Shown here: in pieces, positions 1-64,000 of the stretch
Numbering within the stretch: the stretch's first letter is position 1
How the letters are laid out: every line of letters begins with the position of its first letter
Source of the DNA: Microbacterium horticulturae
Lineage (GTDB): Bacteria > Actinomycetota > Actinomycetes > Actinomycetales > Microbacteriaceae
Assembly: GCF_029094505.1 (NCBI RefSeq)
Contig: NZ_CP119108.1
Location: forward strand, 2,914,001-2,978,000
Direction: 5' to 3'
Length of the DNA: 64,000 nt
The notes under the pieces: generated by a model
Told to the model about the DNA's origin: nothing
Databases searched by the model: none
The model's input: only the letters and a program-made list of their open reading frames with translations
Program-made: the position numbers and the translations under genes

Positions 1-1011
1 GCCCAGGCGTGCCTTCGGCGAGACCTCGTAGGTGTTCTGCGGGTCTCGTTCCACGATGTCGCCGAGTGCCTCGTCGATCGCCGTCATGACGTCGGTGTCG
101 AGCTTGACTCCCGAGGCTGCGACGTTCGACGCTATCTGCTCGGGGCGGGATGCCCCCACCAGCGCCGCCGCGACGTTGGTGTTCTGCAGCACCCAGGCGA
201 TGGCCAGCTGCGGCATCGTCAGCCCGCAGTCACTCGCGATCGGCTCCAGCCGCTGCACGGCGGTGAGCACATCGTCGCGCAGGAAGCGCTGGATGAAGTG
301 CGCGCCGCTCTTCTCGTCGGTCGCACGCGAGCCCTCGGGCACCGGCTGACCGGGCAGGTACTTGCCCGACAGCACGCCCTGCGCCATCGGCGACCAGACG
401 ATCTGCGAGATGCCGAGCTCTTCACTGGCGGGTACGACCTTGTCTTCGATCACGCGCCACAGCATCGAGTACTGCGGCTGGTTCGAGATGAAGGGAACGT
501 GCAGTTCCTTCGCCAGCGCGGCGCCCTCGCGCAGCTGCTCGGCGGTCCACTCGCTCACGCCGATGTAGAGCGCCTTGCCGGCGCGCACCAGGTCGGCAAA
601 GGCCTGCATCGTCTCTTCGAGCGGCGTCTCGTAGTCGTAGCGGTGCGCCTGGTAGAGGTCGACGTAGTCGGTGCCCAGTCGCTGCAGCGAGCCGTCGATG
701 CTCTCGAAGATGTGCTTGCGCGAAAGCCCCGTGTCGTTCGGCCCCTTCGGACCTGTCGGAAAGTAGACCTTCGTGAAGATCTCGAGCGACGCGCGCCGCT
801 GGCCGGCGAGCGCCTTGCCCAGCACGGTCTCGGCCGCGGTGTTCGCGTAGGTGTCGGCGGTGTCGAACGTCGTGATGCCGGCGTCGAGTGCGGCGTGCAC
901 GGTGGCGACGGCGCCCGTGTCGTCGATCTGCGACGCGTGCGTCACCCAGTTGCCGTAGGTGATCTCCGAGACCTTGAGTCCGCTGTTGCCCAGATAACGA
1001 TGTTCGACCAT
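1..1011 (-). CDS. aldo/keto reductase (3' end cut by window edge)
   Basis: Predicted cytosolic NADPH-dependent aldo/keto reductase; the substrate cannot be told from sequence. The gene starts with ATG at 1011 and reads out of the left edge, so 337 codons are visible; family members have about 320-345 residues, so only the last few are probably missing. The catalytic set can be read: Asp and Tyr in TADTYAN, Lys in FTKVYFP and His in YQAHRYD. The late segment VGASRPEQI fits the usual NADP-binding loop. It starts 18 bp after the stop of the DUF4407 gene on the same strand, so the two may share a transcript. Family assignment is firm, subfamily (YghZ / Kv-beta like) is inference. Confidence 0.9.
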   Translation of the reverse strand, partial: MVEHRYLGNSGLKVSEITYGNWVTHASQIDDTGAVATVHAALDAGITTFDTADTYANTAAETVLGKALAGQRRASLEIFTKVYFPTGPKGPNDTGLSRKHIFESIDGSLQRLGTDYVDLYQAHRYDYETPLEETMQAFADLVRAGKALYIGVSEWTAEQLREGAALAKELHVPFISNQPQYSMLWRVIEDKVVPASEELGISQIVWSPMAQGVLSGKYLPGQPVPEGSRATDEKSGAHFIQRFLRDDVLTAVQRLEPIASDCGLTMPQLAIAWVLQNTNVAAALVGASRPEQIASNVAASGVKLDTDVMTAIDEALGDIVERDPQNTYEVSPKARLG

Positions 1012-1029
1012 GCCCCTACGCTAGTCGCC

Positions 1030-2556
1030 TCAGGCGGCGCCGCCGCTCGCGATCTCGGCCCGCTCGTCCCAGGTGCGTCGGCTCGTACGATCGAGTGCGA
1101 CCTGGCGACGCATCGTCTCGGCCTTCTCGTACAGCGACGGCTCACCGTAGCTGGTGAGGACCTTCACGAGAACGGGCAGCAGCTCGATCATGAAGAAGAG
1201 CGCGGCTATGAGCCAGTGCGCCCAGGCGAGGGTGGGCTCTCTCTGCGAGAGGCGGTCGAGCGCGCTGATCTGGCTCAGCAGCCCCTCGGCCCCGGCGTTG
1301 CCGCCCGCGACCGACGCGGCCCGGTCGTCGTACGCCTTCAGCGCCTGCGTGTACTGCGTGCGCGCGGCGGGCAGTTCGTCCTGCGCCTGCTTCTTGTTCT
1401 GTGCCGCCGAGGCGTCGGCGGCCGCGGTGCTGGAGGCATCGGCCGCCGCGAGCGTGGCGTTCGCGTCCTTCAGCTTCGCAGCCAGGGCATCGTACGAGTC
1501 CTGTGCCGATGCCAGCTGCTTCTTGGCCGCATCGGCGCTCGCGCCGCTGCCGGTCACGCCGGTGCAGCCGGCGACGCTGCCCTTGCCCTGGCCGGTCAGC
1601 TCGCACTGGTACAGCGCGCGTGCCTGATCGATGACCTTCTGCTGCGCATCGAGCTTCGTGCTCAGATCGTCGACCGTCTTCTGCGCGGCGGCCGACGCCG
1701 CCGAGGTCGTGGATGTGCCTGCGACGATGCCGGTGGCCGCCTGGTCCTCGAGCTGGTTGACGCGCTTGCTCGCGGCATCCAACGCCTTCTTCTCCGGTCC
1801 GTCTGAGACGGCTTGCTGATCAGAGACGGCATTCGTGATGTTCGTGGAGGTGACCTCGCGCGCGATGTCGTTGTGGAAGACCTGCAGCACGAGCGGCTCG
1901 GCCACCACGATCCCGATGATCGCGGCCATCACGACGCGCGGAAGCGCCAGGGCGATGAGCTTGAGGATGCTCGTCGACGCCTTCATCGTCGATGTCAGGA
2001 ACCGGTCGAGGTTGAAGATGATGAGCGCCCACACGAGCGCAACCGGGATGGCGACCCACACCAGCACGCCCACGCCGGTGATGAGCGCGAAGAACATCGA
2101 CAGGGCCGACACGAGCGCGGTGCCGGCGAGCACGAAGAACATCTGCACGAAGCGCGACGTCTCGATCGGCACCTCGGCGAGCACCTCGGCGTCGGCGCCG
2201 CCGAGGACGGCGAGCCGGCGCGTCCACGGCAGGCGAGGCCGACGCGGGGTGAGAACGGAGGGGGTGGATGCCACGGCCGGCGCTTCGGGCTCGGGCTGCG
2301 GAGCGGGTTCGGGCTCCGGGTGGGGTGCGGGCGCACTCAGAACGTCGGTCGGCGCCTCGTCGGCGGGCTCAGGCCGCTGCTCGTCGATCGGCGGGGCGCC
2401 CCAGGGCTCGAGCGTCTGCTCCAGCGGATCGGCGGTCGCGGTCGCCGCACGAACGTCGCTCAGATACAGCGGTTCGGTCTCCTCCTGCTCGGCCTCATCG
2501 AGGACGATGCGGCCGTCGGAGCCGAAGCGGCCCGGCCTGTGGGCGGAATAAGACAT
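1030..2556 (-). CDS. DUF4407 domain membrane protein
   Basis: Integral membrane protein of 508 residues with a DUF4407 domain; function unknown. The first 130 residues are Pro/Glu/Ala-rich and look disordered. Hydrophobic segments follow in order near residues 133-160, 165-187 and 205-232 (the last ending in AEPLVLQVF, typical of the family), then about 200 residues rich in Ala, Gln, Asp and Lys that look like a periplasm-facing coiled coil with an isolated Cys pair, and a final membrane segment LIAALFFMIELLPVLVKVL near residue 440. It is divergent from the MarR gene at 2688 and precedes the aldo/keto reductase by 18 bp. Start ATG at 2556 is the only good one. The family name is recognised; no role is claimed. 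Confidence 0.85.
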   Translation of the reverse strand: MSYSAHRPGRFGSDGRIVLDEAEQEETEPLYLSDVRAATATADPLEQTLEPWGAPPIDEQRPEPADEAPTDVLSAPAPHPEPEPAPQPEPEAPAVASTPSVLTPRRPRLPWTRRLAVLGGADAEVLAEVPIETSRFVQMFFVLAGTALVSALSMFFALITGVGVLVWVAIPVALVWALIIFNLDRFLTSTMKASTSILKLIALALPRVVMAAIIGIVVAEPLVLQVFHNDIAREVTSTNITNAVSDQQAVSDGPEKKALDAASKRVNQLEDQAATGIVAGTSTTSAASAAAQKTVDDLSTKLDAQQKVIDQARALYQCELTGQGKGSVAGCTGVTGSGASADAAKKQLASAQDSYDALAAKLKDANATLAAADASSTAAADASAAQNKKQAQDELPAARTQYTQALKAYDDRAASVAGGNAGAEGLLSQISALDRLSQREPTLAWAHWLIAALFFMIELLPVLVKVLTSYGEPSLYEKAETMRRQVALDRTSRRTWDERAEIASGGAA

Positions 2557-2651
2557 CGTGCAAGAGTATGCGGGCCGTCCTGGAAGCCCGATGGGTGATG
2601 GCTCGGAGACTCATATGACCGCGCCCGGGTGACTCCACGGACGCGGTGCAT

Positions 2652-2680
2652 TCGACTATTACATAAGCTCGATATATAAT
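2652..2680 (+). promoter_or_regulatory. promoter and MarR-type operator for a leaderless repressor mRNA
   Basis: A -35 like TCGACT (2652-2657), a 17-bp spacer and a perfect -10 TATAAT (2675-2680) place the start of transcription at about 2688, which is itself an ATG. Arms ATTACATA (2658-2665) and TATATAAT (2673-2680) form an inverted repeat with 7 of 8 positions matching that covers the spacer and the -10, as expected for MarR autorepression. This AT-rich patch stands out in very GC-rich surroundings. Confidence 0.7.
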
Positions 2681-2687
2681 GACTTTC

Positions 2688-3143
2688 ATGTCCGATGCAA
2701 CCACCCCACGCCTCGACGTGGCACTGCTGGGGACGACCCTCGACCGGATCATCCGACTGCTGCGCCGCTCGAAGCTGCCCGGCGACCTCAGTCCGGTGGC
2801 TGCCTCGACGCTCTATACGCTCGTGCACCACGGGCCCTCCCGGCTCACCGCTCTCGCCTCGGCCGAGCACGTGACGCAGCCGGCGATGACCCAGGTGGTC
2901 ACCCGGCTCGAGCAGGCGGGGCTCGTCACCCGCGCGGCAGACCCCGATGATCGCCGTGCCCTCGTCATCGACGCCACCGACGCCGGGCGCGAACTGACCG
3001 GCGCGCGCCGGGCGGCGCGCGCCGCCGTACTCGACGAGCTGGTCTCGCAGCTTCATCCCGAGGCCCGCGACACGCTCGCGGCCGCAATACCCGTGCTTGA
3101 GCAGCTCGTCGCCATCGCCGACGAGCGCGGCTCGACGCACTGA
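2688..3143 (+). CDS. MarR family transcriptional regulator
   Basis: Winged-helix repressor of the MarR family, 151 residues from the chosen start. The DNA-binding part is seen in the segment LTALASAEHVTQPAMTQVV, followed by the beta-wing RAADPDDRRALVIDATDAG with the family's DxRRA motif. An in-frame ATG at 2679 would add three residues, but it lies inside the -10 box; the promoter at 2652-2680 predicts a leaderless mRNA beginning at the ATG at 2688, and neither start has a Shine-Dalgarno sequence. The MFS exporter follows 28 bp downstream, the common repressor-exporter pairing, so the likely role is ligand-responsive control of both genes. The ligand is unknown. Confidence 0.93.
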   Translation: MSDATTPRLDVALLGTTLDRIIRLLRRSKLPGDLSPVAASTLYTLVHHGPSRLTALASAEHVTQPAMTQVVTRLEQAGLVTRAADPDDRRALVIDATDAGRELTGARRAARAAVLDELVSQLHPEARDTLAAAIPVLEQLVAIADERGSTH

Positions 3144-3171
3144 ACCCCCGACAGCAAGGAGAACACCCCTC

Positions 3172-4470
3172 GTGGAGTCCACGTCCACTCGCACACCCAG
3201 CATGTTCCGGCAGCCGAAGGCCGTCTGGGCCGTGGCGTTCGCGTGCGTCATCTCGTTCATGGGCATCGGGTTCGTCGACCCGATCCTCCCCGCGATCGGC
3301 GAGCAGATGCACGCCTCGCACGCTCAGGTCGAGCTGCTGTTCACGAGCTATCTGCTCGTGACGGCCGTCGCCATGCTCGGCACCGGATGGGTCTCGAGCC
3401 GCATCGGCGGCAAACGCACACTCATCCTCGGCCTCATCCTCATCGTCGTCTTCGCCGCACTTGCCGGCTTCTCGCCGACCATCGGTGCCATGGTCGGCTT
3501 CCGCGCCGGTTGGGGACTGGGCAACGCCCTGTTCATCGCCACGAGCCTGGCGGTGATCGTCGGCAGCGCGAGCGGCGGCGTACGCGGTGCTATCGCCATC
3601 TACGAAGCGGCCATGGGCGTCGGCATCGCCGTCGGTCCGCTCCTGGGCGGCCTGCTGGGCTCGATCGGGTGGCAGTGGCCGTTCTTCGGCGTCTCGGTGC
3701 TGATGCTGATCGGATTGGTCGGGACGAGCGTGTTCGTCACGAACGCCCCCACCACCACGCACAAGCTCTCGCTCGCGGCTCCGCTGAAGGCTCTGCGCCA
3801 CAAGGGCCTGCTCATGCTGAGCCTCGTCGCCCTGCTCTACAACTGGGCGTTCTTCACGGTGCTCGCGTATGCGCCGCTGCAGATGGGCATCAGCAATGCG
3901 GTGCTGCTGGGGATGATCTTCTTCGGCTGGGGCATCCTGGTCGCGATCTTCGCCGTGTTCGTCGCACCCCGCCTCGAGCGGCGGTTCGGTCTGGTGCCCG
4001 TCCTCGTTGCCACGTTCAGCTTCCTCACCCTCGACCTGGCCGTTGCGGCGATCTGGGCGGACATCCCCGCCGTGCTCATCGTCGCGGTGATCGTCTCGGG
4101 CGTCGCCTCGGGCTTGAACAACACCCTGGTGACGCAGGCGGTCATGGAGGTCGCCCCGGTCGAGCGCCCCGTCGCAAGCGCGGCGTACAGCTTCGTGCGG
4201 TTCTTCGGCGGCGGGCTCGCGCCTTTCGTCGCCGGCATCGTCGGCACCGCGCTGAGCGTCCACGTGCCGTTCTGGATCGCGGTGGTCGCACTGGTCATCG
4301 CGATCGTTCTCCTGATCATCTCGCGCACCATGATCACCGAAGGCGTAGCGGCCGCCGAGGCCTCTGAAGAAGAAGTGCTTCCGGTCGTCGCCGGCGACTC
4401 ACCCGCCGAGCCGGTGATGCTCCTGCACGACGCGCCCACCGACGAGGGCGTGGCCAGCCACACGCGGTGA
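3172..4470 (+). CDS. MFS transporter (drug-efflux type)
   Basis: Twelve-helix major facilitator superfamily transporter, 432 residues, likely a proton-driven exporter. Helices begin at residue 12 (AVWAVAFACVISFMGIGFV); the loop between helices 2 and 3 has GWVSSRIGGKRTLI, the MFS motif A region, and helix 5 carries the glycine-rich GVGIAVGPLLGGLLG typical of antiporter motif C. The start is GTG at 3172 because AAGGAGA stands at 3156-3162 with good spacing; longer in-frame starts run back into the MarR gene. The acidic C-terminal tail of about 45 residues is cytoplasmic. Its pairing with the MarR repressor points to efflux of a toxic compound, but the substrate is not known. Confidence 0.92.
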   Translation: MESTSTRTPSMFRQPKAVWAVAFACVISFMGIGFVDPILPAIGEQMHASHAQVELLFTSYLLVTAVAMLGTGWVSSRIGGKRTLILGLILIVVFAALAGFSPTIGAMVGFRAGWGLGNALFIATSLAVIVGSASGGVRGAIAIYEAAMGVGIAVGPLLGGLLGSIGWQWPFFGVSVLMLIGLVGTSVFVTNAPTTTHKLSLAAPLKALRHKGLLMLSLVALLYNWAFFTVLAYAPLQMGISNAVLLGMIFFGWGILVAIFAVFVAPRLERRFGLVPVLVATFSFLTLDLAVAAIWADIPAVLIVAVIVSGVASGLNNTLVTQAVMEVAPVERPVASAAYSFVRFFGGGLAPFVAGIVGTALSVHVPFWIAVVALVIAIVLLIISRTMITEGVAAAEASEEEVLPVVAGDSPAEPVMLLHDAPTDEGVASHTR

Positions 4471-4480
4471 CAGCCGCAAG

Positions 4481-4520
4481 ACAGGGATGCCCCGGCTCGT
4501 ACGAGTCGGGGCATCCCTGT
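4481..4520. terminator. bidirectional terminator hairpin
   Basis: A 40-bp near-perfect palindrome (only one G-T pair), with arms beginning ACAGGGATGCCCCGG and the complementary arm ending at 4520. It lies between the convergent MFS and rlmN genes and can end both transcripts. Confidence 0.8.
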
Positions 4521-4525
4521 GTCGG

Positions 4526-5743
4526 CTACGCCTCGATCGGCGTCGCGTCCGCGGCCTCCTGATCGGCCTCGGTGGCGACGAGCTGACCGCAGGCGCCATC
4601 GATGTCCTTGCCGCGGGTGTCGCGGATCGTGGTCGGGATGCCATGGGCCTCGAGCCGGCGTACGAACTCGTCTTGTACCGGCCGGTCAGACGCCGTCCAG
4701 ACCGAGCCCGGCGTCGGATTCAGCGGAATCGGATTCACGTGCACCCACCCGCGCCCACGCGCGTTGAGCTTCTCGGCGAGCAGGTCGGCGCGCCAGCCGT
4801 GGTCGTTCATGTCTTTGATGAGGGCGTATTCGATCGACACGCGGCGCCCTGTCTTCGCGAAGTACTCGTGCGCGGCATCCAGTGCCTCGTCGACCTTCCA
4901 CCGCGAGTTCACCGGGATCATCTCGTCGCGCAGCTCGTCATCAGGCGCGTGCAGCGAGAGGGCGAAGGTGACGGGGATGTCTTCGTTCGTCAGCTTGCGG
5001 ATCGCCGGCACCAGCCCGACCGTGGAGATCGTGATGCCGCGTGCGCTCATGCCCAGCCCGTGCTTCTTGTCGACCATCACACGCACCGCGTGCATGACGC
5101 GAGCGTAGTTGGCCATCGGCTCACCCATGCCCATGAAGACGATGTTGGTGACGCGCTCGCCCTCGTGCCCCACGTGACGGGGGTCGCCGAGTTCGCCCTC
5201 GGCGATGGCACGGTTGGCGTGCACGACCTGCGCGACGATCTCGGCGGCCGACATGTTGCGGGTCAGGCCCGCCTGCCCGGTCGCGCAGAACGGGCAGTTC
5301 ATGCCGCAGCCGGCCTGGCTCGACACACACAGCGTGATGCGGCCGGGGTAGCGCATGAGCACCGATTCGACGAGCGCCCCGTCGTGCAGCTTCCAGAGGA
5401 ACTTGATCGTGTCGCCGCGGTCGGTCGACAGGCGCCGCACTTCGGTCAGCAGCGGAGGCAGCAGTGTGTGCACGAGCTCTTCGCGCCCCTCGGCCGGCAG
5501 ATCGGTCATCTCGGCGGGGTCGTGCGTGTAGTGGGTGAAGAAGTGCTTCTCGAGCTGCTTGGCCCGGAATGCCGGCAGCCCGAGCTCGGTCATCTTCTCG
5601 ACACGCTGTTCGGGAGTGAGGTCGGCGAAGTGTGCCGGCGGCTTGCCGCGGCGAGGGCTGGCGAACTGCAGCAGGGGCCGGCCATCGGCATCCTTCTTCT
5701 GCGTCCACCCCTCGGTGCGGGGTCGCACCTGCGCATGGGTCAT
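4526..5743 (-). CDS. rlmN: 23S rRNA (adenine-2503-C2)/tRNA A37 methyltransferase RlmN
   Basis: Radical-SAM methyltransferase that methylates C2 of A2503 in 23S rRNA and A37 in some tRNAs. It has 405 residues from the ATG at 5743, which is preceded by GGAAGG; upstream in-frame ATGs lie in the divergent nucleosidase gene. The cluster motif CxxxCxxC is C146-GMN-C150-PF-C153. The SAM-binding segment FMGMGEP and the late [15 protein letters not shown], which carries the second catalytic cysteine, are both present. The C-terminal extension [15 protein letters not shown] is acidic and not conserved in general. Length and motifs fit a complete enzyme. Confidence 0.97.
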
Positions 5744-5807
5744 GCCTTCCAGGGTACGGGAGCAGGATGCGCGGATGCTGGGGGCCTGTGCCTGGGAGAA
5801 TGGACGG

Positions 5808-6380
5808 GTGAGACTTCTCGTTGCGGCGCTGGACGCCGAACTCGTCGCGTTCCCCGCCGAGATCCCGGGCTTCGACCGGCTCGTGACCGGACCCGGAAAG
5901 CTGCAGGCCACCTACGCGCTGACGCGCGCGCTGGATGCGACCCGCTACGACGAGGTGCTCGTCGTAGGAACGGCCGGTGCGATCGACACGCTTCTGGACC
6001 CCGAGGTCTACGACATCGATGCCGCCATCCAGCACGATGTCAGCGACATCGACGGCGTGGTCGGCCAGCATGTGTCACTGCCGGCCCGCGTGACGCTGCC
6101 CGCCGATCTCATCCGGCGACAGGCGGTCACGATCGCGACCGGTGACCACTTCGTGGACGATGCCGAGGCCGTGGCATCCATCCGCCCGCTGGGCGCTCGC
6201 CTCGTCGACATGGAGACCTACGCGTACGCGTGGGTCGCCGAGCGGTTCGGCGTGCCGATTCGCGTGCTCAAGGCCGTCTCCGACCGCGCGCAGGACGGTG
6301 CGATCACCGACTGGCGCGCCGCGGTCGCCGCGTGCAGCGACCAGCTGTGGGACGTGGTCCAGGCGGACTACGGGGTCTGA
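5808..6380 (+). CDS. purine nucleoside phosphorylase-superfamily nucleosidase
   Basis: 190-residue protein of the MTA/SAH nucleosidase (PNP/UDP phosphorylase) superfamily, which hydrolyses the glycosidic bond of adenine nucleosides such as 5'-methylthioadenosine or S-adenosylhomocysteine. The start is GTG at 5808, with GGGAGAA 9 bp upstream. VGTAGAID is the ribose/base loop and [18 protein letters not shown] holds the Met-Glu that binds the ribose; [14 protein letters not shown] carries the catalytic Asp in the usual SDxA position. It is divergent from rlmN, a SAM user, 64 bp away. Substrate preference (MTA, SAH or another adenine nucleoside) cannot be decided here. Confidence 0.85.
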
Positions 6381-6407
6381 CCCGGCCCACCCGCTGGCGG
6401 CCTGACC

Positions 6408-6449
6408 GACGAGAGGCGGGATGCCGCGGCATCCACTCTCCCGGCCTCT
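6408..6449 (+). terminator. hairpin after the nucleosidase gene
   Basis: Arms CGAGAGG and GGCCTCTCG enclose the 16-bp perfect palindrome GGATGCCGCGGCATCC at 6419-6434. It lies 28 bp after the stop codon, so it is a likely terminator, and it is also a full copy of the genome-wide palindromic motif described under findings. Confidence 0.6.
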
Positions 6450-6498
6450 CGTGCGCTCGACTGGGCGGCGCGCTCGTCGCCGCTTCTGCCGCGCGGGC

Positions 6499-6528
6499 TT
6501 GACGTGCTCCCCGGCGTGTGCCTAGTCT
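6499..6528 (+). promoter_or_regulatory. sigma-70-type promoter of the sugar ABC operon
   Basis: TTGACG at 6499-6504, an 18-bp spacer and TAGTCT at 6523-6528 predict transcription from about 6535, 240 nt before the substrate-binding protein gene. The operator at 6540-6553 begins a few bases after this start. Confidence 0.7.
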
Positions 6529-6539
6529 GTGTCCGGCCT

Positions 6540-6553
6540 TGTTACCGGTAACA
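6540..6553. promoter_or_regulatory. LacI/GalR-type operator
   Basis: TGTTACCGGTAACA is a perfect 14-bp palindrome with the central CG step typical of LacI-family operators. Its place just after the predicted transcription start means a bound repressor would block the polymerase; sugar binding would relieve it. The regulator is not encoded nearby. Confidence 0.75.
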
Positions 6554-6604
6554 TCCACGCTGCCGACGACATGACCACACCACCCGCGAACAATGAGGTT
6601 CTCC

Positions 6605-6757
6605 ATGAAGAGACCATTCCGCCCGACGGCGAGCCATCCATGCTCTCGCCCACCGCGTCCGCGCGCCACTCCCGTCGGCACACCGCCAATTCCGTTCGAA
6701 GGGGCGCGGAAGCCACTGCGTCCCTCTTTCCACGACTCCACCGTCGACAACCACTAA
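6605..6757 (+). other. possible 50-codon leader ORF in a 240-nt 5' leader
   Basis: The leader between the promoter and the binding-protein gene has one short ORF, starting ATG at 6605 and ending TAA at 6755-6757, 16 bp before the next start codon. It is rich in Arg, Pro and His, has only a weak upstream purine stretch and resembles no protein I know. It may be untranslated. No other gene or clear hairpin is visible between 6554 and 6773. Confidence 0.2.
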
Positions 6758-6773
6758 GAGGAAGGCAGGAACC

Positions 6774-7913
6774 ATGTCGTTCCGCATCACAAAGATCGCC
6801 GCCGTCACCGTCGCGGCCGGCCTCGTCTTCAGTCTCGCCGCTTGTTCCGGCGGTCGCGGGGGCTCGGGCAATTCCGATGACGGCGCCGATGCCAACAAGG
6901 GCGCCCTGGTCGGCATCGCTATGCCGACGAAGGTCGACCAGCGCTGGATCCAAGACGGCGACAACGTCGTGAAGTACCTGAAGGAGGCCGGTTACAAGAC
7001 CGACCTCGAGTACGCCAACAACGACATCCCGACGCAGGCGCAGCAGATCGAAGCCATGATCACCAAGGGCGCCAAGGTGCTTGTGATCGCCTCCATCGAC
7101 GGCGGGGCGCTCGGCCAGCAGCTCGACGACGCGAAGGCGGCCGGCGTCAAGGTCATCTCTTACGACCGCCTGCTCACCGGCGACGAGAACGTCGACTATT
7201 ACGCCACCTTCGACAACTTCAAGGTCGGCGTTCTGCAGGCGAACTCGTTGCTGACCGGTCTCGGTTACCTCGATGACAACGGAGAGAAGACCGGCGACAA
7301 GGGCCCGTGGCACGTCGAACTGTTCGCCGGCAGCCCCGACGACAACAACGCGACGTTCTTCTACAAGGGTGCGATGAGTATCCTGCAGCCTCTGATCGAC
7401 GACGGCACCCTCGTGGTCACCAGCGGTCAGACCGACTTCAACCAGACCGCGATTCAGGGCTGGGACCCAGCGACCGCCAAGAAGCGCATGGACGACTTGC
7501 TCGCCAAGAGCTACTCGACCGGCGCGACGAGGCTCGACGGCGTGCTCTCGCCCTATGACGGCCTGTCGGACGGCATCATCGCGGCACTCGAAAGCGGCGG
7601 CTACAAGGTCGGCACCGACACGTGGCCGATCATCACCGGTCAGGACGCCGAAGTTGCCAGCGTGAAGCAGATCATCGCGGGGTCGCAATACTCGACGATC
7701 TTCAAAGACACCAGAAACCTCGCGAAGCAGGCCGTCGCGATGACCGAAGCGCTGCTGCAAGACAAGAAGCCCGAGGTCAACGACACGAAGAGTTATGACA
7801 ACGGCAAGAAGGTGGTCCCCACCTATCTCCTGCCGCCGGTGGTCGTGACCAAGGCCAACTACCAGAAGGAACTCATCGACAGCGGCTACTACACCGAGGG
7901 CGACCTCAAGTAG
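6774..7913 (+). CDS. chvE: monosaccharide ABC transporter substrate-binding lipoprotein (ChvE family)
   Basis: Extracellular sugar-binding lipoprotein of the ChvE / multiple-monosaccharide family, 379 residues. The N-terminus is a lipoprotein signal with lipobox LAAC (Cys near residue 23) followed by a Gly/Ser linker. The mature part opens with [21 protein letters not shown] and continues with [20 protein letters not shown], both hallmarks of this family of periplasmic-binding-protein type I fold. A strong GAGGAAGG precedes the ATG. It is the first gene of a three-gene operon with the ATPase and permease. By family, ligands are aldoses such as glucose, galactose, arabinose or xylose; the actual one cannot be named. 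Confidence 0.92.
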
Positions 7914-7967
7914 CACCCGCCGTGCCGGGCGTCCAGCGACGCCCGGCACCCGTTCGAAGGAGACACC

Positions 7968-9515
7968 ATGACCGAGGACGCCATCCTCGAGATGCGGGCG
8001 ATCACCAAGGAGTTCCCCGGGGTCAAAGCGCTCTCAGACGTCAATCTCACCGTGCGCCGTGGTGAGATCCACGCGATCTGCGGCGAGAACGGTGCCGGCA
8101 AGTCGACCCTCATGAACGTTCTGAGCGGCGTGTACCCGCAGGGTACCTACGACGGTGACATCGTCTTCGAGGGGAATGTGTGCCGGTTCGGCAGCATCGC
8201 CGACTCAGAGAAGGCCGGCATCGTCATCATCCACCAGGAGCTGGCCTTGAGCCCGTACCTGAGCATCGCCGAGAACATCTTCATCGGCAACGAGCGCGGA
8301 CGCGCGGGCTGGATCGACTGGGGCTCGACCGAAACTCTCGCACGAAGCTACCTCGAGCGCGTCGGGCTGCATGACAACCCGGCGACGAAGGCGAACGAGC
8401 TGGGTGTCGGCAAGCAGCAGCTCGTCGAGATCGCCAAGGCGCTGTCGAAGGATGTGACGTTGCTCATCCTGGACGAACCCACCGCCGCCCTCAACGACGA
8501 CGACTCTGAGCGTCTGCTCGATCTGATGCTCGAGCTGAAGGGACAGGGCGTCACCAGCATCTTGATCTCCCACAAGCTCAACGAGATCAAGAAGGTCGCC
8601 GACACCGTCACGATCATTCGAGACGGGCACACGATCGAGACGCTCGATGCCGCCAGCCCCGAAGTGAACGAAGACCGCATCATCAAGGGCATGGTCGGAC
8701 GCGACCTGACGCACAGATTCCCCGAGCACACACCGCATATCGGCGATGAGCTGCTGCGCATCGAAGACTGGACCGTTCACCACCCTTCCGACCGCGCGCG
8801 GGTGGTCGTCGACCATGCCAGCCTCACCGTGCACGCCGGCGAGATCGTCGGCATTGCCGGGCTCATGGGCGCGGGCCGCACAGAGCTGGCGATGAGCGTG
8901 TTCGGCCACAGCTGGGGCGTCGACATCTCGGGCACCGTGTACAAACGGGGCAAGCCGGTGAACACCCGCAGCGTGCCTGCTGCCATCCGCGCGGGCCTGG
9001 CCTATGCGACCGAAGACCGCAAGACCTATGGTCTGAATCTCATCGACGACATCGCCCGCAACGTGTCTGCAGCGGGTCTGGGCACCCTCAGCAATCGGTT
9101 CGGCTGGGTCGACGGCAACCGCGAACATGTCGTCGCCGAGCAGTACCGGCGCGACATGAACATCAAGGCGCCGTCTGTCTCCTCGATCGTCGGCAAGCTC
9201 TCCGGCGGCAATCAGCAGAAGGTGGTCCTCTCCAAGTGGATGTTCGCCGACCCCGACGTGCTCATCCTCGATGAGCCGACCCGCGGCATCGACGTGGGCG
9301 CCAAGTACGAGATCTACACGATCATCAATCGCCTCGCCGACGAGGGGAAGGGCGTCATCGTCATCTCCTCCGAGCTGCCCGAGCTGCTCGGTCTCTGCGA
9401 CCGCATCTACACCCTGTCCGAAGGCGTCATCACCGCCGAGGTCCCCCGCGACGAGGCATCTCCCGAACGTCTCATGCAGAGCATGACCAAGATCCGAGAA
9501 GAGGACCACCTATGA
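7968..9515 (+). CDS. mmsA: monosaccharide ABC transporter ATP-binding protein
   Basis: Cytoplasmic energising subunit with two fused ABC domains, 515 residues, as in MmsA/XylG/AraG. The first domain has Walker [10 protein letters not shown] (residues 39-47), signature LGVGKQQ and Walker [10 protein letters not shown]. The second has a degenerate Walker A (GLMGAGRTE), signature [12 protein letters not shown] and Walker [13 protein letters not shown]; this asymmetry is normal in the family. The start is ATG at 7968 with GAAGGAG 8 bp upstream. It begins 54 bp after the binding-protein gene and overlaps the permease gene by 4 bp (ATGA), showing translational coupling. Confidence 0.95.
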
Positions 9516-10732
9516 GCACGACGCAGACGGAGGCGCGCGCACAGAAGGGAGGGCTGATCGCCAGCACTGTCTCGTACATGAGCGGGCAGCTGCGCCAGAT
9601 CGGCCTGTTCATCGCACTCATCGTCATCGTGCTGTTCTTCCAGATCGTGACGCAGGGCATCACCCTGAGCCCGCGGAATGTCTCGAACCTCATCGTTCAG
9701 AACAGTTACATCCTGATCCTCGCCATCGGCATGGTGATGGTGATCATCGCGGGACACATCGACCTGTCCGTGGGTTCGGTGGTGGCCGTCATCGGCGCCC
9801 TCGCCGGTGTGTTGAACAACAAGCTGGGCTTGGACTGGGCGACCACCGTCGTCCTCTGCCTGATCGCCGGGGCGGTGATCGGCGCATGGCAGGGCTTCTG
9901 GATCGCCTATTTCCATATCGAGTCGTTCATCGTGACCTTGGGTGGGATGCTGCTGTTCCGCGGACTCGCACAGATTCTGCTCCACAACACGCAGATCTCG
10001 CCGTTCGACGACGGGTTCCGCGCAATCGGATCCGGTTTCCTCCCAGACCTGGGCGGAGGAACCTCCTACCTCGAACCGCTCACCATGATCCTGGGGATCG
10101 GGGCGGTCATCGCTCTCATCGGCATGAGCGTCCGTTCTCGTCGTTCCCGTGCGAAGAACGGTTTGACGCTCGAGCCGCTGGGCTGGTTCACCCTGAAGAC
10201 GGTGTTCATGGCGGTGCTCATCCTCGGAATCGCGTGGTTGCTGGCGAGCTACCGCGGCACCCCCGTGGTGCTCGTCATCCTCGGCGTGCTGGTCGTCGCG
10301 TACTCGGCGGTGATGGCGAACAGCGTGTTCGGACGCCACGTGTATGCGCTGGGCGGCAACAAGCGTGCAGCACAACTGAGCGGCGTGAAGACCGACCGGG
10401 TCAGCTTCCTCCTTTTCGTGAACATCGGTGTGCTGTCGGCTCTGGCGGGCCTTGTCTTCACGGCACAGCTGAACCTGGCCGGTCCGAGCGCCGGAAACGG
10501 GTTCGAACTGGATGCCATCGCCGCTGTCTTCATCGGCGGGGCCGCCGTGAGCGGCGGCATCGGCACCATCGGCGGAGCGATCGTCGGTGGCCTCATCATC
10601 GGTGTGCTCAACAACGGCATGACGATCATGGGCGTGGGCACCGAGTGGCAGGAATTCATCAAGGGACTCGTGCTGCTGGCAGCGGTGGCCTTCGACGTCG
10701 TCAACAAGCGACGCGGCGCCCGTCAAGGATGA
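9512..10732 (+). CDS. mmsB: monosaccharide ABC transporter permease
   Basis: Membrane subunit of the sugar importer, 406 residues with about ten hydrophobic segments, BPD_transp_2 family. The segment [27 protein letters not shown] is characteristic of MmsB/XylH permeases, and [23 protein letters not shown] near residue 345 is the conserved coupling region. The middle contains a basic cytoplasmic loop [12 protein letters not shown]. The start overlaps the ATPase stop as ATGA. A perfect hairpin at 10740-10771 closes the operon. Confidence 0.94.
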
Positions 10733-10739
10733 CCTGATG

Positions 10740-10771
10740 GGAGGGGTGGATGCCGCGGCATCCACCCCTCC
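10740..10771. terminator. perfect 32-bp palindromic terminator
   Basis: A perfect palindrome whose centre is GGATGCCGCGGCATCC flanked by GGAGGGGT and its complement. It sits 8 bp after the sugar operon and 6 bp from the end of the convergent TauE gene, so it serves both. Confidence 0.8.
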
Positions 10772-10776
10772 GTCCG

Positions 10777-11526
10777 TCAGAAGAGCAGGTACACGGCGCC
10801 GATGACGGTGAGCGCGATCACGATCCGCTCGAACAGCTGCTGGCTGATCCGCCCGGCGATCCACCGACCGAACAAGGCCGCCGCGACAACCACCGGCACC
10901 AGGATGAGGTCGATGAGCACTCCTTGCGGAGTGATCAGTCCGAGAAAGATGGAGAACGGCAGCTTCGTGACGTTCACGATGGCGAAGAACCATGCGGTGG
11001 TGCCGAGGAACGCCTTGACCGGGAAGCGCCCTGCGATGAAGTACATCGACATGACGGGACCGGCGGCGTTCGCGACCATCGTGGTGAATCCGCCGAGCGA
11101 GCCGTAGACCGCGGCGGCGACGCGGTGAGCGCGTGGCCCGGTGCCGGGCTCATGGCCCCGCCACCTCCGCAAGAGCGTCACCGCCACGACGGCGAGCAGG
11201 ATCACCGCGATCATGCGGCGCACCCACGCGTCGGAGGCGAAGGCGAGGAAGACCGCGCCACCGATGAGGCCGACCACCACCGCGGGCGCCAGCCGCAGCA
11301 GCGTGCGCAGATCGGCGTGGCGCCGATAGGCCAGCAGCGCGAACACATCGCCGACGATGAGCAGCAGCAGGATCGTCCCCGTCGACTGTCTCGCCGGCAG
11401 CACCGCCGCGAACAGCGCCACCGCGAGCGTTGCGGCCCCCGGAAGGGCGGCCTTCGAGAGGCCGATGACCGCGGCGCCGACCGCGAGAGCGACCCACGCG
11501 AGGACGCTCAGATCAGACAGGGGCAC
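10777..11526 (-). CDS. sulfite exporter TauE/SafE family protein
   Basis: Membrane protein of 249 residues with about eight hydrophobic segments, TSUP family (TauE/SafE), which moves sulfite, sulfoacetate or other small anions. The family's glycine-rich GAAVIGLSKAALPGAATLAV near residues 18-37 and the repeated motif in the second half (GGFTTMVANAAGPVMSMYF) are present. The start is ATG at 11526. It is a single gene, convergent with the sugar operon. The substrate cannot be predicted. Confidence 0.88.
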   Translation of the reverse strand: MPLSDLSVLAWVALAVGAAVIGLSKAALPGAATLAVALFAAVLPARQSTGTILLLLIVGDVFALLAYRRHADLRTLLRLAPAVVVGLIGGAVFLAFASDAWVRRMIAVILLAVVAVTLLRRWRGHEPGTGPRAHRVAAAVYGSLGGFTTMVANAAGPVMSMYFIAGRFPVKAFLGTTAWFFAIVNVTKLPFSIFLGLITPQGVLIDLILVPVVVAAALFGRWIAGRISQQLFERIVIALTVIGAVYLLF

Positions 11527-11570
11527 CCGCTTACGCTAGCGTGCGCGTGGCGAGATGCCGCCGCGCCGAC

Positions 11571-11671
11571 GACCTCGTGAGATCACGTACGACCTCGCGA
11601 GATAAGGTACGACCTCGCGAGAACACGCCTGTGCACGCCCGAAGCGCGAAAAAGCGTGCACAGGCGTGTTC
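11571..11671. repeat. intergenic repeat cluster with 18-bp inverted repeat
   Basis: Three near-identical 20-bp units begin at 11571, 11591 and 11611 (each opens GACCTCG-GAGA). The last runs into an 18-bp perfect inverted repeat: GAACACGCCTGTGCACGC at 11621-11638 and its complement at 11654-11671, loop 15 nt. It contains the 13-mer CTCGCGAGAACAC (11614-11626) shared with two other intergenic sites. The hairpin can also end the SDR transcript that stops at 11751. Confidence 0.75.
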
Positions 11672-11750
11672 CCGCGTGAAGGCGTCCGCGGCCCACGCAC
11701 CGTCAAGGCGCCGCGGCGTACGCAGGGTCCGGGCGCCGGCGGCGCCCGCC

Positions 11751-12584
11751 TCAGTCCAGGAAGATGTCGGGGAAGAGCTCGCTGTCGGGCGTGCCCGGCA
11801 CGGCTGCATACCCCGACAGGTCGGTGACGCCGGCCGCGGCCAGCACGTCTTCGACGATCAGGCTCTGGCCCGTGTACGAACGCGCCGGCTGCGTGAGCAC
11901 CGCATAGGCCGCGTCGGCGTAGATCTCGGGCGTGCGGCTGGCCTTCATCATCCGGTCTCCGCCGAGCGCGAACTGCACCGCCGCGGTCGCGATCGTGGTC
12001 CTGGGCCACAGTGTGTTGGCGGCGATGCCCTGCTCGGCGAACTCCGCGGCCATGCCCAACGTGGCCATGGTCATCCCGTACTTGGCCAGCGTGTAGCCGG
12101 TGTGGGCGCCCAGCCAGCGCGGCGTGATGTTCAACGGCGGCGACAGCGACAGGATGTGGGGGTTCTCGGCCTCCTGCAACATGGGGATCGCGGCGCGCGA
12201 GAGCATGAACGTGCCGCGCACGTTGACGTCCTGCATGAGGTCGTACTTCTTGGCCGAGAGGTCCAGCGAGCCCGACAGATCGATCACGCTCGCGTTGTTG
12301 ATCACGATGTCGATGCCGCCGAACTCGCCCTGTGTCTTCAGCACGGCGCCGGCCACGTCGTCGTCGCTGCGCACATCGCCGACGATCGGCAGGGCATGGC
12401 CCCCAGCATCCCGAATCTGCTCGGCAGCCGTGTGCACGGTGCCCTCGAGCTTCGGGTGGGGTGTGTCGGTCTTGGCCAGCAGCGCGATGTTGGCACCGTC
12501 GCGCGCGGCGCGCAGGGCGATGGCCAGCCCGATGCCGCGGCTGCCGCCCGACAGGAGAATGGTCTTTCCGGCGAGGTCGGTCAT
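11751..12584 (-). CDS. SDR family oxidoreductase (HSDL2-like)
   Basis: Short-chain dehydrogenase/reductase of 277 residues, NAD(P)-dependent and probably cytosolic. The start is ATG at 12584 behind AAGGAGA. The cofactor loop GGSRGIGLAIA is at residues 11-21, NNAS near 98-101, and the active site YTLAK near residue 170, with Ser in HILSLSPP upstream. The sequence ALLAKTDTPHPKLEGT is typical of the HSDL2-like branch, which acts on acyl or steroid-like hydroxy substrates. It follows the enoyl-CoA hydratase gene by 19 bp, the third gene of an acyl-CoA degradation operon. Confidence 0.9.
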   Translation of the reverse strand: MTDLAGKTILLSGGSRGIGLAIALRAARDGANIALLAKTDTPHPKLEGTVHTAAEQIRDAGGHALPIVGDVRSDDDVAGAVLKTQGEFGGIDIVINNASVIDLSGSLDLSAKKYDLMQDVNVRGTFMLSRAAIPMLQEAENPHILSLSPPLNITPRWLGAHTGYTLAKYGMTMATLGMAAEFAEQGIAANTLWPRTTIATAAVQFALGGDRMMKASRTPEIYADAAYAVLTQPARSYTGQSLIVEDVLAAAGVTDLSGYAAVPGTPDSELFPDIFLD

Positions 12585-12603
12585 GTCGTTTCTCCTTGCG
12601 TCG

Positions 12604-13362
12604 TCAGCGCTTCGCGAACGCCTGGATGCGGGCCCGTGCTTCGGGGGTGTCAAACGAGGCGCCGATCGAGCGCGCCTCCTCGCTGAGTTGCTCGGCGAAG
12701 GTGCGGGTCGGCTGCGAACGCACCAGGCGCTTGGCCTGTCCGTAGGCGCGATACGCACCGGCGAGCCAGAAGTGCGCGACCTCGTCGGCGCGCTCGCCGA
12801 CCGCGTCAGGGGCGACCACCTCGGCCACGAGCCCCCAGTCGAGGGCTTCGTCAGCCGACAGCATCCGGTCTTGCAAGACGAGCTGCAGCGCCCGCCGCTC
12901 GCCGACCGCCCGCGCCAGCTGCGCACTGACCGACAGGTCGGGCGTCAGCCCGATGTTCGCGTAGAGACTGCCGAGCTTCGAGTTCTCGCCGATGATCGCG
13001 TAGTCGCTGGCCATCAGGATGCCCAGCCCTCCCCCGGCCGTCGTGCCCTGCGCCGCAGCGACGACAGGGACCGCCGACTCGGTGAGTGCCCGGATGCCGG
13101 AGTTGATGACCTCGGCCAGCTCGGTCAGCGTGCTGCCCGCGCTCATGCCCTCGGCCATCTCGCGCACGTCGCCGCCCGCACAGAAGGCGCGGCCCGCGGC
13201 ATCCACCACAATGGCACCGACGTCGTCACGGCTCGTGGCCTCGCGGGTGGCGTCAGCCCACGCGTGCGCCGTCTCGGCGTCGAACGCGTTGAGGCGTTCG
13301 GGTCGATTGAGGGTGATGCGGGCGAGCCCGTTCTCGATGCGCAGGAGGACGGCGTCGCTCAT
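12604..13362 (-). CDS. enoyl-CoA hydratase/isomerase family protein
   Basis: Crotonase-fold enzyme of 252 residues, likely hydrating enoyl-CoA in beta-oxidation or branched-chain acid breakdown. LNRPERLNAFD at the N-terminus, FCAGGDVREM (oxyanion hole and CoA-binding loop) and GTTAGGGLGILMASDYAII are the family's landmarks. In the second half LGSLYANIGLTPDLSVS replaces the common Glu-Pro site, so hydratase versus isomerase activity is open. The ATG overlaps the stop of the upstream SDR gene (ATGA), showing translational coupling. Confidence 0.9.
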   Translation of the reverse strand: MSDAVLLRIENGLARITLNRPERLNAFDAETAHAWADATREATSRDDVGAIVVDAAGRAFCAGGDVREMAEGMSAGSTLTELAEVINSGIRALTESAVPVVAAAQGTTAGGGLGILMASDYAIIGENSKLGSLYANIGLTPDLSVSAQLARAVGERRALQLVLQDRMLSADEALDWGLVAEVVAPDAVGERADEVAHFWLAGAYRAYGQAKRLVRSQPTRTFAEQLSEEARSIGASFDTPEARARIQAFAKR

Positions 13363-14120
13363 CGCGGAGCCATCCGGATCGCGCCGTCGAGACGGATCGT
13401 CTCGCCGTTCAGATATCCGTTGTCGATGATGGCGAGGGCCAGTTTCGCGTATTCGGCGGGCGTGCCCAGGCGTGCGGGGTACGGCACCTGCTCGCCGAGC
13501 GAGTCCTGGGCGGCCTGCGGCAGGCCGGCGAGCATCGGAGTCTCCATGATGCCCGGCGCGATCGTGCACACGCGCACGCCGTAGCGCGCCAGTTCACGCG
13601 CGATCGGCAGCGTCATAGCGTGCACGCCGCCCTTGCTGGCGGAGTACGCCGGCTGGCCGATCTGTCCTTCGAAGGCGGCCACCGACGCGGTGTTGATGAT
13701 GACGCCGCGGTCGCCCGATTCGGTCGGGTCGTTCTTGGTGAGGGATGCCGCGGCCTGCGAGATCACGTTGTAGGTGCCGATCAGGTTGACCTGGATGACC
13801 TTCGCGAACGCCGACAGCGGCGACGGGTTGCCGTCGCGGTCGAGCACCTTGGCCGGCGGAGCGATGCCCGCGCAGTTGACGACGACGCGCAGCGGAGCGG
13901 CATCGGCGGCCACGGTGACCGCGTTCGCGACCTGCTCGGGGTCGGTGACGTCGGCGGCGGCGAACGTGCCCTCCAATTCGGCGGCGATCTCGGCGCCCGC
14001 CGAGGTGGGCAGGTCCACGATCGTGACCTTCGCCCCCTGCGCGGCCAGGGCGCGGGCGGTGGCCAGGCCCAGTCCGCTCGCACCGCCCGTGACAAGGGCG
14101 GCAGCGTGGCTGATCTGCAT
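13359..14120 (-). CDS. SDR family 3-hydroxyacyl-CoA dehydrogenase (HSD17B10-like)
   Basis: Short-chain dehydrogenase of 253 residues resembling type II 3-hydroxyacyl-CoA dehydrogenase. The start is ATG at 14120 with AAGGAGAA in front. It has the NAD loop [12 protein letters not shown] at residues 10-21, Asp in TIVDLP that selects [11 protein letters not shown], the active-site Ser in [14 protein letters not shown] and YSASK. These details, especially [20 protein letters not shown], match the HSD10 branch. It is first in an operon with the enoyl-CoA hydratase (4-bp overlap) and a second SDR, a plausible acyl-CoA or isoleucine-type degradation unit. Confidence 0.92.
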
Positions 14121-14265
14121 GTGTTCTCCTTCGAACTTCGGCTTTCGAACGGCCCCGGAAGAGGCGCCGGCTTCGGCATCCGGTGCCAGCTTACGCGAGA
14201 CTGCGTCTCGCGCTCGCCGGTTCGAGTCCACCCCAGGCTAGCCCGTGCGGGTGTTGACTGGGCAT

Positions 14266-14613
14266 ATGGAGATCCGCACCAAGCGCGTGTACGACGAGCC
14301 CGCGGCATCCGACGGCTACCGCGTTCTCGTGGACCGCCTCTGGCCGCGCGGCCTGTCGAAGGAGAAGGCCGATGTCGACCTGTGGGCCAAACAGGTCGCG
14401 CCGTCCGCCGAGCTGCGCAAGGCCTTCCATCACGAGGACATGCCGTTCGACGACTTCGTGACCGCGTACCGCGCCGAGCTTGCCGCGAATGCGAGCGCGG
14501 TCGACGAGCTGCGCGGCGAGATCGCCGGGCACAAGGTCGTCACACTGCTGTATGCGATGAACGACACCGAGCACAACCACGCGGGGCTGCTGCGCGACGC
14601 GCTCGAGGGGTAG
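14266..14613 (+). CDS. DUF488 family protein
   Basis: Small cytosolic protein of 115 residues, DUF488 family, function not established. The typical opening MEIRTKRVYDEP, the segment RVLVDRLWPRGLSKEKA and the late LYAMNDTEHNHA are all present, so it is complete. I prefer ATG at 14266, where family members begin, over the in-frame GTG at 14245. It is divergent from the SDR operon by 145 bp and is the last native gene before the island. Confidence 0.88.
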   Translation: MEIRTKRVYDEPAASDGYRVLVDRLWPRGLSKEKADVDLWAKQVAPSAELRKAFHHEDMPFDDFVTAYRAELAANASAVDELRGEIAGHKVVTLLYAMNDTEHNHAGLLRDALEG

Positions 14614-14640
14614 CGGCTCCGCCCACCGCAGAGAGGCCAT

Positions 14641-14726
14641 GTTCAAAACTCAGCCATTCCGCGGCATCGGAGGTCTGACCGCGGCGTGTCCGCGGCGCGA
14701 CAGCGGGTTCTTGATGAGTTCTGAAC
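14641..14726. repeat. inverted repeat enclosing 62 nt (GTTCaAAACTCA family)
   Basis: GTTCAAAACTCA at 14641-14652 and TGAGTTCTGAAC at 14715-14726 pair in 11 of 12 positions. Related arms occur at 39546-39628. It lies at the left border of the genomic island. No gene is seen in 14614-14735. Confidence 0.4.
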
Positions 14727-14735
14727 ACCGGAAGG

Positions 14736-15110
14736 GTGGATGCGAACGTATACCGCCGCCGCGTCGACGGCCGTCATCGTTGCTGGGCGGCCGAGTGGCG
14801 GTACGACGAGGCAGTCATCCGCCTTGAAGCGCTCTGGCGCTCCTGGGAGCATTTGCGGCAGGATGCCGCAACCGGGATCAGCGTGTGGTGGCGCGATCAC
14901 GCTGACCACCACATGGCAGTGCTGATGGACCCTGATGGGCCATTCGCGGCCGCGGACCACACCGACAGCGCCAACCACTGCAAGAAGGGCGAACCATTGC
15001 CGTACGCACCACCGCCGGCCGGAGTATTCCCGGACGTTCCGAGTCACACGGCTGAGCCGACTATGGAGAATCTCGCACTCACGCAACAACCGGCGCAATC
15101 TCAGGACTGA
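14736..15110 (+). CDS. DUF4913 family protein, N-terminally truncated
   Basis: 124-residue remnant of a DUF4913 protein, a family common on actinobacterial plasmids and integrative elements. The conserved core VYRRRVDGRHRCWAAEW followed by VIRLEALWRSWEHLR and SVWWRDHADHHMAVLMDPDGPF is plain. Family members carry several tens of residues before this core; here an in-frame stop at 14715-14717 leaves only a weak GTG at 14736, so the front is lost. The tail after residue 70 is Pro-rich. It overlaps the stop of the convergent membrane-protein gene by 10 bp. It is probably a relic of the element that brought the island. Confidence 0.7.
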   Translation: MDANVYRRRVDGRHRCWAAEWRYDEAVIRLEALWRSWEHLRQDAATGISVWWRDHADHHMAVLMDPDGPFAAADHTDSANHCKKGEPLPYAPPPAGVFPDVPSHTAEPTMENLALTQQPAQSQD

Positions 15111-15733
15111 GACCGGCCGATATCTGTAGACCGCTCAGCACTCTCGCTCCACACTTCGGTTCCGCCACCAACAGTCGACGAGCTCGTGAACGCGAGCACG
15201 ACCGCAAGGAACCCCAAGAAGATCGGCACCGCAGCTCGAACAAATGTTGAGAGAGCCGTGACGGGCAAAAAGGGCGTCGACATGTCGGGCGGCACACTCA
15301 CCAGAGCCACGAGCACGGCGATCGTAACCACAGCCTGCGCCAGGAGCGCCCATGCCGGTGCCCATCGCCATCTCGCCGGCAAGTGCGTCGCCCGTCCGAT
15401 CTGAACCACCACCACCAAGGAGATCGCCAGGGTCACCAGGTCCAACGGGCTGACAAGGCCAAGTGGAACCGTCGCCCGGTCCAGCAGCCCCATTGTCTGG
15501 ACGATCGAGAGCGCGAGGATCCAGCCCGCAAGAACGAAAAGCGCGATGGTTCCGAGACGCCGGCCGCGGAACAGATTCTGCGCAACGCGACCATTCAGAG
15601 CCAGCACAGCCAGGCCTCCCGCGTAGAGGATCGCTGAGAGAAGCGACCTCCCCGGAAATGCCGGTAGAGCAAACTCGACCGGAGACGAGGCAGCGAGCAT
15701 CGAGCCCGCCCAGAGATACGAATTCTTCGACAT
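15101..15733 (-). CDS. membrane protein of unknown function
   Basis: I do not recognise this 210-residue protein. It has about six hydrophobic segments (for example GTIALFVLAGWILALSIVQ, LVTLAISLVVVVQIG, AWALLAQAVVTIAVLVALV and AVPIFLGFLAVVLAFTSSS) and short polar tails. The start is taken as ATG at 15733 with GGAAGAAG upstream; an upstream in-frame ATG at 15817 would translate the tandem TATCGAC repeats as Arg-Tyr-Ser units, which looks spurious. It lies in the island beside a DUF4913 relic and has no partner gene on its strand. Confidence 0.6.
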   Translation of the reverse strand: MSKNSYLWAGSMLAASSPVEFALPAFPGRSLLSAILYAGGLAVLALNGRVAQNLFRGRRLGTIALFVLAGWILALSIVQTMGLLDRATVPLGLVSPLDLVTLAISLVVVVQIGRATHLPARWRWAPAWALLAQAVVTIAVLVALVSVPPDMSTPFLPVTALSTFVRAAVPIFLGFLAVVLAFTSSSTVGGGTEVWSESAERSTDIGRSQS

Positions 15734-15760
15734 CACCACGCTTCTTCCGTCAAGCCCTGA

Positions 15761-15804
15761 GTATCGACTGTATCGACTGTATCGACAGAACCTCACTGTA
15801 TCGA
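15761..15804. repeat. tandem GTATCGAC repeats in a promoter region
   Basis: GTATCGACT at 15761-15769 and 15770-15778 and GTATCGACA at 15779-15787 are directly joined 9-bp units; a fourth GTATCGAC lies at 15797-15804. They sit 28-71 bp upstream of the membrane-protein start at 15733. They may bind a regulator. The rest of 15805-15970 holds only the candidate operator at 15938. Confidence 0.7.
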
Positions 15805-15929
15805 CGACTCCCGGCACATGCCGCCTTCAGATAATTCGGCCATCCGGGGGGCAAGGCTCTCCACACTCTTTTCCTGCGCGGCTCAAAGGTTTCCCTTGCG
15901 AGAGATCTGTTCTTGGTGGTAGTCCCTAA

Positions 15930-15950
15930 TTGACAATGTTCGCGCCGAAC
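15930..15950 (+). promoter_or_regulatory. -35 element and candidate operator GTTC-N5-GAAC
   Basis: TTGACA at 15930-15935 is followed by the dyad GTTCGCGCCGAAC at 15938-15950, 20 bp before the start codon of a secreted-protein gene. Nearly the same dyad occurs at 17955-17967 before another secreted-protein gene of the island. Confidence 0.5.
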
Positions 15951-15970
15951 AACAAGCAGGAGAGGTTGGC

Positions 15971-16678
15971 ATGGGGATCAAATCAAAGAGTGCGAAGGTA
16001 CTCGGTGTGCTGGGAGTCCTAATCGTCGCAACAGCATTGGGCACTGCAGCGGATGCGCACACAGCCACGGGCGCAGATAACGCGCTAGCGCGAGGGGCGG
16101 CAGCGGCCGATGCCGCGGGTTACATCGTCGTCGGCCCTTCGGACGCCCAGGTGGCCGGAGATGCAACCTTCTATCCCACCGGGCCGATTAGTGACGACAC
16201 GCTGGTCGTCATCAAGGACTCGGACGGGAACCTGCCGGGCGGCCTCACGACGAGCGACCTTCAGACGCTCGTCCAGCAGAAACGCGCCGGAACGCTCACG
16301 ACCTCAGCAGACGAAACCACCGCGCCATCATCCGTCGTTACGCCCCTCACCACCTACTATTCATGGTCTGCAACCTCCTTTCAGTGGTCGGGTAGCTACG
16401 CGGGTGGCTCTCTGATCGGCTGGGACGACTCCGCGACCGCAACGTACTATTTCAGAACAAAAGACGCGACTTCTGAGACCGCGGCAGGAGACGGTATCGG
16501 CTACTACCGCGGATACAACGGATCCACATTCGGCACATGGTCTAGCTGGTATGCACTGGGAAATGCTGGTACCAGTGGGCACACGAAGGCCGGTATCCCA
16601 TGGGGGAACGTAGCCGCGGTTAAGAAATTCGAGGCGTTGTGTACTACGTCGACGGCCTGTTTCGGGGACTTCAACTAA
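15971..16678 (+). CDS. secreted protein of unknown function
   Basis: Unrecognised 235-residue exported protein. Residues 1-29 form a Sec signal peptide (KKSAK-type basic start, VLGVLGVLIVATALGTA, cleavage near ADA-HT). Residues 35-120 are acidic and could be a propeptide (AGYIVVGPSDAQ, DDTLVVIKDSDGNLPGGL). The rest is rich in Ser, Thr, Gly, Tyr and Trp with a beta-strand look and ends with a Cys pair (ALCTTSTACFGDFN) that can form a disulphide. AGGAG stands 8 bp before the ATG. It may be a secreted effector, enzyme inhibitor or bacteriocin-like protein, but nothing proves it. Codon use includes many A/T-ending codons, unlike its native neighbours. Confidence 0.7.
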   Translation: MGIKSKSAKVLGVLGVLIVATALGTAADAHTATGADNALARGAAAADAAGYIVVGPSDAQVAGDATFYPTGPISDDTLVVIKDSDGNLPGGLTTSDLQTLVQQKRAGTLTTSADETTAPSSVVTPLTTYYSWSATSFQWSGSYAGGSLIGWDDSATATYYFRTKDATSETAAGDGIGYYRGYNGSTFGTWSSWYALGNAGTSGHTKAGIPWGNVAAVKKFEALCTTSTACFGDFN

Positions 16679-16720
16679 CACTCCCGCTGCGAGTGAGAGA
16701 GGGGGTTTCGCTGTTCGCTG

Positions 16721-17215
16721 TCACAGCTCCGCCTCGGTGTCGCTGTGCCGCGCGCCGGCGACGACGCCGTGGTGCCGACGATTGAACACCTCCTCGTACA
16801 CGTCATCCTCGATGAGCCCGCGACGTCGAGCGTCGCTAACCTCGGACCACGTACCGGGCGGATCAACGATTAGCGAGTCACAGCCATCCGTATGCCCACC
16901 CTTCACATAGGGGAACCGCACGAGCTCGTCGACGAGCTTCGCCCTGTCAACGAAGCCAGCGGCGTACCGCTCGCAAATCTCGTACGGCGTCGCACCGGAA
17001 AAACCATCCAGGGGCATCGCTACCTTCGCTGCCGTGCGCAGCGCGCTCAGAACAGACGGCTGCGCGATCCCGAGCCACCTGGAAATATCCCGCTGACTGT
17101 AGCCACGCTCTCCAAGCCGGCGCAGCTCGCGTCGATAGTCCAGCTCGTCGATCTCCTTCCGACGTCGCGCCAATACTGCTGCACGCGCCTCAACCGGAAC
17201 CTCTACGATCGTCAC
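16721..17215 (-). CDS. helix-turn-helix protein, possible autoregulator or antitoxin
   Basis: 164-residue cytosolic protein. A helix-turn-helix is clear at about residues 33-55 (RGYSQRDISRWLGIAQPSVLSAL). The following part, FSGATPYEICERYAAG, then a Tyr/Val/Gly segment and an acidic end, is unknown to me, though similar HTH proteins occur on actinobacterial mobile elements. The start is GTG at 17215 because a full AGGAGGT Shine-Dalgarno lies at 17223-17229, 7 bp away; the in-frame GTG at 17224 overlaps it. The palindrome ATAGAACATTCTAT at 17230-17243 overlaps a TAGAAT -10, suggesting autorepression. No toxin partner is adjacent. Confidence 0.65.
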   Translation of the reverse strand: MTIVEVPVEARAAVLARRRKEIDELDYRRELRRLGERGYSQRDISRWLGIAQPSVLSALRTAAKVAMPLDGFSGATPYEICERYAAGFVDRAKLVDELVRFPYVKGGHTDGCDSLIVDPPGTWSEVSDARRRGLIEDDVYEEVFNRRHHGVVAGARHSDTEAEL

Positions 17216-17229
17216 GACGACCACCTCCT

Positions 17230-17243
17230 ATAGAACATTCTAT
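17230..17243 (-). promoter_or_regulatory. palindromic operator over a -10 box
   Basis: ATAGAACATTCTAT is a perfect 6-2-6 inverted repeat directly before the Shine-Dalgarno of the HTH gene. On the minus strand it contains TAGAAT, a good -10. A second dyad GATAGGGCTATC (17256-17267) overlaps the resolvase stop codon. Confidence 0.6.
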
Positions 17244-17262
17244 CAGGCTGGTATAGATAGGG

Positions 17263-17820
17263 CTATCGGCCGAGCGCTCGGCGCACGCTGGAGGCTCCGA
17301 CGCCCAGCACGCGAGCGATGCTCTCCCAGCTGTGGTGCTCGGCGCGCATGCGCTCGGCCACGGCAACACGCTCCGCGGTCATCACGGTAGGCCGGCCACC
17401 GATACGGCCTTGGGTGCGTGCATAGTCCAGACCGCGCAGGGTGTTCTCCCTGATCGTGTCCACGCGCAGCTGCGCAAACACGGCCACGATTCCGAACAGC
17501 GCCCGCCCCATGGGCGAGGTCGTGTCAATCAGTGGTTCGGTGAGGCTGACGATGTTTACGCCACGGTTGTCGAGGTCGTGCAGCGTCTCGATCAGGATGC
17601 GTTCGCTGCCGGCCAGCCGATCCAGTCGCCGCACCTTCAGGATGTCGCCCGGCCTCAGATAGTCGAGGCAGGCCACCCACTGCGGCCGGTCGATGATGCG
17701 GCTCGACTGCCCGTGGTCGACGAACACGCGCGAGCATCCCGCGGCGCGCAGTTCTGCCTCTTGCGCGTCCGGGTTCTGGTCTCGCTTGGAGACCCGGGCG
17801 TAGCCGATCACATTGCTCAT
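17263..17820 (-). CDS. small serine recombinase (resolvase/invertase)
   Basis: 185-residue DNA resolvase/invertase of the Tn3/Hin class. The catalytic domain opens MSNVIGYARVSKRDQNPD with the nucleophile Ser11; LKVRRLDRLAGSERILIE carries the Arg pair of the active site and PMGRALFGIVAVFAQLRVDTIRENT the E-helix dimer interface. The C-terminal HTH is RMRAEHHSWESIARVLGVGASSVRRAL with the GRPTV hinge before it. Length and motifs are complete, so it should be active. The start is ATG at 17820. It likely resolves or inverts DNA at sites in the upstream region 17820-17910 and marks the island as mobile. Confidence 0.95.
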   Translation of the reverse strand: MSNVIGYARVSKRDQNPDAQEAELRAAGCSRVFVDHGQSSRIIDRPQWVACLDYLRPGDILKVRRLDRLAGSERILIETLHDLDNRGVNIVSLTEPLIDTTSPMGRALFGIVAVFAQLRVDTIRENTLRGLDYARTQGRIGGRPTVMTAERVAVAERMRAEHHSWESIARVLGVGASSVRRALGR

Positions 17821-17908
17821 GCCGAAAACGGTACAGCGCGGTTTTGACGCAGCTTCGGTTTCGGCAACCTATTTCGGCAGAGACTTCCCGGGCGTGTCGC
17901 AGCTTCGG
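17820..17908. other. candidate recombination (res-like) region
   Basis: Directly upstream of the resolvase, an imperfect dyad spans 17820-17848 (GCCGAAAAC on the left, GGTTTTGAC on the right), and the 10-mer GCAGCTTCGG occurs twice, at 17849-17858 and 17899-17908, 50 bp apart. Resolvases normally bind several dyads next to their own gene. Binding is inference. Confidence 0.35.
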
Positions 17909-17954
17909 CCAGAACCCGCCTTAATCGACCGGTAACGGCGGCAGATTTCGCTGT

Positions 17955-17967
17955 GTTCTCGCCGAAC
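17955..17967 (+). promoter_or_regulatory. second copy of the GTTC-N5-GAAC candidate operator
   Basis: GTTCTCGCCGAAC matches the dyad at 15938-15950 in 12 of 13 positions and is followed by TATTGACA at 17975-17982. It lies 113 bp before the secreted-protein start at 18080. No gene is seen in 17821-18079. Confidence 0.45.
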
Positions 17968-18079
17968 CCGCGCCTATTGACAAGGGAAGGCTCCGAGAGG
18001 ACCATCAACAACAATGTTGTGGTCCTGTACGCGGCTGCATACGCTGTGGGACCCGAGTCATCACGCCCTGGAGGAGAAG

Positions 18080-18541
18080 ATGCGCCCACGTTCGATAGCC
18101 GTTCGATGGATGGCGGGAGCATTTGTTGCGGGGCTGCTGCTCACTGCTGCTCCATTCGCAGCGACCGCTGGAACCGCAACGTCCGCGGAGGCCGCGTACT
18201 CCGTCGGCGGCCACGCGTACAACAATCAAGCGATGATAGCCACCAGTACGACAGGGGCGGCGGGGGCGGGGAGCGCTACCGCATACACCATTGTTTCAAC
18301 CCAAACTGGATCGGTGCCAGCAGGGTATATGGGGGCGCGGGCGAGGATGTTTAACTCGTCTGGAACTCTCCTTCAAGAGAGCGCGATCAAGTACAACGCC
18401 GTTAACAACACGTCTTATATGTCGGTACTAACCAGTAAGACCGGTCATGGCGTTCGGCAGAGTTGGGGCGTCACCTGGGGGTGGAAGGGTTCCAGCTACG
18501 GGGCGTTCTATACATACAAGTCTCCGTATCAGAACTCGTGA
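18080..18541 (+). CDS. small secreted protein of unknown function
   Basis: 153-residue exported protein, unrecognised. It starts at ATG 18080, with GGAGGAGA in front; the longer in-frame reading from 18014 has no ribosome site. The signal peptide is MRPRSIAVRWMAGAFVAGLLL followed by an Ala-rich cleavage region (ATAGTATSAEA-AY). The mature part of about 115 residues is Ser/Thr/Gly/Tyr-rich, with SVPAGYMGARARMFNSSGTL and the C-terminal GWKGSSYGAFYTYKSPYQNS; it has no cysteine. It forms a two-gene unit with the next secreted protein (14-bp gap). Size and make-up would fit a secreted antagonist or a cell-wall-associated protein, which is only a guess. Confidence 0.7.
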   Translation: MRPRSIAVRWMAGAFVAGLLLTAAPFAATAGTATSAEAAYSVGGHAYNNQAMIATSTTGAAGAGSATAYTIVSTQTGSVPAGYMGARARMFNSSGTLLQESAIKYNAVNNTSYMSVLTSKTGHGVRQSWGVTWGWKGSSYGAFYTYKSPYQNS

Positions 18542-18555
18542 GAGGAAAGATCGTC

Positions 18556-19002
18556 ATGAAGACAAAGTCAATCGTTTTCCTCTCGCTCGGGGCGGCACTT
18601 GCGCTGTCGGCAGGCCTTGCTTCGGGGGCCGCCATCGGCGGTATCCAACCGGATACCGCGCCCCCGCCAACACCCACGCCCGTGGCTTACCCAGAGAACT
18701 CGAACGGCTTGACCTTCGGATCAGCCATGGATGCGCCCTCGCCCGATTTTGAGCCAGATCTGATCCGCGTCGAAGCAACGAACGGTCGTGAAGGGTACGT
18801 GTACAAAAGCGACCTGGACGAAGCTGATGGTTCGGCCGCTGCCGAGAGTTTCAAGTCACCGGATGAAGCCGTTGCGTGGCAAGAAGAACGCGAAGCGCAG
18901 GAGTTGCGAGATGGGCCGCTAGCGGTGGCGGTGTATGCCGAGGATGGAAAGACAGTCATCGGAAAGTTCGAGATCTCAATAGCCGAAGTGGAAGTAAAGT
19001 AG
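18556..19002 (+). CDS. exported protein, partner of the preceding secreted protein
   Basis: 148-residue protein with an N-terminal signal or membrane anchor (SIVFLSLGAALALSAGLASGAAIGG), a Pro/Thr linker (PPPTPTPVAYP) and a soluble part. The segment NSNGLTFGSAMDAPSPD, then EPDLIRVEATNGREGYVYKSDL, resembles a motif I have seen in many small actinobacterial exported proteins of unknown role. The end is acidic, DGKTVIGKFEISIAE. The start is ATG at 18556 behind GAGAGGAAAG. It is coupled to the upstream gene, so it may act as its partner, for example immunity or anchoring; this is inference. Confidence 0.65.
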   Translation: MKTKSIVFLSLGAALALSAGLASGAAIGGIQPDTAPPPTPTPVAYPENSNGLTFGSAMDAPSPDFEPDLIRVEATNGREGYVYKSDLDEADGSAAAESFKSPDEAVAWQEEREAQELRDGPLAVAVYAEDGKTVIGKFEISIAEVEVK

Positions 19003-19292
19003 CCACGGAAGCCGTTCGGCGGGTTGATCGAACGCTGACACGATCTCGCTGCATTCCGACGCGGCCGCCAAGTGGCACCGTCCTCCGAGGACCGCAATGT
19101 CGCGCGCGTCTAATGCTCGCGCGCGGTGGCTGCCGCCCAGCATCGGGGGTATTGGTCGTGAGATGAACACGCAGGACGACGCACTCCGCGGCCGATGGAC
19201 GTGGCCGGGCCGCGGCATCCCGAATCAGCCGGCCGACCGCCAGCGGGCGCGGGATTCGCCGCTCTTCAGCGTGCAGCGCATGGCCGTGCCCT

Positions 19293-19631
19293 TCACCGTG
19301 ACGCCGCGTGCGCCCTCGGGCGTGCAGAACGAGCCCGCGCCGTGCCGTCGACCGCCGGGGAGGTGGATGCCACCGGCCCGGCCGTCTGCGTCGGTGTGGC
19401 CGTCTGCGTCGGTGTGGCCGTCGGGGCCGGGGTGACGGTCGGCGTCGCGGTTGTCGTCGGCGTCGCGCTCGGCGTCACGGTTGTCGTGGGCGTCGCGGTC
19501 GGCACACTGGGCGGCGGCGTAGCGATGCCCGCGGCTACCTCCTCATCGAACCCGCAGCCGGCGAGTGCCAGCACCAATGATGCAGTGGCCGCCGCCACTC
19601 CGACAGCCCGCGGGAACGCCCCACGTGTCAC
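19293..19631 (-). CDS. putative lipoprotein, apparently frameshifted
   Basis: Exported lipoprotein with a Thr/Pro repeat region; the function is unknown. From GTG at 19631 (GGAG 7 bp upstream) the signal peptide ends in LALAGC, then comes a mature linker of TPT, TQT and TVT units. After ASTSPAVDG this frame ends in an unlikely Arg/Ala string at 19293. In the next frame the same strand reads GSFCTPEGARGVTVKGTAM, then RCTLKSGESRARWRSAG, stopping at 19225. That looks like a real C-terminal domain, with a Cys pair. A one-base deletion or two-base insertion near 19330-19350 would explain it: mutation, assembly error in a repeat, or programmed slippage. ATG at 19659-19661 would start inside the operator, so it is less likely. 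Confidence 0.6.
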   Translation of the reverse strand: MTRGAFPRAVGVAAATASLVLALAGCGFDEEVAAGIATPPPSVPTATPTTTVTPSATPTTTATPTVTPAPTATPTQTATPTQTAGPVASTSPAVDGTARARSARPRAHAASR

Positions 19632-19649
19632 CGACCACTCCGCCCAAAC

Positions 19650-19672
19650 AATGAGAACCATCTCATTTTAGG
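19650..19672 (-). promoter_or_regulatory. Fur/Zur-like operator over a -10 box
   Basis: AATGAGAACCATCTCATT at 19650-19667 is a 7-4-7 perfect inverted repeat, very AT-rich here, and resembles metal-regulator (Fur/Zur family) boxes. It overlaps a minus-strand -10 TAAAAT (19667-19672), so a bound repressor would silence the lipoprotein gene starting at 19631. Confidence 0.55.
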
Positions 19673-19751
19673 CGAGCGTCGTTCCTCGCGCCTCCCGAGG
19701 CGGCATCCACCGTCCCCCCGCTACGCCCGAGGGGCGCCGGGCTCGACACGC

Positions 19752-19785
19752 CGAAACGGCCGGGGCTTTCGCCCCGGCCGTTTCG
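19752..19785 (-). terminator. strong terminator of csbD
   Basis: Perfect 15-bp stem CGAAACGGCCGGGGC with a 4-nt loop (19767-19770), 12 bp after the csbD stop codon. Confidence 0.85.
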
Positions 19786-19797
19786 CGTCGTCGCCGC

Positions 19798-19980
19798 TCA
19801 GTCGAGCGCGTCCTTGACGTCGTCCTTCACGCCTTCGGCCGCCTTCTTCATGCCGGCCTTGGCCTGGTCGAACTTGCCTTCGGTCTCAAGGCTCTCGTCG
19901 TCCGTCGCCTTGCCGGCGGCTTCCTTGCCCTTGCCCTTGAGGTCTTCTGCTTCGTTCTGGATCTTGTCGTCGATGCCCAT
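19798..19980 (-). CDS. CsbD family stress-response protein
   Basis: 60-residue, highly charged, Cys-free protein of the CsbD family, usually induced by general stress, with no fixed biochemical role. It starts MGIDDKIQNEAEDLKGKGKE and continues with KFDQAKAGMKKAAEG, the usual repeat of short amphipathic helices. The start is ATG at 19980 with AAGGAGG 8 bp upstream; an in-frame extension to 20013 lacks support. It is monocistronic, ended by the strong hairpin at 19752-19785. Confidence 0.92.
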   Translation of the reverse strand: MGIDDKIQNEAEDLKGKGKEAAGKATDDESLETEGKFDQAKAGMKKAAEGVKDDVKDALD

Positions 19981-20155
19981 ACTGGCCTCCTTCGTCTTGT
20001 CGTCGGCTTCCACGCGACTCGGTTTCCGCCCGACGTGGACTCATTCCAGCCGACGGCAGCGGCACCGGCGAGGGGCTTGACGTGAGCCGCTTGCCGTGAG
20101 AGAGCGGCGTGCTCCGGTGGCTGGGCACACGCGCATGCCGGGCAGGATAGAGCTC

Positions 20156-20881
20156 ATGTCGATCCCCGTCGAGCCGCTTCCGATCCCCCGACGCGTGCGT
20201 GCGCTCGCGCGTGGCGCCGCGCTCACCCCGGTGTGGGCGAACAAACTCGGCGGGCTCACCTTCCGCACGGACGACGGCCGATACATCAAGTGGTGGCCGC
20301 GGAATCTGGAAGTGGATGCCGCAGCCGAAGCCGAGCGCCTGGCCTGGGCGGGTGCGTACACCCGCGTGGCCCAGGTCCTGACCGTCGGGCACGATGCGAC
20401 CGAGGAGTGGCTGGTAACCGAGGCGATCGACGGCCGCTCGGCGGTCGATCCGCGCTGGATCGCCGACCCTGCGACCGCCGTGCGCGCGCTCGGCGCCGGC
20501 CTCCGGGCTCTGCACGACGCCCTGCCCGTAGAGACGTGTCCGTTCGACTGGGGCGTCCCTGCGCGCATCGCGAATGCCGCGGGCCGCGGCATCCACGTTC
20601 CCGCTGCGCTGCGCACGCCGCCGCCGATCGATGCGCTGGTCGTCTGCCACGGCGACGCATGCTGCCCGAACACGCTGCTGGACGACGCCGGCGACCCCGT
20701 CGCGCACGTCGACCTGGGCGCCCTCGGTGTCGCCGACCGCTGGGCGGACATCTCCGTCGCCTCGATGAGCACCCGGTGGAACTACGGGCCGGGATGGGAG
20801 AACGCTCTCATCGCGGCGTACGGCATCGAGCCAGATCCCGAGCGTCTGGCCTACTACCGCGACCTCTGGGACGCGACGTGA
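20156..20881 (+). CDS. aminoglycoside phosphotransferase-family kinase
   Basis: APH-fold kinase of 241 residues. It has the catalytic loop VVCHGDACCPNTLLDD (Asp and Asn of HGDxxxxN) and the metal-binding HVDLGALGVADRWADIS, the arrangement seen in aminoglycoside 3'-phosphotransferases. The N-terminal lobe has LTFRTDDGRYIKWWPRN, where Lys would bind ATP. The start is ATG at 20156, with a purine run AGGATAG upstream. It is a stand-alone gene in native DNA, so it may be a housekeeping small-molecule kinase and not necessarily a resistance gene. The substrate is unproven. Confidence 0.85.
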   Translation: MSIPVEPLPIPRRVRALARGAALTPVWANKLGGLTFRTDDGRYIKWWPRNLEVDAAAEAERLAWAGAYTRVAQVLTVGHDATEEWLVTEAIDGRSAVDPRWIADPATAVRALGAGLRALHDALPVETCPFDWGVPARIANAAGRGIHVPAALRTPPPIDALVVCHGDACCPNTLLDDAGDPVAHVDLGALGVADRWADISVASMSTRWNYGPGWENALIAAYGIEPDPERLAYYRDLWDAT

Positions 20882-20933
20882 GGTCGGTGAACGAAGCGGA
20901 GGCTCATGCCGCCTCTGGCGTCGCGGCGGCGAA

Positions 20934-21026
20934 GCGCTCGCGAGAACACGGCCGTGCACGCCCTCCCCGCCTCACACCGTGCACAAGCGTGCGCTCGCGA
21001 GAACACACCCGTGCACGGTGTGAGGC
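20934..21026. repeat. intergenic repeat with two CTCGCGAGAACAC units and a 16-bp inverted repeat
   Basis: GCGCTCGCGAGAACAC occurs at 20934-20949 and again at 20991-21006. GCCTCACACCGTGCAC (20969-20984) pairs perfectly with 21011-21026. The 13-mer is shared with 11614-11626 and 27277-27289. It lies between two convergent genes and may act as a terminator. Confidence 0.75.
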
Positions 21027-21044
21027 GCAGACACCGACCCCCGC

Positions 21045-21827
21045 TCACAGCGTCCAGACGAACGTCCAGCTGCCGACGGCGACGGCGATGGTGATGGATG
21101 CCGCGGCCACGACGACCGCGATCGCCACGAGCACCGCATCCCGCGGGCGCAGACGCGAGGGCCGCGCCCAGCTGCGTGCGCCGGGGGCGCCGAAGCCGCG
21201 CGCCTCCATGGCGGTGGCGAGCTTGGTGCCGCGCCGGATCGCGAGGACGAACAGCGCGAACGCCTGCCCGAGGAACCGGCGGATGCGCCCGGAGTCGGCG
21301 ACGCCCCGCGCGCGACGCGCGAGCGACAGCTCGCGCCAGTCGTCGACCAGCAGCCCGACAAGGCGCAGCCCGGCCAGCGCCCCCAGCACGAAGCGCGACG
21401 GCAGGCGCAGCAGTTGTGAGAGCCCGTCGGCGAGGTCGGTCGGATCGGTGGTCGACAGCAGCACGATGGCCGGCAGCGAGATCGCCAGCACGCGCAACAG
21501 GATCGCCAGCGCGAGTTGCAGCGAGCCATCGCTGATGTGCACGAGCCCCCACTGCGCATAGGTCTGCCCCGAGGGCCGTCCATACAGCACCGTCGCGGCC
21601 GAGGCAATGACGGCGGCGAGCAGGAGCGGCCAGGCGCGCAGCCACAGCATTCGTGCCGGAAGCCCGGCGAACGGCATCAGGACGAGCACGCCCGCCAGGG
21701 TCACCCCGGCCGAGACCGGGTCGATCGACAGCAGCAGCGTCACCGTCAGCGGGAGAGTGGCGAGCAGTTTCGCCACGGGGTTGAACGAGGCGACGCGAGC
21801 GGCGGGGTCCGGCGCAAGGACGCTCAT
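21045..21827 (-). CDS. ykoC: ECF transporter transmembrane T component (thiamine/HMP), YkoC-like
   Basis: Energy-coupling membrane subunit of an ECF-type vitamin importer, 260 residues, CbiQ family, with about five hydrophobic segments. The two Ala-Arg-Gly signatures that contact the ATPase are present: RELSLARRARGVADSG near residue 165 and LATAMEARGFGAPG near residue 205. It overlaps the ATPase gene by 4 bp and is the last gene of the ykoE-ykoD-ykoC operon, which begins with a TPP riboswitch. That places it in uptake of thiamine or its hydroxymethylpyrimidine moiety. Confidence 0.9.
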   Translation of the reverse strand: MSVLAPDPAARVASFNPVAKLLATLPLTVTLLLSIDPVSAGVTLAGVLVLMPFAGLPARMLWLRAWPLLLAAVIASAATVLYGRPSGQTYAQWGLVHISDGSLQLALAILLRVLAISLPAIVLLSTTDPTDLADGLSQLLRLPSRFVLGALAGLRLVGLLVDDWRELSLARRARGVADSGRIRRFLGQAFALFVLAIRRGTKLATAMEARGFGAPGARSWARPSRLRPRDAVLVAIAVVVAAASITIAVAVGSWTFVWTL

Positions 21828-23308
21828 CGCACACCGCCCGGGGCCAACGCCGCATCCAACCGCAGCTCGTCGTCCGCAAGCGCGTCGACCAGCCCGGGGT
21901 CGTGCGTCACGAAGACGACGGCGGTGCCGGCATCCCGCACCTCATCGATGAGGTCGGCGAGTTCGCGCCACGTGCGGGCATCCTGCCCGTAGGTCGGCTC
22001 GTCGAGGACGAGCACGCGCGGACGCGTGGCGAGGGCGGCGGCCACCGTGAGGCGGCGCTTCTCGCCGCCCGAGAGGGTGAACGGGTTGACGGCCGCGAGC
22101 CGGGCCAGCCGCAGGCGCTCCAGAAGAGGATCGACGCGGGCCGCCAGCGCGTCGCCGTCGATGCCCAGGGCGCGCGGGCCCACGGCGAGCTCATCGCGCA
22201 CGCGGGCGGTCAGCAGCTGGTGCTCGGGCTCTTGGAAGACCATGCCGATGCGGGTCAGAAGCTCGCGCGAGCGCCAGCGGACCGGATCCGGCCCGGCGCC
22301 GTCGCGCAGCGCTTCGGTGGCGACAAGTCCACCCCCGGCGTGCGGCAGCAGACCGGCGACGGTCAGCGCGAGCGTCGATTTTCCGGCGCCGTTGGGTCCG
22401 GTCAGCGCCAGGGCCCGGCCCGCATCGACCGACAGATCGATTCGGGACGCCACGACCCGCGGCATCCGCTGCCCGAACGCCCGGCGGCCGACCGCCAGCC
22501 CGCGCGCCTCGAGCAGCCGGTCTCCCCCGGTGCTGCGACGCGGCCGCGGCGAGCGCCAGGGCTCAGCGCCCGGCACCCAGACGCCGGCCTCGGTCAGCTC
22601 GCTGCCGAACCGCGCGAACACCTCGCCGGGGGCGCCGTCGGCGATCAGCCCTTCGTCACCCAGGACGATGACCCGATCCATATGCGCTGCCCACAGATCG
22701 ACCCGATGCTCGACGACCACGAGGGTCGCCCCGCGGGTTGCCGACAGCACGGCGTCGCGCACCGACACCGCGCCCTCGGGGTCGAGATTGGCGGTCGGCT
22801 CGTCGAGCAGCACGAGGCCGGGCTGCATGGCGAGGATGCCCGCCAAGGCGAGCCGCTGCTTCTGCCCGCCCGACAGTTGCGCGGTGGGGTGGTCGCGGCC
22901 GACCGACAGACCGACGGCGTCGATCGCGGCATCCACTCGCTTCCAGATCTCGTCACGGGGAACGCCGAGGTTCTCGCAGGCGAACGCGATGTCGTCGCCG
23001 ACGCGGGCGAGCACGACCTGCGCATCCGGATCCTGCAGGACCAGCCCGGTGCGTCCGCGGGCCGACGCCGGGTGCGCCCCATCGACCAGGAGCGAGCCGG
23101 TTTGCTCGCCGTCCTCCTCGTCGCCGAGCACCCCGGCCAACGCGCGCAACAGCGTGCTCTTGCCCGCGCCGCTCGCGCCCAGCAGCAGCACCCGCTGACC
23201 GGCGGGGATGTCGAGATCGAGCCCCGACACCGCCCACCGGCGGCGCCCCGCGTGCCGCCAGCCCCATCCGCGTGCGGTGGCGACGGCGGGGCGCAACGAG
23301 TCGGCCAT
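21824..23308 (-). CDS. ykoD: ECF transporter fused ATP-binding subunit, YkoD-like
   Basis: Twin ABC ATPase of 494 residues energising an ECF importer. Domain 1: Walker A GASGAGKST (residues 43-51), signature LSGGQKQRLAL, Walker B LVLLDEPTANLD. Domain 2: Walker A GPNGAGKST, signature LSGGEKRRLTV, Walker B VLVLDEPTYGQD. Fused A-A' subunits are typical of YkoD. It lies between ykoE (9-bp gap) and ykoC (ATGA overlap) under a TPP riboswitch, so the cargo is a thiamine precursor or thiamine. Confidence 0.93.
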   Translation of the reverse strand: MADSLRPAVATARGWGWRHAGRRRWAVSGLDLDIPAGQRVLLLGASGAGKSTLLRALAGVLGDEEDGEQTGSLLVDGAHPASARGRTGLVLQDPDAQVVLARVGDDIAFACENLGVPRDEIWKRVDAAIDAVGLSVGRDHPTAQLSGGQKQRLALAGILAMQPGLVLLDEPTANLDPEGAVSVRDAVLSATRGATLVVVEHRVDLWAAHMDRVIVLGDEGLIADGAPGEVFARFGSELTEAGVWVPGAEPWRSPRPRRSTGGDRLLEARGLAVGRRAFGQRMPRVVASRIDLSVDAGRALALTGPNGAGKSTLALTVAGLLPHAGGGLVATEALRDGAGPDPVRWRSRELLTRIGMVFQEPEHQLLTARVRDELAVGPRALGIDGDALAARVDPLLERLRLARLAAVNPFTLSGGEKRRLTVAAALATRPRVLVLDEPTYGQDARTWRELADLIDEVRDAGTAVVFVTHDPGLVDALADDELRLDAALAPGGVR

Positions 23309-23317
23309 GGTCGGCCT

Positions 23318-23956
23318 CTACGCGGCGTCGGCGGGGGCGCTCTCCCGCTCACGGGAGCGCGCCTCCCGACCGGCACCGAAGCGGTCGAGCGCGCCGGTGG
23401 CGGCAAGAGCCCGCACGATCAGCCAGGAGACGAACCCGGCAAGCACGATGCCCGACACGATGGCGGCGATGAAGTAGACGGCACGGAACGGCAGCGCCTG
23501 GGCGGCGACCGAGGAGAAGTTCGTGTCGAGGATCGCCGTGGACAGGCCCGCGATCGCGCCCGACAGCAGGGCGCCGAGCAGGCGCCAGTTGCGGTAGAGC
23601 AGCAGCGCGAAGCCGATCTCGGCGCCCAGGCCCTCGATCACACCCCAGATGAAGGTCTCGGGCCCCCACTGCGTGCCGACCGCCATCGACACGACGGCCG
23701 CGACGATCTCGGTGTACAGCGCGGCGCCGGGCTTGCGGATCACCAGCCCACCGAGCACGCCGGCGAACAACCAGCCGCCCGCGAGCAGACCCTCGGCCCC
23801 CGGCAGAAACGCGAGAGCGGTGGACAGCGGGGTCCAGGCCTGACCCCAGATCCAGAAGACGACGCCGGCGGCGACGCCGATCACGCTGGCCACGACGATG
23901 TCGACGACTCTCCAGCGATGCTTCGGCGTGGTGGAGGCGGATGCGGTTGTGTGCAT
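23318..23956 (-). CDS. ykoE: ECF transporter substrate-binding S component YkoE
   Basis: Membrane substrate-binding subunit of 212 residues with about five to six hydrophobic segments, YkoE family. Typical segments are VVFWIWGQAWTPLSTALAFLPG and GTQWGPETFIWGVIEGLGAEIGF. The C-terminal tail is charged and cytoplasmic. The start is ATG at 23956; its ribosome site GGAAGGGAG forms the 3' end of the TPP riboswitch, so ligand binding can hide it. It leads the ykoEDC operon for uptake of thiamine or hydroxymethylpyrimidine. Confidence 0.93.
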   Translation of the reverse strand: MHTTASASTTPKHRWRVVDIVVASVIGVAAGVVFWIWGQAWTPLSTALAFLPGAEGLLAGGWLFAGVLGGLVIRKPGAALYTEIVAAVVSMAVGTQWGPETFIWGVIEGLGAEIGFALLLYRNWRLLGALLSGAIAGLSTAILDTNFSSVAAQALPFRAVYFIAAIVSGIVLAGFVSWLIVRALAATGALDRFGAGREARSRERESAPADAA

Positions 23957-23962
23957 TGAAAC

Positions 23963-24054
23963 TCCCTTCCTGCGCTGGCATGACCCAGATCAGGTTCGAC
24001 GGTCGAAGCGTTGGCGCTTCCTCTCAGCCCGGCACACCGGACTCCCGTGGTTGT
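23963..24054 (-). ncRNA. TPP riboswitch (THI element)
   Basis: On the minus strand the leader reads ACGGGAGTCCGG, then GGGCTGAGAGGAAGCG, then GACCGTCGAACCTGATCTGG, then GTCATGCCAGCGCAGGAAGG, the conserved blocks of the thiamine pyrophosphate aptamer in their usual order (P2-P5 core with CTGAGA and CCTGATCTGG). Its last block contains the Shine-Dalgarno of ykoE, 7 bp from the start codon, pointing to control of translation initiation. Confidence 0.95.
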
Positions 24055-24182
24055 GTGGTCGAGTATAGCCGCGGCGACAGCCCTCGGACCCGGCTGAAAG
24101 CCGCAGCCCACCGAGGGAGATGAGGCCGAATGGCCCATCTCTCCCATGGCCCGTTGAGAGGCGCGTCCGGTAGTTTGGGCTG

Positions 24183-25565
24183 GTGAACACGACCGACCCG
24201 CCGACCGACGAGCCGGCGACGTCGACAACCGCAGACGGCGAGTCGGCGCTGGCATGGTGGGATGCCGCATCCCTCACCGCTTCGGCACAGTCGCTGTCTC
24301 TCGACGTGACGTCCACGGCCCAGCCCGTCGTTCCCGACCTGCTCGCCGAGCGTCCGCGCCGCTCGCCGCTGCGGCCCGGCGTGCTCGTGCCGATCGGGCT
24401 CGTGGTGGCGGTCGTCCTCGCGTACTGCGTCTCGATGGCGGTATGGCCGCTGACCGCCGTCGCCCCGACAGTGGCGAAGGCCGAGCTGCAGCCGGTCGCG
24501 GCGAAGGCCGCAGTGATCCAATGGCCCAAGGACGGGGCTGCCGGCGTCGGCGTTGAGGGTCTGGGCGACCCGGCCGCATCGACCGCCGACCAGAGCGCGA
24601 TCGCCAGCATCACCAAGGTCGTCACGGCCCTCATGGTGCTCGACGAGAGCCCGGTCACTGCGAAGAAGCAGGGCCAGGAATTCGCATTCACCTACAACGA
24701 CATGCTCGACTACTGGCGGTACCGGGCGCGCGGCGAGTCGGCGCTCGACGTGCCGGTCGGCGCATCACTGACCGAATACCAGGTCTTGCAGGGCATGCTG
24801 ATCGGCTCGGCCAACAACTACGCGGCGCGCCTGGGGGCGACCTGGTGGGGGTCCGACGCAACGTTCGCCAGTGCCGCGAACTCGTGGCTGCACACCCGGG
24901 GAATCTCGGGCATCACGATCGCTGACCCGACCGGTTTCGACATCGGCAACACGGCGACCCCGACAGCCCTCATCGACGTGGCCGAGCTGGCGATGGCGAA
25001 TCCGGTGATCGCCGGGATCGTGAAGACGAAGAAGCTCACGCTGCCCGGCGCGGGCAAGGTCGAGAACACCAACGAGCTGCTGGCCGACACGGGCGTTATA
25101 GGTCTGAAGACCGGCAGTCTCGACGGGTACAACCTGCTCGCCGCGAAGAATGTCGAGATCGACGGCACCGAGGTGCGGGTGTACTCGGTCGTGCTCAACG
25201 AGCCGACCGACAAGAAGCGCTGGTCGACGTCGCGGGATCTGCTCGCGCAGCTTGAGAAGCAGTTGCAGGAGTCGCCGTCGGTCGCCGCCGACACGACGGT
25301 GGGCACCGTGCATACGCGCTGGGGCGAGACAGTGCCGATCACGACCACCAAGGACGCCGTCGTCGTGCTGTGGAACGGCGCGTCGGCGAAGGTGACCGCA
25401 GATCTCGACCTCGGCGTCTGGGAGGCCGGCGCCAAGGCCGGCACGTTGACGGCCAGCGGGCCGCTGAACTCGTCGACGGTGTCGGTGACGCTGGGATCCG
25501 AGCTGACGGGCCCGAGCCTGTGGTGGCGGCTCACCCACCCGCTCGACCTGCTCGGGGTTGGCTGA
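24183..25565 (+). CDS. D-alanyl-D-alanine carboxypeptidase (PBP5-like)
   Basis: Membrane-anchored D,D-carboxypeptidase (peptidase S11) that trims peptidoglycan stem peptides. 460 residues: a cytoplasmic N-terminus of about 65 residues, one membrane segment (VLVPIGLVVAVVLAYCVSMAV, residues 67-87), then the extracellular enzyme. The active-site set is complete: S142-ITK, S209-AN and K309-TG. An extra domain follows after residue 355. The start is GTG at 24183. It lies divergent from the ykoE operon and convergent with the SLC13 permease. Confidence 0.92.
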   Translation: MNTTDPPTDEPATSTTADGESALAWWDAASLTASAQSLSLDVTSTAQPVVPDLLAERPRRSPLRPGVLVPIGLVVAVVLAYCVSMAVWPLTAVAPTVAKAELQPVAAKAAVIQWPKDGAAGVGVEGLGDPAASTADQSAIASITKVVTALMVLDESPVTAKKQGQEFAFTYNDMLDYWRYRARGESALDVPVGASLTEYQVLQGMLIGSANNYAARLGATWWGSDATFASAANSWLHTRGISGITIADPTGFDIGNTATPTALIDVAELAMANPVIAGIVKTKKLTLPGAGKVENTNELLADTGVIGLKTGSLDGYNLLAAKNVEIDGTEVRVYSVVLNEPTDKKRWSTSRDLLAQLEKQLQESPSVAADTTVGTVHTRWGETVPITTTKDAVVVLWNGASAKVTADLDLGVWEAGAKAGTLTASGPLNSSTVSVTLGSELTGPSLWWRLTHPLDLLGVG

Positions 25566-25597
25566 CGGGGCCGGCTGACGGGGTCGGCTGATCGGCC

Positions 25598-27178
25598 TCA
25601 GAACTTCCAGATGAGCGGCACGTACAGCACGGCCATCAGCAGGTAGATGAGCCCCAAAGGCAGACCGAGTCGCCAGTAGTCGCCGAACCGGTACCCACCG
25701 GGCTGCATCACCATGAGGTTCACCGGTGTCGCGATCGGGGTGAAGAAGGCGGCGGCCCCGACGACCGTCAGCCCCATCATGAAGGGTTGGATGCTGACGC
25801 CCAGAGTGTGCGAGACCGACACCGCGATCGGAACCAGGATCAGCACCGTGGCCAGGTTCGAGATGAACTGGCCGAGGACCAGCGCGACCACGCACAGCAC
25901 GAGCAGCGCGAGGACCGGCGATGCCCCGCCGGTCAGTCCCAGCACGACCTTCGAGACGACGTCGGCGGCGCCCGTCGAGACGAATGCGTCTGACAGCGGG
26001 AACATGCCCGCGATGAGGATCACCGTGGTCCAGGAGATAGCGTGGTACACCTGCGGCAGAGTCAGCACCCGCGACACGATGAGCGCTCCGGCCGCCAGCA
26101 GTCCCGCGACCGCGGGCGGCAGAACCCCGGTGGCCAACAGCACGACCATGAGAGCAAGGATGGCCAGCGCCCGCTTCGCGCCGCGACCGAGCGGCACCGC
26201 ACGACGCAACGTCTGAGGCTGCGTGACCGCGATGACATCGGGCGAGCGCACGTAGCGCTCCAGTGCGGCCCACGGCCCCTGCACGAGCACCGAGTCGCCG
26301 GCCTGCAGCGTGAGCTCGCCGCCGCGCACAGACGTGGCATCGACGTCGCTGCCTCCGCGGCGCACCCCGAGGATCACGAGGTCTTCTTCGCGCGTGGTCA
26401 TACCCGCATAGATCGTGCGGCCCACCAGCCTCGATCGTGGCGCGATCATGACCTCGGCCGCGCCCTCCCGCGCGCTGAACAGCTGCCCGGTCTCGGCCGT
26501 GACCGCATAGCTCTCGCGCAGACGCTGGGCCGCGCGGCTCGTGTCGGGCACGTCGAGATGCTCGGGGTCGCGGCGTGGAAGCAGCCGTTCCCCGAACACC
26601 GCGGTGAACACCACCGTGAGCACGACCAGCGGAATGCCCACCAAGGCGAACTCGAAGAACCCGAATGCGCGGCCGCCGGCGTTCACCGCGGCATCCGACA
26701 CCACCACGTTCACCGGCGTACCGGTCAGGGTCAGCAGAGACCCCGCGCTCGCGCCGAAGGCCAGCGGGATGAGCAGCTTCGACGGAACGATCCCCGCGCG
26801 CACCGCGACCGCGACGACAACGGGCAGCAGGGCGGCGACCGCCCCGTTGATGCTGATGAACGCCGACATCACCGCCGCGATGAGCATGACGGCGATGAGC
26901 AGGATGCCGCGGTTCGTCCCCACCCGCTCGATCACCCGCTGCCCGACCCAGGCGGTCACGCCCGTCGCGTCGAGCGATTCGCTGACCACGAACAGCGTCG
27001 CGATGAACACGACAGTCGGGTCGCCGAACCCCGACAGCGCCTCGGGAAGCGTCAGCACACCCGTCGCCCACAGAGCGAGGCAGACGCCCAGCGCGACCAC
27101 CGGCAGCGCGATCCGGCCGCTCACGAACGCGATCACGGCGAGACCGAGGATGACGAAGGTGGCGATCACGGGGTCCAC
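25598..27178 (-). CDS. SLC13 family permease with TrkA-C domain
   Basis: Polytopic transporter of 526 residues, CitMHS/SLC13 (sodium:sulfate/dicarboxylate) class. Membrane segments form two repeats; the paired motifs SINGAVAALLPVVVAVA with LTLTGTPVNVVVSDA in the first, and SNLATVLILVPIAVSVS with TPIATPVNLMVMQPGGY in the second, are the ion/substrate sites. Between them (about residues 225-320) lies a cytoplasmic TrkA-C domain (EVMIAPRSRLVGRTIYAGM to QAGDSVLVQGPW), a probable regulatory ligand site. The start is GTG at 27178. The substrate may be sulfate, phosphate or dicarboxylate. Confidence 0.9.
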   Translation of the reverse strand: MDPVIATFVILGLAVIAFVSGRIALPVVALGVCLALWATGVLTLPEALSGFGDPTVVFIATLFVVSESLDATGVTAWVGQRVIERVGTNRGILLIAVMLIAAVMSAFISINGAVAALLPVVVAVAVRAGIVPSKLLIPLAFGASAGSLLTLTGTPVNVVVSDAAVNAGGRAFGFFEFALVGIPLVVLTVVFTAVFGERLLPRRDPEHLDVPDTSRAAQRLRESYAVTAETGQLFSAREGAAEVMIAPRSRLVGRTIYAGMTTREEDLVILGVRRGGSDVDATSVRGGELTLQAGDSVLVQGPWAALERYVRSPDVIAVTQPQTLRRAVPLGRGAKRALAILALMVVLLATGVLPPAVAGLLAAGALIVSRVLTLPQVYHAISWTTVILIAGMFPLSDAFVSTGAADVVSKVVLGLTGGASPVLALLVLCVVALVLGQFISNLATVLILVPIAVSVSHTLGVSIQPFMMGLTVVGAAAFFTPIATPVNLMVMQPGGYRFGDYWRLGLPLGLIYLLMAVLYVPLIWKF

Positions 27179-27230
27179 GCGGCGAGCCTACTCGGGCCTG
27201 TCGCGCCCGGCGGCGCCCCGCACGAAAACA

Positions 27231-27289
27231 CCTGATCTCGCGAAAGCAGGACGATCGAGCCGCACATCGTCCTGATCTCGCGAGAACAC
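27231..27289. repeat. intergenic repeat with CTCGCGAGAACAC unit
   Basis: CCTGATCTCGCGA occurs at 27231-27243 and 27271-27283; between them CAGGACGAT (27247-27255) pairs with ATCGTCCTG (27266-27274). It ends in the 13-mer CTCGCGAGAACAC (27277-27289) also found near 11.6 and 20.9 kb. Confidence 0.7.
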
Positions 27290-27373
27290 CTGATTCCGAA
27301 CCGGCGGAGTGAGGGGGTGGATGCCGCGGCCAGAGGCCGACCCGCAGCATCCACCCCCGCGCCTCCGCCCGCC

Positions 27374-28297
27374 CTAGGCGAAGCGCAGCGTCTGGTTCAG
27401 GCGCGTGCGTACGTCGAAGATCTCGTTGCCGCCGATCTCGGGCGCCCCGGGAATGCCCTGACGCAGCACGTTCGCCAACGAGCTGCGGGCCACCAGCGCC
27501 GTGCGCACGCCGCGTACTTTGCCGAGCTGCTCCACGGGCTGTACGACGTCGTCATCGGGCAGCACGACGATCGCCCCGCCGAAGCGCACCCGGGCTGCGC
27601 GCGCGATCGTGCGCACGCCCGCGATCAGGTCCGCGATCGGGGTTCCGGCGACGGTGTCGCCGACGAGCTCGCCCCGGCGCGTACGCACGGGACCGCCGAG
27701 GTCTTCGGAGAGAACCCCGTACAGCCCGCTGGGTGCGAGCACTATGTGGTCGACCTTCTCGTCGGGATGCCGCCCCGCGGCGACATCGTGCCAGACGGTG
27801 TATCCCATGCCGAGGTCTGCGACGATGCGCGCGGTGGCCTCTTCGGCGAGCGCATCGGCCAGCAACCGGCGGATCTCGACCGGCGCCGTCCGCACCAGCG
27901 CCGGGTCGTACGGATCGGGCAGATCGACGCCCCGCCCCGCCCACTCGCGGATCAGCGTGAGGAACTGCTCGCGCCGCCGCCCGCCAGGCTGCCCGCTCGA
28001 CCGGGCGCGCGGCCGGGTGTCGGTGCGGGCCGCGGGGGCGCGCCATCCACCCCAGTCCGCCGCGGCGGAAGCCTGCCCGCCGAAGCCGTGTCCGCGGTCA
28101 TACGCGGCGCGCGCATCAGCGGTTCCGATGAGCTCCCACGCGCGCTGCACCTGGATGAAGAGTGCCGCATCGCCCCCGGTGTCGGGGTGCGTCTGGCGCA
28201 GCCGCAGACGGTACGCCTTGCGCAGCACGTCGTCGTCGGCCGTCGGTTCCACGCCGAGCACCTCGTACGCGGAGGCGGAGAGAGGACTGTCGAACAC
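27374..28297 (-). CDS. J-domain (DnaJ-like) protein
   Basis: Cytosolic 307-residue protein with an N-terminal J domain (residues 8-68: YEVLGVEPTADDDVLRKAYR, HPDTGG carrying the invariant HPD), which would stimulate an Hsp70 ATPase. A Gly/Arg/Ala linker follows, then about 200 residues (REQFLTLIREWAGRGVDLPDP onward) of unknown fold with a nuclease-like core (VDHIVLAPSGLYGV) reminiscent of NERD-type domains; that last link is a guess. There is no zinc-finger or client domain, so it is not DnaJ itself. GTG start at 28297, one base after the hydrolase stop, so the two are co-translated. Confidence 0.85.
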   Translation of the reverse strand: MFDSPLSASAYEVLGVEPTADDDVLRKAYRLRLRQTHPDTGGDAALFIQVQRAWELIGTADARAAYDRGHGFGGQASAAADWGGWRAPAARTDTRPRARSSGQPGGRRREQFLTLIREWAGRGVDLPDPYDPALVRTAPVEIRRLLADALAEEATARIVADLGMGYTVWHDVAAGRHPDEKVDHIVLAPSGLYGVLSEDLGGPVRTRRGELVGDTVAGTPIADLIAGVRTIARAARVRFGGAIVVLPDDDVVQPVEQLGKVRGVRTALVARSSLANVLRQGIPGAPEIGGNEIFDVRTRLNQTLRFA

Positions 28298-28298
28298 G

Positions 28299-29360
28299 TC
28301 ACTCCCAGAGCGGCAGTGCGGGCACCGACGCGAAGGCCGCCTCGATCGTGGCCCGGTCGACGTCGGCGAGCGCAGCGGGGTTCCAGTGCGGGTCGCGCGT
28401 CTTGTCGACGAGCTGCGCGCGGATCCCCTCGACGAGATCGGGCTGAGTGTGCGCGAACCACATGACCAGGCCGTACTCCTGCGCGAGGTCGGCGCGCAGG
28501 TCGCGCAGATCGCGCGCGCGCCGCACCGCCTCGAAGGTCACGGCCATGCCGGTGGGAGCGAGCTCGCCCATCAGGTCGAGAGCAGTGGATGCCGCGGGCT
28601 CGGCGCGCGCGCGCAAGCGCTCGGCGACCTCGCCCAGCGTGTCGGCCGAGAACGTCTCATCGACCCAGGCGCGGGCGGCTTCGAGCCGCGAGACCCCCGG
28701 CGCTATCGCGAGCTCGGCGACGATCGCCGAAGCGTCGCCGCCGCCGGCGAGCGCGGCGCGCAGCTCGTCGAGCCGGTCGGAGGGCACGAGGTGGTCGGCG
28801 AACCCGGCGTAGACGGCGTCTGCGGCATCCATCGTCGTCCCTGTCACGCCGAGGTACTCGCCGAGGTGCCCCGGGGCACGACCCAGCAGCCACGTGCCGC
28901 CGACGTCGGGAGTGAAGCCGATGCGTGTCTCGGGCATCGCGAGCTTCGACCGCTCGGTGACCACGCGGATCGCCGCGTGCGAGGCCAGGCCGATGCCGCC
29001 GCCCATGGTGATGCCATCGGCGAGGGTGACGATCGGCTTCGGATACTCGGCCAGGCGGGCGTTGAGCCGGTACTCCGCGAGGAAGAAGGCCGCGGTGTCG
29101 CCAGGGCGCCCGGCGACGACTTCGTCGTAGAGACTGCGCACGTCGCCGCCGGCGCACAGTCCGCGCTCGCCGGCGCCGTCCAGCACGACGACCGTGACGG
29201 CCGGATCGTGCTCCCACGCGTCGAGGGCCTCGTCGATGAGGCCGATCATCGGCAGGTCGAGCGCGTTGATGGCGCGCGGGCGATTGAGGGTCAGGCGGCC
29301 CACGGCGCCTTCGATACGGGCGAGGACGGTGGGTTCGACGATTTCGGGCGACGTTGACAC
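28299..29360 (-). CDS. 3-hydroxyisobutyryl-CoA hydrolase (crotonase family)
   Basis: Crotonase-superfamily enzyme of 353 residues, fitting 3-hydroxyisobutyryl-CoA hydrolase of valine breakdown better than plain hydratases (about 260 residues). Landmarks are LNRPRAINALD, LCAGGDVRSLYDEVV (oxyanion hole), GITMGGGIGLASHAAIRVV and the branch-specific AMPETRIGFTPDVGGTW with Glu and Asp near the active site. The C-terminal part QPDLVEGIRAQLVDKTRDPHW (shown in pieces: DLVEGIRA, DKTRDPHW) is also typical. The start is GTG at 29360. It sits just before the J-domain gene. Confidence 0.9.
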   Translation of the reverse strand: MSTSPEIVEPTVLARIEGAVGRLTLNRPRAINALDLPMIGLIDEALDAWEHDPAVTVVVLDGAGERGLCAGGDVRSLYDEVVAGRPGDTAAFFLAEYRLNARLAEYPKPIVTLADGITMGGGIGLASHAAIRVVTERSKLAMPETRIGFTPDVGGTWLLGRAPGHLGEYLGVTGTTMDAADAVYAGFADHLVPSDRLDELRAALAGGGDASAIVAELAIAPGVSRLEAARAWVDETFSADTLGEVAERLRARAEPAASTALDLMGELAPTGMAVTFEAVRRARDLRDLRADLAQEYGLVMWFAHTQPDLVEGIRAQLVDKTRDPHWNPAALADVDRATIEAAFASVPALPLWE

Positions 29361-29471
29361 GTCCGCCAGGTTACCCGGGCCATATCGGCGACATCTGCGC
29401 AGGGGGAGGACAGAAACGCCGCTTTCCGCCAAGATGGGGAGGACGATTGCCCGCGCGACGAGAGGTTCGGC

Positions 29472-31133
29472 ATGCCCGAAGGTCAGGTGCTCGAGTTCGC
29501 AGGACTGTCCAAGCGCTTCGGACCGGTGCTCGCCGTCGACGGCTTGTCGGCCCGCGTCGAGCCAGGGTCGGTGACCGGGTTCCTCGGTCCGAACGGAGCC
29601 GGCAAGACCACCACGCTGCGCATGCTGCTGGGCCTGGTGCGTGCCAGCTCCGGAGAAGCGACGATCGGCGGCGTGCCGTACGCGAAGCTCGACAATCCCC
29701 TGCAGACGGTCGGTGCTGTGCTCGAGGCATCCAGCTTCCATCCGGGTCGCACCGCGGCCAATCACCTCAAGGTGCTCGCGCAGGCGTCAGGTCTGCCTGC
29801 CGCGCGGGTCGACCAGGCCCTCGGCACCGTGGGGCTGGCGGATGTCGCGGGTCGCAAGGTGGGCGGGTACTCGCTGGGCATGCGACAGCGCTTGGGGCTG
29901 GCCGCCGCGCTCCTGGGCGACCCCGGCGTGCTCGTGCTCGACGAGCCGGTCAACGGGCTCGACCCCGAGGGCATCACCTGGATCCGCGGACTGCTGCAGG
30001 AGCTCGCCCGCCAGGGCCGCACCGTGCTGATGTCGTCCCACTTGCTCTCCGAGGTGCAGCAGACCGTCGACCGGCTGCTGATCATCTCCAACGGACGCCT
30101 CGTCTTCCAGGGCGGCATCGAAGACCTCGTCGACCCGATCGAGTACGCGACGGTCGTCGACGCCCCCGACCGCGCGTCGCTGTCCGCGGCGCTCGAGAGC
30201 GCCGGCGTGCCGTACGAGGTGCTGCGCTCGGGGCTGACCGTGCGCAATCCCGATGTCGCCGCCGTCGGACGGGTCGCCGCCGACGCGGGCGTCGCCCTGT
30301 CGCTGCTGCAACGCCGCGGTCCCGCGCTCGAGGAGGTCTTCTTCGAGCTGGTCAACGGTTTGCGCGTGCACCCGTCGGCGCGCGGCGCTGAAGAAGAGAC
30401 AGTGGATGCCGCGGCCCCCGCCATCACGGAAGATGAGCCCGCCACGCCCGATCCGGAGCCCGGGACTCCCGCGGACGTCGACGCGCCCGCAGCGGCCGAA
30501 GCGGTCGCAGAGAGCGAAGCGCCGACGGAGTCCGTGGCACCCGCAGAGGCAGAAGCGCCCACAGAGGCCGAAGCACCCGCAGAGACCGAAGCGGTCGCTG
30601 CACCGGAGTCCGGCGTCGCCCCCTCGCCCGAGCCCGCGTCCGAGTCCGCGTCCGACGCGCAGCCGGAGCCGGCGCCGCACACCGCGTCGTTCGCGGTTGC
30701 CGCAACGGGCGTCATCGACATCGTGCCGCCGACCGAGCCTGAATCGACACGGGAGACGGAACCGGAAACGGCGTCAGAACCGCAATCAGAGGCCGAGCCT
30801 GAGCCGGTCTCCGAGCCGGAACCCGCCGCCGAGCCAGACCCCACAGAACCGTCCGCCGACCGGAACGAGGTCGTCGCCGGTGAGCCCGAAGAGCTTCCGC
30901 CGGACGACTGGCGCCATGAGGAGAAGACGCAGGCCGATCGGGACGCCGATGCCTTCTTCCACGCCTTCGACGGGTCGTCGGCCGCGGCACCCGAGGCGCA
31001 GACAGACCCGGCTGAGCCGGACGCCGCCGCGTCCGACGCCGCGGGCACGGCCACCCCCGACGCCGACGAGAGCGCCGAGGACGCGGCATCCCGCCCCGAT
31101 GACCACTCGCACGACGGAGGTGACGGGCGATGA
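29472..31133 (+). CDS. ABC transporter ATP-binding protein with long acidic C-terminal tail
   Basis: ATPase of an ABC-2-type exporter, 553 residues. Residues 1-300 are a normal subunit: Walker A GPNGAGKTTT (residues 37-46), signature YSLGMRQRLGLA, Walker B VLVLDEPVNGLDPEG and the switch His in SSHLL, then the usual C-terminal regulatory part to GLRVHPS. Residues 305-550 are low-complexity Glu/Pro/Ala/Ser/Thr repeats (EAPTEAEAPAE-like units), surely disordered, broken by a short basic/hydrophobic patch PPDDWRHEEKTQADRDADAFFHAFDG split near residue 500. This tail is nearly as large as the ATPase. It overlaps the permease gene by 4 bp (ATGA). Confidence 0.9.
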   Translation: MPEGQVLEFAGLSKRFGPVLAVDGLSARVEPGSVTGFLGPNGAGKTTTLRMLLGLVRASSGEATIGGVPYAKLDNPLQTVGAVLEASSFHPGRTAANHLKVLAQASGLPAARVDQALGTVGLADVAGRKVGGYSLGMRQRLGLAAALLGDPGVLVLDEPVNGLDPEGITWIRGLLQELARQGRTVLMSSHLLSEVQQTVDRLLIISNGRLVFQGGIEDLVDPIEYATVVDAPDRASLSAALESAGVPYEVLRSGLTVRNPDVAAVGRVAADAGVALSLLQRRGPALEEVFFELVNGLRVHPSARGAEEETVDAAAPAITEDEPATPDPEPGTPADVDAPAAAEAVAESEAPTESVAPAEAEAPTEAEAPAETEAVAAPESGVAPSPEPASESASDAQPEPAPHTASFAVAATGVIDIVPPTEPESTRETEPETASEPQSEAEPEPVSEPEPAAEPDPTEPSADRNEVVAGEPEELPPDDWRHEEKTQADRDADAFFHAFDGSSAAAPEAQTDPAEPDAAASDAAGTATPDADESAEDAASRPDDHSHDGGDGR

Positions 31134-31957
31134 GCTTTGCCGCCGCCACCCGTTCGGAGACCACGAAGCTGCTGACGACGGCGATGTGGTGGATCCTCGC
31201 CATCGTGCTCGTGGCCTACATCGGCTTCACCGCCGCCGGCCTCGGCTTCGTCTTCAGCGCCTCGGCCGCGGGCGAGCTCCCCGGCCAGAGCCAGCAGGCG
31301 GGCGTGCCCACCGGTGACCTGGCGCCGGTGCTGTACAGCATCGCCGCGTCGATCGGCTACGTCTTCCCGCTGCTGATCGGCACGCTGATGGTGACCGCCG
31401 AGTTCCGACACCATACTCTGACCCCGACGTTCCTGGCGACCCCGCGGCGCGGGCGCGTGCTGTGGGCCAAGGCATTCGTCGGGATCGGCATCGGCGTCGT
31501 GTATGCCGTGCTCGCGCTCATCGCGGCGGTCGGCCCCTCAGCCGGCTTCCTCACCGGCTTCGGGCAGTCGACGGGACTCGATCAGTCCGACACCTGGGCG
31601 ATGCTCGGCCGCATCGTCATCGCGTTCGCCCTGTGGGTGCTCGTGGGCATCGGCGTGGGCACCCTGGTGCGCAACCAGGTCGCCGCCGTGGTCATCGTCC
31701 TCGCGTTCACACAGTTCGTCGAACCGATCGCGCGCGTGGCGGGCATGTTCGTCGACGGCCTCGACGCGGCGCTGCGCTTCCTGCCCGGCGCGGCCAGCGA
31801 CGCGCTGGTCGGCACCAGCATCTACACCGCCACGACCGGATCGACGAGCAGCGCCGAACCACTCGACTGGTGGGTGGGCGGTGTCGTGCTGCTCGCCTAC
31901 GCGATCGTGCTGATGGTGCTCGGACACGTCACCAGCTGGCGCCGCGACGTCGACTGA
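31130..31957 (+). CDS. ABC-2 type transporter permease
   Basis: Membrane partner of the preceding ATPase, 275 residues with six hydrophobic segments (first MWWILAIVLVAYIGFTAAGL, last WWVGGVVLLAYAIVLMVLG). The segment LMVTAEFRHHTLTPTFLATPRRGRVL after the second helix is the conserved cytoplasmic coupling region of this family. It starts inside the ATPase stop (ATGA). Cargo is unknown; related pairs export lipids, peptides or antibiotics. Confidence 0.88.
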   Translation: MSFAAATRSETTKLLTTAMWWILAIVLVAYIGFTAAGLGFVFSASAAGELPGQSQQAGVPTGDLAPVLYSIAASIGYVFPLLIGTLMVTAEFRHHTLTPTFLATPRRGRVLWAKAFVGIGIGVVYAVLALIAAVGPSAGFLTGFGQSTGLDQSDTWAMLGRIVIAFALWVLVGIGVGTLVRNQVAAVVIVLAFTQFVEPIARVAGMFVDGLDAALRFLPGAASDALVGTSIYTATTGSTSSAEPLDWWVGGVVLLAYAIVLMVLGHVTSWRRDVD

Positions 31958-32048
31958 GCGCGGCATCAGGCACCATCGCGCATAGCCTTCCCATCGCCGG
32001 ATCATACGGATATCATCGGCGGACGACCCCTCGGCAGGAGGACCCACG

Positions 32049-34004
32049 ATGAAGTTCTTCCAACGGCTCGGCCGCTCCATCATGCTCCCGGTGGCGGTAC
32101 TCCCCGTCGCCGCGATCCTCTCGGGCGTCGGGTACTGGATCAAGACCGCAGCCGGCGGCGACAACATCGTCTCGACGTTCCTGGCCGCAGCCGGCGGCGC
32201 CCTGCTCAACAACATGGCCCTGCTGTTCGCGATCGGCATCTCGATCGGCATGGCGAAGAAGACCGACGGCACCTCGGCACTGGCGGGTCTTGTGTCGTGG
32301 CTCGTCATCACGACGCTGCTCAAGCCCGACACGGTCGCCCTGTTCCAGGGCGTCGCCGTCGGCAAGGTCGACGCGGCGTTCAGCAACGTCGAGAACGTCT
32401 TCGTCGGCATCCTCTGCGGCCTCATCGGCGCCTGGTGCTACGACCACTTCAAAGACACCAAGCTGCCCGATGCGTTGTCGTTCTTCTCCGGCAAACGGTC
32501 GGTGGCCATCGTCACCGCCGGGGTCTCTCTGGTCGCCGCGATCATCCTGTTCTTCGTGTGGCCGTTCGTCTACGGCGGGCTCGTCAGCTTCGGCGAGTGG
32601 ATCGTGACCCTGGGCCCGGTCGGCACGGGCATCTACGGGTTCCTGAACCGCCTGCTCATTCCCGTCGGCCTGCACCACGCGCTGAACTCGGTGTTCTGGT
32701 TCGATGTGGCCGGCATCAACGACCTCAACAACTTCCTCGCCGGTCAGGGCACCTTCGGTGAGACCGGCCAGTACATGACCGGCTTCTTCCCCGTCATGAT
32801 GTTCGGGCTGCCCGGCGCCGCTTTGGCCATGTACATGACCGCCAAGACCAAGCGCAAGAAGATCGCCTACGGCATCCTGCTCTCCGGCGCGATCTCGTCG
32901 TTCTTCGTCGGTGTCACCGAGCCTCTCGAGTTCTCGTTCATGTTCCTGGCACCGGTGCTCTATCTGATCCACGCGGTGTTCATGGGCATCTCGATGGCGA
33001 TCAGCCAGATACTGCCGGTGCGCATGGGCTTCGGTTTCTCCGGCGGCTTCATCGACCTCGTGCTGGGCTGGACCAACCCGATGGCGCAGAACCCGTGGCT
33101 CATCCCCGTGATGGGCGTGTTCTGGTTCTTCATCTACTTCTTCGTCTTCTACTTCTTCATCAAGAGGTTCAACCTGAAGACGCCCGGACGTGAAGACGAC
33201 GAGCTCGTCGACGACGAGGTCTCGGCGACCGGCTCGAAGGACGACGCCTACCTCGTCACCGCCGCGAGCTTCATCGAGGGCCTCGGCGGCACTGCCAACA
33301 TCACCGACCTCGACAACTGCGCGACCCGCTTGCGGATGGAGATCGACGACGTCTCGAAGGTCGACGACACCGCCCTCAAGCGCGCCGGAGCCGCCGGCAC
33401 CATGAAGTCGGGTGGGCACTCCGTGCAGGTCGTGTATGGCTTGAACGTGCAGTTCGTGAAGGACGCGATGGAGCGGCTCATGTCGGGCGAGGTGACCGCA
33501 CCCGAGCCGACCACGTCGGCTGCGGCATCCATCGCCGGCGACGGCACCGCGGCCACGACGGTCCTGACCGAAGAGAAGACGGGGGATGCCGCAGCCCCCG
33601 CCGTCGTCTCGCTGCGGCAGCCGCTGGACGGCGAGGTCGTGCCGCTGAATCGGGTGCCCGACGCGACGTTCGCCGAAGAGATCATGGGTCCCGGCGTGGC
33701 GATCATGCCCACCGGCTCCCTTGTCATCGCCCCCGCCGACGGCGAGGTCGGCGCGACGTTCGACACCGGCCACGCCATCGGACTGACCCTCGATGACGGC
33801 ACCGAGCTGCTCATCCACGTCGGCATCGACACCGTCGAGATGAAGGGCGACGGCTTCAAGACGCTGGTAGCCAAGGGCGACCATGTGACCGAGGGCACGC
33901 CGATCCTGCGGTTCGACCGCAAGAAGATCATGGCCGCCGGCTTCGACCCCATCACGCCGGTCGTCGTGCTGAACAACGAAGACGCGAAGATCGAGTTCCG
34001 GTGA
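32049..34004 (+). CDS. PTS transporter subunit EIICBA, GlcNAc/glucose type
   Basis: Phosphotransferase-system permease of 651 residues that imports and phosphorylates N-acetylglucosamine or glucose. The order is IIC (residues 1-380, about ten membrane segments, with GLHHALNSVFWFDVAG and FFVGVTEPLEFSFMF, where Glu and His bind sugar), IIB (about 400-485; phosphocysteine C424 in DNCATRLRMEI) and IIA (about 520-651; phosphohistidine H590 in LLIHVGIDTV). IINag-like features are the IIC opening KFFQRLGRSIMLPVAVLPVAA and the fused IIA. AGGAGG precedes the ATG. It stands alone; nagA/nagB are not in the window. The choice between nagE and ptsG stays open. Confidence 0.93.
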   Translation: MKFFQRLGRSIMLPVAVLPVAAILSGVGYWIKTAAGGDNIVSTFLAAAGGALLNNMALLFAIGISIGMAKKTDGTSALAGLVSWLVITTLLKPDTVALFQGVAVGKVDAAFSNVENVFVGILCGLIGAWCYDHFKDTKLPDALSFFSGKRSVAIVTAGVSLVAAIILFFVWPFVYGGLVSFGEWIVTLGPVGTGIYGFLNRLLIPVGLHHALNSVFWFDVAGINDLNNFLAGQGTFGETGQYMTGFFPVMMFGLPGAALAMYMTAKTKRKKIAYGILLSGAISSFFVGVTEPLEFSFMFLAPVLYLIHAVFMGISMAISQILPVRMGFGFSGGFIDLVLGWTNPMAQNPWLIPVMGVFWFFIYFFVFYFFIKRFNLKTPGREDDELVDDEVSATGSKDDAYLVTAASFIEGLGGTANITDLDNCATRLRMEIDDVSKVDDTALKRAGAAGTMKSGGHSVQVVYGLNVQFVKDAMERLMSGEVTAPEPTTSAAASIAGDGTAATTVLTEEKTGDAAAPAVVSLRQPLDGEVVPLNRVPDATFAEEIMGPGVAIMPTGSLVIAPADGEVGATFDTGHAIGLTLDDGTELLIHVGIDTVEMKGDGFKTLVAKGDHVTEGTPILRFDRKKIMAAGFDPITPVVVLNNEDAKIEFR

Positions 34005-34021
34005 CGGCGCCGCGCTCCTGA

Positions 34022-34462
34022 TCAGGCGGTCGCAGGGCGCGGCTTGGCCGGGCGGGCCTTCTTCTTGGCCGGAGCCTCGGCGATGTCGACGACGTCGGCG
34101 AACTCGTCGCCGGTGTCCATGCGCAGCGCCTTGACGAGCGCGATCCCATGGCGGGTCGTGACGATGACGCGCTGAAACTCCTCGTGCCCCTCGAGATCGA
34201 TCACCACGCTCGGGCGGCGCCGGCGGATGATCGCGAAGTCTTTGCCGCCCGCCGACTTCCACGTGCCCATGGCGAACGCCGACGGCACGTACACCCCGGG
34301 GTCGGGCACGCCCCGCAACCACGTCCAGGCGTCGTCGGTGAGTTGCACCTTGACGATCTGCGAGCGGTCCATGATGACGTTCTGCGTGCGCAGGCTCAGC
34401 GCGTGCTCGGTGACCGACAGCACGACCTCGAGCTGTGTCGAGTCGAGCATGAGCGTCACCAT
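34022..34462 (-). CDS. conserved hypothetical protein
   Basis: 146-residue soluble protein I cannot name. Residues 1-110 look like a compact alpha/beta domain (TQLEVVLSVTEHALSLRTQNVIM, split at VLSVTE; DDAWTWLRGVPDPGVYVPS; GTWKSAGGKDFAIIRRRRPSVVIDLE), probably ligand- or partner-binding, with a basic Lys/Pro/Ala tail (KKKARPAKPRP). It has no signal peptide or Cys. The start ATG at 34462 has CTGGAAG upstream; ATG at 34450 is an alternative. It is convergent with the PTS gene 18 bp away and divergent from fbiC. Confidence 0.65.
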   Translation of the reverse strand: MVTLMLDSTQLEVVLSVTEHALSLRTQNVIMDRSQIVKVQLTDDAWTWLRGVPDPGVYVPSAFAMGTWKSAGGKDFAIIRRRRPSVVIDLEGHEEFQRVIVTTRHGIALVKALRMDTGDEFADVVDIAEAPAKKKARPAKPRPATA

Positions 34463-34561
34463 GACTTCCAGTGTGCCAGCGTCGTCGCGCACATCCGGGC
34501 TGATTTGCTCACAGTGCGACAACGATCGCCGATCGCACCCCGCCGGTGACAGACTGGAACA

Positions 34562-36940
34562 GTGACGTCGATCGACACCGCCACCGCAACGACGCCCGCC
34601 CGGGTGCTGGATGCCGCAGCTCGCGGCGCTCGGATCGACCTGGACGAGGCCGAGACGCTCCTGCATGCCGAGCAGGCTGATTTCGAGCGACTGCTCGAGG
34701 TCGCGGCATCCCTCCGCGACGAAGGACTCGCCGCAGCCGGCCGCCCCGGCGTCATCACGTACTCGCGCAAGGCGTTCCTGCCGCTGACGACGCTGTGCCG
34801 CGACCGCTGCCACTACTGCGTGTTCGTCGACACGCCCGGCCAGCTCGCGAAGCTTCACAAGCCCCTGTACATGTCGGCCGAGCAGGTGCTGCAGGTGGCA
34901 CGGCAGGCGCAGGCGCTCGGCTGCAAAGAGGCGCTGCTGACGCTCGGCGACAGGCCCGAAGACCGGTGGCCCGCCGCCCGCACCTGGCTTGACGAGCACG
35001 GCTACACCTCGACCCTCGACTACGTCGCGGCGATGGCGCGGCTCATCACGGCCTCCACCGACATGCTTGCGCACGCGAACCCCGGTGTCATGAGCCGTGC
35101 CGAACTCGACGCCATGCGCACAGCCACCCCGTCGATGGGCATGATGCTCGAGACCACCTCGCGCCGTCTCTACGAAGAGCCCGGCCAGGTGCACTACGGC
35201 TCGCCCGACAAAGACCCCGCCGTGCGCCTGCAGGTCATCGAAGACGCCGGAGCCGCCCGCATCCCGTTCACCACCGGCATCCTCGTCGGCATCGGCGAGA
35301 CCGTGCGCGACCGGGCCGAGTCGCTCGTCGCGATTCGGGCGGCGCACGAACGACACGGGCACGTGCAAGAGGTCATCGTCCAGAACTTCCGCGCGAAGCC
35401 GGGCACGGCGATGCGCGGCGCGCCCGATGCCGAACTGCGCGAGTACCTCGCGACGGTGGCCGTCGCCCGCATCGTGATGGGGCCACGGATGCGCATCCAG
35501 GTGCCGCCGAACCTCACCGACGCCGCCGAGCTCGAGCTGCTCGTGCGTGCGGGCATCGACGACTGGGGCGGCGTCTCACCGCTGACGGCCGACCATGTCA
35601 ATCCCGAACGGCCGTGGCCGCAGATCGACGACCTGGCCGCGCATACGGCGGCCGCCGGCTTCCGGCTGAACGAGCGCCTGACCGCGCATCCCGAATACGT
35701 GCGGGATGCCGCAACCTGGATCGACCCCGCCCTGCATGGCGCCGTCGCGGCCCTGGCCGATCCGGAGACGGGGCTGGCTCGATCCGACGCCCCGGCAGAT
35801 TCGGTGGGAAATACAGGCTCAATTCGCTCCAACCCCGCTCTCCGTGCCGGAAATGCGCATCTGAGCATGTTGACGGTACACACGGGCGCGCTGCCAGCAC
35901 TGGCCGAGGCCGCAGCATCCGCCCCCCTCTCGCTCGACGACGGCGACTGGGAGCGCCTGTTGCGCGCGACAGGCCGCGACCTCGATGCGCTGACCCAGAC
36001 GGCCGACGACGTGCGCCGGTACACGGTCGGCGAGGCCGTGAGCATCGTCGTGAACCGCAACCTCACGACGACCGGGTTCCGCGAGGCGCCCGCGGGCGAC
36101 CCCGCCACGTTCACGCTTGACGACGTCGCCGCGATAGCGGCCGATGCGCACGAGCTGGGCGCGACCGAGCTGTGCATCCAGGGGCGGGTGCCCGATGCTG
36201 CGGACCCCGCCGTCTACCTCGACATCGTGCGTGCGGCCAAGAGCGCAGCACCCGAGCTGCACCTGCACGCCTACCGCCCGCAGGACGTGTGGGACTTCGC
36301 CGAGCGCAGCGGCCTCGAACTCGATGCCGCGCTGCGCGCGCTGCGTGATGCGGGCGTGGGCACGGTGCCCGGCACCGGGGTGAAGGTGCTCTCCGAGCGG
36401 GTGCGGGCACTCGTCGCTCCCGGCGACCTCGAGATCGACCGGTGGACGGCGGGCATCACCGCTGCGCACCGAGCGGGCTTGCGTTCGACGAGCGTCCTGT
36501 TCTACGGGCACGTCGAGACCGCCGCCGAGCGAATCGCGCATCTGCGGGCGCTGCGGGCGATCCAGGGCGAGACCGGCGGCTTCGCCGAGTTCGTGCCGAT
36601 CCCGCTGCCGGCGCCGGCCGGCGGCGTTCCGCTCGTGGACGGACGCTCGCCCCTCGACGAGCACCGCGCGATGGTGGCCGTGTCGCGGCTGCTGCTGAAC
36701 GGGTCGATCCGGCACATCCAGATCCCGTGGACGCGCGTGGGCCGCGAGGTGACGAAGACGTTGCTGCAGTCGGGCGGTGACGACCTCGGCGGCACGCTGC
36801 TCGACGGGCGCGTGCGGCCGCAGGCGGGCATCGAGGCGGGACTCGAGCTGCCTGTCGCCGACGCGGCGGCGATGGCATCCCACCTCTTCCGCCCGTTCCG
36901 CCAGCGCGCCACCGACTATGCGGAGGTGCGGCGTGCGTGA
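34562..36940 (+). CDS. fbiC: FO synthase (CofGH fusion) lacking the CofH radical-SAM cysteines
   Basis: Bifunctional enzyme for 7,8-didemethyl-8-hydroxy-5-deazariboflavin (FO), the chromophore of F420; 792 residues. The CofG half (about 60-400) is intact: CRDRCHYC gives C79, C83, C86, followed by LTLGDRPEDRWP, SMGMMLETTSRRL and WGGVSPLTADHVNPERPWP. The CofH half is recognisable from VVNRN (residue 496) through ATELCIQG, VPGTGVKVLSERVR, FYGHVETAAERI, GGFAEFVPIPLP and HIQIPWTRVG, but where CofH proteins have CxxxCxxC directly after VVNRN, this one reads LTTTGFREAPAGDPATF, with no Cys and about 11 fewer residues. Downstream are fgd and cofC. See findings. Confidence 0.92.
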   Translation: MTSIDTATATTPARVLDAAARGARIDLDEAETLLHAEQADFERLLEVAASLRDEGLAAAGRPGVITYSRKAFLPLTTLCRDRCHYCVFVDTPGQLAKLHKPLYMSAEQVLQVARQAQALGCKEALLTLGDRPEDRWPAARTWLDEHGYTSTLDYVAAMARLITASTDMLAHANPGVMSRAELDAMRTATPSMGMMLETTSRRLYEEPGQVHYGSPDKDPAVRLQVIEDAGAARIPFTTGILVGIGETVRDRAESLVAIRAAHERHGHVQEVIVQNFRAKPGTAMRGAPDAELREYLATVAVARIVMGPRMRIQVPPNLTDAAELELLVRAGIDDWGGVSPLTADHVNPERPWPQIDDLAAHTAAAGFRLNERLTAHPEYVRDAATWIDPALHGAVAALADPETGLARSDAPADSVGNTGSIRSNPALRAGNAHLSMLTVHTGALPALAEAAASAPLSLDDGDWERLLRATGRDLDALTQTADDVRRYTVGEAVSIVVNRNLTTTGFREAPAGDPATFTLDDVAAIAADAHELGATELCIQGRVPDAADPAVYLDIVRAAKSAAPELHLHAYRPQDVWDFAERSGLELDAALRALRDAGVGTVPGTGVKVLSERVRALVAPGDLEIDRWTAGITAAHRAGLRSTSVLFYGHVETAAERIAHLRALRAIQGETGGFAEFVPIPLPAPAGGVPLVDGRSPLDEHRAMVAVSRLLLNGSIRHIQIPWTRVGREVTKTLLQSGGDDLGGTLLDGRVRPQAGIEAGLELPVADAAAMASHLFRPFRQRATDYAEVRRA

Positions 36941-36989
36941 GCGTCTTCTCGCGCCGCGGCCCGCGGCCTGCGCGACACGGGAGGCCGGC

Positions 36990-37017
36990 CGTTGAGCGAG
37001 CGCAGCGAGTCGAAACG
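36990..37017 (+). repeat. GAGCGAGCGCAGCGAG repeat element at a gene start
   Basis: The stretch TTGAGCGAGCGCAGCGAGTC and following AAACG is a sequence I remember as a very common intergenic repeat in actinobacterial genomes. Here it forms the first nine codons of the monooxygenase gene. Confidence 0.4.
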
Positions 37018-38503
37018 ACCGCCCGGACAGAATCCTGAGCCCCGGCATCTCCCCGATCGCGTCAACGCCGTCATCGTGGGCGCGGGATTCGCCGGGCTGG
37101 CCGCGGCCATGGCCCTGCGCGCGCAGGGGATCGACGACTTCCTCGTGATCGAGCGCGGCCCGTCGGTCGGGGGCACCTGGCGCGACAACACCTACCCGGG
37201 TGTCGCGTGCGACATCCCGAGCCACCTGTACGGCTTCGCGAACCACCCGAACCCGCAGTGGTCAGGCCTGTTCGCGCGCGGCGATGAGATCCGCGCGTAC
37301 CTGGAGCGGGTCGCCGGCCTCGAGCGCATCGCGCCCCTGCTGAACACGACGATGCTCGATGCACGCTGGGACGACGGCGTCTGGCGCGTGCGCTGTAGCG
37401 GTGCGCATGCGGGCGAGATCGCGGCATCCACTCTCCTGCTGGCCTGCGGGCGGCTCACCGAGCCGAAGATCCCCGACGTGCCGGGGCTCGAGTCGTTCCC
37501 GGGGCCGATCTTCCACTCCGCGCGCTGGGACCACACCACCGACCTGCGCGGCGCGCGGGTCGCGGTGATCGGCACCGGCGCGACTGCCGTGCAACTCGTG
37601 CCCGAGCTCGCGAAGGTCGCCGAGGTGACGCTGTTCCAGCGCACCCCGGCGTGGATAGTGCCGCGCGACGACCGCGCCTACTCCCCCGCCGAGCGCGCGT
37701 CGTTCACCGCCGACCCGGCCGTGCTGGCCCGGCTGCGCGACGAGCTCTATGCCGAGGGCGAGGCGCGGTTCGCGTCGCGGTCGGGTGATCGGGATGCCGC
37801 GGCCGCCGCTCGCGCGGTGGCACTGCAGCACCTCGCCGAGCAGGTCCCCGACCGCGCGCTGCGCCGCGCGCTGACGCCCGACTATGCGTTCGGCTGCAAG
37901 CGCGTGCTGCTCTCCGACGCGTTCTACCCGGCGCTCTCGTCGGGTGCGGTGACCCTCGAGGCCTCGGCGCTGGCCGCCGTCGAGGGGTCGACCCTCGTCG
38001 CTGCGAGCGGCGGGCGGCACACCGTCGACGCGGTCGTGCTCGCGACCGGGTTCGAGTCGACCGAGCAGCCCTATGCCGACCTGGTCCGCGGCGAGCACGA
38101 CACCCTGGCCGCACACTGGGATCGCGGCATGACCTCGTTCGGCTCGACCGTGGTCGCCGGGTTCCCGAACCTGTTCGTGCTCGACGGACCGAACGCATCG
38201 CTCGGCCACAACTCGTCGGTGCTCATGATCGAGGCACAGGCCGCGTACGCGGCACGCACCCTCGCGCGGCATCCCGGTGTGCGGCGGGTCGATCCGGCCG
38301 CCGAAGATGCCTACACCGACGAGATCGACCGGGCCGCGGCATCCACCCCCTGGATCTCGGGGGGATGCCGCAACTGGTACGTCGACGAGAGGTCGGGCCG
38401 ACTGACCCTGCTGTGGCCCGGAACCGTCGACGCGTTCCGAGCGACGCTCGACACCGACGGGGGCGAGTTCTTGCCCGTGACGATCGAAAGAGGAGCACGA
38501 TGA
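36992..38503 (+). CDS. Baeyer-Villiger-type flavin monooxygenase
   Basis: FAD- and NADPH-dependent class B monooxygenase, 503 residues, cytosolic. FAD loop VIVGAGFAGLAAA near residue 28; the Baeyer-Villiger fingerprint FPGPIFHSARWD is exact (FxGxxxHxxxW-D); the NADPH loop is VAVIGTGATAVQLVP; ATGF is near residue 350. Such enzymes insert oxygen next to ketones, and some related enzymes in actinobacteria use F420 partners. The start is TTG at 36992 with GGGAGG 8 bp upstream; no ATG or GTG exists before the FAD loop. It lies 51 bp after fbiC and overlaps fgd by 4 bp. The substrate is unknown. Confidence 0.9.
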   Translation: MSERSESKRPPGQNPEPRHLPDRVNAVIVGAGFAGLAAAMALRAQGIDDFLVIERGPSVGGTWRDNTYPGVACDIPSHLYGFANHPNPQWSGLFARGDEIRAYLERVAGLERIAPLLNTTMLDARWDDGVWRVRCSGAHAGEIAASTLLLACGRLTEPKIPDVPGLESFPGPIFHSARWDHTTDLRGARVAVIGTGATAVQLVPELAKVAEVTLFQRTPAWIVPRDDRAYSPAERASFTADPAVLARLRDELYAEGEARFASRSGDRDAAAAARAVALQHLAEQVPDRALRRALTPDYAFGCKRVLLSDAFYPALSSGAVTLEASALAAVEGSTLVAASGGRHTVDAVVLATGFESTEQPYADLVRGEHDTLAAHWDRGMTSFGSTVVAGFPNLFVLDGPNASLGHNSSVLMIEAQAAYAARTLARHPGVRRVDPAAEDAYTDEIDRAAASTPWISGGCRNWYVDERSGRLTLLWPGTVDAFRATLDTDGGEFLPVTIERGAR

Positions 38504-39507
38504 TGCTGCGATTCGGATACAAGGCCTCGAGCGAGCAGTTCGGACCCAACGAGCTGCTGAGGTTCGGCGTGCTCGCCGAAGAGATGGGGTTCGACTCGGT
38601 CTTCCTCTCCGACCACTTTCAGCCCTGGATGCACGAGGGCGGGCACGCGCCGGCGACTCTCCCCTGGCTGGGCGCGCTGGGTGCGCAGACCGAACGGGTG
38701 CTCATCGGCACCTCGGTGCTGACCCCGACCTTCCGGTACCACCCGGCCGTGATCGCCCAGGCGTTCGCGACACTGGGCGTGATGTACCCCGAGCGGGTGA
38801 TCCTGGGTGTGGGCACCGGCGAGGCCCTGAACGAGGTGACGCTGGGACTGGAATGGCCCGACTCGCCCGAGCGGTTCCAGCGGCTCAAGGAGTCGATCAC
38901 GCTGATCCGCGAGCTGTGGCGCGGCGAGCGCGTTACGTTTGACGGCAACTTCTGGCACGTGCAGGATGCCACGATCTACGACCGTCCCGAACACGAGGTG
39001 CCGATCTACATCGGCGCATCGGGGCCGGCGGCGACCCGGCTGGCGGGCCGCATCGCCGACGGGTACATCACCACGAGCGGCAAAGATCCGGCCCTGTACT
39101 CCGACACACTGCTCCCGGCGCTGCAGGAGGGGCTTTCGAAGGCCGGGCGTGCCGCCGATGACGTCGACACCCTCATGGAGGTCAAGGTCTCGTACCACCC
39201 CGACCACGAGACCGCGCTCGAGAAGACGCGCTTCTGGGCGCCGCTGGCGCTGAAGCCCGAAGAGAAGCGCGATGTGCACGACCCGATCGAGATGCAGCGG
39301 CGCGCGGCCGAGCTGCCGATCGAGCGTGTGGCATCCCGCTTCATCGTCTCCACCGACCCCGATGAGCACGTCGAGCAGATCGGAAAGTACATCGACCTGG
39401 GGTTCCGGCACCTGGTGTTCCACGACCCGGGCTTCGACCAGGAGGAGTTCCTGCGCATGTACGGCGCCGAGATCCTTCCGCGGCTGCGTGCGCGCTACGG
39501 AGACTGA
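38500..39507 (+). CDS. fgd: F420-dependent glucose-6-phosphate dehydrogenase
   Basis: Luciferase-like (LLM) F420 enzyme that oxidises glucose-6-phosphate and makes reduced F420; 335 residues, cytosolic. It matches FGD1 closely: LRFGYKASSEQF start, SDHFQPW (catalytic His and Trp), LLGTSVLTPTFRYHPAVIAQ-type block (here LIGTSVLTPTF), GVGTGEALNE (catalytic Glu), TSGK and VSYHPDHETA, RFWAPLALKPEEK. ATG at 38500 overlaps the monooxygenase stop, AGGAG upstream. Its presence shows that the cell makes F420 and reduces it through sugar phosphate, despite the odd fbiC. Confidence 0.95.
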   Translation: MMLRFGYKASSEQFGPNELLRFGVLAEEMGFDSVFLSDHFQPWMHEGGHAPATLPWLGALGAQTERVLIGTSVLTPTFRYHPAVIAQAFATLGVMYPERVILGVGTGEALNEVTLGLEWPDSPERFQRLKESITLIRELWRGERVTFDGNFWHVQDATIYDRPEHEVPIYIGASGPAATRLAGRIADGYITTSGKDPALYSDTLLPALQEGLSKAGRAADDVDTLMEVKVSYHPDHETALEKTRFWAPLALKPEEKRDVHDPIEMQRRAAELPIERVASRFIVSTDPDEHVEQIGKYIDLGFRHLVFHDPGFDQEEFLRMYGAEILPRLRARYGD

Positions 39508-39545
39508 CCTGCGACGGGTGCGGGCGGTACGGCCGGCAGCGGCCT

Positions 39546-39628
39546 GTTCAGAACTCCGTCGATCCGTGCGCCGCGCGCGGTGTTTCGCCTGTCCGGAGGC
39601 CCGACGTGCCACGATCGGCTGAGTTCTG
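39546..39628. repeat. inverted repeat of the GTTCAGAACTC family
   Basis: CAGAACTC at 39549-39556 pairs with GAGTTCTG at 39621-39628; the left arm context TGTTCAGAACTCCG resembles 14640-14653. The right arm lies in codons 6-8 of cofC. Confidence 0.35.
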
Positions 39629-40265
39629 CGCAGACTGGGCCGTCGTCATCCCGGTCAAGCCGTCCGCGCACGGCAAGTCGCGCCTGACCGGGGTCGACGA
39701 TCGCGCAGCACTGGCGCGCGCCATAGCGCTCGACACGATCGAGGCGGCCTCCCGGGCATGCGCGGTGGTCGTGGTCACTGCCGACGCCGAGGTCGCCGCC
39801 GCGGCGCGTGCCCTTGGCGCTCGGGTGGTCGACGAGACCGCGCCGACAGGGCTGAACGCGGCGATCGCGGCGGGGGTGGATGCCGCCGGCCCGGGTCATC
39901 GCGCGGCCATGCTCGGTGACCTGCCGGCGCTGCGCCCTGTGGACCTCGCCGACGCGCTGCGGCGGGCTTCGGCGCTCGATCGCGCGGTGGTGCCCGACGC
40001 CGAAGGCACCGGGTCGACCCTGATCACCGCGCGCGCCGGTGTGGCGTGGGCTGCGGCGTTCGGGGCTGACTCGCTGCGCCGGCACGTCGAGCTGGGATGC
40101 ACCGTGCTGGATGCCGGGCCTTCCCTGCGTCGGGATGTCGACACCCCCGACCAGCTTGCGGCCGCGGCCCGCCTCGGACTCGGCGTGCGATCGACGGCGC
40201 TCACGAGGCACCGTTACCCTGGGGAAGAAGTCACCCCGACCGAGGAGAAGGACGGCAGACGATGA
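39606..40265 (+). CDS. cofC: 2-phospho-L-lactate (or PEP) guanylyltransferase
   Basis: Nucleotidyltransferase that activates 2-phospholactate or phosphoenolpyruvate with GTP for the side chain of F420; 219 residues, CofC/FbiD family. Seen: VVIPVKPSAHGKSRLTGVDD at the N-terminus (GTP site, Lys and Arg), VVTADAEVAAAARALGA, AAMLGDLPALRP with the metal-binding Asp, and DAEGTGSTLITA. The start is GTG at 39606. It lies 98 bp after fgd and its stop overlaps the ATG of the ESX-like gene, so F420 and secretion genes are translated from one message. Confidence 0.9.
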   Translation: MPRSAEFCADWAVVIPVKPSAHGKSRLTGVDDRAALARAIALDTIEAASRACAVVVVTADAEVAAAARALGARVVDETAPTGLNAAIAAGVDAAGPGHRAAMLGDLPALRPVDLADALRRASALDRAVVPDAEGTGSTLITARAGVAWAAAFGADSLRRHVELGCTVLDAGPSLRRDVDTPDQLAAAARLGLGVRSTALTRHRYPGEEVTPTEEKDGRR

Positions 40266-40549
40266 GCGACCGGATCACGATCGATTTCACCCAGGTCGCC
40301 GATGCGGCCGACCAGCTGTCGTCGGCGGCTTCCCGCATCGATGGCATCCTCACGACGCTCGACCAGAAGCTCGACGGCCTCGAGACGGAGTGGACCGGCG
40401 CGGCGTTCGAGTCCTACCGGCGGATGCGGCAGGACTGGTGCACCCACATGGCCGCTCTGCAGGCGCGGCTCGCATCGTACGCGAAGGTGCTTGAGACCAG
40501 CGGCAGTGCGATGCACAAGACGGAGTCGACACTGGCGAAGTCCTTCTGA
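40262..40549 (+). CDS. WXG100 family (ESX/type VII secretion) protein
   Basis: 95-residue helical-hairpin protein of the EsxA/WXG100 family, probably exported by a type VII secretion system as a dimer. The turn motif is TEWTGAAFESYRRM (W-x-G at about residues 47-49), between two amphipathic helices. The C-terminus KTESTLAKSF lacks an obvious YxxxD/E signal. ATG overlaps the cofC stop; the next gene overlaps by one base. No ESX ATPase or membrane core gene lies in the window. Confidence 0.88.
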   Translation: MSDRITIDFTQVADAADQLSSAASRIDGILTTLDQKLDGLETEWTGAAFESYRRMRQDWCTHMAALQARLASYAKVLETSGSAMHKTESTLAKSF

Positions 40550-41496
40550 TGTTCGGCGGAAAGTACAAGAAGGCCGCCGAGACGCGGCGTGCGGGGCGTC
40601 CTCAGGCCGAGGCGGCCGGCTGGACGTGGCACGACGCCGCCCCGGTGCCCGCCCAGGAGATCTGCGAGGCCGTGCTGCGCCGGCACGACAGGCACCCGGT
40701 GTGGCCGACGGGCATGAGCGAAGTCGTCGACGGCACCGTGGACGGCCAGCCGTTCACCGGCGGCCACCTCGTCGGCTACGCGCTCGGCAAGACGCGTCAG
40801 GCGACGGCCTACGGCGATCGCGTGTCGGCCGAGGTCGTGTGGATGCCGCTGCCCGCGTCGCTGCCCGAGCTGAGGATCGTCGACACACAGCTGCGCGACG
40901 ACGACGGGGTCCGACTTCCGCAGCTCCCCCTGCCGAGCGGCGTCAGTGCACGCTGGTCGGTGGAGGGGTTCGTCGCGCCGTTCGCCGCCGAGCTGCTCAC
41001 GCCGGCGTTCATCGCGACGCTCGAGACAGCACCGGCTTCGTGCACGGTGGTCATCCGCGCCGGCGTGATCCTCTGTTACGGAGATCCGATCGGTGATGTC
41101 CCGAGCATCGCGACGCGCGCGAACTTCCTCGCAGCGCTCGTCGCCCGCGTTCCACACTCCTGCTGGGGCCGTGCGGACGCCCTCATCGCCGGCACGGGGG
41201 TCTCCCCCACCTATGCGCCCGACGGAAACGCGCTCGTTCTCTCCGAGCGACTCGTCGAACGCGATTGGCGGGGTTCCGGCCTGGCGAAGATCACCTGGGA
41301 ACAGACGCCGCAGGCGAAGTGGTCCGTGACCTTGAGTCGGCGGGACGAAGTGGAGATCTGGACCGCGCCGTCCGATGATGCCGCGCCACAGCGGCCGGGC
41401 ATCGGCGGCGTTCGCATCGACCTGCACGGGAGATCGAATCTCGGCATCCCGACCGTCGCCTCCACGCTGGGTGGGGATCAGCCGCCGTCCGCCTGA
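40549..41496 (+). CDS. hypothetical protein linked to ESX genes
   Basis: 315-residue protein of unknown function, not recognised. It looks soluble: no signal peptide and no membrane segment. An N-terminal basic stretch (GGKYKKAAETRRAGRPQAEA) is followed by alternating beta-like segments (SAEVVWMPLPASLPELRIVD, RWSVEGFVAPFAAELL, CTVVIRAGVILCYGDP, KWSVTLSRRDEVEIWT). It is translationally coupled to the WXG100 gene (TGATG) and converges on the YbaB-like gene, with both stop codons in the palindrome TGAGCGCTCA. A chaperone or recognition role for the ESX substrate is possible but unproven. Confidence 0.7.
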   Translation: MFGGKYKKAAETRRAGRPQAEAAGWTWHDAAPVPAQEICEAVLRRHDRHPVWPTGMSEVVDGTVDGQPFTGGHLVGYALGKTRQATAYGDRVSAEVVWMPLPASLPELRIVDTQLRDDDGVRLPQLPLPSGVSARWSVEGFVAPFAAELLTPAFIATLETAPASCTVVIRAGVILCYGDPIGDVPSIATRANFLAALVARVPHSCWGRADALIAGTGVSPTYAPDGNALVLSERLVERDWRGSGLAKITWEQTPQAKWSVTLSRRDEVEIWTAPSDDAAPQRPGIGGVRIDLHGRSNLGIPTVASTLGGDQPPSA

Positions 41497-41500
41497 GCGC

Positions 41501-41863
41501 TCACCGGGTCTGACTGTCGCCGCCGCCGAGCGCGGTGAGCGGACCGGAGAGCCCCCGCCGGAATTCGGCGAGGGTCTGGGTGCCGGCGGCCCCCGCATCC
41601 GCCTCGGCGACGGCCGACACGACGTTCTGCTCCAAAGCGACAAGCGCTTCGCGCAGCGTGTCCACGATCAGCTTCGACACTGCCCGCGGCCCCAAGGTGA
41701 CAGCACGCGGAGAGATCTCGAGCTGCTCGAGCAGGCCGCCCGGCCCGACCCGCACGCGCACAGAGCCGTCAGCCGATCGCGCGACCCCGCCGGACGACGC
41801 GATGGCCTGTCGCATGCCTTCGATGCGCACGATCTGTTCGGCTGCGTCACGTTCCTCAGTCAT
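41501..41863 (-). CDS. YbaB/EbfC-like protein
   Basis: 120-residue small protein of the YbaB/EbfC fold, a family that binds DNA or partners and is often found with actinobacterial ESX genes. Visible parts are SADGSVRVRVGPGGLLEQLEIS (shown as pieces VRVRVGPGG and LEQLEIS), KLIVDTLREALVALE and an N-terminal helix. ATG at 41863 overlaps the previous gene's stop (8-bp overlap). Last of the four-gene minus-strand ESX-associated set. Confidence 0.8.
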   Translation of the reverse strand: MTEERDAAEQIVRIEGMRQAIASSGGVARSADGSVRVRVGPGGLLEQLEISPRAVTLGPRAVSKLIVDTLREALVALEQNVVSAVAEADAGAAGTQTLAEFRRGLSGPLTALGGGDSQTR

Positions 41864-42731
41864 CAGTCCAGTTGTCCTTGTAGCTGCTGTTGCCTGCCTG
41901 TACGATCGCGGGGATGTCGACGGCGGCGATGTCGATGTTCATGGGCACCGTCACCACCCTGCCGAGCGATTCAGCGACCACGTCGACGCGGCCCTCGAAA
42001 ATGTGCCCGAACTGGGTCAGCTGGCCCACCACCCGGTTGACGGTCCGCATCGCGTCCTGGACCTTCTCGACCCACCGCATGACTTGCGGAACCCGCTGCG
42101 CGATGCGCTGGGCGCACTGGCCCGCGATGAAGGGAATGCCGATCCCGAGGGTGGCCAGTGCTTCCGCCACCGCCTGAATGAGCATGCCCACGAGGTCCGC
42201 GATGATGCCCTTGACGATCTCGTAGACGATCTCGACGATCGTCGCCGCGACGCGGAAGCCGAGGGCGACGTTGTGGCAAGAGGTGCCGATGGTCGCTATC
42301 ACCTGCTCGAGCCGCTCCGCTGTCAGCCCGTACGACCGGGCGGCGTCGCCGGCCCAATCGGGAACCAGACGGTTCGCCGCGGCGCGATGGTCGTCGGCGA
42401 TCTCGTTCAGTGCCTCTGCGAGGTTGTCCCAGGTCTCGGACAATGCGCGCACCATCTCGGGGCTGCCGGTCACCGATTCGAGCGCCCGATGCAGCGGCCC
42501 GATGTGATCCATCAGAAACGAGGCACACGATCCGGCGAGGGCGGCGATCGGATTGGCGATGAGACCCACCGTGTCGAGCACACCGCCGGCGACGTCGATG
42601 ATGCCGGATCCGATGTTGCCATTGCCGAAGTCTTCCGCCGCCGAGGCTATGTTGCCCGCGGCGGGCGTGGCGTCGAGCAGAGCCTTTCCGGAGACGCCCT
42701 CGTACTCCGGTGCTGCGACCAGGCCGCTCAT
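41856..42731 (-). CDS. WXG100-superfamily ESX-secreted protein
   Basis: 291-residue, Ala/Gly/Ile-rich protein with a WXG-like helical hairpin: LVPDWAGDAARSYGLTAERL (W-x-G turn near residues 127-129), preceded by a helix ending DNLAEALNEIADDHRAA. The first 60 residues contain small-residue repeats (GNGNIGSGIIDVAGGVLD) and the region 155-215 has hydrophobic helices (IVEIVYEIVKGIIADLVGML), as in EspA/EspE-type or membrane-inserting ESX proteins. No toxin domain is seen at the C-terminus, which ends NSSYKDNWTDD. It overlaps both neighbours. Confidence 0.75.
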   Translation of the reverse strand: MSGLVAAPEYEGVSGKALLDATPAAGNIASAAEDFGNGNIGSGIIDVAGGVLDTVGLIANPIAALAGSCASFLMDHIGPLHRALESVTGSPEMVRALSETWDNLAEALNEIADDHRAAANRLVPDWAGDAARSYGLTAERLEQVIATIGTSCHNVALGFRVAATIVEIVYEIVKGIIADLVGMLIQAVAEALATLGIGIPFIAGQCAQRIAQRVPQVMRWVEKVQDAMRTVNRVVGQLTQFGHIFEGRVDVVAESLGRVVTVPMNIDIAAVDIPAIVQAGNSSYKDNWTDD

Positions 42732-43048
42732 CAGGCCTCCGCCGCGTCGGCTGCGGCGATCTGATCCGCGAGGCCGTCATCGGCCGTGCTGTAGGTTGTG
42801 GCTGCTGCCGCAACGGCCTTCCCCTCGGCCTTCACCGCCGCGCCCAGTGCGACGATGCCGGCGAGTGCTCCCGCCTGCATCGTGGCGACGACCGGTACGA
42901 GGAACGAGCAGGCGAGTCCGAACGCGGCGCCGTCCAGCGAGATCGAGGTCAGCGCGGCCTTCGACACCTCGTCGATACGCTCGCCGATGCTCTCGATCGC
43001 GTTCGCATGGGCCTCGAGCGCCGAGATCTGCACATCGAGTTCGGTCAT
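42731..43048 (-). CDS. EspC-like type VII secretion target protein
   Basis: 105-residue helical protein resembling the EspC-like T7SS target family: an N-terminal helix DVQISALEAHANAIESIGER, a hydrophobic centre FGLACSFLVPVVATMQ and a C-terminal helix VAAAATTYSTADDGLADQI. It lacks a true WxG motif. The stop overlaps the ATG of the 41856-42731 gene and its own ATG overlaps the YbaB-like gene upstream, so the four genes form one tight operon that probably makes a co-dependent secreted pair. Confidence 0.75.
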   Translation of the reverse strand: MTELDVQISALEAHANAIESIGERIDEVSKAALTSISLDGAAFGLACSFLVPVVATMQAGALAGIVALGAAVKAEGKAVAAAATTYSTADDGLADQIAAADAAEA

Positions 43049-43464
43049 CGGTCTTCCTCCGTCTCTTCCCCGCGCAGGCGGCGATCGATCTGCTCGATGC
43101 GGTCGTAGAGCTCGTCGAGCTTCTCACCCAGATCGGTGCGCATCGGCGGACTCGCGTGCGGCTGCAGCACCGCGTCGCGCAGCGGCTGCCCCTTCCGCTG
43201 TACGTCTTCAATGGCGCGACTCATCGCCTGCATCACCAGGGACGCCGCGTGCGGCCCGCCCTCGGTCAGGGCGGCATCGGAGAGCGCGACGTCGACGATC
43301 AGCCCGTTGTGGTCGACCGTGACGGCGGCCTCGCCGTCATCCGTCTCACCGACCCCGCGCAGGCCGGCGAGCTCGTCCGACAGCCGTTCGGCGACCGTCG
43401 AGATCTCTTGCGCGCGTTGCAATTGCGCACCGATCGCCACGAGTATGTCCGCCGCAGATTCCAT
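43045..43464 (-). CDS. YbaB/EbfC-like protein (first gene of ESX-associated operon)
   Basis: 139-residue YbaB/EbfC-like protein with an N-terminal helix (ESAADILVAIGAQLQRAQEI), a beta hairpin (GEAAVTVDHNGLIVDVALSD) and a C-terminal helix HAASLVMQAMSRAIEDVQRK, then a charged coiled-coil tail (EKLDELYDRIEQIDRRLRGE). Two such proteins flank the secretion targets in this operon, which is common for ESX-linked loci. The start is ATG at 43464, 68 bp before the cofD stop codon. Confidence 0.78.
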   Translation of the reverse strand: MESAADILVAIGAQLQRAQEISTVAERLSDELAGLRGVGETDDGEAAVTVDHNGLIVDVALSDAALTEGGPHAASLVMQAMSRAIEDVQRKGQPLRDAVLQPHASPPMRTDLGEKLDELYDRIEQIDRRLRGEETEEDR

Positions 43465-43532
43465 GCCCGTCCCTCGTGCTCGTGTCGGATTCCCCTGACC
43501 ACCCTATGAGAAGACGCCGCCGTGTGACAGGC

Positions 43533-44486
43533 TTACGCGTCCAACGCCGCCTGCGCGACACCCTCGCTCGCGGCGGCGTCGTTCATCCACAGCGGAGCGA
43601 CGACCGGATGGATGCCGCAGCCCTGCACCGCGGGCGCGAGAGCGGCGTCCTCCTCGGCCATCACCCAGGCGTCGAGCAGGCCGCCCTCGGCGCGCGCGCC
43701 GTAGTGCGCCGCCACCGCGTCGGAGCGTGTCTCGACACCGATCGCGGTCAAGCACACGTCCGCCATGCCGCGCACGACCTTGCCACCGATGATTCCCGAG
43801 ACACCGACGACGCGCTTCGCCGCCTGAACGGCCTCGCGGATGCCCGGCACCGCGAGGATCGGCCCGATCGACACGACGGGATTCGAGGGTGCCAGCAGCA
43901 CGAGGTCGGCGGCGGCGATCGCCTCGAGCACCCCGGGCGCGGGAACGGCTGCCTCGATACCGGGGTTCTCGAACGCGCGCGGCGCGATGGTCGCACGGTG
44001 ACGCGTCCACCACTCCTGAAAGTGCATCCGCCCGGCATCGGTGACCACGTGCGTGTCGACCTCGGTGTCGGTCATGGGCACCAGGTGCGCGCCGAGGGGC
44101 CAGCGCTGCGAAAGGCGCTCGACCACCTGGCTGACCGACAGGCCCTCGCGCAGCCAGCCGGTGCGGGCCAGGTGCGTTCCCAGGTCGAGGTCGCCCAGGG
44201 TGAACCACGGCCAGCCGGCACCCCAGGCCTGCAACTCGGCGTTCACCCGCTCCGTGTCGCCGGTTCTCCCCCAGCCGCGCACGGTGTCGTTCTGCCCGGC
44301 GAGCGCATAGAGCACCGAGTCGATGTCGGGCTGCAGGCGCACGCCCGACAGCCAGAGGTCGTCGCCGGTATTGACCACCACCGTCGCTTCCGGAGCCTGG
44401 GCGCGCGCGAGGGCGGCGCGCACCCCGAGGGTGAACTTGGCGCCGCCGACACCGCCGGCGAGCACGACGACGCGAAGGGATGTCAC
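43533..44486 (-). CDS. cofD: 2-phospho-L-lactate transferase (F420 biosynthesis)
   Basis: CofD/FbiA, joins the phospholactyl (or phosphoenolpyruvyl) group to FO, giving F420-0 (or dehydro-F420-0); 317 residues. The opening VVVLAGGVGGAKFTLGV is the GDP/LPPG site, VVNTGDDLWLSGVRLQPDID and YALAGQNDTVRGWGRTGDT are family hallmarks binding FO, and VLLAPSNPVVSIGPILAVPGI the phosphate site. The start is ATG at 44486. It is separated from cofC by the six ESX-associated genes. The glutamate ligase CofE/FbiB is not in the window. Confidence 0.95.
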   Translation of the reverse strand: MTSLRVVVLAGGVGGAKFTLGVRAALARAQAPEATVVVNTGDDLWLSGVRLQPDIDSVLYALAGQNDTVRGWGRTGDTERVNAELQAWGAGWPWFTLGDLDLGTHLARTGWLREGLSVSQVVERLSQRWPLGAHLVPMTDTEVDTHVVTDAGRMHFQEWWTRHRATIAPRAFENPGIEAAVPAPGVLEAIAAADLVLLAPSNPVVSIGPILAVPGIREAVQAAKRVVGVSGIIGGKVVRGMADVCLTAIGVETRSDAVAAHYGARAEGGLLDAWVMAEEDAALAPAVQGCGIHPVVAPLWMNDAAASEGVAQAALDA

Positions 44487-44785
44487 GTCTCCAGGCTATC
44501 GGGCCGCGGCATCCACTCTCCTGCGGCCCCGCAACGCGCAGCATCCACTCCCCGTCGCCGACACTTGCCCGCGAACAGCCGGCCCCTGCGACCACCCGTC
44601 CTTGCCCGCGACGGCTCCCGCGACCCGCCCTCGCCTCGGGCGAGGGGATCTGCCGAAGCGAGGACTGATCACGCCGAAACGCCCCTCGCCTCGGCCATTC
44701 CCCTCGCCTCGGGCGAGGGGCGACGGCGTGAAGGGAGCAGGGGTGCGTGCAGACTAGGAAGGCGATAGCTGCCGCGGCCCGCGAC
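44487..44785. other. intergenic region with GC-rich hairpins
   Basis: No gene seen. It holds three copies of CCCTCGCCTCGG, two of them completed to the palindrome CCCTCGCCTCGGGCGAGGG (near 44628-44647 and 44700-44720), plus GCGGCATCCACTC and GCAGCATCCACTC motif copies near 44505-44550. The hairpins probably end the hemD message that stops at 44786. Confidence 0.5.
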
Positions 44786-45595
44786 CTACAGGTGGAACTC
44801 GTCGGACGCGTGCGGCAACGGCAACTGTGAGACGGCATCGATGAGATCGTCGACCGTCTGCTTGCGCGCGACGATGTCGACGCTCAGGCCCACCTTGCGC
44901 GCATCTTTCGCGGTGCGCGGGCCTATGGCCGCGATCACGGTGTCGTCTGGGATGTGCTCGAACTGCTGCCGGACCTGCTCGGCGACCGATCCGCTGGTGA
45001 CGAGAATGGCGTTGATGCGCCCGTTGGCGACGTCGCGCGCAATGCGCTCAGTCACCGGCACCCCGACGGTCCGGTAGGCGACCACCTGGCGCACAGCGTG
45101 GCCCGCGGCGATGAGCCGCTTGGTGAGCACGGGCTTGGCGATCTCGCTGCGCAGCGTAAGCACGCGGCGCGGCTCGGGCTCGAGCGCGATGAGCTCGTCG
45201 GCCATCCCGGCGGCGGAGTTGTCCTTCTCCGGCACGAGGTCGACGCGGTAGCCGACCGCGGTCAGTGCGGCGGCCGTGGTCTCGCCGACAGCAGCGACCT
45301 TCGTCGACGCCGGGATGACGGCCCGGTAGGCGTACAGCACGTCCACCGTGGTGGCGCTGGTGAGCGTGAGCCAATCGAAGGCGCCGTCGGCGAGGTCGGC
45401 GAGCGCCGCCTCGAGCGCGGTGACGTCTTCGGTGGGTGCGAAGTTGATGAGCGGCGCGACGACCGGCACGGCTCCGTGCGAGCGCAGCTTCGCGGCCACG
45501 CCATCGCCCCACGGACCGCCGCGGGGCACGAGAACGCGCCATCCGTTGAGCGGTTTGTCGGTGGTAGCACCGTGAAGGGTTTCGGCTGTGTTCAT
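44786..45595 (-). CDS. hemD: uroporphyrinogen-III synthase
   Basis: Heme/cobalamin/siroheme pathway enzyme that closes hydroxymethylbilane with ring-D inversion; 269 residues, cytosolic. The fold's two-domain pattern is seen in GWRVLVPRGGPWGDGVAAKL, APLINFAPTEDVTALEAAL, DWLTLTSATTVDVLYAY, VAAVGETTAAAL, YRTVGVP and ILVTSGSVAEQVRQQF with IAAIGPRTAKDARKVGL. This enzyme is poorly conserved, but these blocks are typical. The start ATG at 45595 has no clear Shine-Dalgarno; in-frame ATG at 45736 is possible but gives a basic, unlikely extension. hemG lies 1.3 kb upstream on the same strand. Confidence 0.88.
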   Translation of the reverse strand: MNTAETLHGATTDKPLNGWRVLVPRGGPWGDGVAAKLRSHGAVPVVAPLINFAPTEDVTALEAALADLADGAFDWLTLTSATTVDVLYAYRAVIPASTKVAAVGETTAAALTAVGYRVDLVPEKDNSAAGMADELIALEPEPRRVLTLRSEIAKPVLTKRLIAAGHAVRQVVAYRTVGVPVTERIARDVANGRINAILVTSGSVAEQVRQQFEHIPDDTVIAAIGPRTAKDARKVGLSVDIVARKQTVDDLIDAVSQLPLPHASDEFHL

Positions 45596-45751
45596 GTTCT
45601 GGTGTTCAGGGGGTCGGCTGAGGTTTCTACGACGTCGGCCGCCCCACGTTCGAGCAACCGACGGGCGACACCGCACCCGGTACGCATCCTGCGCGTTTCG
45701 GGTCCGCGCCGTCGGCAGCACTCGCACCATTGCCACTGCCTAAGCTCCGAG

Positions 45752-45781
45752 CATACCCCGCGCTGTCAAAAGCAGGGTATG
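45752..45781. promoter_or_regulatory. dyad CATACCC / GGGTATG upstream of hemD
   Basis: CATACCC (45752-45758) pairs with GGGTATG (45775-45781); the minus strand of the loop contains TTGACA. It lies 157 bp before hemD and 18 bp after the end of the membrane-protein operon, so it can be a terminator, a promoter region or an operator. Confidence 0.3.
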
Positions 45782-45798
45782 AGGTGTGGATGTCGCGG

Positions 45799-46080
45799 TC
45801 AGCGGCCCGGGCGCGTGTACAGCGCGACGGCACCCCAGACGAGGGCGCCGACCGCCGCCGCAGCACCGATCACGGCAATCGCAGCCAGCGCGGGATTCTT
45901 GCGCGCGAACACCCGCGCTCGGGCGGTGCCGCGCTCGGTGGCGCGAGCCACCCGCTTGGGCACGTTCGCCTTCTCTTCGATGGCCGCCAGGGCCGATTTC
46001 AGCTCGGCCCGGGCCTTGAGCACCGGGTCATCGATGTCGAGGTCGACGACCGTGCGCGGCAGGCTGCTGTCAGAACTCAT
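45799..46080 (-). CDS. small membrane protein, DUF3618-like
   Basis: 93-residue protein: a soluble helical N-terminus (DDPVLKARAELKSALAAIEEK, basic VPKRVARATERGTARAR), one membrane segment ALAAIAVIGAAAAVGALVWG near residues 68-87 and a short tail. It resembles DUF3618-type proteins found behind phage-holin-family genes in actinobacteria. ATG at 46080 has AAGGATG with good spacing and overlaps the holin gene by 11 bp; ATG at 46089 is the alternative. Role unknown, envelope-associated. Confidence 0.7.
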   Translation of the reverse strand: MSSDSSLPRTVVDLDIDDPVLKARAELKSALAAIEEKANVPKRVARATERGTARARVFARKNPALAAIAVIGAAAAVGALVWGAVALYTRPGR

Positions 46081-46471
46081 CGGCGACATCCTTCACGATC
46101 TTCACGTCTTGGGAGACGGCCTTGCCCGGATTCTCTCGCTGGGTCAGCTTGCGGAAGCGCAGGATGCCCAGCAGCGCGAACACCACAGCGATGACGAGCA
46201 TGATCCCGAACACCACGAGCGCCGACAGCCACACCGGCCACCACGACGAGAGCCCAGCGATGAAGAACGCCCCGAGCGACGGGATCGCCCAGAACAAGAA
46301 GAAGAGGGCGACGACCATCCAGCCGGCGCCGAACCCGGCATCCTTCGCCGATCGGCGCACCCACGTCTTGGCCGCGTCGATCTCGGCGACCACGAGATTG
46401 CGGATGAGCTCCGGCAGCTCACCGATCAGGGAGAGAAAGCCGTCATCGGCGCGATCACGGAAGCGGGCCAT
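46070..46471 (-). CDS. phage holin family (superfamily III) membrane protein
   Basis: 133-residue protein with an amphipathic start (ELPELIRNLVVAEIDAAKTW) and two long hydrophobic segments (WMVVALFFLFWAIPSLGAFF and WLSALVVFGIMLVIAVVFAL), the DUF1469/holin superfamily III pattern. In chromosomes such genes are envelope proteins rather than lysis genes. Middle gene of a three-gene unit, 4 bp after the YtxH-like gene. Confidence 0.82.
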   Translation of the reverse strand: MARFRDRADDGFLSLIGELPELIRNLVVAEIDAAKTWVRRSAKDAGFGAGWMVVALFFLFWAIPSLGAFFIAGLSSWWPVWLSALVVFGIMLVIAVVFALLGILRFRKLTQRENPGKAVSQDVKIVKDVADEF

Positions 46472-46475
46472 GCGC

Positions 46476-46838
46476 TCAGCTCCCGTCGCGGTCGCGGAGG
46501 GCGTCCTTGACCTCGCCCGCCGTGGTCTCGGCGGCGGCCGCTATGTCTTCGGCCGAATCTCTTCCCGTTTCCACCGCGGCGTCCAGCCGCTCCCCCGCGG
46601 TGCCGCGCTCAGAGGCCGCCTTCACGACCTTGACCGTGCCGTTCCACAAGGCGGTCGGCAGCGCCATCGCCGCGGACTTGCCGAGGTCTTTGGCCTTGTC
46701 GACCTGCTTCTGCACAGGGGGAAGGTTCCAGACCTTTTCGGCCTGTTCCTTGATCTGCTCGTAGCGCTCACGGCCGGCGCGCGTACCCAGGACGTATCCC
46801 GCAGCGAGTCCGATCACCAGCCCGACTTTGCCCCTCAT
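46476..46838 (-). CDS. YtxH-like small envelope protein
   Basis: 120-residue protein opening with a short membrane segment (KVGLVIGLAAGYVLGTRAGRERYEQI), the YtxH-type signature, followed by long charged helices rich in Lys, Glu and Ala (QKQVDKAKDLGKSAAMALPT, GRDSAEDIAAAAETTAGEVK). Likely anchored in the membrane with a cytoplasmic helical part; stress-linked in other bacteria. First gene of the YtxH / holin / DUF3618 unit, downstream of hemG by 99 bp. Confidence 0.78.
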   Translation of the reverse strand: MRGKVGLVIGLAAGYVLGTRAGRERYEQIKEQAEKVWNLPPVQKQVDKAKDLGKSAAMALPTALWNGTVKVVKAASERGTAGERLDAAVETGRDSAEDIAAAAETTAGEVKDALRDRDGS

Positions 46839-46937
46839 CCGGTCTCCTCACCTCGTTGCCTCACCCCAGGGTAACGCCGTATGCCGTTTCGGGCATCCAC
46901 TTGACAATTCGCCGATGATGTCGGTGGAAATGCCGGA

Positions 46938-48392
46938 TCAGCTGTCGAACAGCGCTCGACGACGCAAGCGATCGGCGGCGGCCACGGCGTCGGGCACCAC
47001 CTGCGCCAGGCCGCTGCCCGACAGCCACGACCCGGTCGCGGTCAGGTGGGGCACCGCGTCGATCGCGCGGCGGATGTGGTCGGCAGCGGCGTCGTGACCG
47101 CGCAACGCGTGCGGCGGCGCCGCTATGAACCGCGCGCGGTGCGCCGCGCGCACCTGCGACGCATCGAGCGTGATGCCAAAGAGGGCGGATGCCTCGTCCC
47201 GCGCGAGCGCGAACACCTCGTCGTCGCCCATCCCGGCGGTGACGCCGGCGTCGAAGCTCAGCCGCACGACGTGACGCCCGGTGCCGGCGCGATGCGCGAG
47301 CCAGCCCCACTTCGCGGTGAGGTGCAGCACGCTGCGCGCTCGGTGGGTGCCGGGAACGGTCACGACCTCCGCGCCGCGGGGCCGGTCGTTCAGCTCGGGC
47401 GCGTCGACGACCAGGGCGACGGTCTCGACAGCGGCCACGGCATCCCCCGCCGCACCCGCCGACACTCCCGGCGCGACGGCGGCGAGCAGGCGGCGCGCCC
47501 CGGCCTCGTCGCATGCGACGACGACGGCATCGAAGGTCTCGGGGCCGGGCGCCTCGTCGCTCGCGTCCAGCTCGGCGTCAGCGGTCACGACGGCCCAGGC
47601 GTCGCCGGTGCGCTCGAGCGCGGCGACGGTCGTGCCGCAGCGCAGTTCGGCGTCCCGCTGCTGCAAGCGCTGCGCCAAGGCGTCGACGAGACGGCCGGCT
47701 CCCCCGACGAGACCACGCACGTGCGCGCCCTCGGTCCGCACCGCGGCGACGGCGCCCGACAGCGACCCGGTGCGGGTCAGCGCGGCGTTGAGCCCGGGGG
47801 CAGCGACATCGACATCGATGCGATCGGGCGTCGTGCCGAACACGCCGGCCGTCAGCGGAGCGACGAGTCGGTCGAGCACCTTCTGCCCCATGCGCGTGCG
47901 CACGAGTTTGGCGAGGTCCTGCTCATGCCCGATGGTCAGCGGCGGCCGCAGCCGGTCGGCGTATGCGCGCCACACGCCGCCGGTGCCGAGGATGCGCCGG
48001 CACTGATCCGAGAACATGTTCTCGGGAATGCCCAGCACCGTGTCGTCAGGCAGGGGCGCGGCATCAACACCCGGCACTCCCGCGACCCAGCGGGTCTCGG
48101 TGTCGGGCACGACCAGTGCGTCGGCAAGCCCCAGATCGCGCAACCGGTCGTCGAGCGCCGGGGTGACGCTGTCGACGCCCATGTCGACCGGAAGGCCATC
48201 GAGCTCGACCGTGCGCGCAGTGCCGCCGAGCGCGTCGGAGGATTCGAACACAGTGACGTGCGTGCCGACCTTCGCGCACTCAAGGGCGGCGACCAGGCCC
48301 GCGACGCCTCCCCCGATCACCGCGATGCGAATGGATGCGGCATGCCCGGCGAGTTCGCCGAGCGGAACGGATTCGGGATCTGCGGGGGCCAC
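46938..48392 (-). CDS. hemG: protoporphyrinogen/coproporphyrinogen oxidase
   Basis: FAD-dependent oxidase of the HemY/CgoX family, 484 residues, probably membrane-associated. In actinobacteria this enzyme usually oxidises coproporphyrinogen III to coproporphyrin III in the coproporphyrin-dependent heme route. The FAD loop is IRIAVIGGGVAGLVAALECA, then LGGTARTVELDGLPVDMGVDSV split by the FAD site; LVAPLTAGVFGTTPDRIDVD and the C-terminal GSWLSGSGLAQVVPDAVAAA (FAD contact) are typical. The start is GTG at 48392, 12 bp after a GACAAT-like -10, so the mRNA may be nearly leaderless. Divergent from the DNA glycosylase gene. Confidence 0.9.
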   Translation of the reverse strand: MAPADPESVPLGELAGHAASIRIAVIGGGVAGLVAALECAKVGTHVTVFESSDALGGTARTVELDGLPVDMGVDSVTPALDDRLRDLGLADALVVPDTETRWVAGVPGVDAAPLPDDTVLGIPENMFSDQCRRILGTGGVWRAYADRLRPPLTIGHEQDLAKLVRTRMGQKVLDRLVAPLTAGVFGTTPDRIDVDVAAPGLNAALTRTGSLSGAVAAVRTEGAHVRGLVGGAGRLVDALAQRLQQRDAELRCGTTVAALERTGDAWAVVTADAELDASDEAPGPETFDAVVVACDEAGARRLLAAVAPGVSAGAAGDAVAAVETVALVVDAPELNDRPRGAEVVTVPGTHRARSVLHLTAKWGWLAHRAGTGRHVVRLSFDAGVTAGMGDDEVFALARDEASALFGITLDASQVRAAHRARFIAAPPHALRGHDAAADHIRRAIDAVPHLTATGSWLSGSGLAQVVPDAVAAADRLRRRALFDS

Positions 48393-48461
48393 GGGCCTAT
48401 TGTCCCATCCCTGCGTCAGCGCCGCCTGGACGGGGCGCCGCCCGCTTGCGAGACTGGAGGC

Positions 48462-49040
48462 ATGGCCCTGCACCTCACCGCCGACGACGCAGCCGACGAC
48501 CTGCTCACCCGCAACCCGCTGTCCCTGCTGATCGGGATGCTGCTCGACCAGCAGATCGCGATGGAGACGGCGTTCGCGGGGCCGCTGAAGATCGAGCAGC
48601 GGGTGGGGCCGGTGGATGCCGCGACTCTGGCCGACTACGACCCGGAGGAGCTGATCGCTCTGTTCCGGCAGACACCGGCCGTGCACAGGTACCCCGGGTC
48701 GATGGCCGGGCGCGTGCAAGACCTGTGCCGCGCGATCATCGAGGACTGGGGTGGCGACGCGAGCGCGATCTGGACGCAGGGAGACCCCGACGGGCCGACG
48801 GTGTTGAAGCGGCTGAAGGCTCTGCCAGGGTACGGCGAGATGAAGGCGAAGATCTTCCTCGCTCTTCTGGGCAAGCAGTGCGGTTTCGACGGCGAGGGCT
48901 GGCGCGCGGCATCCACCCCCTACGGCGACGAGGGCACGCTGCGCAGCGTCGCCGACATCACGAGCCCGGAGACCCTCGCACGGGTGCGCGAGTTCAAGCG
49001 CGAGATGAAGGCGGCGGCGCGGGCGGCGAAGAAGGGCTGA
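48462..49040 (+). CDS. HhH-GPD family base-excision repair glycosylase
   Basis: 192-residue protein of the helix-hairpin-helix GPD superfamily, annotated as base-excision DNA repair protein in many actinobacteria. The N-terminal block NPLSLLIGMLLDQQIAMETAF is the typical first helix pair; the HhH lies in LKALPGYGEMKAKIFLALLG, and the catalytic Asp position of the GPD loop is not obvious. ATG at 48462 has GGAG closely in front. Damage specificity is unknown. Confidence 0.85.
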   Translation: MALHLTADDAADDLLTRNPLSLLIGMLLDQQIAMETAFAGPLKIEQRVGPVDAATLADYDPEELIALFRQTPAVHRYPGSMAGRVQDLCRAIIEDWGGDASAIWTQGDPDGPTVLKRLKALPGYGEMKAKIFLALLGKQCGFDGEGWRAASTPYGDEGTLRSVADITSPETLARVREFKREMKAAARAAKKG

Positions 49041-49121
49041 CGCGGCCGCCGATTGTCACGGCATCCACCCCTCCCGTCGGAGCGCGCTGTGCCCTAGCCT
49101 GGGCACAAGGAGGTCGAGGTC

Positions 49122-49961
49122 ATGAGCGAGAAGATCGTGGTCGGACTTTCCGCCGCACCCGTGTCAGAGCGGGTCGTGACATGGGCGGAGCAGCATGCGA
49201 AGGCGCTCGGGCAGAGCGTCGAGCTGGTCACCATCGTCGGCGGTGGCGTGGGCGCGGTCGGCGAAGACAGCATCGCCCAGACCGCGCACGAAGCTGCCCA
49301 GCAGATGCTCGCCACACACGCCGCACGCCTGAAGGAGGCGGGAGTGGATGTCACGGTCCGCGTCGAACGGGGCAACCCGGTGGCCGTGCTGGTCGAGGCA
49401 TCGGAGGGTGCCACGCTGCTCGTGATCGGCAGCGATTCGAAGGGGCCGGGGTCGGGATCGGTGCGCGGAGCGCACGGCATCCGGATCAGTGCCGCCGCGA
49501 AGAGCCCCGTGGTGGTCGTGCCTGATTTCGATGTGTCGGGGCGCTCGGGCGTGCTCGTCGGCACCGACGGCTCAGAGGTGTCGGCAGCCGCCGTGCGGTT
49601 CGCGGCGATCGAAGCCGTTCGGCTGGGCGAGTCGCTGACCGCGCTGAGCGTCTGGACTCCGATGCCGATCCCCGGTCCGCTCAGCGGCTACCCCGAGCCG
49701 TATCTCGATGACATGCAGGGAGTCACCGCCGAGATTCTGCGCGGCGCGCTCGCCTCGGTGCGTGAGGAGCACCCCGACCTCGAGATCGTCGAGCGCGTGG
49801 AGTGCGGGTATCCGTCGACGATCATCACCGAGCTCGCGCACGACGCGCGCCTGGCCGTCGTCGGCAGCCACGGCCGCGGCGCGTTCGCCCGACTGCTGCT
49901 GGGCTCGATCAGCCACGAAGTGCTCGCGCGGTTGGGTACGGTCACCGCGATCGTGCGCTGA
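49122..49961 (+). CDS. universal stress protein, two UspA domains
   Basis: 279-residue cytosolic tandem UspA protein. Domain 1 (residues 1-135) has a worn ATP motif (LLVIGSDSKGPGSGSVRGAH); domain 2 (140-279) has the intact G-x2-G-x9-G-S pattern in VVGSHGRGAFARLLLGSISH, which binds ATP. A GGAGG sequence stands 10 bp before the ATG. Roles in family: survival under starvation, hypoxia or oxidative stress. Monocistronic. Confidence 0.92.
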   Translation: MSEKIVVGLSAAPVSERVVTWAEQHAKALGQSVELVTIVGGGVGAVGEDSIAQTAHEAAQQMLATHAARLKEAGVDVTVRVERGNPVAVLVEASEGATLLVIGSDSKGPGSGSVRGAHGIRISAAAKSPVVVVPDFDVSGRSGVLVGTDGSEVSAAAVRFAAIEAVRLGESLTALSVWTPMPIPGPLSGYPEPYLDDMQGVTAEILRGALASVREEHPDLEIVERVECGYPSTIITELAHDARLAVVGSHGRGAFARLLLGSISHEVLARLGTVTAIVR

Positions 49962-50273
49962 GCGGGGTGGATGCCGCGGCGACCGCCGCCGCTCGAGGAT
50001 GCTCTCGACCAGCTGACGTGCCTCATCAACACTTCGACGTCTCGCCGCCTTCGCGCGACGTCGCGGATTCCCGCCGTGTCTCTGCTCCCGGCACTCTCCA
50101 TTTGCGTAGTGAACCTCCCGTTCACACAGCCGAATGGTGCCCGCTGCCGCGGCCGGTGCCCTGCGAGGGACGCCGGCGGGCTGTGTGAACGGGAGGTTCA
50201 ATGCCGTTTTCGGGCATGTGGCTGAGCTCTCGGGTGCATCCTGCGAATCCCTCGCAGCCACGGCGTCCTTCGC
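49962..50273. other. 312-bp intergenic region between convergent genes
   Basis: It holds GGATGCCGCGG (near 49968), a long hairpin at 50110-50200 and a small hairpin ATGCCG-TTTT-CGGGCAT near 50202-50217. A minus-strand reading near 49990-50060 looks faintly protein-like but has no start, so no gene is called. Confidence 0.5.
50110..50200. repeat. 22-bp perfect inverted repeat spaced by 47 bp
   Basis: The left arm 50110-50131 begins TGAACCTCCCGTTCACACAG and pairs without mismatch with 50179-50200. Such long arms can be a bidirectional terminator or the ends of a small (91-bp) MITE-like element. Confidence 0.8.
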
Positions 50274-51788
50274 TCAGCCCCGCGCGCGCAGCTCGCGCTT
50301 GAGCAGCTTGCCGCTCTGGTTGCGCGGCAGCTCGTCGATGAACTCGACCTGCTTGGGCACCTTGAACGGCGCGAGCATGCCCTTCACGTGCGCGATCAGC
50401 TCGTCGGGCGCGACCTCGACACCATCGCGGCGCACGACGAAGGCCGTGATCGCCTCGATCCAGCGCTCGTCGGGCATGCCGACCACCGCGACTTCGGCGA
50501 CCGCGTCGTGCGTGTAGAGAGCGTCTTCGACCTCGCGCGAAGCGACCAGGATGCCGCCCGTGTTGATCACGTCTTTGATCCGGTCGACCACGGTGATGAA
50601 GCCCTCGGCGTCGCGCGTGACGAGGTCGCCGGAGTGGAACCATCCGTCGCGGAACGCCTCGGCGGAGGCCTCCGGGTCGTTCCAATACCCGTCGCACAGC
50701 TGCGGCGAACGGTAGAGCACCTCGCCGGGTTCGCCGTCGGGCACATCCTGGCCCGCGGCATCCACCACCCGCGCCTCCACGAAGAAGACCGGTCGTCCGC
50801 ACGAGGCGGGTCGCTCTTCGTGCTCTTCGGGGCGCAGCACGGTGGCGAGAGGTGCGACCTCGGACTGCCCGAAGCAGTTGTAGAAGGCGAGGTCGGGGTA
50901 GCGTCCGCGCAGGCGCTGCAGCACCGTCACCGGCATGATGGACGCCCCGTACTGCGCCTTCGTCAACGACGACAGGTCGCGGGTCTCGAGGTCAGGGTGG
51001 TTCGCGAGTGGGACCCAGACCGTCGGCGCGAGGAACAACGACCCGATCCGCTCGGACTCGACCCGCTCGAGGATCTCCGGGACGACGGGGGCTCCCAGCA
51101 GCGTGACGCTGGCGCCGATCGACAGGTACGGCATCATGAACACGTGCATCGCCGCCGAGTGGTACAGCGGCATGCAGACGAGTGGCTTGTCGTCGGTGGC
51201 GAGGTCCAGCGCGATGACGCACGAGACGTACTCGCTCACCAGCGCGTGGTGGCTCATCATCGCGCCCTTGGGCTTCGAGGTCGTGCCCGAGGTGAACAGC
51301 AGCTGCACCAGCTCGCTCCCGTCGGCGGCGTCGACGAAGACCGGGACGGGTCCGTCGGTCGCCGCCTCGAGGAGCGACCCCTCGCCCCCGCGCAGCGGCA
51401 CGACGTCGTCGATGCCCAGCGCGGCGCAGACGGGGGCGGATGCCTCGGCCAGCGCCGGATCCACGAGCACCAGCCGCGCACCCGCGGTCTCGAGCAGGTA
51501 CTGCAGCTCGGCGCCGCGCAGCGCGTAGTTGATCGGCACATGCACGAGCCCGGCGCGGGCGCACGCGAGGAACGCGATGAGGTACGCGTCGGAGTTCGTT
51601 CCGTACGCAGCGACGCGGTCGCCGCTGGCCGCGCCTTTCGCCTGCAGCCAGGCCGCCGTTCGTGAGACGGCGTCATCGAGCTCGCGGTAGGTCCAGGCCC
51701 GGTCTTCGAAGGTCAGGGCGGTGCGGTCAGGAGTACGTGCGGCGCTGCGGCGGAGGACGCCGTCGACGCTGTCGGCGCGGGGGTTCAT
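50274..51788 (-). CDS. acyl-CoA synthetase (AMP-forming, FadD-like)
   Basis: Acid:CoA ligase of 504 residues, ANL superfamily, cytosolic or membrane-bound. Motif A3 LLFTSGTTSKPKGAMMSH (ATP loop), A5 YNCFGQSEVAP, A7 WFHSGDL and A8 ITVVDRIKDVINTGG are seen, and the C-terminal catalytic Lys lies in LPRNQSGKLLKRELR. All steps (adenylation and CoA transfer) should be intact. The substrate is a fatty or aromatic acid and cannot be fixed. ATG at 51788. It lies next to one copy of the 75-bp repeat. Confidence 0.92.
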   Translation of the reverse strand: MNPRADSVDGVLRRSAARTPDRTALTFEDRAWTYRELDDAVSRTAAWLQAKGAASGDRVAAYGTNSDAYLIAFLACARAGLVHVPINYALRGAELQYLLETAGARLVLVDPALAEASAPVCAALGIDDVVPLRGGEGSLLEAATDGPVPVFVDAADGSELVQLLFTSGTTSKPKGAMMSHHALVSEYVSCVIALDLATDDKPLVCMPLYHSAAMHVFMMPYLSIGASVTLLGAPVVPEILERVESERIGSLFLAPTVWVPLANHPDLETRDLSSLTKAQYGASIMPVTVLQRLRGRYPDLAFYNCFGQSEVAPLATVLRPEEHEERPASCGRPVFFVEARVVDAAGQDVPDGEPGEVLYRSPQLCDGYWNDPEASAEAFRDGWFHSGDLVTRDAEGFITVVDRIKDVINTGGILVASREVEDALYTHDAVAEVAVVGMPDERWIEAITAFVVRRDGVEVAPDELIAHVKGMLAPFKVPKQVEFIDELPRNQSGKLLKRELRARG

Positions 51789-51805
51789 GCCTGAAGCCTA
51801 CTGGC

Positions 51806-51880
51806 GGGCCGCGGCATCCACCCCGCCCCTTCGGTCGTCACGGATTACCGTCTCCGCGCGGAAAAACCGCAATCTGTGAC
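51806..51880 (+). repeat. 75-bp repeat, copy A (left flank of TetR/monooxygenase cassette)
   Basis: It begins GGGCCGCGGCATCCACCCCG and contains TCGTCACGGATTACCG and GCGCGGAAAA; about 66 of 75 bases match 54249-54323 in the same orientation. The second half is itself a dyad (GTCGTCACGGATT against AATCTGTGACGAC). Confidence 0.85.
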
Positions 51881-51894
51881 GACTGAGTGCGCGC

Positions 51895-52566
51895 TCAATC
51901 GTCAGAGCCCGGCACGCCCGCTGGGAACCCCTGGAGCCCGCCGCGCAGCGCCGCGAACGCCCGGGCGCGCATCTCCGCGCGCCCGCGACGGATCTGCGCC
52001 GTCGACATCTCCCGACGCACCGCGTCGAACGGCCACCAGTCGACGAGGTGCACAGTCTCGGCGAGCAGCCAGGCGGCGACCGCGGTGTCGCGCTCGCCCA
52101 CCGTCGGCGCGAGCGCGCCCGCGATCACATCGCCCACATCGACGTAGTGCGCATGGAAGCGCTGGGTGAGCGTGCGGCTGGCCAACACGAGCCGGGCGAA
52201 CCCCTGCCACGCGCCGTCGGGAGCGGCGAGTGCCCGGGCCGCTCCGCCGCTGCGCTCGCCCGCGATGCAATGCTCTTCGATCGCGGCCATGGCATCGGTG
52301 AGGGATGCCGCGGGCTCGAGGCTCGCGCGGATGTCGCGCAGCTGCTGGTCGAACTCATCGAAGACCAGGTCTTCTTTGAGGGCGAAGTGGTTGGTCACGG
52401 TCATCTTCGAGACGCCTGCGGCCGCGGCGATGTCGGCGATGGACGTGCCGTCGAATCCCCGCTCAGAGAAGAGGACGGTCGCTGCGTCGGAGATCCGTTT
52501 GCGCCGGAGCTGTTTGGCAGGCGAGGGCTCCCCCGCTGCCCGCGGCGAATCGGTGCTTGACGCCAT
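51895..52566 (-). CDS. TetR family transcriptional regulator
   Basis: 223-residue repressor. The N-terminal HTH is complete (KRISDAATVLFSERGFDGTS, then IADIAAAAGVSKMTVTNHFA); the C-terminal ligand domain of about 150 residues is helical. It is divergent from the flavin monooxygenase gene with 67 bp between, where two overlapping palindromes (52585-52606) form the likely operator. It probably represses itself and the monooxygenase until the latter's substrate appears. Confidence 0.94.
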   Translation of the reverse strand: MASSTDSPRAAGEPSPAKQLRRKRISDAATVLFSERGFDGTSIADIAAAAGVSKMTVTNHFALKEDLVFDEFDQQLRDIRASLEPAASLTDAMAAIEEHCIAGERSGGAARALAAPDGAWQGFARLVLASRTLTQRFHAHYVDVGDVIAGALAPTVGERDTAVAAWLLAETVHLVDWWPFDAVRREMSTAQIRRGRAEMRARAFAALRGGLQGFPAGVPGSDD

Positions 52567-52584
52567 GGCGAAAGCGTATCAGAC

Positions 52585-52606
52585 TTAGGTTCCACCTAAT
52601 TTAGGT
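52585..52606. promoter_or_regulatory. TetR operator, two overlapping palindromes
   Basis: TTAGGTTCCACCTAA (52585-52599) and ACCTAATTTAGGT (52594-52606) are each perfect and share the arm ACCTAA, giving three TTAGGT half-sites in alternating orientation. They fill the centre of the divergent promoter region. Confidence 0.8.
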
Positions 52607-52633
52607 CGCACATAATTCAGAAGGGTTCTCATC

Positions 52634-54148
52634 ATGAACGATGTGGTCATCGTCGGAGGTGGGCCGGTCGGGCTCATGCTCGCCCACGAGCTGTCGCTTG
52701 CCGGTGTGCAGCCGATCGTGCTCGAGCGGGCCGGCGCCATCGATCCGACGATCAAGGCGGGTTCCCTGAACGGGCGCGCCGCCGACACGCTGCGTCGCCG
52801 CGGCGTTGCGCTCGACGCCGGCGCTTTCGGCGCACCGAGTCGCGGCACGCCTGCGGGCGCGGGCGCAGGTTCGCCCGGTGAGCGGCGATCCGGCTCGACC
52901 GGGGCTCGGGCCGCGTCCGCGCAGGCCGCGCACCCGCAGGCCGCGCGCCCGCGCTTCGTGGGCCATGTGGCCGGCATGCTCATCGGACCGGACCTGCCCC
53001 GCCCAGAGCGCCTTACCCACTCAACCCCGCCGGCGATGATCAGCCAGCAACAGATCCAGCAACTGCTCGAGCAGCGGCTGGCCGAACGCGGCGTCGAGGT
53101 GCGCCGCGGCATCCACGTGACCGGCGTCAGCCAGAACGACCAGAGTGTGCGCGTGCTCACCGACGCCGGTGACGTCGAAGCCGACTGGGTCGTCGGCGCC
53201 GACGGAGGCCGCAGCGCCGTGCGCAAGAGCGCGGGGTTCGCCTTCCCCGGACTCGACGGCATCATGACCGGTTACCAGATGCTCGTGGCCGGCGACGGAC
53301 TCGACGACATCCCGATCGGCTGGACGGTGTCGCCGACCGGGGTGTTCCGCCGCATCCCGAACAACCTGATCCTCACCGCGGAGTTCGACGGCGCGCCCGT
53401 CGATCGCGACGCCGAGATCACCGCAGACGAGCTGACCGGGTCGCTGCGCCGCGTCACCGGTGTCGACGCGACGGTCACTGCCGTGATGTCGGCCACCCGC
53501 TTCACTGACAACACGCGCATCGCCGGCAGCTATCGCCGCGGACGCGTGCTGCTGGCGGGCGACGCGGCTCACGTGCACCCCCCGTTCGGCGGGCAGGGGC
53601 TCTCGCTGGGGATGCTCGACGCCGTTGCACTCGGCTGGCGCCTGGCCGGAGTCGTGGCAGGCCGACTGCCGGAGGCGGTGTTCGACGACTACGCGCGTGA
53701 GCGCCGCCCCGAGGCCGAGCGCATCATCGAGTACAGCCGCGCGCAGGTAGGGCTCATGCGCACTGACGAACGCTCGCGGGCAGCGGCACGGCTCTTCCGC
53801 ACGCTCATGGACACGCCCGACGGGGCCACCGAGATGGTTCGGGTGATCAGCGGCGACGTGGTCAGCTACGCGAATGACGACGGACCGGCCGGCACGCTCG
53901 CCGATGATTGGCCCGGCGCCGAGGGCGGCTCGCTGTTCGATGCGTCCGCGGACGGGCAGGTCGTCGTGGCGGTTCGACCCGGCGTGGCTCTCGACATCGA
54001 CGTGTGCACGTTCGTGACCGATGCCGCTCCCGCCGCCGTCACGGTGGTCCGTCCCGACGGCGTGATCGCCTGGGCCGGCGAGGCGTCTGACACGGCCGGG
54101 CTGCACGACGCGCTCGCCGCTCTCGGCGTGCCGGTCCCGGTGCACTGA
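52634..54148 (+). CDS. FAD-dependent monooxygenase (PheA/TfdB family)
   Basis: Group A flavoprotein hydroxylase of 504 residues, cytosolic, NAD(P)H-dependent. FAD loop VVIVGGGPVGLMLAHELSLA at residue 4, DG motif GADGGRSAVRKSAG near residue 185, and GD motif RVLLAGDAAHVHPPFGGQGL near residue 307. It carries a Gly/Ala/Arg-rich insertion at residues 68-108 and a thioredoxin-like C-terminal domain of about 90 residues, as in related enzymes that act on phenols, polyketides or rifamycins. ATG with AGAAGGG in front. The divergent TetR gene points to substrate induction. Confidence 0.9.
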   Translation: MNDVVIVGGGPVGLMLAHELSLAGVQPIVLERAGAIDPTIKAGSLNGRAADTLRRRGVALDAGAFGAPSRGTPAGAGAGSPGERRSGSTGARAASAQAAHPQAARPRFVGHVAGMLIGPDLPRPERLTHSTPPAMISQQQIQQLLEQRLAERGVEVRRGIHVTGVSQNDQSVRVLTDAGDVEADWVVGADGGRSAVRKSAGFAFPGLDGIMTGYQMLVAGDGLDDIPIGWTVSPTGVFRRIPNNLILTAEFDGAPVDRDAEITADELTGSLRRVTGVDATVTAVMSATRFTDNTRIAGSYRRGRVLLAGDAAHVHPPFGGQGLSLGMLDAVALGWRLAGVVAGRLPEAVFDDYARERRPEAERIIEYSRAQVGLMRTDERSRAAARLFRTLMDTPDGATEMVRVISGDVVSYANDDGPAGTLADDWPGAEGGSLFDASADGQVVVAVRPGVALDIDVCTFVTDAAPAAVTVVRPDGVIAWAGEASDTAGLHDALAALGVPVPVH

Positions 54149-54248
54149 GTGCACGCCGGAGGCATGCCTCCGGCCGCGGGCACCGCGCCCTAGACGCCGG
54201 AGAGTGGATGCCGCGGCCCGCAGCATCCACTCGTCCCGTAGTGTGCGC

Positions 54249-54323
54249 GGGCCGCGGCATCCACCCCGCTCATTCCGTCGTCACGGATTACCGATTCTGC
54301 GCGGAAAAGCCGTCATCTGTGAC
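54249..54323 (+). repeat. 75-bp repeat, copy B (right flank of TetR/monooxygenase cassette)
   Basis: Direct repeat of 51806-51880, 2.4 kb away. A neighbouring hairpin at 54206-54238 (GTGGATGCCGCGGC with GCAGCATCCAC) ends the monooxygenase message. Confidence 0.85.
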
Positions 54324-54331
54324 CGGCGCCG

Positions 54332-55174
54332 TTACCCCACGACCGGCGCGAAGCGCGCGGCGAGCCAGTCCGCGACGCCGTCGGCGTCGTTCGCGCCGAT
54401 CACGTGCGTCGCGATCGCCCGCAGCTCGGGCACCGCGTTCGCGACCGCGCAGGTCTCGTCGGCAACCTCGAACAGCGGCACGTCGTTGTGGTTGTCGCCG
54501 AAGGCGACGATGCGCTCCACGCTCAGCGAACCCGCGAGCCGCCGCACGGCGCGCGCTTTGGTTCCGGTGTCCGCGTGGATCTCGAGCCAGTGCTCGTTCA
54601 TGTATCCGTCGAGGGAGAGAAAGTGCGCGCACCCGGCGAGCGCCTCGGCCAGGTCGGTGCGCAGCGCTTCGAGCCGCTCACGCGTGTCGATCAGCGTGAT
54701 GTAGAAGATGGATGCCGCATCCACATCGTTCCACGAGCGCAGCGGCGCCAGCCTCGGGTCGCCCTCGCGGTGCGCGACGTACCAACGAACCCCGCTCGAG
54801 CTCGACTCCGCATGCCAGCGCACACGGTCGCGCCCGCCCTCCATCGCATAGACGATCGGCTCGATGCCGACGTCGCGTGCGGCATCCAAGATCGTCGTGA
54901 CGACCTCGGGCGGCATGCCCTCGACGTGCAGCGGCGCGCCGTCGTGCGGATCGGCGATCACCGTGCCGCCGTAGGTCACGAGCGGCAGGGCGAGGTCGAG
55001 CGCGGCCGTCACGCGGCGTGACGAAAGGTACGACCGGGCCGTCGCGTAGGTGAACGGCACGCCGTCGGCGACCAGCCTGTTCAGGACCTCGACGGTCCGC
55101 GCACTCAGCGTCGCGTCGCTGCGCAGCAGCGTGAAGTCGAGGTCGCTGACGTACAGGGCGGCCGCGGCATCCAC
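54332..55174 (-). CDS. HAD-superfamily Cof-type phosphatase
   Basis: Haloacid-dehalogenase phosphatase of 280 residues, subclass IIB (Cof-like), acting on sugar phosphates or phosphorylated cofactors. Motif I is VSDLDFTLLRSD (nucleophile and acid Asp), motif II YATARS, motif III Lys in DTGTKARAVRRLA, motif IV VAFGDNHNDVPLFEVA. The start is GTG at 55174, lying inside a GTGGATGCCGCGG motif copy, with GGAGG immediately upstream. It begins 6 bp after glyS, so the two share a transcript. Confidence 0.9.
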   Translation of the reverse strand: MDAAAALYVSDLDFTLLRSDATLSARTVEVLNRLVADGVPFTYATARSYLSSRRVTAALDLALPLVTYGGTVIADPHDGAPLHVEGMPPEVVTTILDAARDVGIEPIVYAMEGGRDRVRWHAESSSSGVRWYVAHREGDPRLAPLRSWNDVDAASIFYITLIDTRERLEALRTDLAEALAGCAHFLSLDGYMNEHWLEIHADTGTKARAVRRLAGSLSVERIVAFGDNHNDVPLFEVADETCAVANAVPELRAIATHVIGANDADGVADWLAARFAPVVG

Positions 55175-55180
55175 CCTCCG

Positions 55181-56569
55181 CTACGCGCCCTTCAGCCGCT
55201 CGGCCAGGTACTGCTCGACGTTCGCGAGCGGCACGCGCTCCTGCGCCATGGTGTCGCGGTCGCGCACGGTCACCGCGTCGTCGTCGAGCGAGTCGAAGTC
55301 GACCGTGACGCACAGCGGGGTGCCGATCTCGTCTTGGCGGCGGTAGCGGCGGCCGATGGCGCCGGCGTCGTCGAAGTCGGTGTTCCAGCCGCGGGCGCGC
55401 AGGGTGTCGGCGAGCTGACGGGCCAGCGGCGAGAGCTTCTCGTTGCGCGAGAGCGGCAGCACCGCGACCTTGACCGGCGCCAGGCGCGGGTCAAGACCCA
55501 GGACCGTGCGGGTGTCGGTGCCGCCCTTGGCGTTGGGGGCCTCTTCTTCACGGTACGCGTCGACGAGGAAGGCCATCATCGCGCGGGTGAGGCCGAACGA
55601 CGGCTCGATGACGTACGGGATGTACTTCTGGCCCGACGCCTGGTCGAAGTAGCTGAGCGACTGACCCGACGCCTCCGTGTGGTTAGTGAGGTCGAAGTCG
55701 GTGCGGTTGGCGACGCCCATGAGCTCGCCCCACTCCTTGCCGGCGAAGCCGAAGCGGTACTCGATGTCGATGGTGCCGTCGGAGTAGTGCGCCCGGTCTT
55801 CCTTCGGCACGTCGAGGCGCTGCATGTTGTCGGGGTTCAGACCCAGGTCGGTGAACCAGCCCCAGCACTCCTCGACCCAGTGCTCGAACCACTCCTGCGC
55901 ATCGGCCGGCGGCACGAAGTACTCGATCTCCATCTGCTCGAACTCGCGGGTGCGGAAGATGAAGTTGCCCGGCGTGATCTCGTTGCGGAACGCCTTGCCG
56001 ACCTGGCCGACGCCGAACGGCGGCTTCTTGCGCGAGGCCTGCACGACGTTCGCGAAGTTGATGAAGATACCCTGCGCGGTCTCGGGGCGCAGGTAGTTCA
56101 GGCCCGACTCGTCTTCGACGACGCCGAGGTACGTCTTCATGAGGCCCGAGAACTCGCGCGGCTCGGTGTACTTGCCCTTCGTGCCGCAGTTCGGGCAGGG
56201 GATGTCGGCCAGGCCGTTCTCGGCCTTGCGGCCCTTGCGCGCTTCGAAGTCTTCGATCAGCGTGTCGGCGCGGAAGCGCTTGTGGCACTGCAGGCACTCG
56301 ACGAGCGGGTCGGTGAACGTCGCGAGGTGGCCCGAGGCCTCCCACACACGCTTGGGCAGGACCACCGACGAGTCGAGACCCACCATGTCACCGCGGCCGC
56401 GCACGAACGTCTGCCACCACTGCCGACGGATGTTCTCCTTGAGCTCCGTACCCAGGGGGCCGTAGTCCCATGCCGAGCGCGAGCCGCCGTAGATCTCACC
56501 GGCCTGGAACACGAACCCGCGGTGGCGGGCGAGGGCGATGACTTTGTCGAGACGGGAAGGCTCGGCCAT
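55181..56569 (-). CDS. glyS: glycine--tRNA ligase (alpha2, eukaryotic/archaeal type)
   Basis: Class II aminoacyl-tRNA synthetase of 462 residues. ATG at 56569 is preferred over ATG at 56626, since family members begin with [20 protein letters not shown]. Motif 1 region is [18 protein letters not shown]; motif 2 is [20 protein letters not shown]; motif 3 is [14 protein letters not shown] zinc site is suggested by CLQC and CPNC. The C-terminal anticodon-binding domain runs from about residue 370 ([20 protein letters not shown]). Essential for translation. Confidence 0.97.
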
Positions 56570-56603
56570 GGTGGCTCCAATGGTCGCAAGGGGAGAAAGA
56601 GAA

Positions 56604-56630
56604 GAGGATGCCGCATGCAGCGGCATCCTC
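56604..56630. terminator. hairpin between DUF4870 gene and glyS
   Basis: GAGGATGCCGC (56604-56614), 5-nt loop, GCGGCATCCTC (56620-56630): an 11-bp perfect stem built from the genome-wide motif, placed to end the DUF4870 message upstream of glyS. Confidence 0.65.
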
Positions 56631-56666
56631 GATTCTATCGACGGGGGCTGGGAGACCCCGTCGCGC

Positions 56667-57077
56667 TCACTTGATGAACGGGATCGACAGCGGGTACATG
56701 TAGAACTGCCCCTGGTTGGCCTTCACCGCGGCGATGATCGAGAAGATGATGCGCACGATGTAGACCGCGGCAAGGATGATGAAGCCGATGATGAAGACGG
56801 CAGTGATCCATCCCACGATCTCGGCGATCAGCAGCGTGAGCTGAAAGTTCAGCGCCGTCTTCGCGTGACCGTTGATGAACGGCCCTCGGTCTTTGAGCAC
56901 CAGGTAGCCGATCAGCGCCGGGATGAACTCGAAGAAGATGCCGCCGATGTGGATGAGCGTCGCCCAGAGCTTCTCATCGGCGGGGTTCATGGGCTGCGGC
57001 GCCTGGCCGTAGGGACCCTGCGGCGGCTGCTGCGGAGGCACCGGGGGCTGCTGCGGAGGAATCGGCGGAGTCGTCAT
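56667..57077 (-). CDS. DUF4870 domain membrane protein
   Basis: 136-residue protein: a Pro/Gln-rich, disordered N-terminus ([20 protein letters not shown]) and three hydrophobic segments in a Tic20-like DUF4870 domain ([60 protein letters not shown]). [18 protein letters not shown] is the conserved loop. Function unknown. ATG at 57077. It is the last native gene before the defence island. Confidence 0.9.
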
Positions 57078-57175
57078 GGCGCCTTATCTTAGGGTTTCCT
57101 GTGCGCGGGCGCCAGGGTGGGGGTTCCGCTCGGGGTCACAGCCGCTCTTCGCGCAGGTCGTCGATGATGTCTGCG

Positions 57176-57439
57176 TCAGCTCGCGCGTCGGCCGCTCGCG
57201 CTGAAATGCGCGAGCGTGAGCCCGTCGAGCAGTGAGCCCGGCTCGACATCGAGGGCGGTCGCGATGCGGATGAGCGTGTGGATGCTAGGGGTCGCCCGCC
57301 CACCCTCGTAGCTGCGGATGTTCGACGAGTCGATGCCCGTGGCCGCAGCCAGCTGGTCCTGGGTCATCTTGCGGCGCGTTCGAGCCCCGACGATCTGGGC
57401 GCCGATGTGTTCGGCGGCGGCAGAGGCGACTCGGGGCAC
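57176..57439 (-). CDS. XRE family regulator (possible R-M controller)
   Basis: 87-residue helix-turn-helix protein: TRRKMTQDQLAAATGIDSSN, then IRSYEGGRATPSIHTLIRIATALDV, the Cro/C1 fold. GTG start at 57439. It stands divergent to a truncated adenine methyltransferase gene with 93 bp between; small XRE proteins next to methyltransferases are often controller (C) proteins of restriction-modification systems. It is therefore likely the surviving regulator of a broken system, or it now controls its own gene only. Confidence 0.8.
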   Translation of the reverse strand: MPRVASAAAEHIGAQIVGARTRRKMTQDQLAAATGIDSSNIRSYEGGRATPSIHTLIRIATALDVEPGSLLDGLTLAHFSASGRRAS

Positions 57440-57461
57440 TCATCAAGGGTCTTTGCCACCG

Positions 57462-57500
57462 GTACATCGCACCAGGGTGCATGTCCCCGGGTACTAGTAC
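57462..57500. promoter_or_regulatory. candidate controller-protein operator region
   Basis: GTACATCGCACC (57462-57473) and GGTGCATGTCC (57476-57486) form an imperfect dyad, and GTACTAGTAC (57491-57500) is a perfect 10-bp palindrome overlapping a possible -10 TACACT. Both lie in the XRE/methyltransferase divergent region. Confidence 0.45.
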
Positions 57501-57532
57501 ACTCCACAGCAGCGCGTGGAGAGGAACGACGG

Positions 57533-57748
57533 GTGCCCAAAGAACAGCTCGTGAAGTCGCGCCAGCGCGTGGCAGACCACGGTGAGGTCTTCACTCCGCG
57601 CTGGCTTGTCGACGACATGCTCGATTTGGTCAAGTCCGAGACGGAACGCATCGATTCGCGGTTCCTCGAGCCGGCGTTTATGCGCAAGTCGGATGTCTCA
57701 CGAGACAGTGAATCGAGCGCGCCAAGGCAGTTCTATCTGGCCGCGTAG
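57533..57748 (+). pseudogene. truncated N6-adenine DNA methyltransferase (first 48 codons)
   Basis: The reading frame from GTG at 57533 (GAGAGGAAC upstream) begins KEQLVKSRQRVADHGEVFTP and continues RWLVDDMLDLVKSETERIDS, then RFLEPA, the usual N-terminus of adenine-specific methyltransferases of type II or Eco57I-like systems, up to the first residues of the SAM motif (FLEPACGxGxF). Exactly there the sequence turns into FMRKSDVSRDSESSAPRQFY and stops at 57748. No downstream methyltransferase remains; the convergent OLD-family gene ends 4 bp on. The gene is cut by a deletion or by arrival of the neighbouring cluster. The product cannot be active. Confidence 0.8.
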
Positions 57749-57751
57749 CGG

Positions 57752-59770
57752 TCAGCCGAGCGCCTTGTTGACGGCAGTTGAGAGCGATCGCCACGCTTCG
57801 CGTTCCGATGCATCAAGTGCTGCAGTTCCATTCGCGCTCAACCATCTCGCGAATGCGCGAGCGAGTTTCCACTTGGAAGCTCCAGGATGCTCGGCGACGA
57901 GGATCTCCATGAGAGGGCGAGCGGGTTGCTGCTGTACCGTCGCGAGGCTGTCCCATCCGAGTTCGTCGCGGGCGACCTCAGCCAGTGTCTGCCGCAGCAG
58001 ATCCTCGATCTCAGCGCGCTGCACGCCGGAGATGTGGTCTCCGGTTCTCAGGATCCTCTTCGCGCTCAGTAGCTGCCAGAGCGCTTCCTGCTCAGCAGCC
58101 TGATCGCCAGCCGAATCCGAGTCCAGGAGAGCTGCCACTTTGAGGCTCTGGCTGGTGAGAATCGTGCTGTAGTAGACGACCTTGCTTGCGCTTCCGGCCG
58201 GAACAATTGCGATGTCGCTGTCCAGTGCCGGTCCGCCGTCCGAGGAGAACGCGGAGTTCAGCGCCTCGATGATGAGAAGGTCGGTGATGCCTTCCACGAC
58301 CAGGTTTCGCTGGTGTGTGAACATGCTCTGCGCGAGGTCGTAGCCGAGTGCAGCCTGAAGCGGGTAGATGGACTTTGGATCGTCGACCGCAAGGCGAGTA
58401 TGAACTTTAGTCCCGACCTTGCGGTCTACCATCTCGACCACCCGGACGAGGTCCAGCTCGTCCGCCCCCACCATAAAGGGGGAGTGCGTCGTATAGATGA
58501 TCTGGTTCCCCTCCGCCAAGGCGGACACGGTCTTGCGGAACTCTTGCTGTTTGAGCGCGTGAAGGCTGAGGCCCGGCTCATCGAGGAGCAGGACTGCGTT
58601 CCGGAGATCGTCCTTTGCCTGCGCATGGAAGACGACGAAGAACGATACGAGCCAACGGAAGCCTTCGCTGCGCTGGTCGAGTTCGACGGGAATGCCGAGC
58701 TCATCCTCGACGAGCGTTTGAAGGTATTGCCCGTCGACGTCGAGTCGGAGCGTCAGCGAGTCGTCGTTCCACACGCGACGAATATCAGCTGTAAGGCGAG
58801 CACCAGCCGTCTGCAGCGCACGCTTGCGTTCGGTGAGCTTACGTTCATGCGCGGCAAGTGCGGCCTTGTATCGCTCCTGCTCCTGAACATCGCTGTCATA
58901 ATTGACGCCCTTCTCAGGAGCGTCCGAGTCCATGTCCGACAGCTCGCGAGCTGTGAATCCGAGGAACTTCAGTAGCTGGAGGTTGCCGAAGTCGTAGTCG
59001 AGGTCAATCTCGCCGGATTCCTCACGCTCCGCAAGGCGATTCAGGTGTATGCGTGGACGCACAGAGAAGTACGAGGAGAAGTAGACGAACGGTGGCAACT
59101 TGGACAGAAGGTGCTTGCCAACAGCGTCCCGTCCCGTCGCCTCTTTGACGACCGAGTCCAGCGCATCCCAGTAGCCCTCGGCGGCAGAACCGTCCGCGAA
59201 CAGCGGCAGGAGCGCATCGAGGTGGCTGCGGAGTTCATCTGCGATCTCTCCACTGATCCGATCGCTTTGGCTCCGATCTGCCCGCCAGGCAGTCAGTGTC
59301 TGCGCGGCCGCTTTCGCGTCCTCGCTCGATTGCTTCGACATCGCACTCGTGAGCCGAACGATGCTCTTGTCAACGTCCCCGAGCGAGGGCGAAGGCGGCA
59401 GCCCCGTGACGCGGTATGTGCGCTTGCCGCTGAGCCATACCGTCATCTCAAACCGGACTTCGGTGCTGTTCGCGAGAGCAAGTCCCTCGAGGTCGGTTGA
59501 ATCGGGCGTCAGAACGACCTTCGCGACTGCCATCTCCGCGCGCTCCAGATTCCCACGTCGGATGTCGTCAACCATCGGTGCTGGTGCATCAAATAGCCAG
59601 TCGATGTCGGGGGTGTCTGGGGTCGGGCTGACGAGCTGGATCGCTTTCAGCAGCGCTGTCTTACCTGCCTCGTTGATCCCGACCAGGATTGTCTTGTCCG
59701 CTTCAACGCCGAACTCTCCGCTATCGACGATGCAGCGATAGTTGGTTACAACTGCTGATTCGATCCTCAT
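57752..59770 (-). CDS. OLD-family ATP-dependent nuclease (AAA + TOPRIM)
   Basis: 672-residue overcoming-lysogenisation-defect-type protein: an SMC/RecF-like ATPase followed by a TOPRIM nuclease. Walker A GINEAGKT (31-38), a long coiled-coil insert (about 290-330), signature QRSEGFRWLV (366-375), Walker B VLLLDEPG (393-400), H-loop TTHSPFM (427-433), TOPRIM Glu493 in VVEGITDLL and the DxD pair in ALLDSDSAGD (550-552). All active residues are in place. ATG at 59770 has GAAGGAG 8 bp upstream; an extension to 59809 is less likely. It follows the DUF499 gene by 68 bp in the same direction, so it is likely part of the same defence unit as a DNA-degrading effector. Confidence 0.88.
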   Translation of the reverse strand: MRIESAVVTNYRCIVDSGEFGVEADKTILVGINEAGKTALLKAIQLVSPTPDTPDIDWLFDAPAPMVDDIRRGNLERAEMAVAKVVLTPDSTDLEGLALANSTEVRFEMTVWLSGKRTYRVTGLPPSPSLGDVDKSIVRLTSAMSKQSSEDAKAAAQTLTAWRADRSQSDRISGEIADELRSHLDALLPLFADGSAAEGYWDALDSVVKEATGRDAVGKHLLSKLPPFVYFSSYFSVRPRIHLNRLAEREESGEIDLDYDFGNLQLLKFLGFTARELSDMDSDAPEKGVNYDSDVQEQERYKAALAAHERKLTERKRALQTAGARLTADIRRVWNDDSLTLRLDVDGQYLQTLVEDELGIPVELDQRSEGFRWLVSFFVVFHAQAKDDLRNAVLLLDEPGLSLHALKQQEFRKTVSALAEGNQIIYTTHSPFMVGADELDLVRVVEMVDRKVGTKVHTRLAVDDPKSIYPLQAALGYDLAQSMFTHQRNLVVEGITDLLIIEALNSAFSSDGGPALDSDIAIVPAGSASKVVYYSTILTSQSLKVAALLDSDSAGDQAAEQEALWQLLSAKRILRTGDHISGVQRAEIEDLLRQTLAEVARDELGWDSLATVQQQPARPLMEILVAEHPGASKWKLARAFARWLSANGTAALDASEREAWRSLSTAVNKALG

Positions 59771-59838
59771 CCCCGAGGCTCCTTCCGTTCTGATATTGGT
59801 TCGACGCACAGCTCATGCGCCATTTGCGGCTTGCGCGG

Positions 59839-62800
59839 TCAACTCTCGAAACCGGAGCTCGGGTCGAACTTGAGAACGCGCGCGTTCTCGGAGATCGTGC
59901 GCACCTCGCCCTCGTCGAAGCCGTCTCCCTTGCTGGCCTGGATGTCGATGGTGATCTCGAGCTTGGCGCCGGCGCCGGCGAGGCGGTCGATGATCTCGCG
60001 AGTCACGTTTCCGATGTCGCGCGAGTACCGGTCGGGATCGACCTTCACGGAGCCGAAGTAGCGGCTCGGGGGTCGCGGCGCGAAGCTCTCTTCGCTCGAT
60101 CCCTCCCCGTCTCCGTCGTCATCGATCAGGACGATGTCCACTGGGCCGATCTCTGCGGCGCCCTCCTCTGCTGCGCGCCGGGCGGCTTCTCGAGCGGCAG
60201 CGGCACGATCGGCGGACACCTGCTCATCTGCCGTGTTCCAGTCCACGAGGAGCGTGCTGTCTGTCACCTGGAGCGCGGCGGTGTGCGCCGGCGGAACGAT
60301 CAGTCCGCGGTAGCGACCGGACTCGGCGTCCTTCGCCGTCGCGATCGCGAACTTCTCGCCGTCGACGAGCACGGAGTTCAGCGAGCGCTCGATCGCGGAG
60401 TCGAGGGTCTCGCGGCGAACGAGTCGGGGCAGATAGACGTAACGAGTGAAGTAGCCCCACAGTTCGCCGACGCTGATCTCGCCCTTGTCGCGCCACAGCT
60501 GCCCGAGCTCCTGGTGGAGGGTCGCTCCGAGGATCGGCGCTCCAAGCTCGGTGACGAGCTGATCGTCGCGGGACAGCTTTGCGGCGACGCGCTCGGCGAG
60601 GGAGCGGCCGCTCGAGTCGGGCACCTTGTCCGCGATCAGCTCGAACGGCTTGGTGGCGTCGAATTGTTCGGGGTAGACCGCCCACACGAAGGTGTCGCGG
60701 ATGCGGTCCGAGACGGTCCGATCCAGGCGCGTGACCCAGTCGTCGGTCTGCTTTCGCTGCTGCACCGACAGGTTGAGGCTCTCGCTGGTCGCCTGCACGC
60801 GTTTCCACGCGAGGTAGCTGCGCGCGGCGGCCTCCAGGCTCTCCAGCTCGCTCTTATCGGCCACCAGGAACACGAGAGTGTTGCGGTGCACGCGCTGGCT
60901 GGCGCCCTTGGTCTCGATCGCGTCGCGCACCCACTGGTGGGCTGAGGAGTTGGCGCCGTCGGACTTCCGCCGCGAGTGGCGCGGGTGGACGATCACCAGG
61001 CGCGCGTCTTCGAGGTCGGGGATGTCGGCGTTGGATGCCGGCGCGACGTGCACTCGATCGAACACGCCGCGCGCCCGTTCTTCGCTGCGGAGTCGTTCGG
61101 TGATCTCGTTCCACACAGTTTCGACGTCCTCGCGGAGTCGCTCGGCATAGTCGTTCGCGGTCTTCGTCACCGACGGCTGCGTGTCGAACCAGTAGTGGCC
61201 CTGCTCCTCGTAGAAGTACGTCGACCTCTGCGCGAGCAACTCGATCGCGCTGCCGAAGTTCCCGAGGGTATCGCCTGGGATGGCGGTGCCGAGCCAGACG
61301 TACTGCTTGTCGAGGCCCTTCCGCGACGCTTTGATTCGTGGGGCAGCGCCCATAAAGATCGTTCGCGCGATCCGCTGCGTCACGAACCGCTGCCCCAAGT
61401 TGGGGCGATCCAGATCGATCTGCTGCGCCATCGACCCAGGGCCGTCGATGTCAGAGTCGATGATCGGCTTCCACTGGTCCTCGAGGTACTGGGTGAGGTC
61501 CGTGTTGACGGTCGTCGCCTCCAGCGGGACGTTGCCGGGGAGGATCAGCGGGGACGTGTCGTTGGATGCCCACAGTTCGTGCACGATCGACGACACGAGC
61601 TTGAGCACGCCGCGAGTGCGCTGGAACCGCTCCAGCGTGGACCAGTCCTCGTACAGGCGGTCCAGCAGCTCAGGGTGCAGCGGGTACGAAGCCCGGATGC
61701 GCTGTTCGTAGTCGTCGCTTGGGGCTGCGGCATCCCGTGGGAACAGTGCAGTGTTGCTCCGGTACAGAGTGACGAAGCTACGCGCAACGGCGGAGATCGT
61801 GGTCAGACCCTCAGCGTTCGGTGCCTGGAAGAGCCGGCGGCGGACGATTTCGAAGGACTCGTCCTTACTCGACGGCCGCCACTGGTCGGCTACGCGGCGG
61901 ATCACGTTCTGCAGTCGTTCCAGCGCGAGCTGGCCGTTTGCGCCACCGATCTCGATATCGCTTCCGCTGCCCGCTTCGCCGGTGTCGGATGCTGGGATCG
62001 AGACGACGAGCATCGCGCCGGGCACCGATCGGACGACTTCGGTCAGGGACTGCGCGAACGTGAACTGCGTCTCGAACGAACCAGACGGAAGCTCCTTGTC
62101 TGTGACCAGCTGCCGCGCGTAGGCGACCCATTCGTCGATCAGGATCAGCGCCGGCGAGTACTTCGCGATCAGCGTCCGCAAGGCTTCGCCTGGGTTCGTC
62201 CCGGCGCGGTCGTCTTCAGCGATGAGGTCGTACGCTTCGCGGCCGCCGAGCTGCCAGGCGAGTTCGCCCCAGAGCGTACGCACCTCGGTCCCGTCGTCCT
62301 TAATCAGCGGCGATCCCGCCTTCAAGTACGTGCCGACGAGCGCGACGCGCTTCACGCCCAGCGTCGCAAGGTCGGGGTTCCCCGTCTCGGCGATGAGCTC
62401 CTGCAGCTCCTGCGGAAAGTCCTTCGCGGGTGTGCCGCTGAAGAGGTGGTAGAGAGCGAGCATCGAGTGCGTCTTGCCGCCACCGAAGTTGGTCTGCAGG
62501 TTGACGACCGGGCTCGCGTTGCCGTCTCCGCCGCCCACGCGTCGGAGCGCGCGCGACAGCAGATCCCGCAGACCTTCCGTGAGGTACGTACGGGTGAAGA
62601 ACTCGACCGGGTCGCCATACTCGGGGCTCGTCGCCTGACCTGTTCGCACGAGATGCAGGTCGGCAGCGAACTCGGATGCCGTGAACTCGCCGCGTGCCAC
62701 ATCGTCGTGCGGGCGGATCACCTCGCGCCAGGGCCGCAGACCCGAACCCGGGTCGAGGGTCACTGTCGTCCGCTTGACCTGCTTGCGCGTCTGATCCTCG

Positions 62801-63228
62801 AAGACGGTGCGCTGCAGGTCGACGCGGAGCTTGCGGACGTCCTCAGCGGAGTCGACCGCGCCGACGGCATGGAGCAGTCGCTCGATCGTGTCGAGCGCGC
62901 GCGCCGCGTCATCAGAACTGAACGGCTCGTTGTGCGCCCACAAATTTCGCGTCTCGCGCAGTTCGGAGCCGAAACCCTGTTGCGCACGCGACAGCACGTC
63001 CTTGAAACGGTAGCCCTGCTCGGTGATCGCGCGAAGCTGCACCTGGACATCGTGCTTCGTAAACGTTCGGGCGGGCCCACCCCGTCGCTGAGCGTCTTCT
63101 TGCGCCCACGCGGCGGGCCAATCCGACGTGCCGTAGGCGGCGGTCATCACTTCATCGACGGAATCAAGCAGTCCCTCCGACAACAGGTCGAAGGCCTTGC
63201 CCACGCGGTCACGGTTGTTCATCGCCAT
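59839..63228 (-). CDS. Swt1-HEPN/DUF499 AAA-type ATPase, defence protein
   Basis: 1129-residue protein. Residues 1-125 form a Swt1-like HEPN domain with the RNase motif R94-NLWA-H99 (R-x4-H) intact. From about 170 on comes a DUF499 P-loop ATPase: Walker A TNFGGGKTHS (246-255), Walker B ALILIDEWVAYAR (360-372), then long regions typical of the family. The last 130 residues hold an Arg/Ala/Glu helix, an acidic linker (IDDDGDGEGSSEE) and a small alpha/beta end domain. DUF499 (COG1483) proteins usually lie beside DUF1156 (COG1743) methyltransferases in defence islands, exactly as here (5-bp gap). The likely role is ATP-driven DNA sensing with RNA cleavage; this is inference. ATG at 63228; ATG at 63222 possible. 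Confidence 0.88.
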   Translation of the reverse strand: MAMNNRDRVGKAFDLLSEGLLDSVDEVMTAAYGTSDWPAAWAQEDAQRRGGPARTFTKHDVQVQLRAITEQGYRFKDVLSRAQQGFGSELRETRNLWAHNEPFSSDDAARALDTIERLLHAVGAVDSAEDVRKLRVDLQRTVFEDQTRKQVKRTTVTLDPGSGLRPWREVIRPHDDVARGEFTASEFAADLHLVRTGQATSPEYGDPVEFFTRTYLTEGLRDLLSRALRRVGGGDGNASPVVNLQTNFGGGKTHSMLALYHLFSGTPAKDFPQELQELIAETGNPDLATLGVKRVALVGTYLKAGSPLIKDDGTEVRTLWGELAWQLGGREAYDLIAEDDRAGTNPGEALRTLIAKYSPALILIDEWVAYARQLVTDKELPSGSFETQFTFAQSLTEVVRSVPGAMLVVSIPASDTGEAGSGSDIEIGGANGQLALERLQNVIRRVADQWRPSSKDESFEIVRRRLFQAPNAEGLTTISAVARSFVTLYRSNTALFPRDAAAPSDDYEQRIRASYPLHPELLDRLYEDWSTLERFQRTRGVLKLVSSIVHELWASNDTSPLILPGNVPLEATTVNTDLTQYLEDQWKPIIDSDIDGPGSMAQQIDLDRPNLGQRFVTQRIARTIFMGAAPRIKASRKGLDKQYVWLGTAIPGDTLGNFGSAIELLAQRSTYFYEEQGHYWFDTQPSVTKTANDYAERLREDVETVWNEITERLRSEERARGVFDRVHVAPASNADIPDLEDARLVIVHPRHSRRKSDGANSSAHQWVRDAIETKGASQRVHRNTLVFLVADKSELESLEAAARSYLAWKRVQATSESLNLSVQQRKQTDDWVTRLDRTVSDRIRDTFVWAVYPEQFDATKPFELIADKVPDSSGRSLAERVAAKLSRDDQLVTELGAPILGATLHQELGQLWRDKGEISVGELWGYFTRYVYLPRLVRRETLDSAIERSLNSVLVDGEKFAIATAKDAESGRYRGLIVPPAHTAALQVTDSTLLVDWNTADEQVSADRAAAAREAARRAAEEGAAEIGPVDIVLIDDDGDGEGSSEESFAPRPPSRYFGSVKVDPDRYSRDIGNVTREIIDRLAGAGAKLEITIDIQASKGDGFDEGEVRTISENARVLKFDPSSGFES

Positions 63229-63233
63229 CGAAC

Positions 63234-64000
63234 TCAGTCCCCATCCTCATCGAAGTCGAACGCCTGCTGAACGGCCCGCGGCGAACCGGCGTGCTTCCGC
63301 GCCTGCTCGTTCACGTCACCCCACGCACTCACCAACCCGTTGAACAGGATTGCGTCCTTGGTGTCGCGCTTCTTCTCCGCCTCATGGAAGAGCAGGAAGC
63401 CGAGCTCCTTCACCGCGTCGAGGTTCACCCGTGTCTGCACTGACGGAAGCAATCCGGCGACTTGATCGGCACCGTGCTTCGTCATCACCGCAGCCAAACG
63501 CACGGTCGCCTCCCAGACGCTGACACGCTCGTCGGCGCCCACATCCCACGCGTCTTCCAGCTGAGTCGGCGAGAGAAGGCGTGCTTTGCCGCCTTTCGCC
63601 TCGAAGATGCCACCGCGCTCAAGTGCCCCGATCGAAGTGTCGGACGAGCGTGCCAGTTGGTCAGCAATGCCGGAGTTCTCCTGCGTCCAGCCGTACTGGC
63701 GGTACCACTTGACCGCGAAACGAGTGTCCGGGTCGAAGTCAGCCTCCTGCTCGCCGATCACTTCATCGAGGGTTGCGTTGACGAGCAGCAACGCATCTTT
63801 GACAGACATGTCAGAGCCGTCTGCTTCTCGCACGCGAGAGTAGCGCGAGAACACCGAGATGCCCGGCCCGATCGCAGCCTGGGCGAGATCGACCGGGGCA
63901 ATCGCTCCTTGCATCAGTGTTCGCAGCGCTGTCGGTAGCTCGTGTTTCAGAGCTGCGACGAACGCGCGGCGTGTGGTTGCGGGCGCGTCGGCCGCTCGAG
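63234..64000 (-). CDS. DUF1156-type DNA adenine methyltransferase, C-terminal part (cut by window edge)
   Basis: The frame is open from the right edge to the stop at 63234 (255 codons visible). I recognise it as the C-terminal end of a DUF1156 / COG1743 adenine-specific methylase: ALKHELPTALRTLMQGAIAP, then VDLAQAAIGPGISVFSRYSR, SVKDALLLVNATLDEVIGEQ, ARLLSPTQLEDAWDVGADER and an acidic tail AFDFDEDGD. The catalytic methylase part lies outside the window, so activity cannot be judged. ATG at 63914 is an internal Met, not the start. It precedes the DUF499 gene by 5 bp on one operon. Confidence 0.85.
   Translation of the reverse strand, partial: RAADAPATTRRAFVAALKHELPTALRTLMQGAIAPVDLAQAAIGPGISVFSRYSRVREADGSDMSVKDALLLVNATLDEVIGEQEADFDPDTRFAVKWYRQYGWTQENSGIADQLARSSDTSIGALERGGIFEAKGGKARLLSPTQLEDAWDVGADERVSVWEATVRLAAVMTKHGADQVAGLLPSVQTRVNLDAVKELGFLLFHEAEKKRDTKDAILFNGLVSAWGDVNEQARKHAGSPRAVQQAFDFDEDGD

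Follow-up and report, generated by a model that had tools for sequence, protein, structure and literature searches.

Cys-less CofH proteins of actinobacteria adjoin a predicted Baeyer-Villiger monooxygenase and suggest an O2-dependent route to F420

Many actinobacteria seem to make F420 via a cluster-less enzyme half and a neighbouring monooxygenase, which suggests an unrecognised O2-dependent route to a step for which radical chemistry is held to be necessary. Our case is a 64,000-nucleotide stretch of the Microbacterium horticulturae genome (hereafter the window), in which the CofH half of the fused FO synthase FbiC lacks the cluster cysteines and is directly followed by a gene for a predicted type I Baeyer-Villiger monooxygenase (BVMO). 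Wherever loci of this kind had enough downstream sequence, the BVMO was present, in 23/23, 30/30 and 79/79 cases in three partly overlapping surveys. Based on this genomic evidence, Cys-less CofH and the adjacent BVMO probably replace the radical-SAM CofH in the synthesis of FO, and hence of F420; a possible quinone-methide mechanism is set out below.

Results

An FO synthase whose CofH half has no cluster loop

The fbiC gene of the window (34562–36940, forward strand, GTG start, 792 aa) has the bifunctional FbiC architecture, an intact CofG half fused to a CofH-like half. The CofG half (34562–35797, forward strand) carries CRDRCHYC at codons 79–86 (34796–34819) and scored 473.1 bits against TIGR03550, over the cut-off of 213.35, in agreement with a previous sequence-only reading of this DNA, which had called CofG intact. 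The same reading had reported a CofH half without CxxxCxxC, and this was confirmed. In the CofH half (35915–36925, forward strand) the barrel is kept, the cluster and SAM-site residues are lost, and the score against TIGR03551 was 320.2 bits, under the cut-off of 374.1. The site of the missing loop (36053–36115, forward strand; codons 498–518) reads NRN-LTTTGFREAPAGDPATFT; VVNRN is followed by LTTTGFREAPAGDPATFTL, where sequence comparison shows canonical Microbacteriaceae FbiC to differ. All three cluster cysteines are gone, as had been stated, but the segment leading to TL[DS] falls short of its canonical length by about 9 residues, not about 11. The whole protein scored 922.8 bits against the bifunctional model NF006687, under its cut-off of 1018. 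The TIGR03551 cut-off also divided the Microbacteriaceae genomes described next, with 24/24 Cys-less ones below it and 9/9 canonical ones above.

Cys-less CofH is widespread in actinobacteria

Among 150 sampled Microbacteriaceae genomes, FbiC was found in 33, of which 24 lack the CofH cysteines and nine have them; a 34th match was weak and partial. This comparison with other Microbacteriaceae, which the earlier reading had proposed, rules out chance or a sequencing error as the cause of the missing motif, since 24 of the 33 FbiC-bearing genomes share the loss. Decay in a single strain is likewise ruled out by the recurrence of the loss in many genomes and by purifying selection (see below). 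In a scan of named genomes, at least 595 stretches yielded 282 confirmed loci, and the best 80 (mostly Microbacterium, with Cryobacterium and Frigoribacterium) were checked in frame. All 80 were without the motif and without a stop, a count that gives no frequency because resemblance to the Cys-less profile was the basis on which these loci were picked. Cys-less CofH is also listed as a standalone protein of about 330–420 residues from Gordonia, Williamsia, Nocardia, Rhodococcus, Kineococcus, Actinomycetospora, Actinoplanes and others, the motif being absent from 218/218 standalone homologues among the matches listed (the best 120 of 2139 and the best 120 of 1586). Hence the absence is no oddity of one strain; it is widespread and conserved across Microbacteriaceae, Kineococcus, Gordonia and other actinobacteria. 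Cys-less CofH proteins appear in the databases as 'FO synthase', 'CofG' or 'tyrosine 4-hydroxyphenyl transferase', and such names hide the difference from canonical CofH.

F420 pathway genes are present and no second CofH was found

The search for a stand-alone CofH that the sequence-only reading had recommended was run on the window genome, which is one contig, and found none; all CofH-like matches lay within the Cys-less FbiC. Nor was a second CofH found in the 24 Cys-less Microbacteriaceae genomes, where every TIGR03551 match fell within the same FbiC gene. The radical-SAM inventory of the window genome, built on PF04055 alone, comprised nine matches, eight of them over the cut-off and FbiC among them. 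From their sequences we take the others to be MoaA, MiaB, HemW, LipA, SplB-like, NrdG-like and RlmN proteins. The idea that another radical-SAM protein supplies the CofH step is therefore unsupported, no substitute having been found among these matches.

Three F420 genes that had been noted nearby all pass their NCBIfam cut-offs. These are fgd, for the F420-using F420-dependent glucose-6-phosphate dehydrogenase (38500–39507, forward strand; start set by eye at MMLRFGYK; TIGR03554 466.2, cut-off 420), cofC, for 2-phospholactate guanylyltransferase (39606–40265, forward strand; TIGR03552 130, cut-off 105), and cofD, for FO 2-phospholactate transferase (43533–44486, reverse strand; TIGR01819 309.5, cut-off 257.45). 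A CofE homologue is encoded in the window genome outside the window. In 24/24 Cys-less Microbacteriaceae, both CofD and CofE gave matches that exceed the Pfam cut-offs, one CofD being a contig-edge fragment. In 26/26 Cys-less genomes of other families there were two CofD-superfamily matches, of 235–254 and 162–196 bits; the window CofD, at 168 bits, is akin to the lower-scoring one, which we take as CofD. Of 11 FbiC-less Microbacteriaceae examined, three (G006, G016, G021) keep CofD and CofE.

The Cys-less CofH barrel looks refitted

We aligned 57 Cys-less with 48 canonical CofH sequences and counted as constant those columns that were at least 95% conserved in the canonical set. Of these, 53 were kept in the Cys-less set and 47 were lost, so that the change reaches beyond the cysteines. 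Lost are the three cysteines with their loop, the second G of QGG, the MEE..SR stretch and the glutamate of PGTAAEI, which is now mostly R or K; the losses include four canonical residues, which correspond to positions 542 (G), 608 (E), 749 (E) and 753 (R) of the window FbiC. We take the QGG, AAEI and MEE..SR constants to be SAM-site residues. Five class-specific residues were gained, R572 and E652 (both in 57/57), G749, P753 and L763. In the CofG of the same loci, 120 canonical-constant columns were kept, one was lost and none was gained. The lost SAM-site columns and the five new constants, beside an almost unchanged CofG, indicate that Cys-less CofH looks refitted rather than decaying.

Cys-less CofH is under purifying selection. 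Between the window and seven relatives, dN/dS was 0.22–0.36 for Cys-less CofH, 0.15–0.26 for CofG and 0.26–0.33 for the BVMO. The AlphaFold model of the Cys-less half is a confident barrel, a (beta/alpha) barrel homologous to CofH and MqnE. The only solved relative of the Cys-less CofH profile is MqnE (PDB 6xi9/6xig; E 1.9e-50). Foldseek, run on the model of the complete FbiC, likewise placed MqnE entries at the top, without showing the matched range. The dN/dS values, the new constant residues and the confident model all argue against decay. Three copies of Cys-less CofH (G099, G350 and G238) look broken in their assemblies.

The adjacent gene encodes a predicted type I BVMO

Directly downstream of fbiC lies a gene that the sequence-only reading had overlooked (36992–38503, forward strand; TTG start as listed, provisional). 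Its product, a BVMO-like flavoprotein and the constant neighbour of Cys-less CofH, is predicted from sequence to be a type I Baeyer-Villiger monooxygenase homologue. The fingerprint FxGxxxHxxxW reads FPGPIFHSARWD at codons 169–179 (37496–37528, forward strand), and its F, G, H and W are constant in 43/43 near-full-length BVMOs (of 56), 31 of them with D or P after the W. Also constant in these 43 are the dinucleotide-binding motifs G30/G32/G35 and G194/G196, as well as D74 and R304, which correspond by alignment to residues of 7v8o and are presumably the active-site Asp and Arg with their catalytic roles in type I BVMOs. One linked BVMO (G037) has Y instead of the fingerprint W, and in another set of 27 BVMOs the W is only nearly constant. 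Among solved structures, cyclohexanone and phenylacetone monooxygenases come closest both by sequence and by fold, phenylacetone monooxygenase being the top fold match.

Cys-less CofH and the BVMO occur together

Among the 150 Microbacteriaceae genomes, a BVMO gene lies directly downstream on the same strand in 23/24 Cys-less FbiC loci. At the remaining locus (G116) the contig breaks off about 145 bp past the FbiC match, and a BVMO of the same tree group starts another contig of that genome. An adjacent BVMO was found at 0/9 canonical FbiC genes of this family; two of the nine genomes have weaker BVMO relatives on other contigs, and the other seven yielded no match at E ≤ 1e-20. Of 396 genomes sampled across the order, 63 had a strong CofH match, 30 Cys-less, 32 Cys-bearing (counting G171, which carries CTFKCRFC) and one, G165, left unclassed at a contig end. 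The BVMO was present in 30/30 Cys-less loci, one of them the window again, with matches starting 12–902 bp after the CofH match, and it adjoined 0/32 Cys-bearing loci. Among the named loci it was adjacent in 79/80, the 80th contig ending 332 bp past the CofH match.

The class-wide search matched 273 of 394 genomes, and 30 loci (8 already counted) plus 10 regions were examined. All five Cys-less loci, picked by match length, had the adjacent BVMO, compared with 0/26 Cys-bearing ones, two of which have <300 bp downstream and two more <750. For Mycobacteriales, 262 of 298 genomes matched, and 30 loci plus four regions were examined, with 32 matched genomes outside the inspected set; here the BVMO was adjacent in 2/2 Cys-less loci, one of them (G665) already counted class-wide, and in 0/28 Cys-bearing loci inspected. 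The last two Cys-bearing sets have genomes in common, and as the surveys overlap partly and share ancestry, their counts are neither summed nor independent. They cover the genome searches and leave out genera from the protein lists only (Williamsia, Nocardia, Rhodococcus, Actinoplanes and others). The only near-universal genes around Cys-less loci were fbiC and the BVMO (by tblastn), with LLM/Fgd, CofD and CofC less so.

Gene order varies around a constant pair

Cys-less CofH and the BVMO form a single module with many ARRANGEMENTS and a variable gene order. We observed a fused Cys-less FbiC followed by the BVMO; a standalone Cys-less CofH–BVMO pair whose CofG lies close by on the opposite strand, in either a divergent or a convergent arrangement (in family f8 and in family f15, the latter with Kineococcus among its members); CofH–BVMO–CofG with overlapping reading frames (L276, Gordonia by protein identity); and CofG–CofH–BVMO (L312). 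Cys-less CofH adjoins the BVMO in all of these orders, and CofG not always. According to PMC8498797, the two FbiC domains appear to be independent, with an intermediate diffusing between them, which would make a swap of Cys-less CofH and BVMO onto another CofG feasible.

In 11/23 loci, FbiC and the BVMO are separated by a small gene that resembles alpha/beta-hydrolases. It is twice fused to the BVMO and is sometimes degenerate, and in about five of the 11 loci, judged by eye, the normal nucleophile serine is missing. Given its presence in only 11 of 23 loci and the missing serine in about five, the hydrolase cannot be essential.

The pair appears to have been exchanged beside resident CofGs

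Trees were built from 74 of 104 CofG and 74 of 105 CofH sequences, after 30 and 31, not all near-duplicates, had been dropped by hand; all trees are quick and unrooted. With the cluster-loop columns removed, Cys-less CofH forms one side of a branch in the CofH tree (SH-aLRT 100), which is taken as the derived side because CxxxCxxC is common to the superfamily. In the BVMO tree, which includes seven truncated rows and some branches flagged as long, the adjacent BVMOs and that of G116 form one side of a branch excluding the other BVMO-like genes sampled (100). Cys-less CofH and its BVMO each look single in origin, and their distances correlate with r 0.78 (partial 0.62 given CofG; 48 loci).

The CofG tree differs. 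To account for the Cys-less loci on it takes five or more changes along well-supported branches, and grouping their CofGs together is rejected (AU p 5.5e-6). The Gordonia CofG sits next to a canonical one that shares its genus code (support 94), and the f15 CofGs fall in a well-supported group with canonical CofGs, one from their own family. The independent contrasts on this tree are only five; all agree, with p 0.0625, short of significance, and BVMO status was entered as equal to Cys status, as tabulated in the surveys. Since Cys-less CofH and BVMO each form one group and the CofGs do not, the pair seems to have been placed beside resident CofGs on several separate occasions. The simplest reading is a cassette that arose once and was repeatedly exchanged for the radical-SAM CofH beside a resident CofG, and from this we infer transfer of the pair between loci. 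Cys-less CofH and BVMO are a widespread, conserved and apparently horizontally moving module.

Discussion

The apparent repeated exchange beside a resident CofG implies that Cys-less CofH and BVMO do the same job as CofH. The variant route and the scaffold that the sequence-only reading had offered as options each captured part of this; the data point to a cluster-less CofH that is paired with a BVMO. We infer FO as the product, and likewise the BVMO substrate and the quinone methide of the route sketched here.

In canonical CofH, as PMC8498797 describes it, tyrosine gives a 4-hydroxybenzyl radical that is added to 5-amino-6-ribitylaminouracil, and CofG closes the ring. In our proposal, the FAD/NADPH/O2-dependent BVMO would instead oxidise a tyrosine-derived 4-hydroxybenzyl ketone or aldehyde, in the simplest case 4-hydroxyphenylpyruvate. 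Oxygen would be inserted beside the benzylic carbon, as by phenylacetone monooxygenase, which converts aryl-CH2-CO-R into the ester aryl-CH2-O-CO-R. A 4-hydroxybenzyl ester readily sheds its acyl group to give a p-quinone methide, and the BVMO product would collapse in this way, sometimes perhaps helped by the alpha/beta-hydrolase. The Cys-less CofH barrel, with about half of the canonical constants kept, would hold 5-amino-6-ribitylaminouracil so that its C5, which is nucleophilic, attacks the quinone methide. The attack would yield the same adduct as canonical CofH, and the intact radical-SAM CofG would turn it into FO. Peroxides tend to decarboxylate 2-keto acids, so the BVMO substrate may be a compound other than 4-hydroxyphenylpyruvate. 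FMO/BVMO homologues have varied substrates, and within the same reading the BVMO might oxidise the uracil or a preformed conjugate. Taken as a whole, an O2-dependent, non-radical assembly of the deazaflavin core, with the BVMO giving a p-quinone methide equivalent, Cys-less CofH serving as a 4-hydroxybenzyl transferase and the pair swapped in several times, is put forward tentatively, as somewhat less likely than not.

Cys-less CofH, the BVMO and CofG might also yield some deazaflavin that is not FO, or FO or F420 might be modified by the BVMO, the cells using a variant cofactor. A heavily altered CofH pocket, with 47 columns lost and five gained, and a monooxygenase that always adjoins it would suit such a product, but CofG is almost unchanged (120 columns kept, one lost, none gained), CofC, CofD and Fgd pass their cut-offs in the window, CofD and CofE occur in 24/24 Cys-less Microbacteriaceae, and repeated apparent replacement beside a native CofG is easiest with the same product; we consider this unlikely. 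A scaffold is more doubtful still. CofG, beyond which the window genome showed no radical-SAM site of the CofG/CofH type, would perform both radical steps with a single cluster, Cys-less CofH would only bind tyrosine or the diaminouracil, and the BVMO would have another role, yet this leaves the strict BVMO pairing unexplained, CofG has no class-specific new residue, and in the order-wide census standalone Cys-less CofH is sometimes apart from CofG and never seen apart from the BVMO.

That pairing also bears on whether the BVMO hitch-hikes in the F420 cluster while an unlinked enzyme performs the CofH step. Actinobacteria have many BVMO/FMO genes, with related ones elsewhere in some genomes, but only the adjacent group tracks Cys-less CofH, across several gene orders and families and with correlated distances (r 0.78; partial 0.62 given CofG), which makes mere linkage very improbable. 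We give least credence of all to a dying CofH in cells that take up FO, or what CofH makes, from their neighbours. Judging from the three of 11 FbiC-less genomes that keep CofD and CofE, some members of the family may salvage FO, and three copies look broken; however, purifying selection, 53 retained canonical constants, newly gained ones, a kept CofG and the apparent spread of Cys-less CofH onto other CofGs all speak against it, and a pure importer of FO would need neither half of FbiC.

Replacement of CofH by Cys-less CofH and the BVMO, if true, would be a flavin- and O2-based substitute for one of two oxygen-sensitive steps and could make F420 easier to produce in ordinary aerobic hosts; it would also show a radical-SAM fold that has lost its cluster and yet stays in the same pathway. 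We came across no report of FO or F420 being measured in a strain that carries Cys-less CofH. Among openly licensed articles, searched by title and start of the abstract (with subscription journals and preprints outside the scope), none dealt with a CofH that lacks the cysteines or with a BVMO that takes part in making FO. PMC8498797 describes two radical-SAM domains as a universal requirement of FO synthesis.

The FbiC or CofG–CofH FO synthase (NF006687, TIGR03550, TIGR03551) is matched in its fusion, its intact CofG, a homologous CofH barrel and the F420 genes nearby. It differs in that Cys-less CofH has neither CxxxCxxC nor the SAM-site constants, falls below the CofH cut-off and is paired with a BVMO. 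MqnE, the aminofutalosine synthase (6xi9/6xig), is the sole solved relative of the Cys-less CofH profile and supplies the top Foldseek matches; it is a cluster-bearing radical-SAM enzyme of menaquinone synthesis with an unrelated product. With type I BVMOs (phenylacetone monooxygenase 1w4x and 4d03, cyclohexanone monooxygenase 7v8o) the window BVMO shares the fingerprint, the dinucleotide motifs, the Asp/Arg pair and the fold, whereas it is about 26% identical to them in fold alignments and belongs to a separate group tied to Cys-less CofH. HemF and HemN are O2-using and radical-SAM enzymes for one pathway step, and the present system is alike in that an O2-using and a radical-SAM enzyme would serve a single step; unlike there, the radical-SAM homologue itself would be kept, without its cluster, as the partner of the oxygenase.

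Variation among FbiC*-BVMO loci

In a set of loci (L073, L074, L075, L077, L078-L082, L084, L086, L209 and L248), the interval between FbiC* and the BVMO gene holds a small alpha/beta-hydrolase-like gene, and at two of these, L073 and L077, the alpha/beta-hydrolase-like part is joined to the N-terminus of the BVMO as a fusion. Judged by eye, several of the hydrolase-like genes lack the normal catalytic serine. The genome studied here also carries a second BVMO-like gene (L346, G000:C1:1039258-1040661), which is 43% identical to the window BVMO and falls outside the CofH*-linked group.

Microbacterium ureisolvens HU12 carries FbiC*-BVMO loci at two distinct places in its genome (L147 and L149). 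A Microbacterium-like FbiC*-BVMO locus (L168) was found under the record title 'Planococcus sp. APC 4015', an assembly that is probably contaminated or mislabelled. Three CofH* or FbiC* copies, L022 (genome G099), L241 (G350) and L242 (G238), contain an internal stop or are split over two frames, reflecting either real loss or assembly errors.

Neighbouring ORFs and FbiC-less genomes

Just 3' of cofC, the ORF at window positions 40262-40549 would encode a small WXG100-like protein. It is followed by a series of small minus-strand ORFs that could be an ESX-like cluster.

Among 11 FbiC-less Microbacteriaceae genomes examined, three (G006, G016 and G021; loci L097-L099) gave no match to FbiC or CofH despite retaining CofD and CofE, and are possible FO scavengers.
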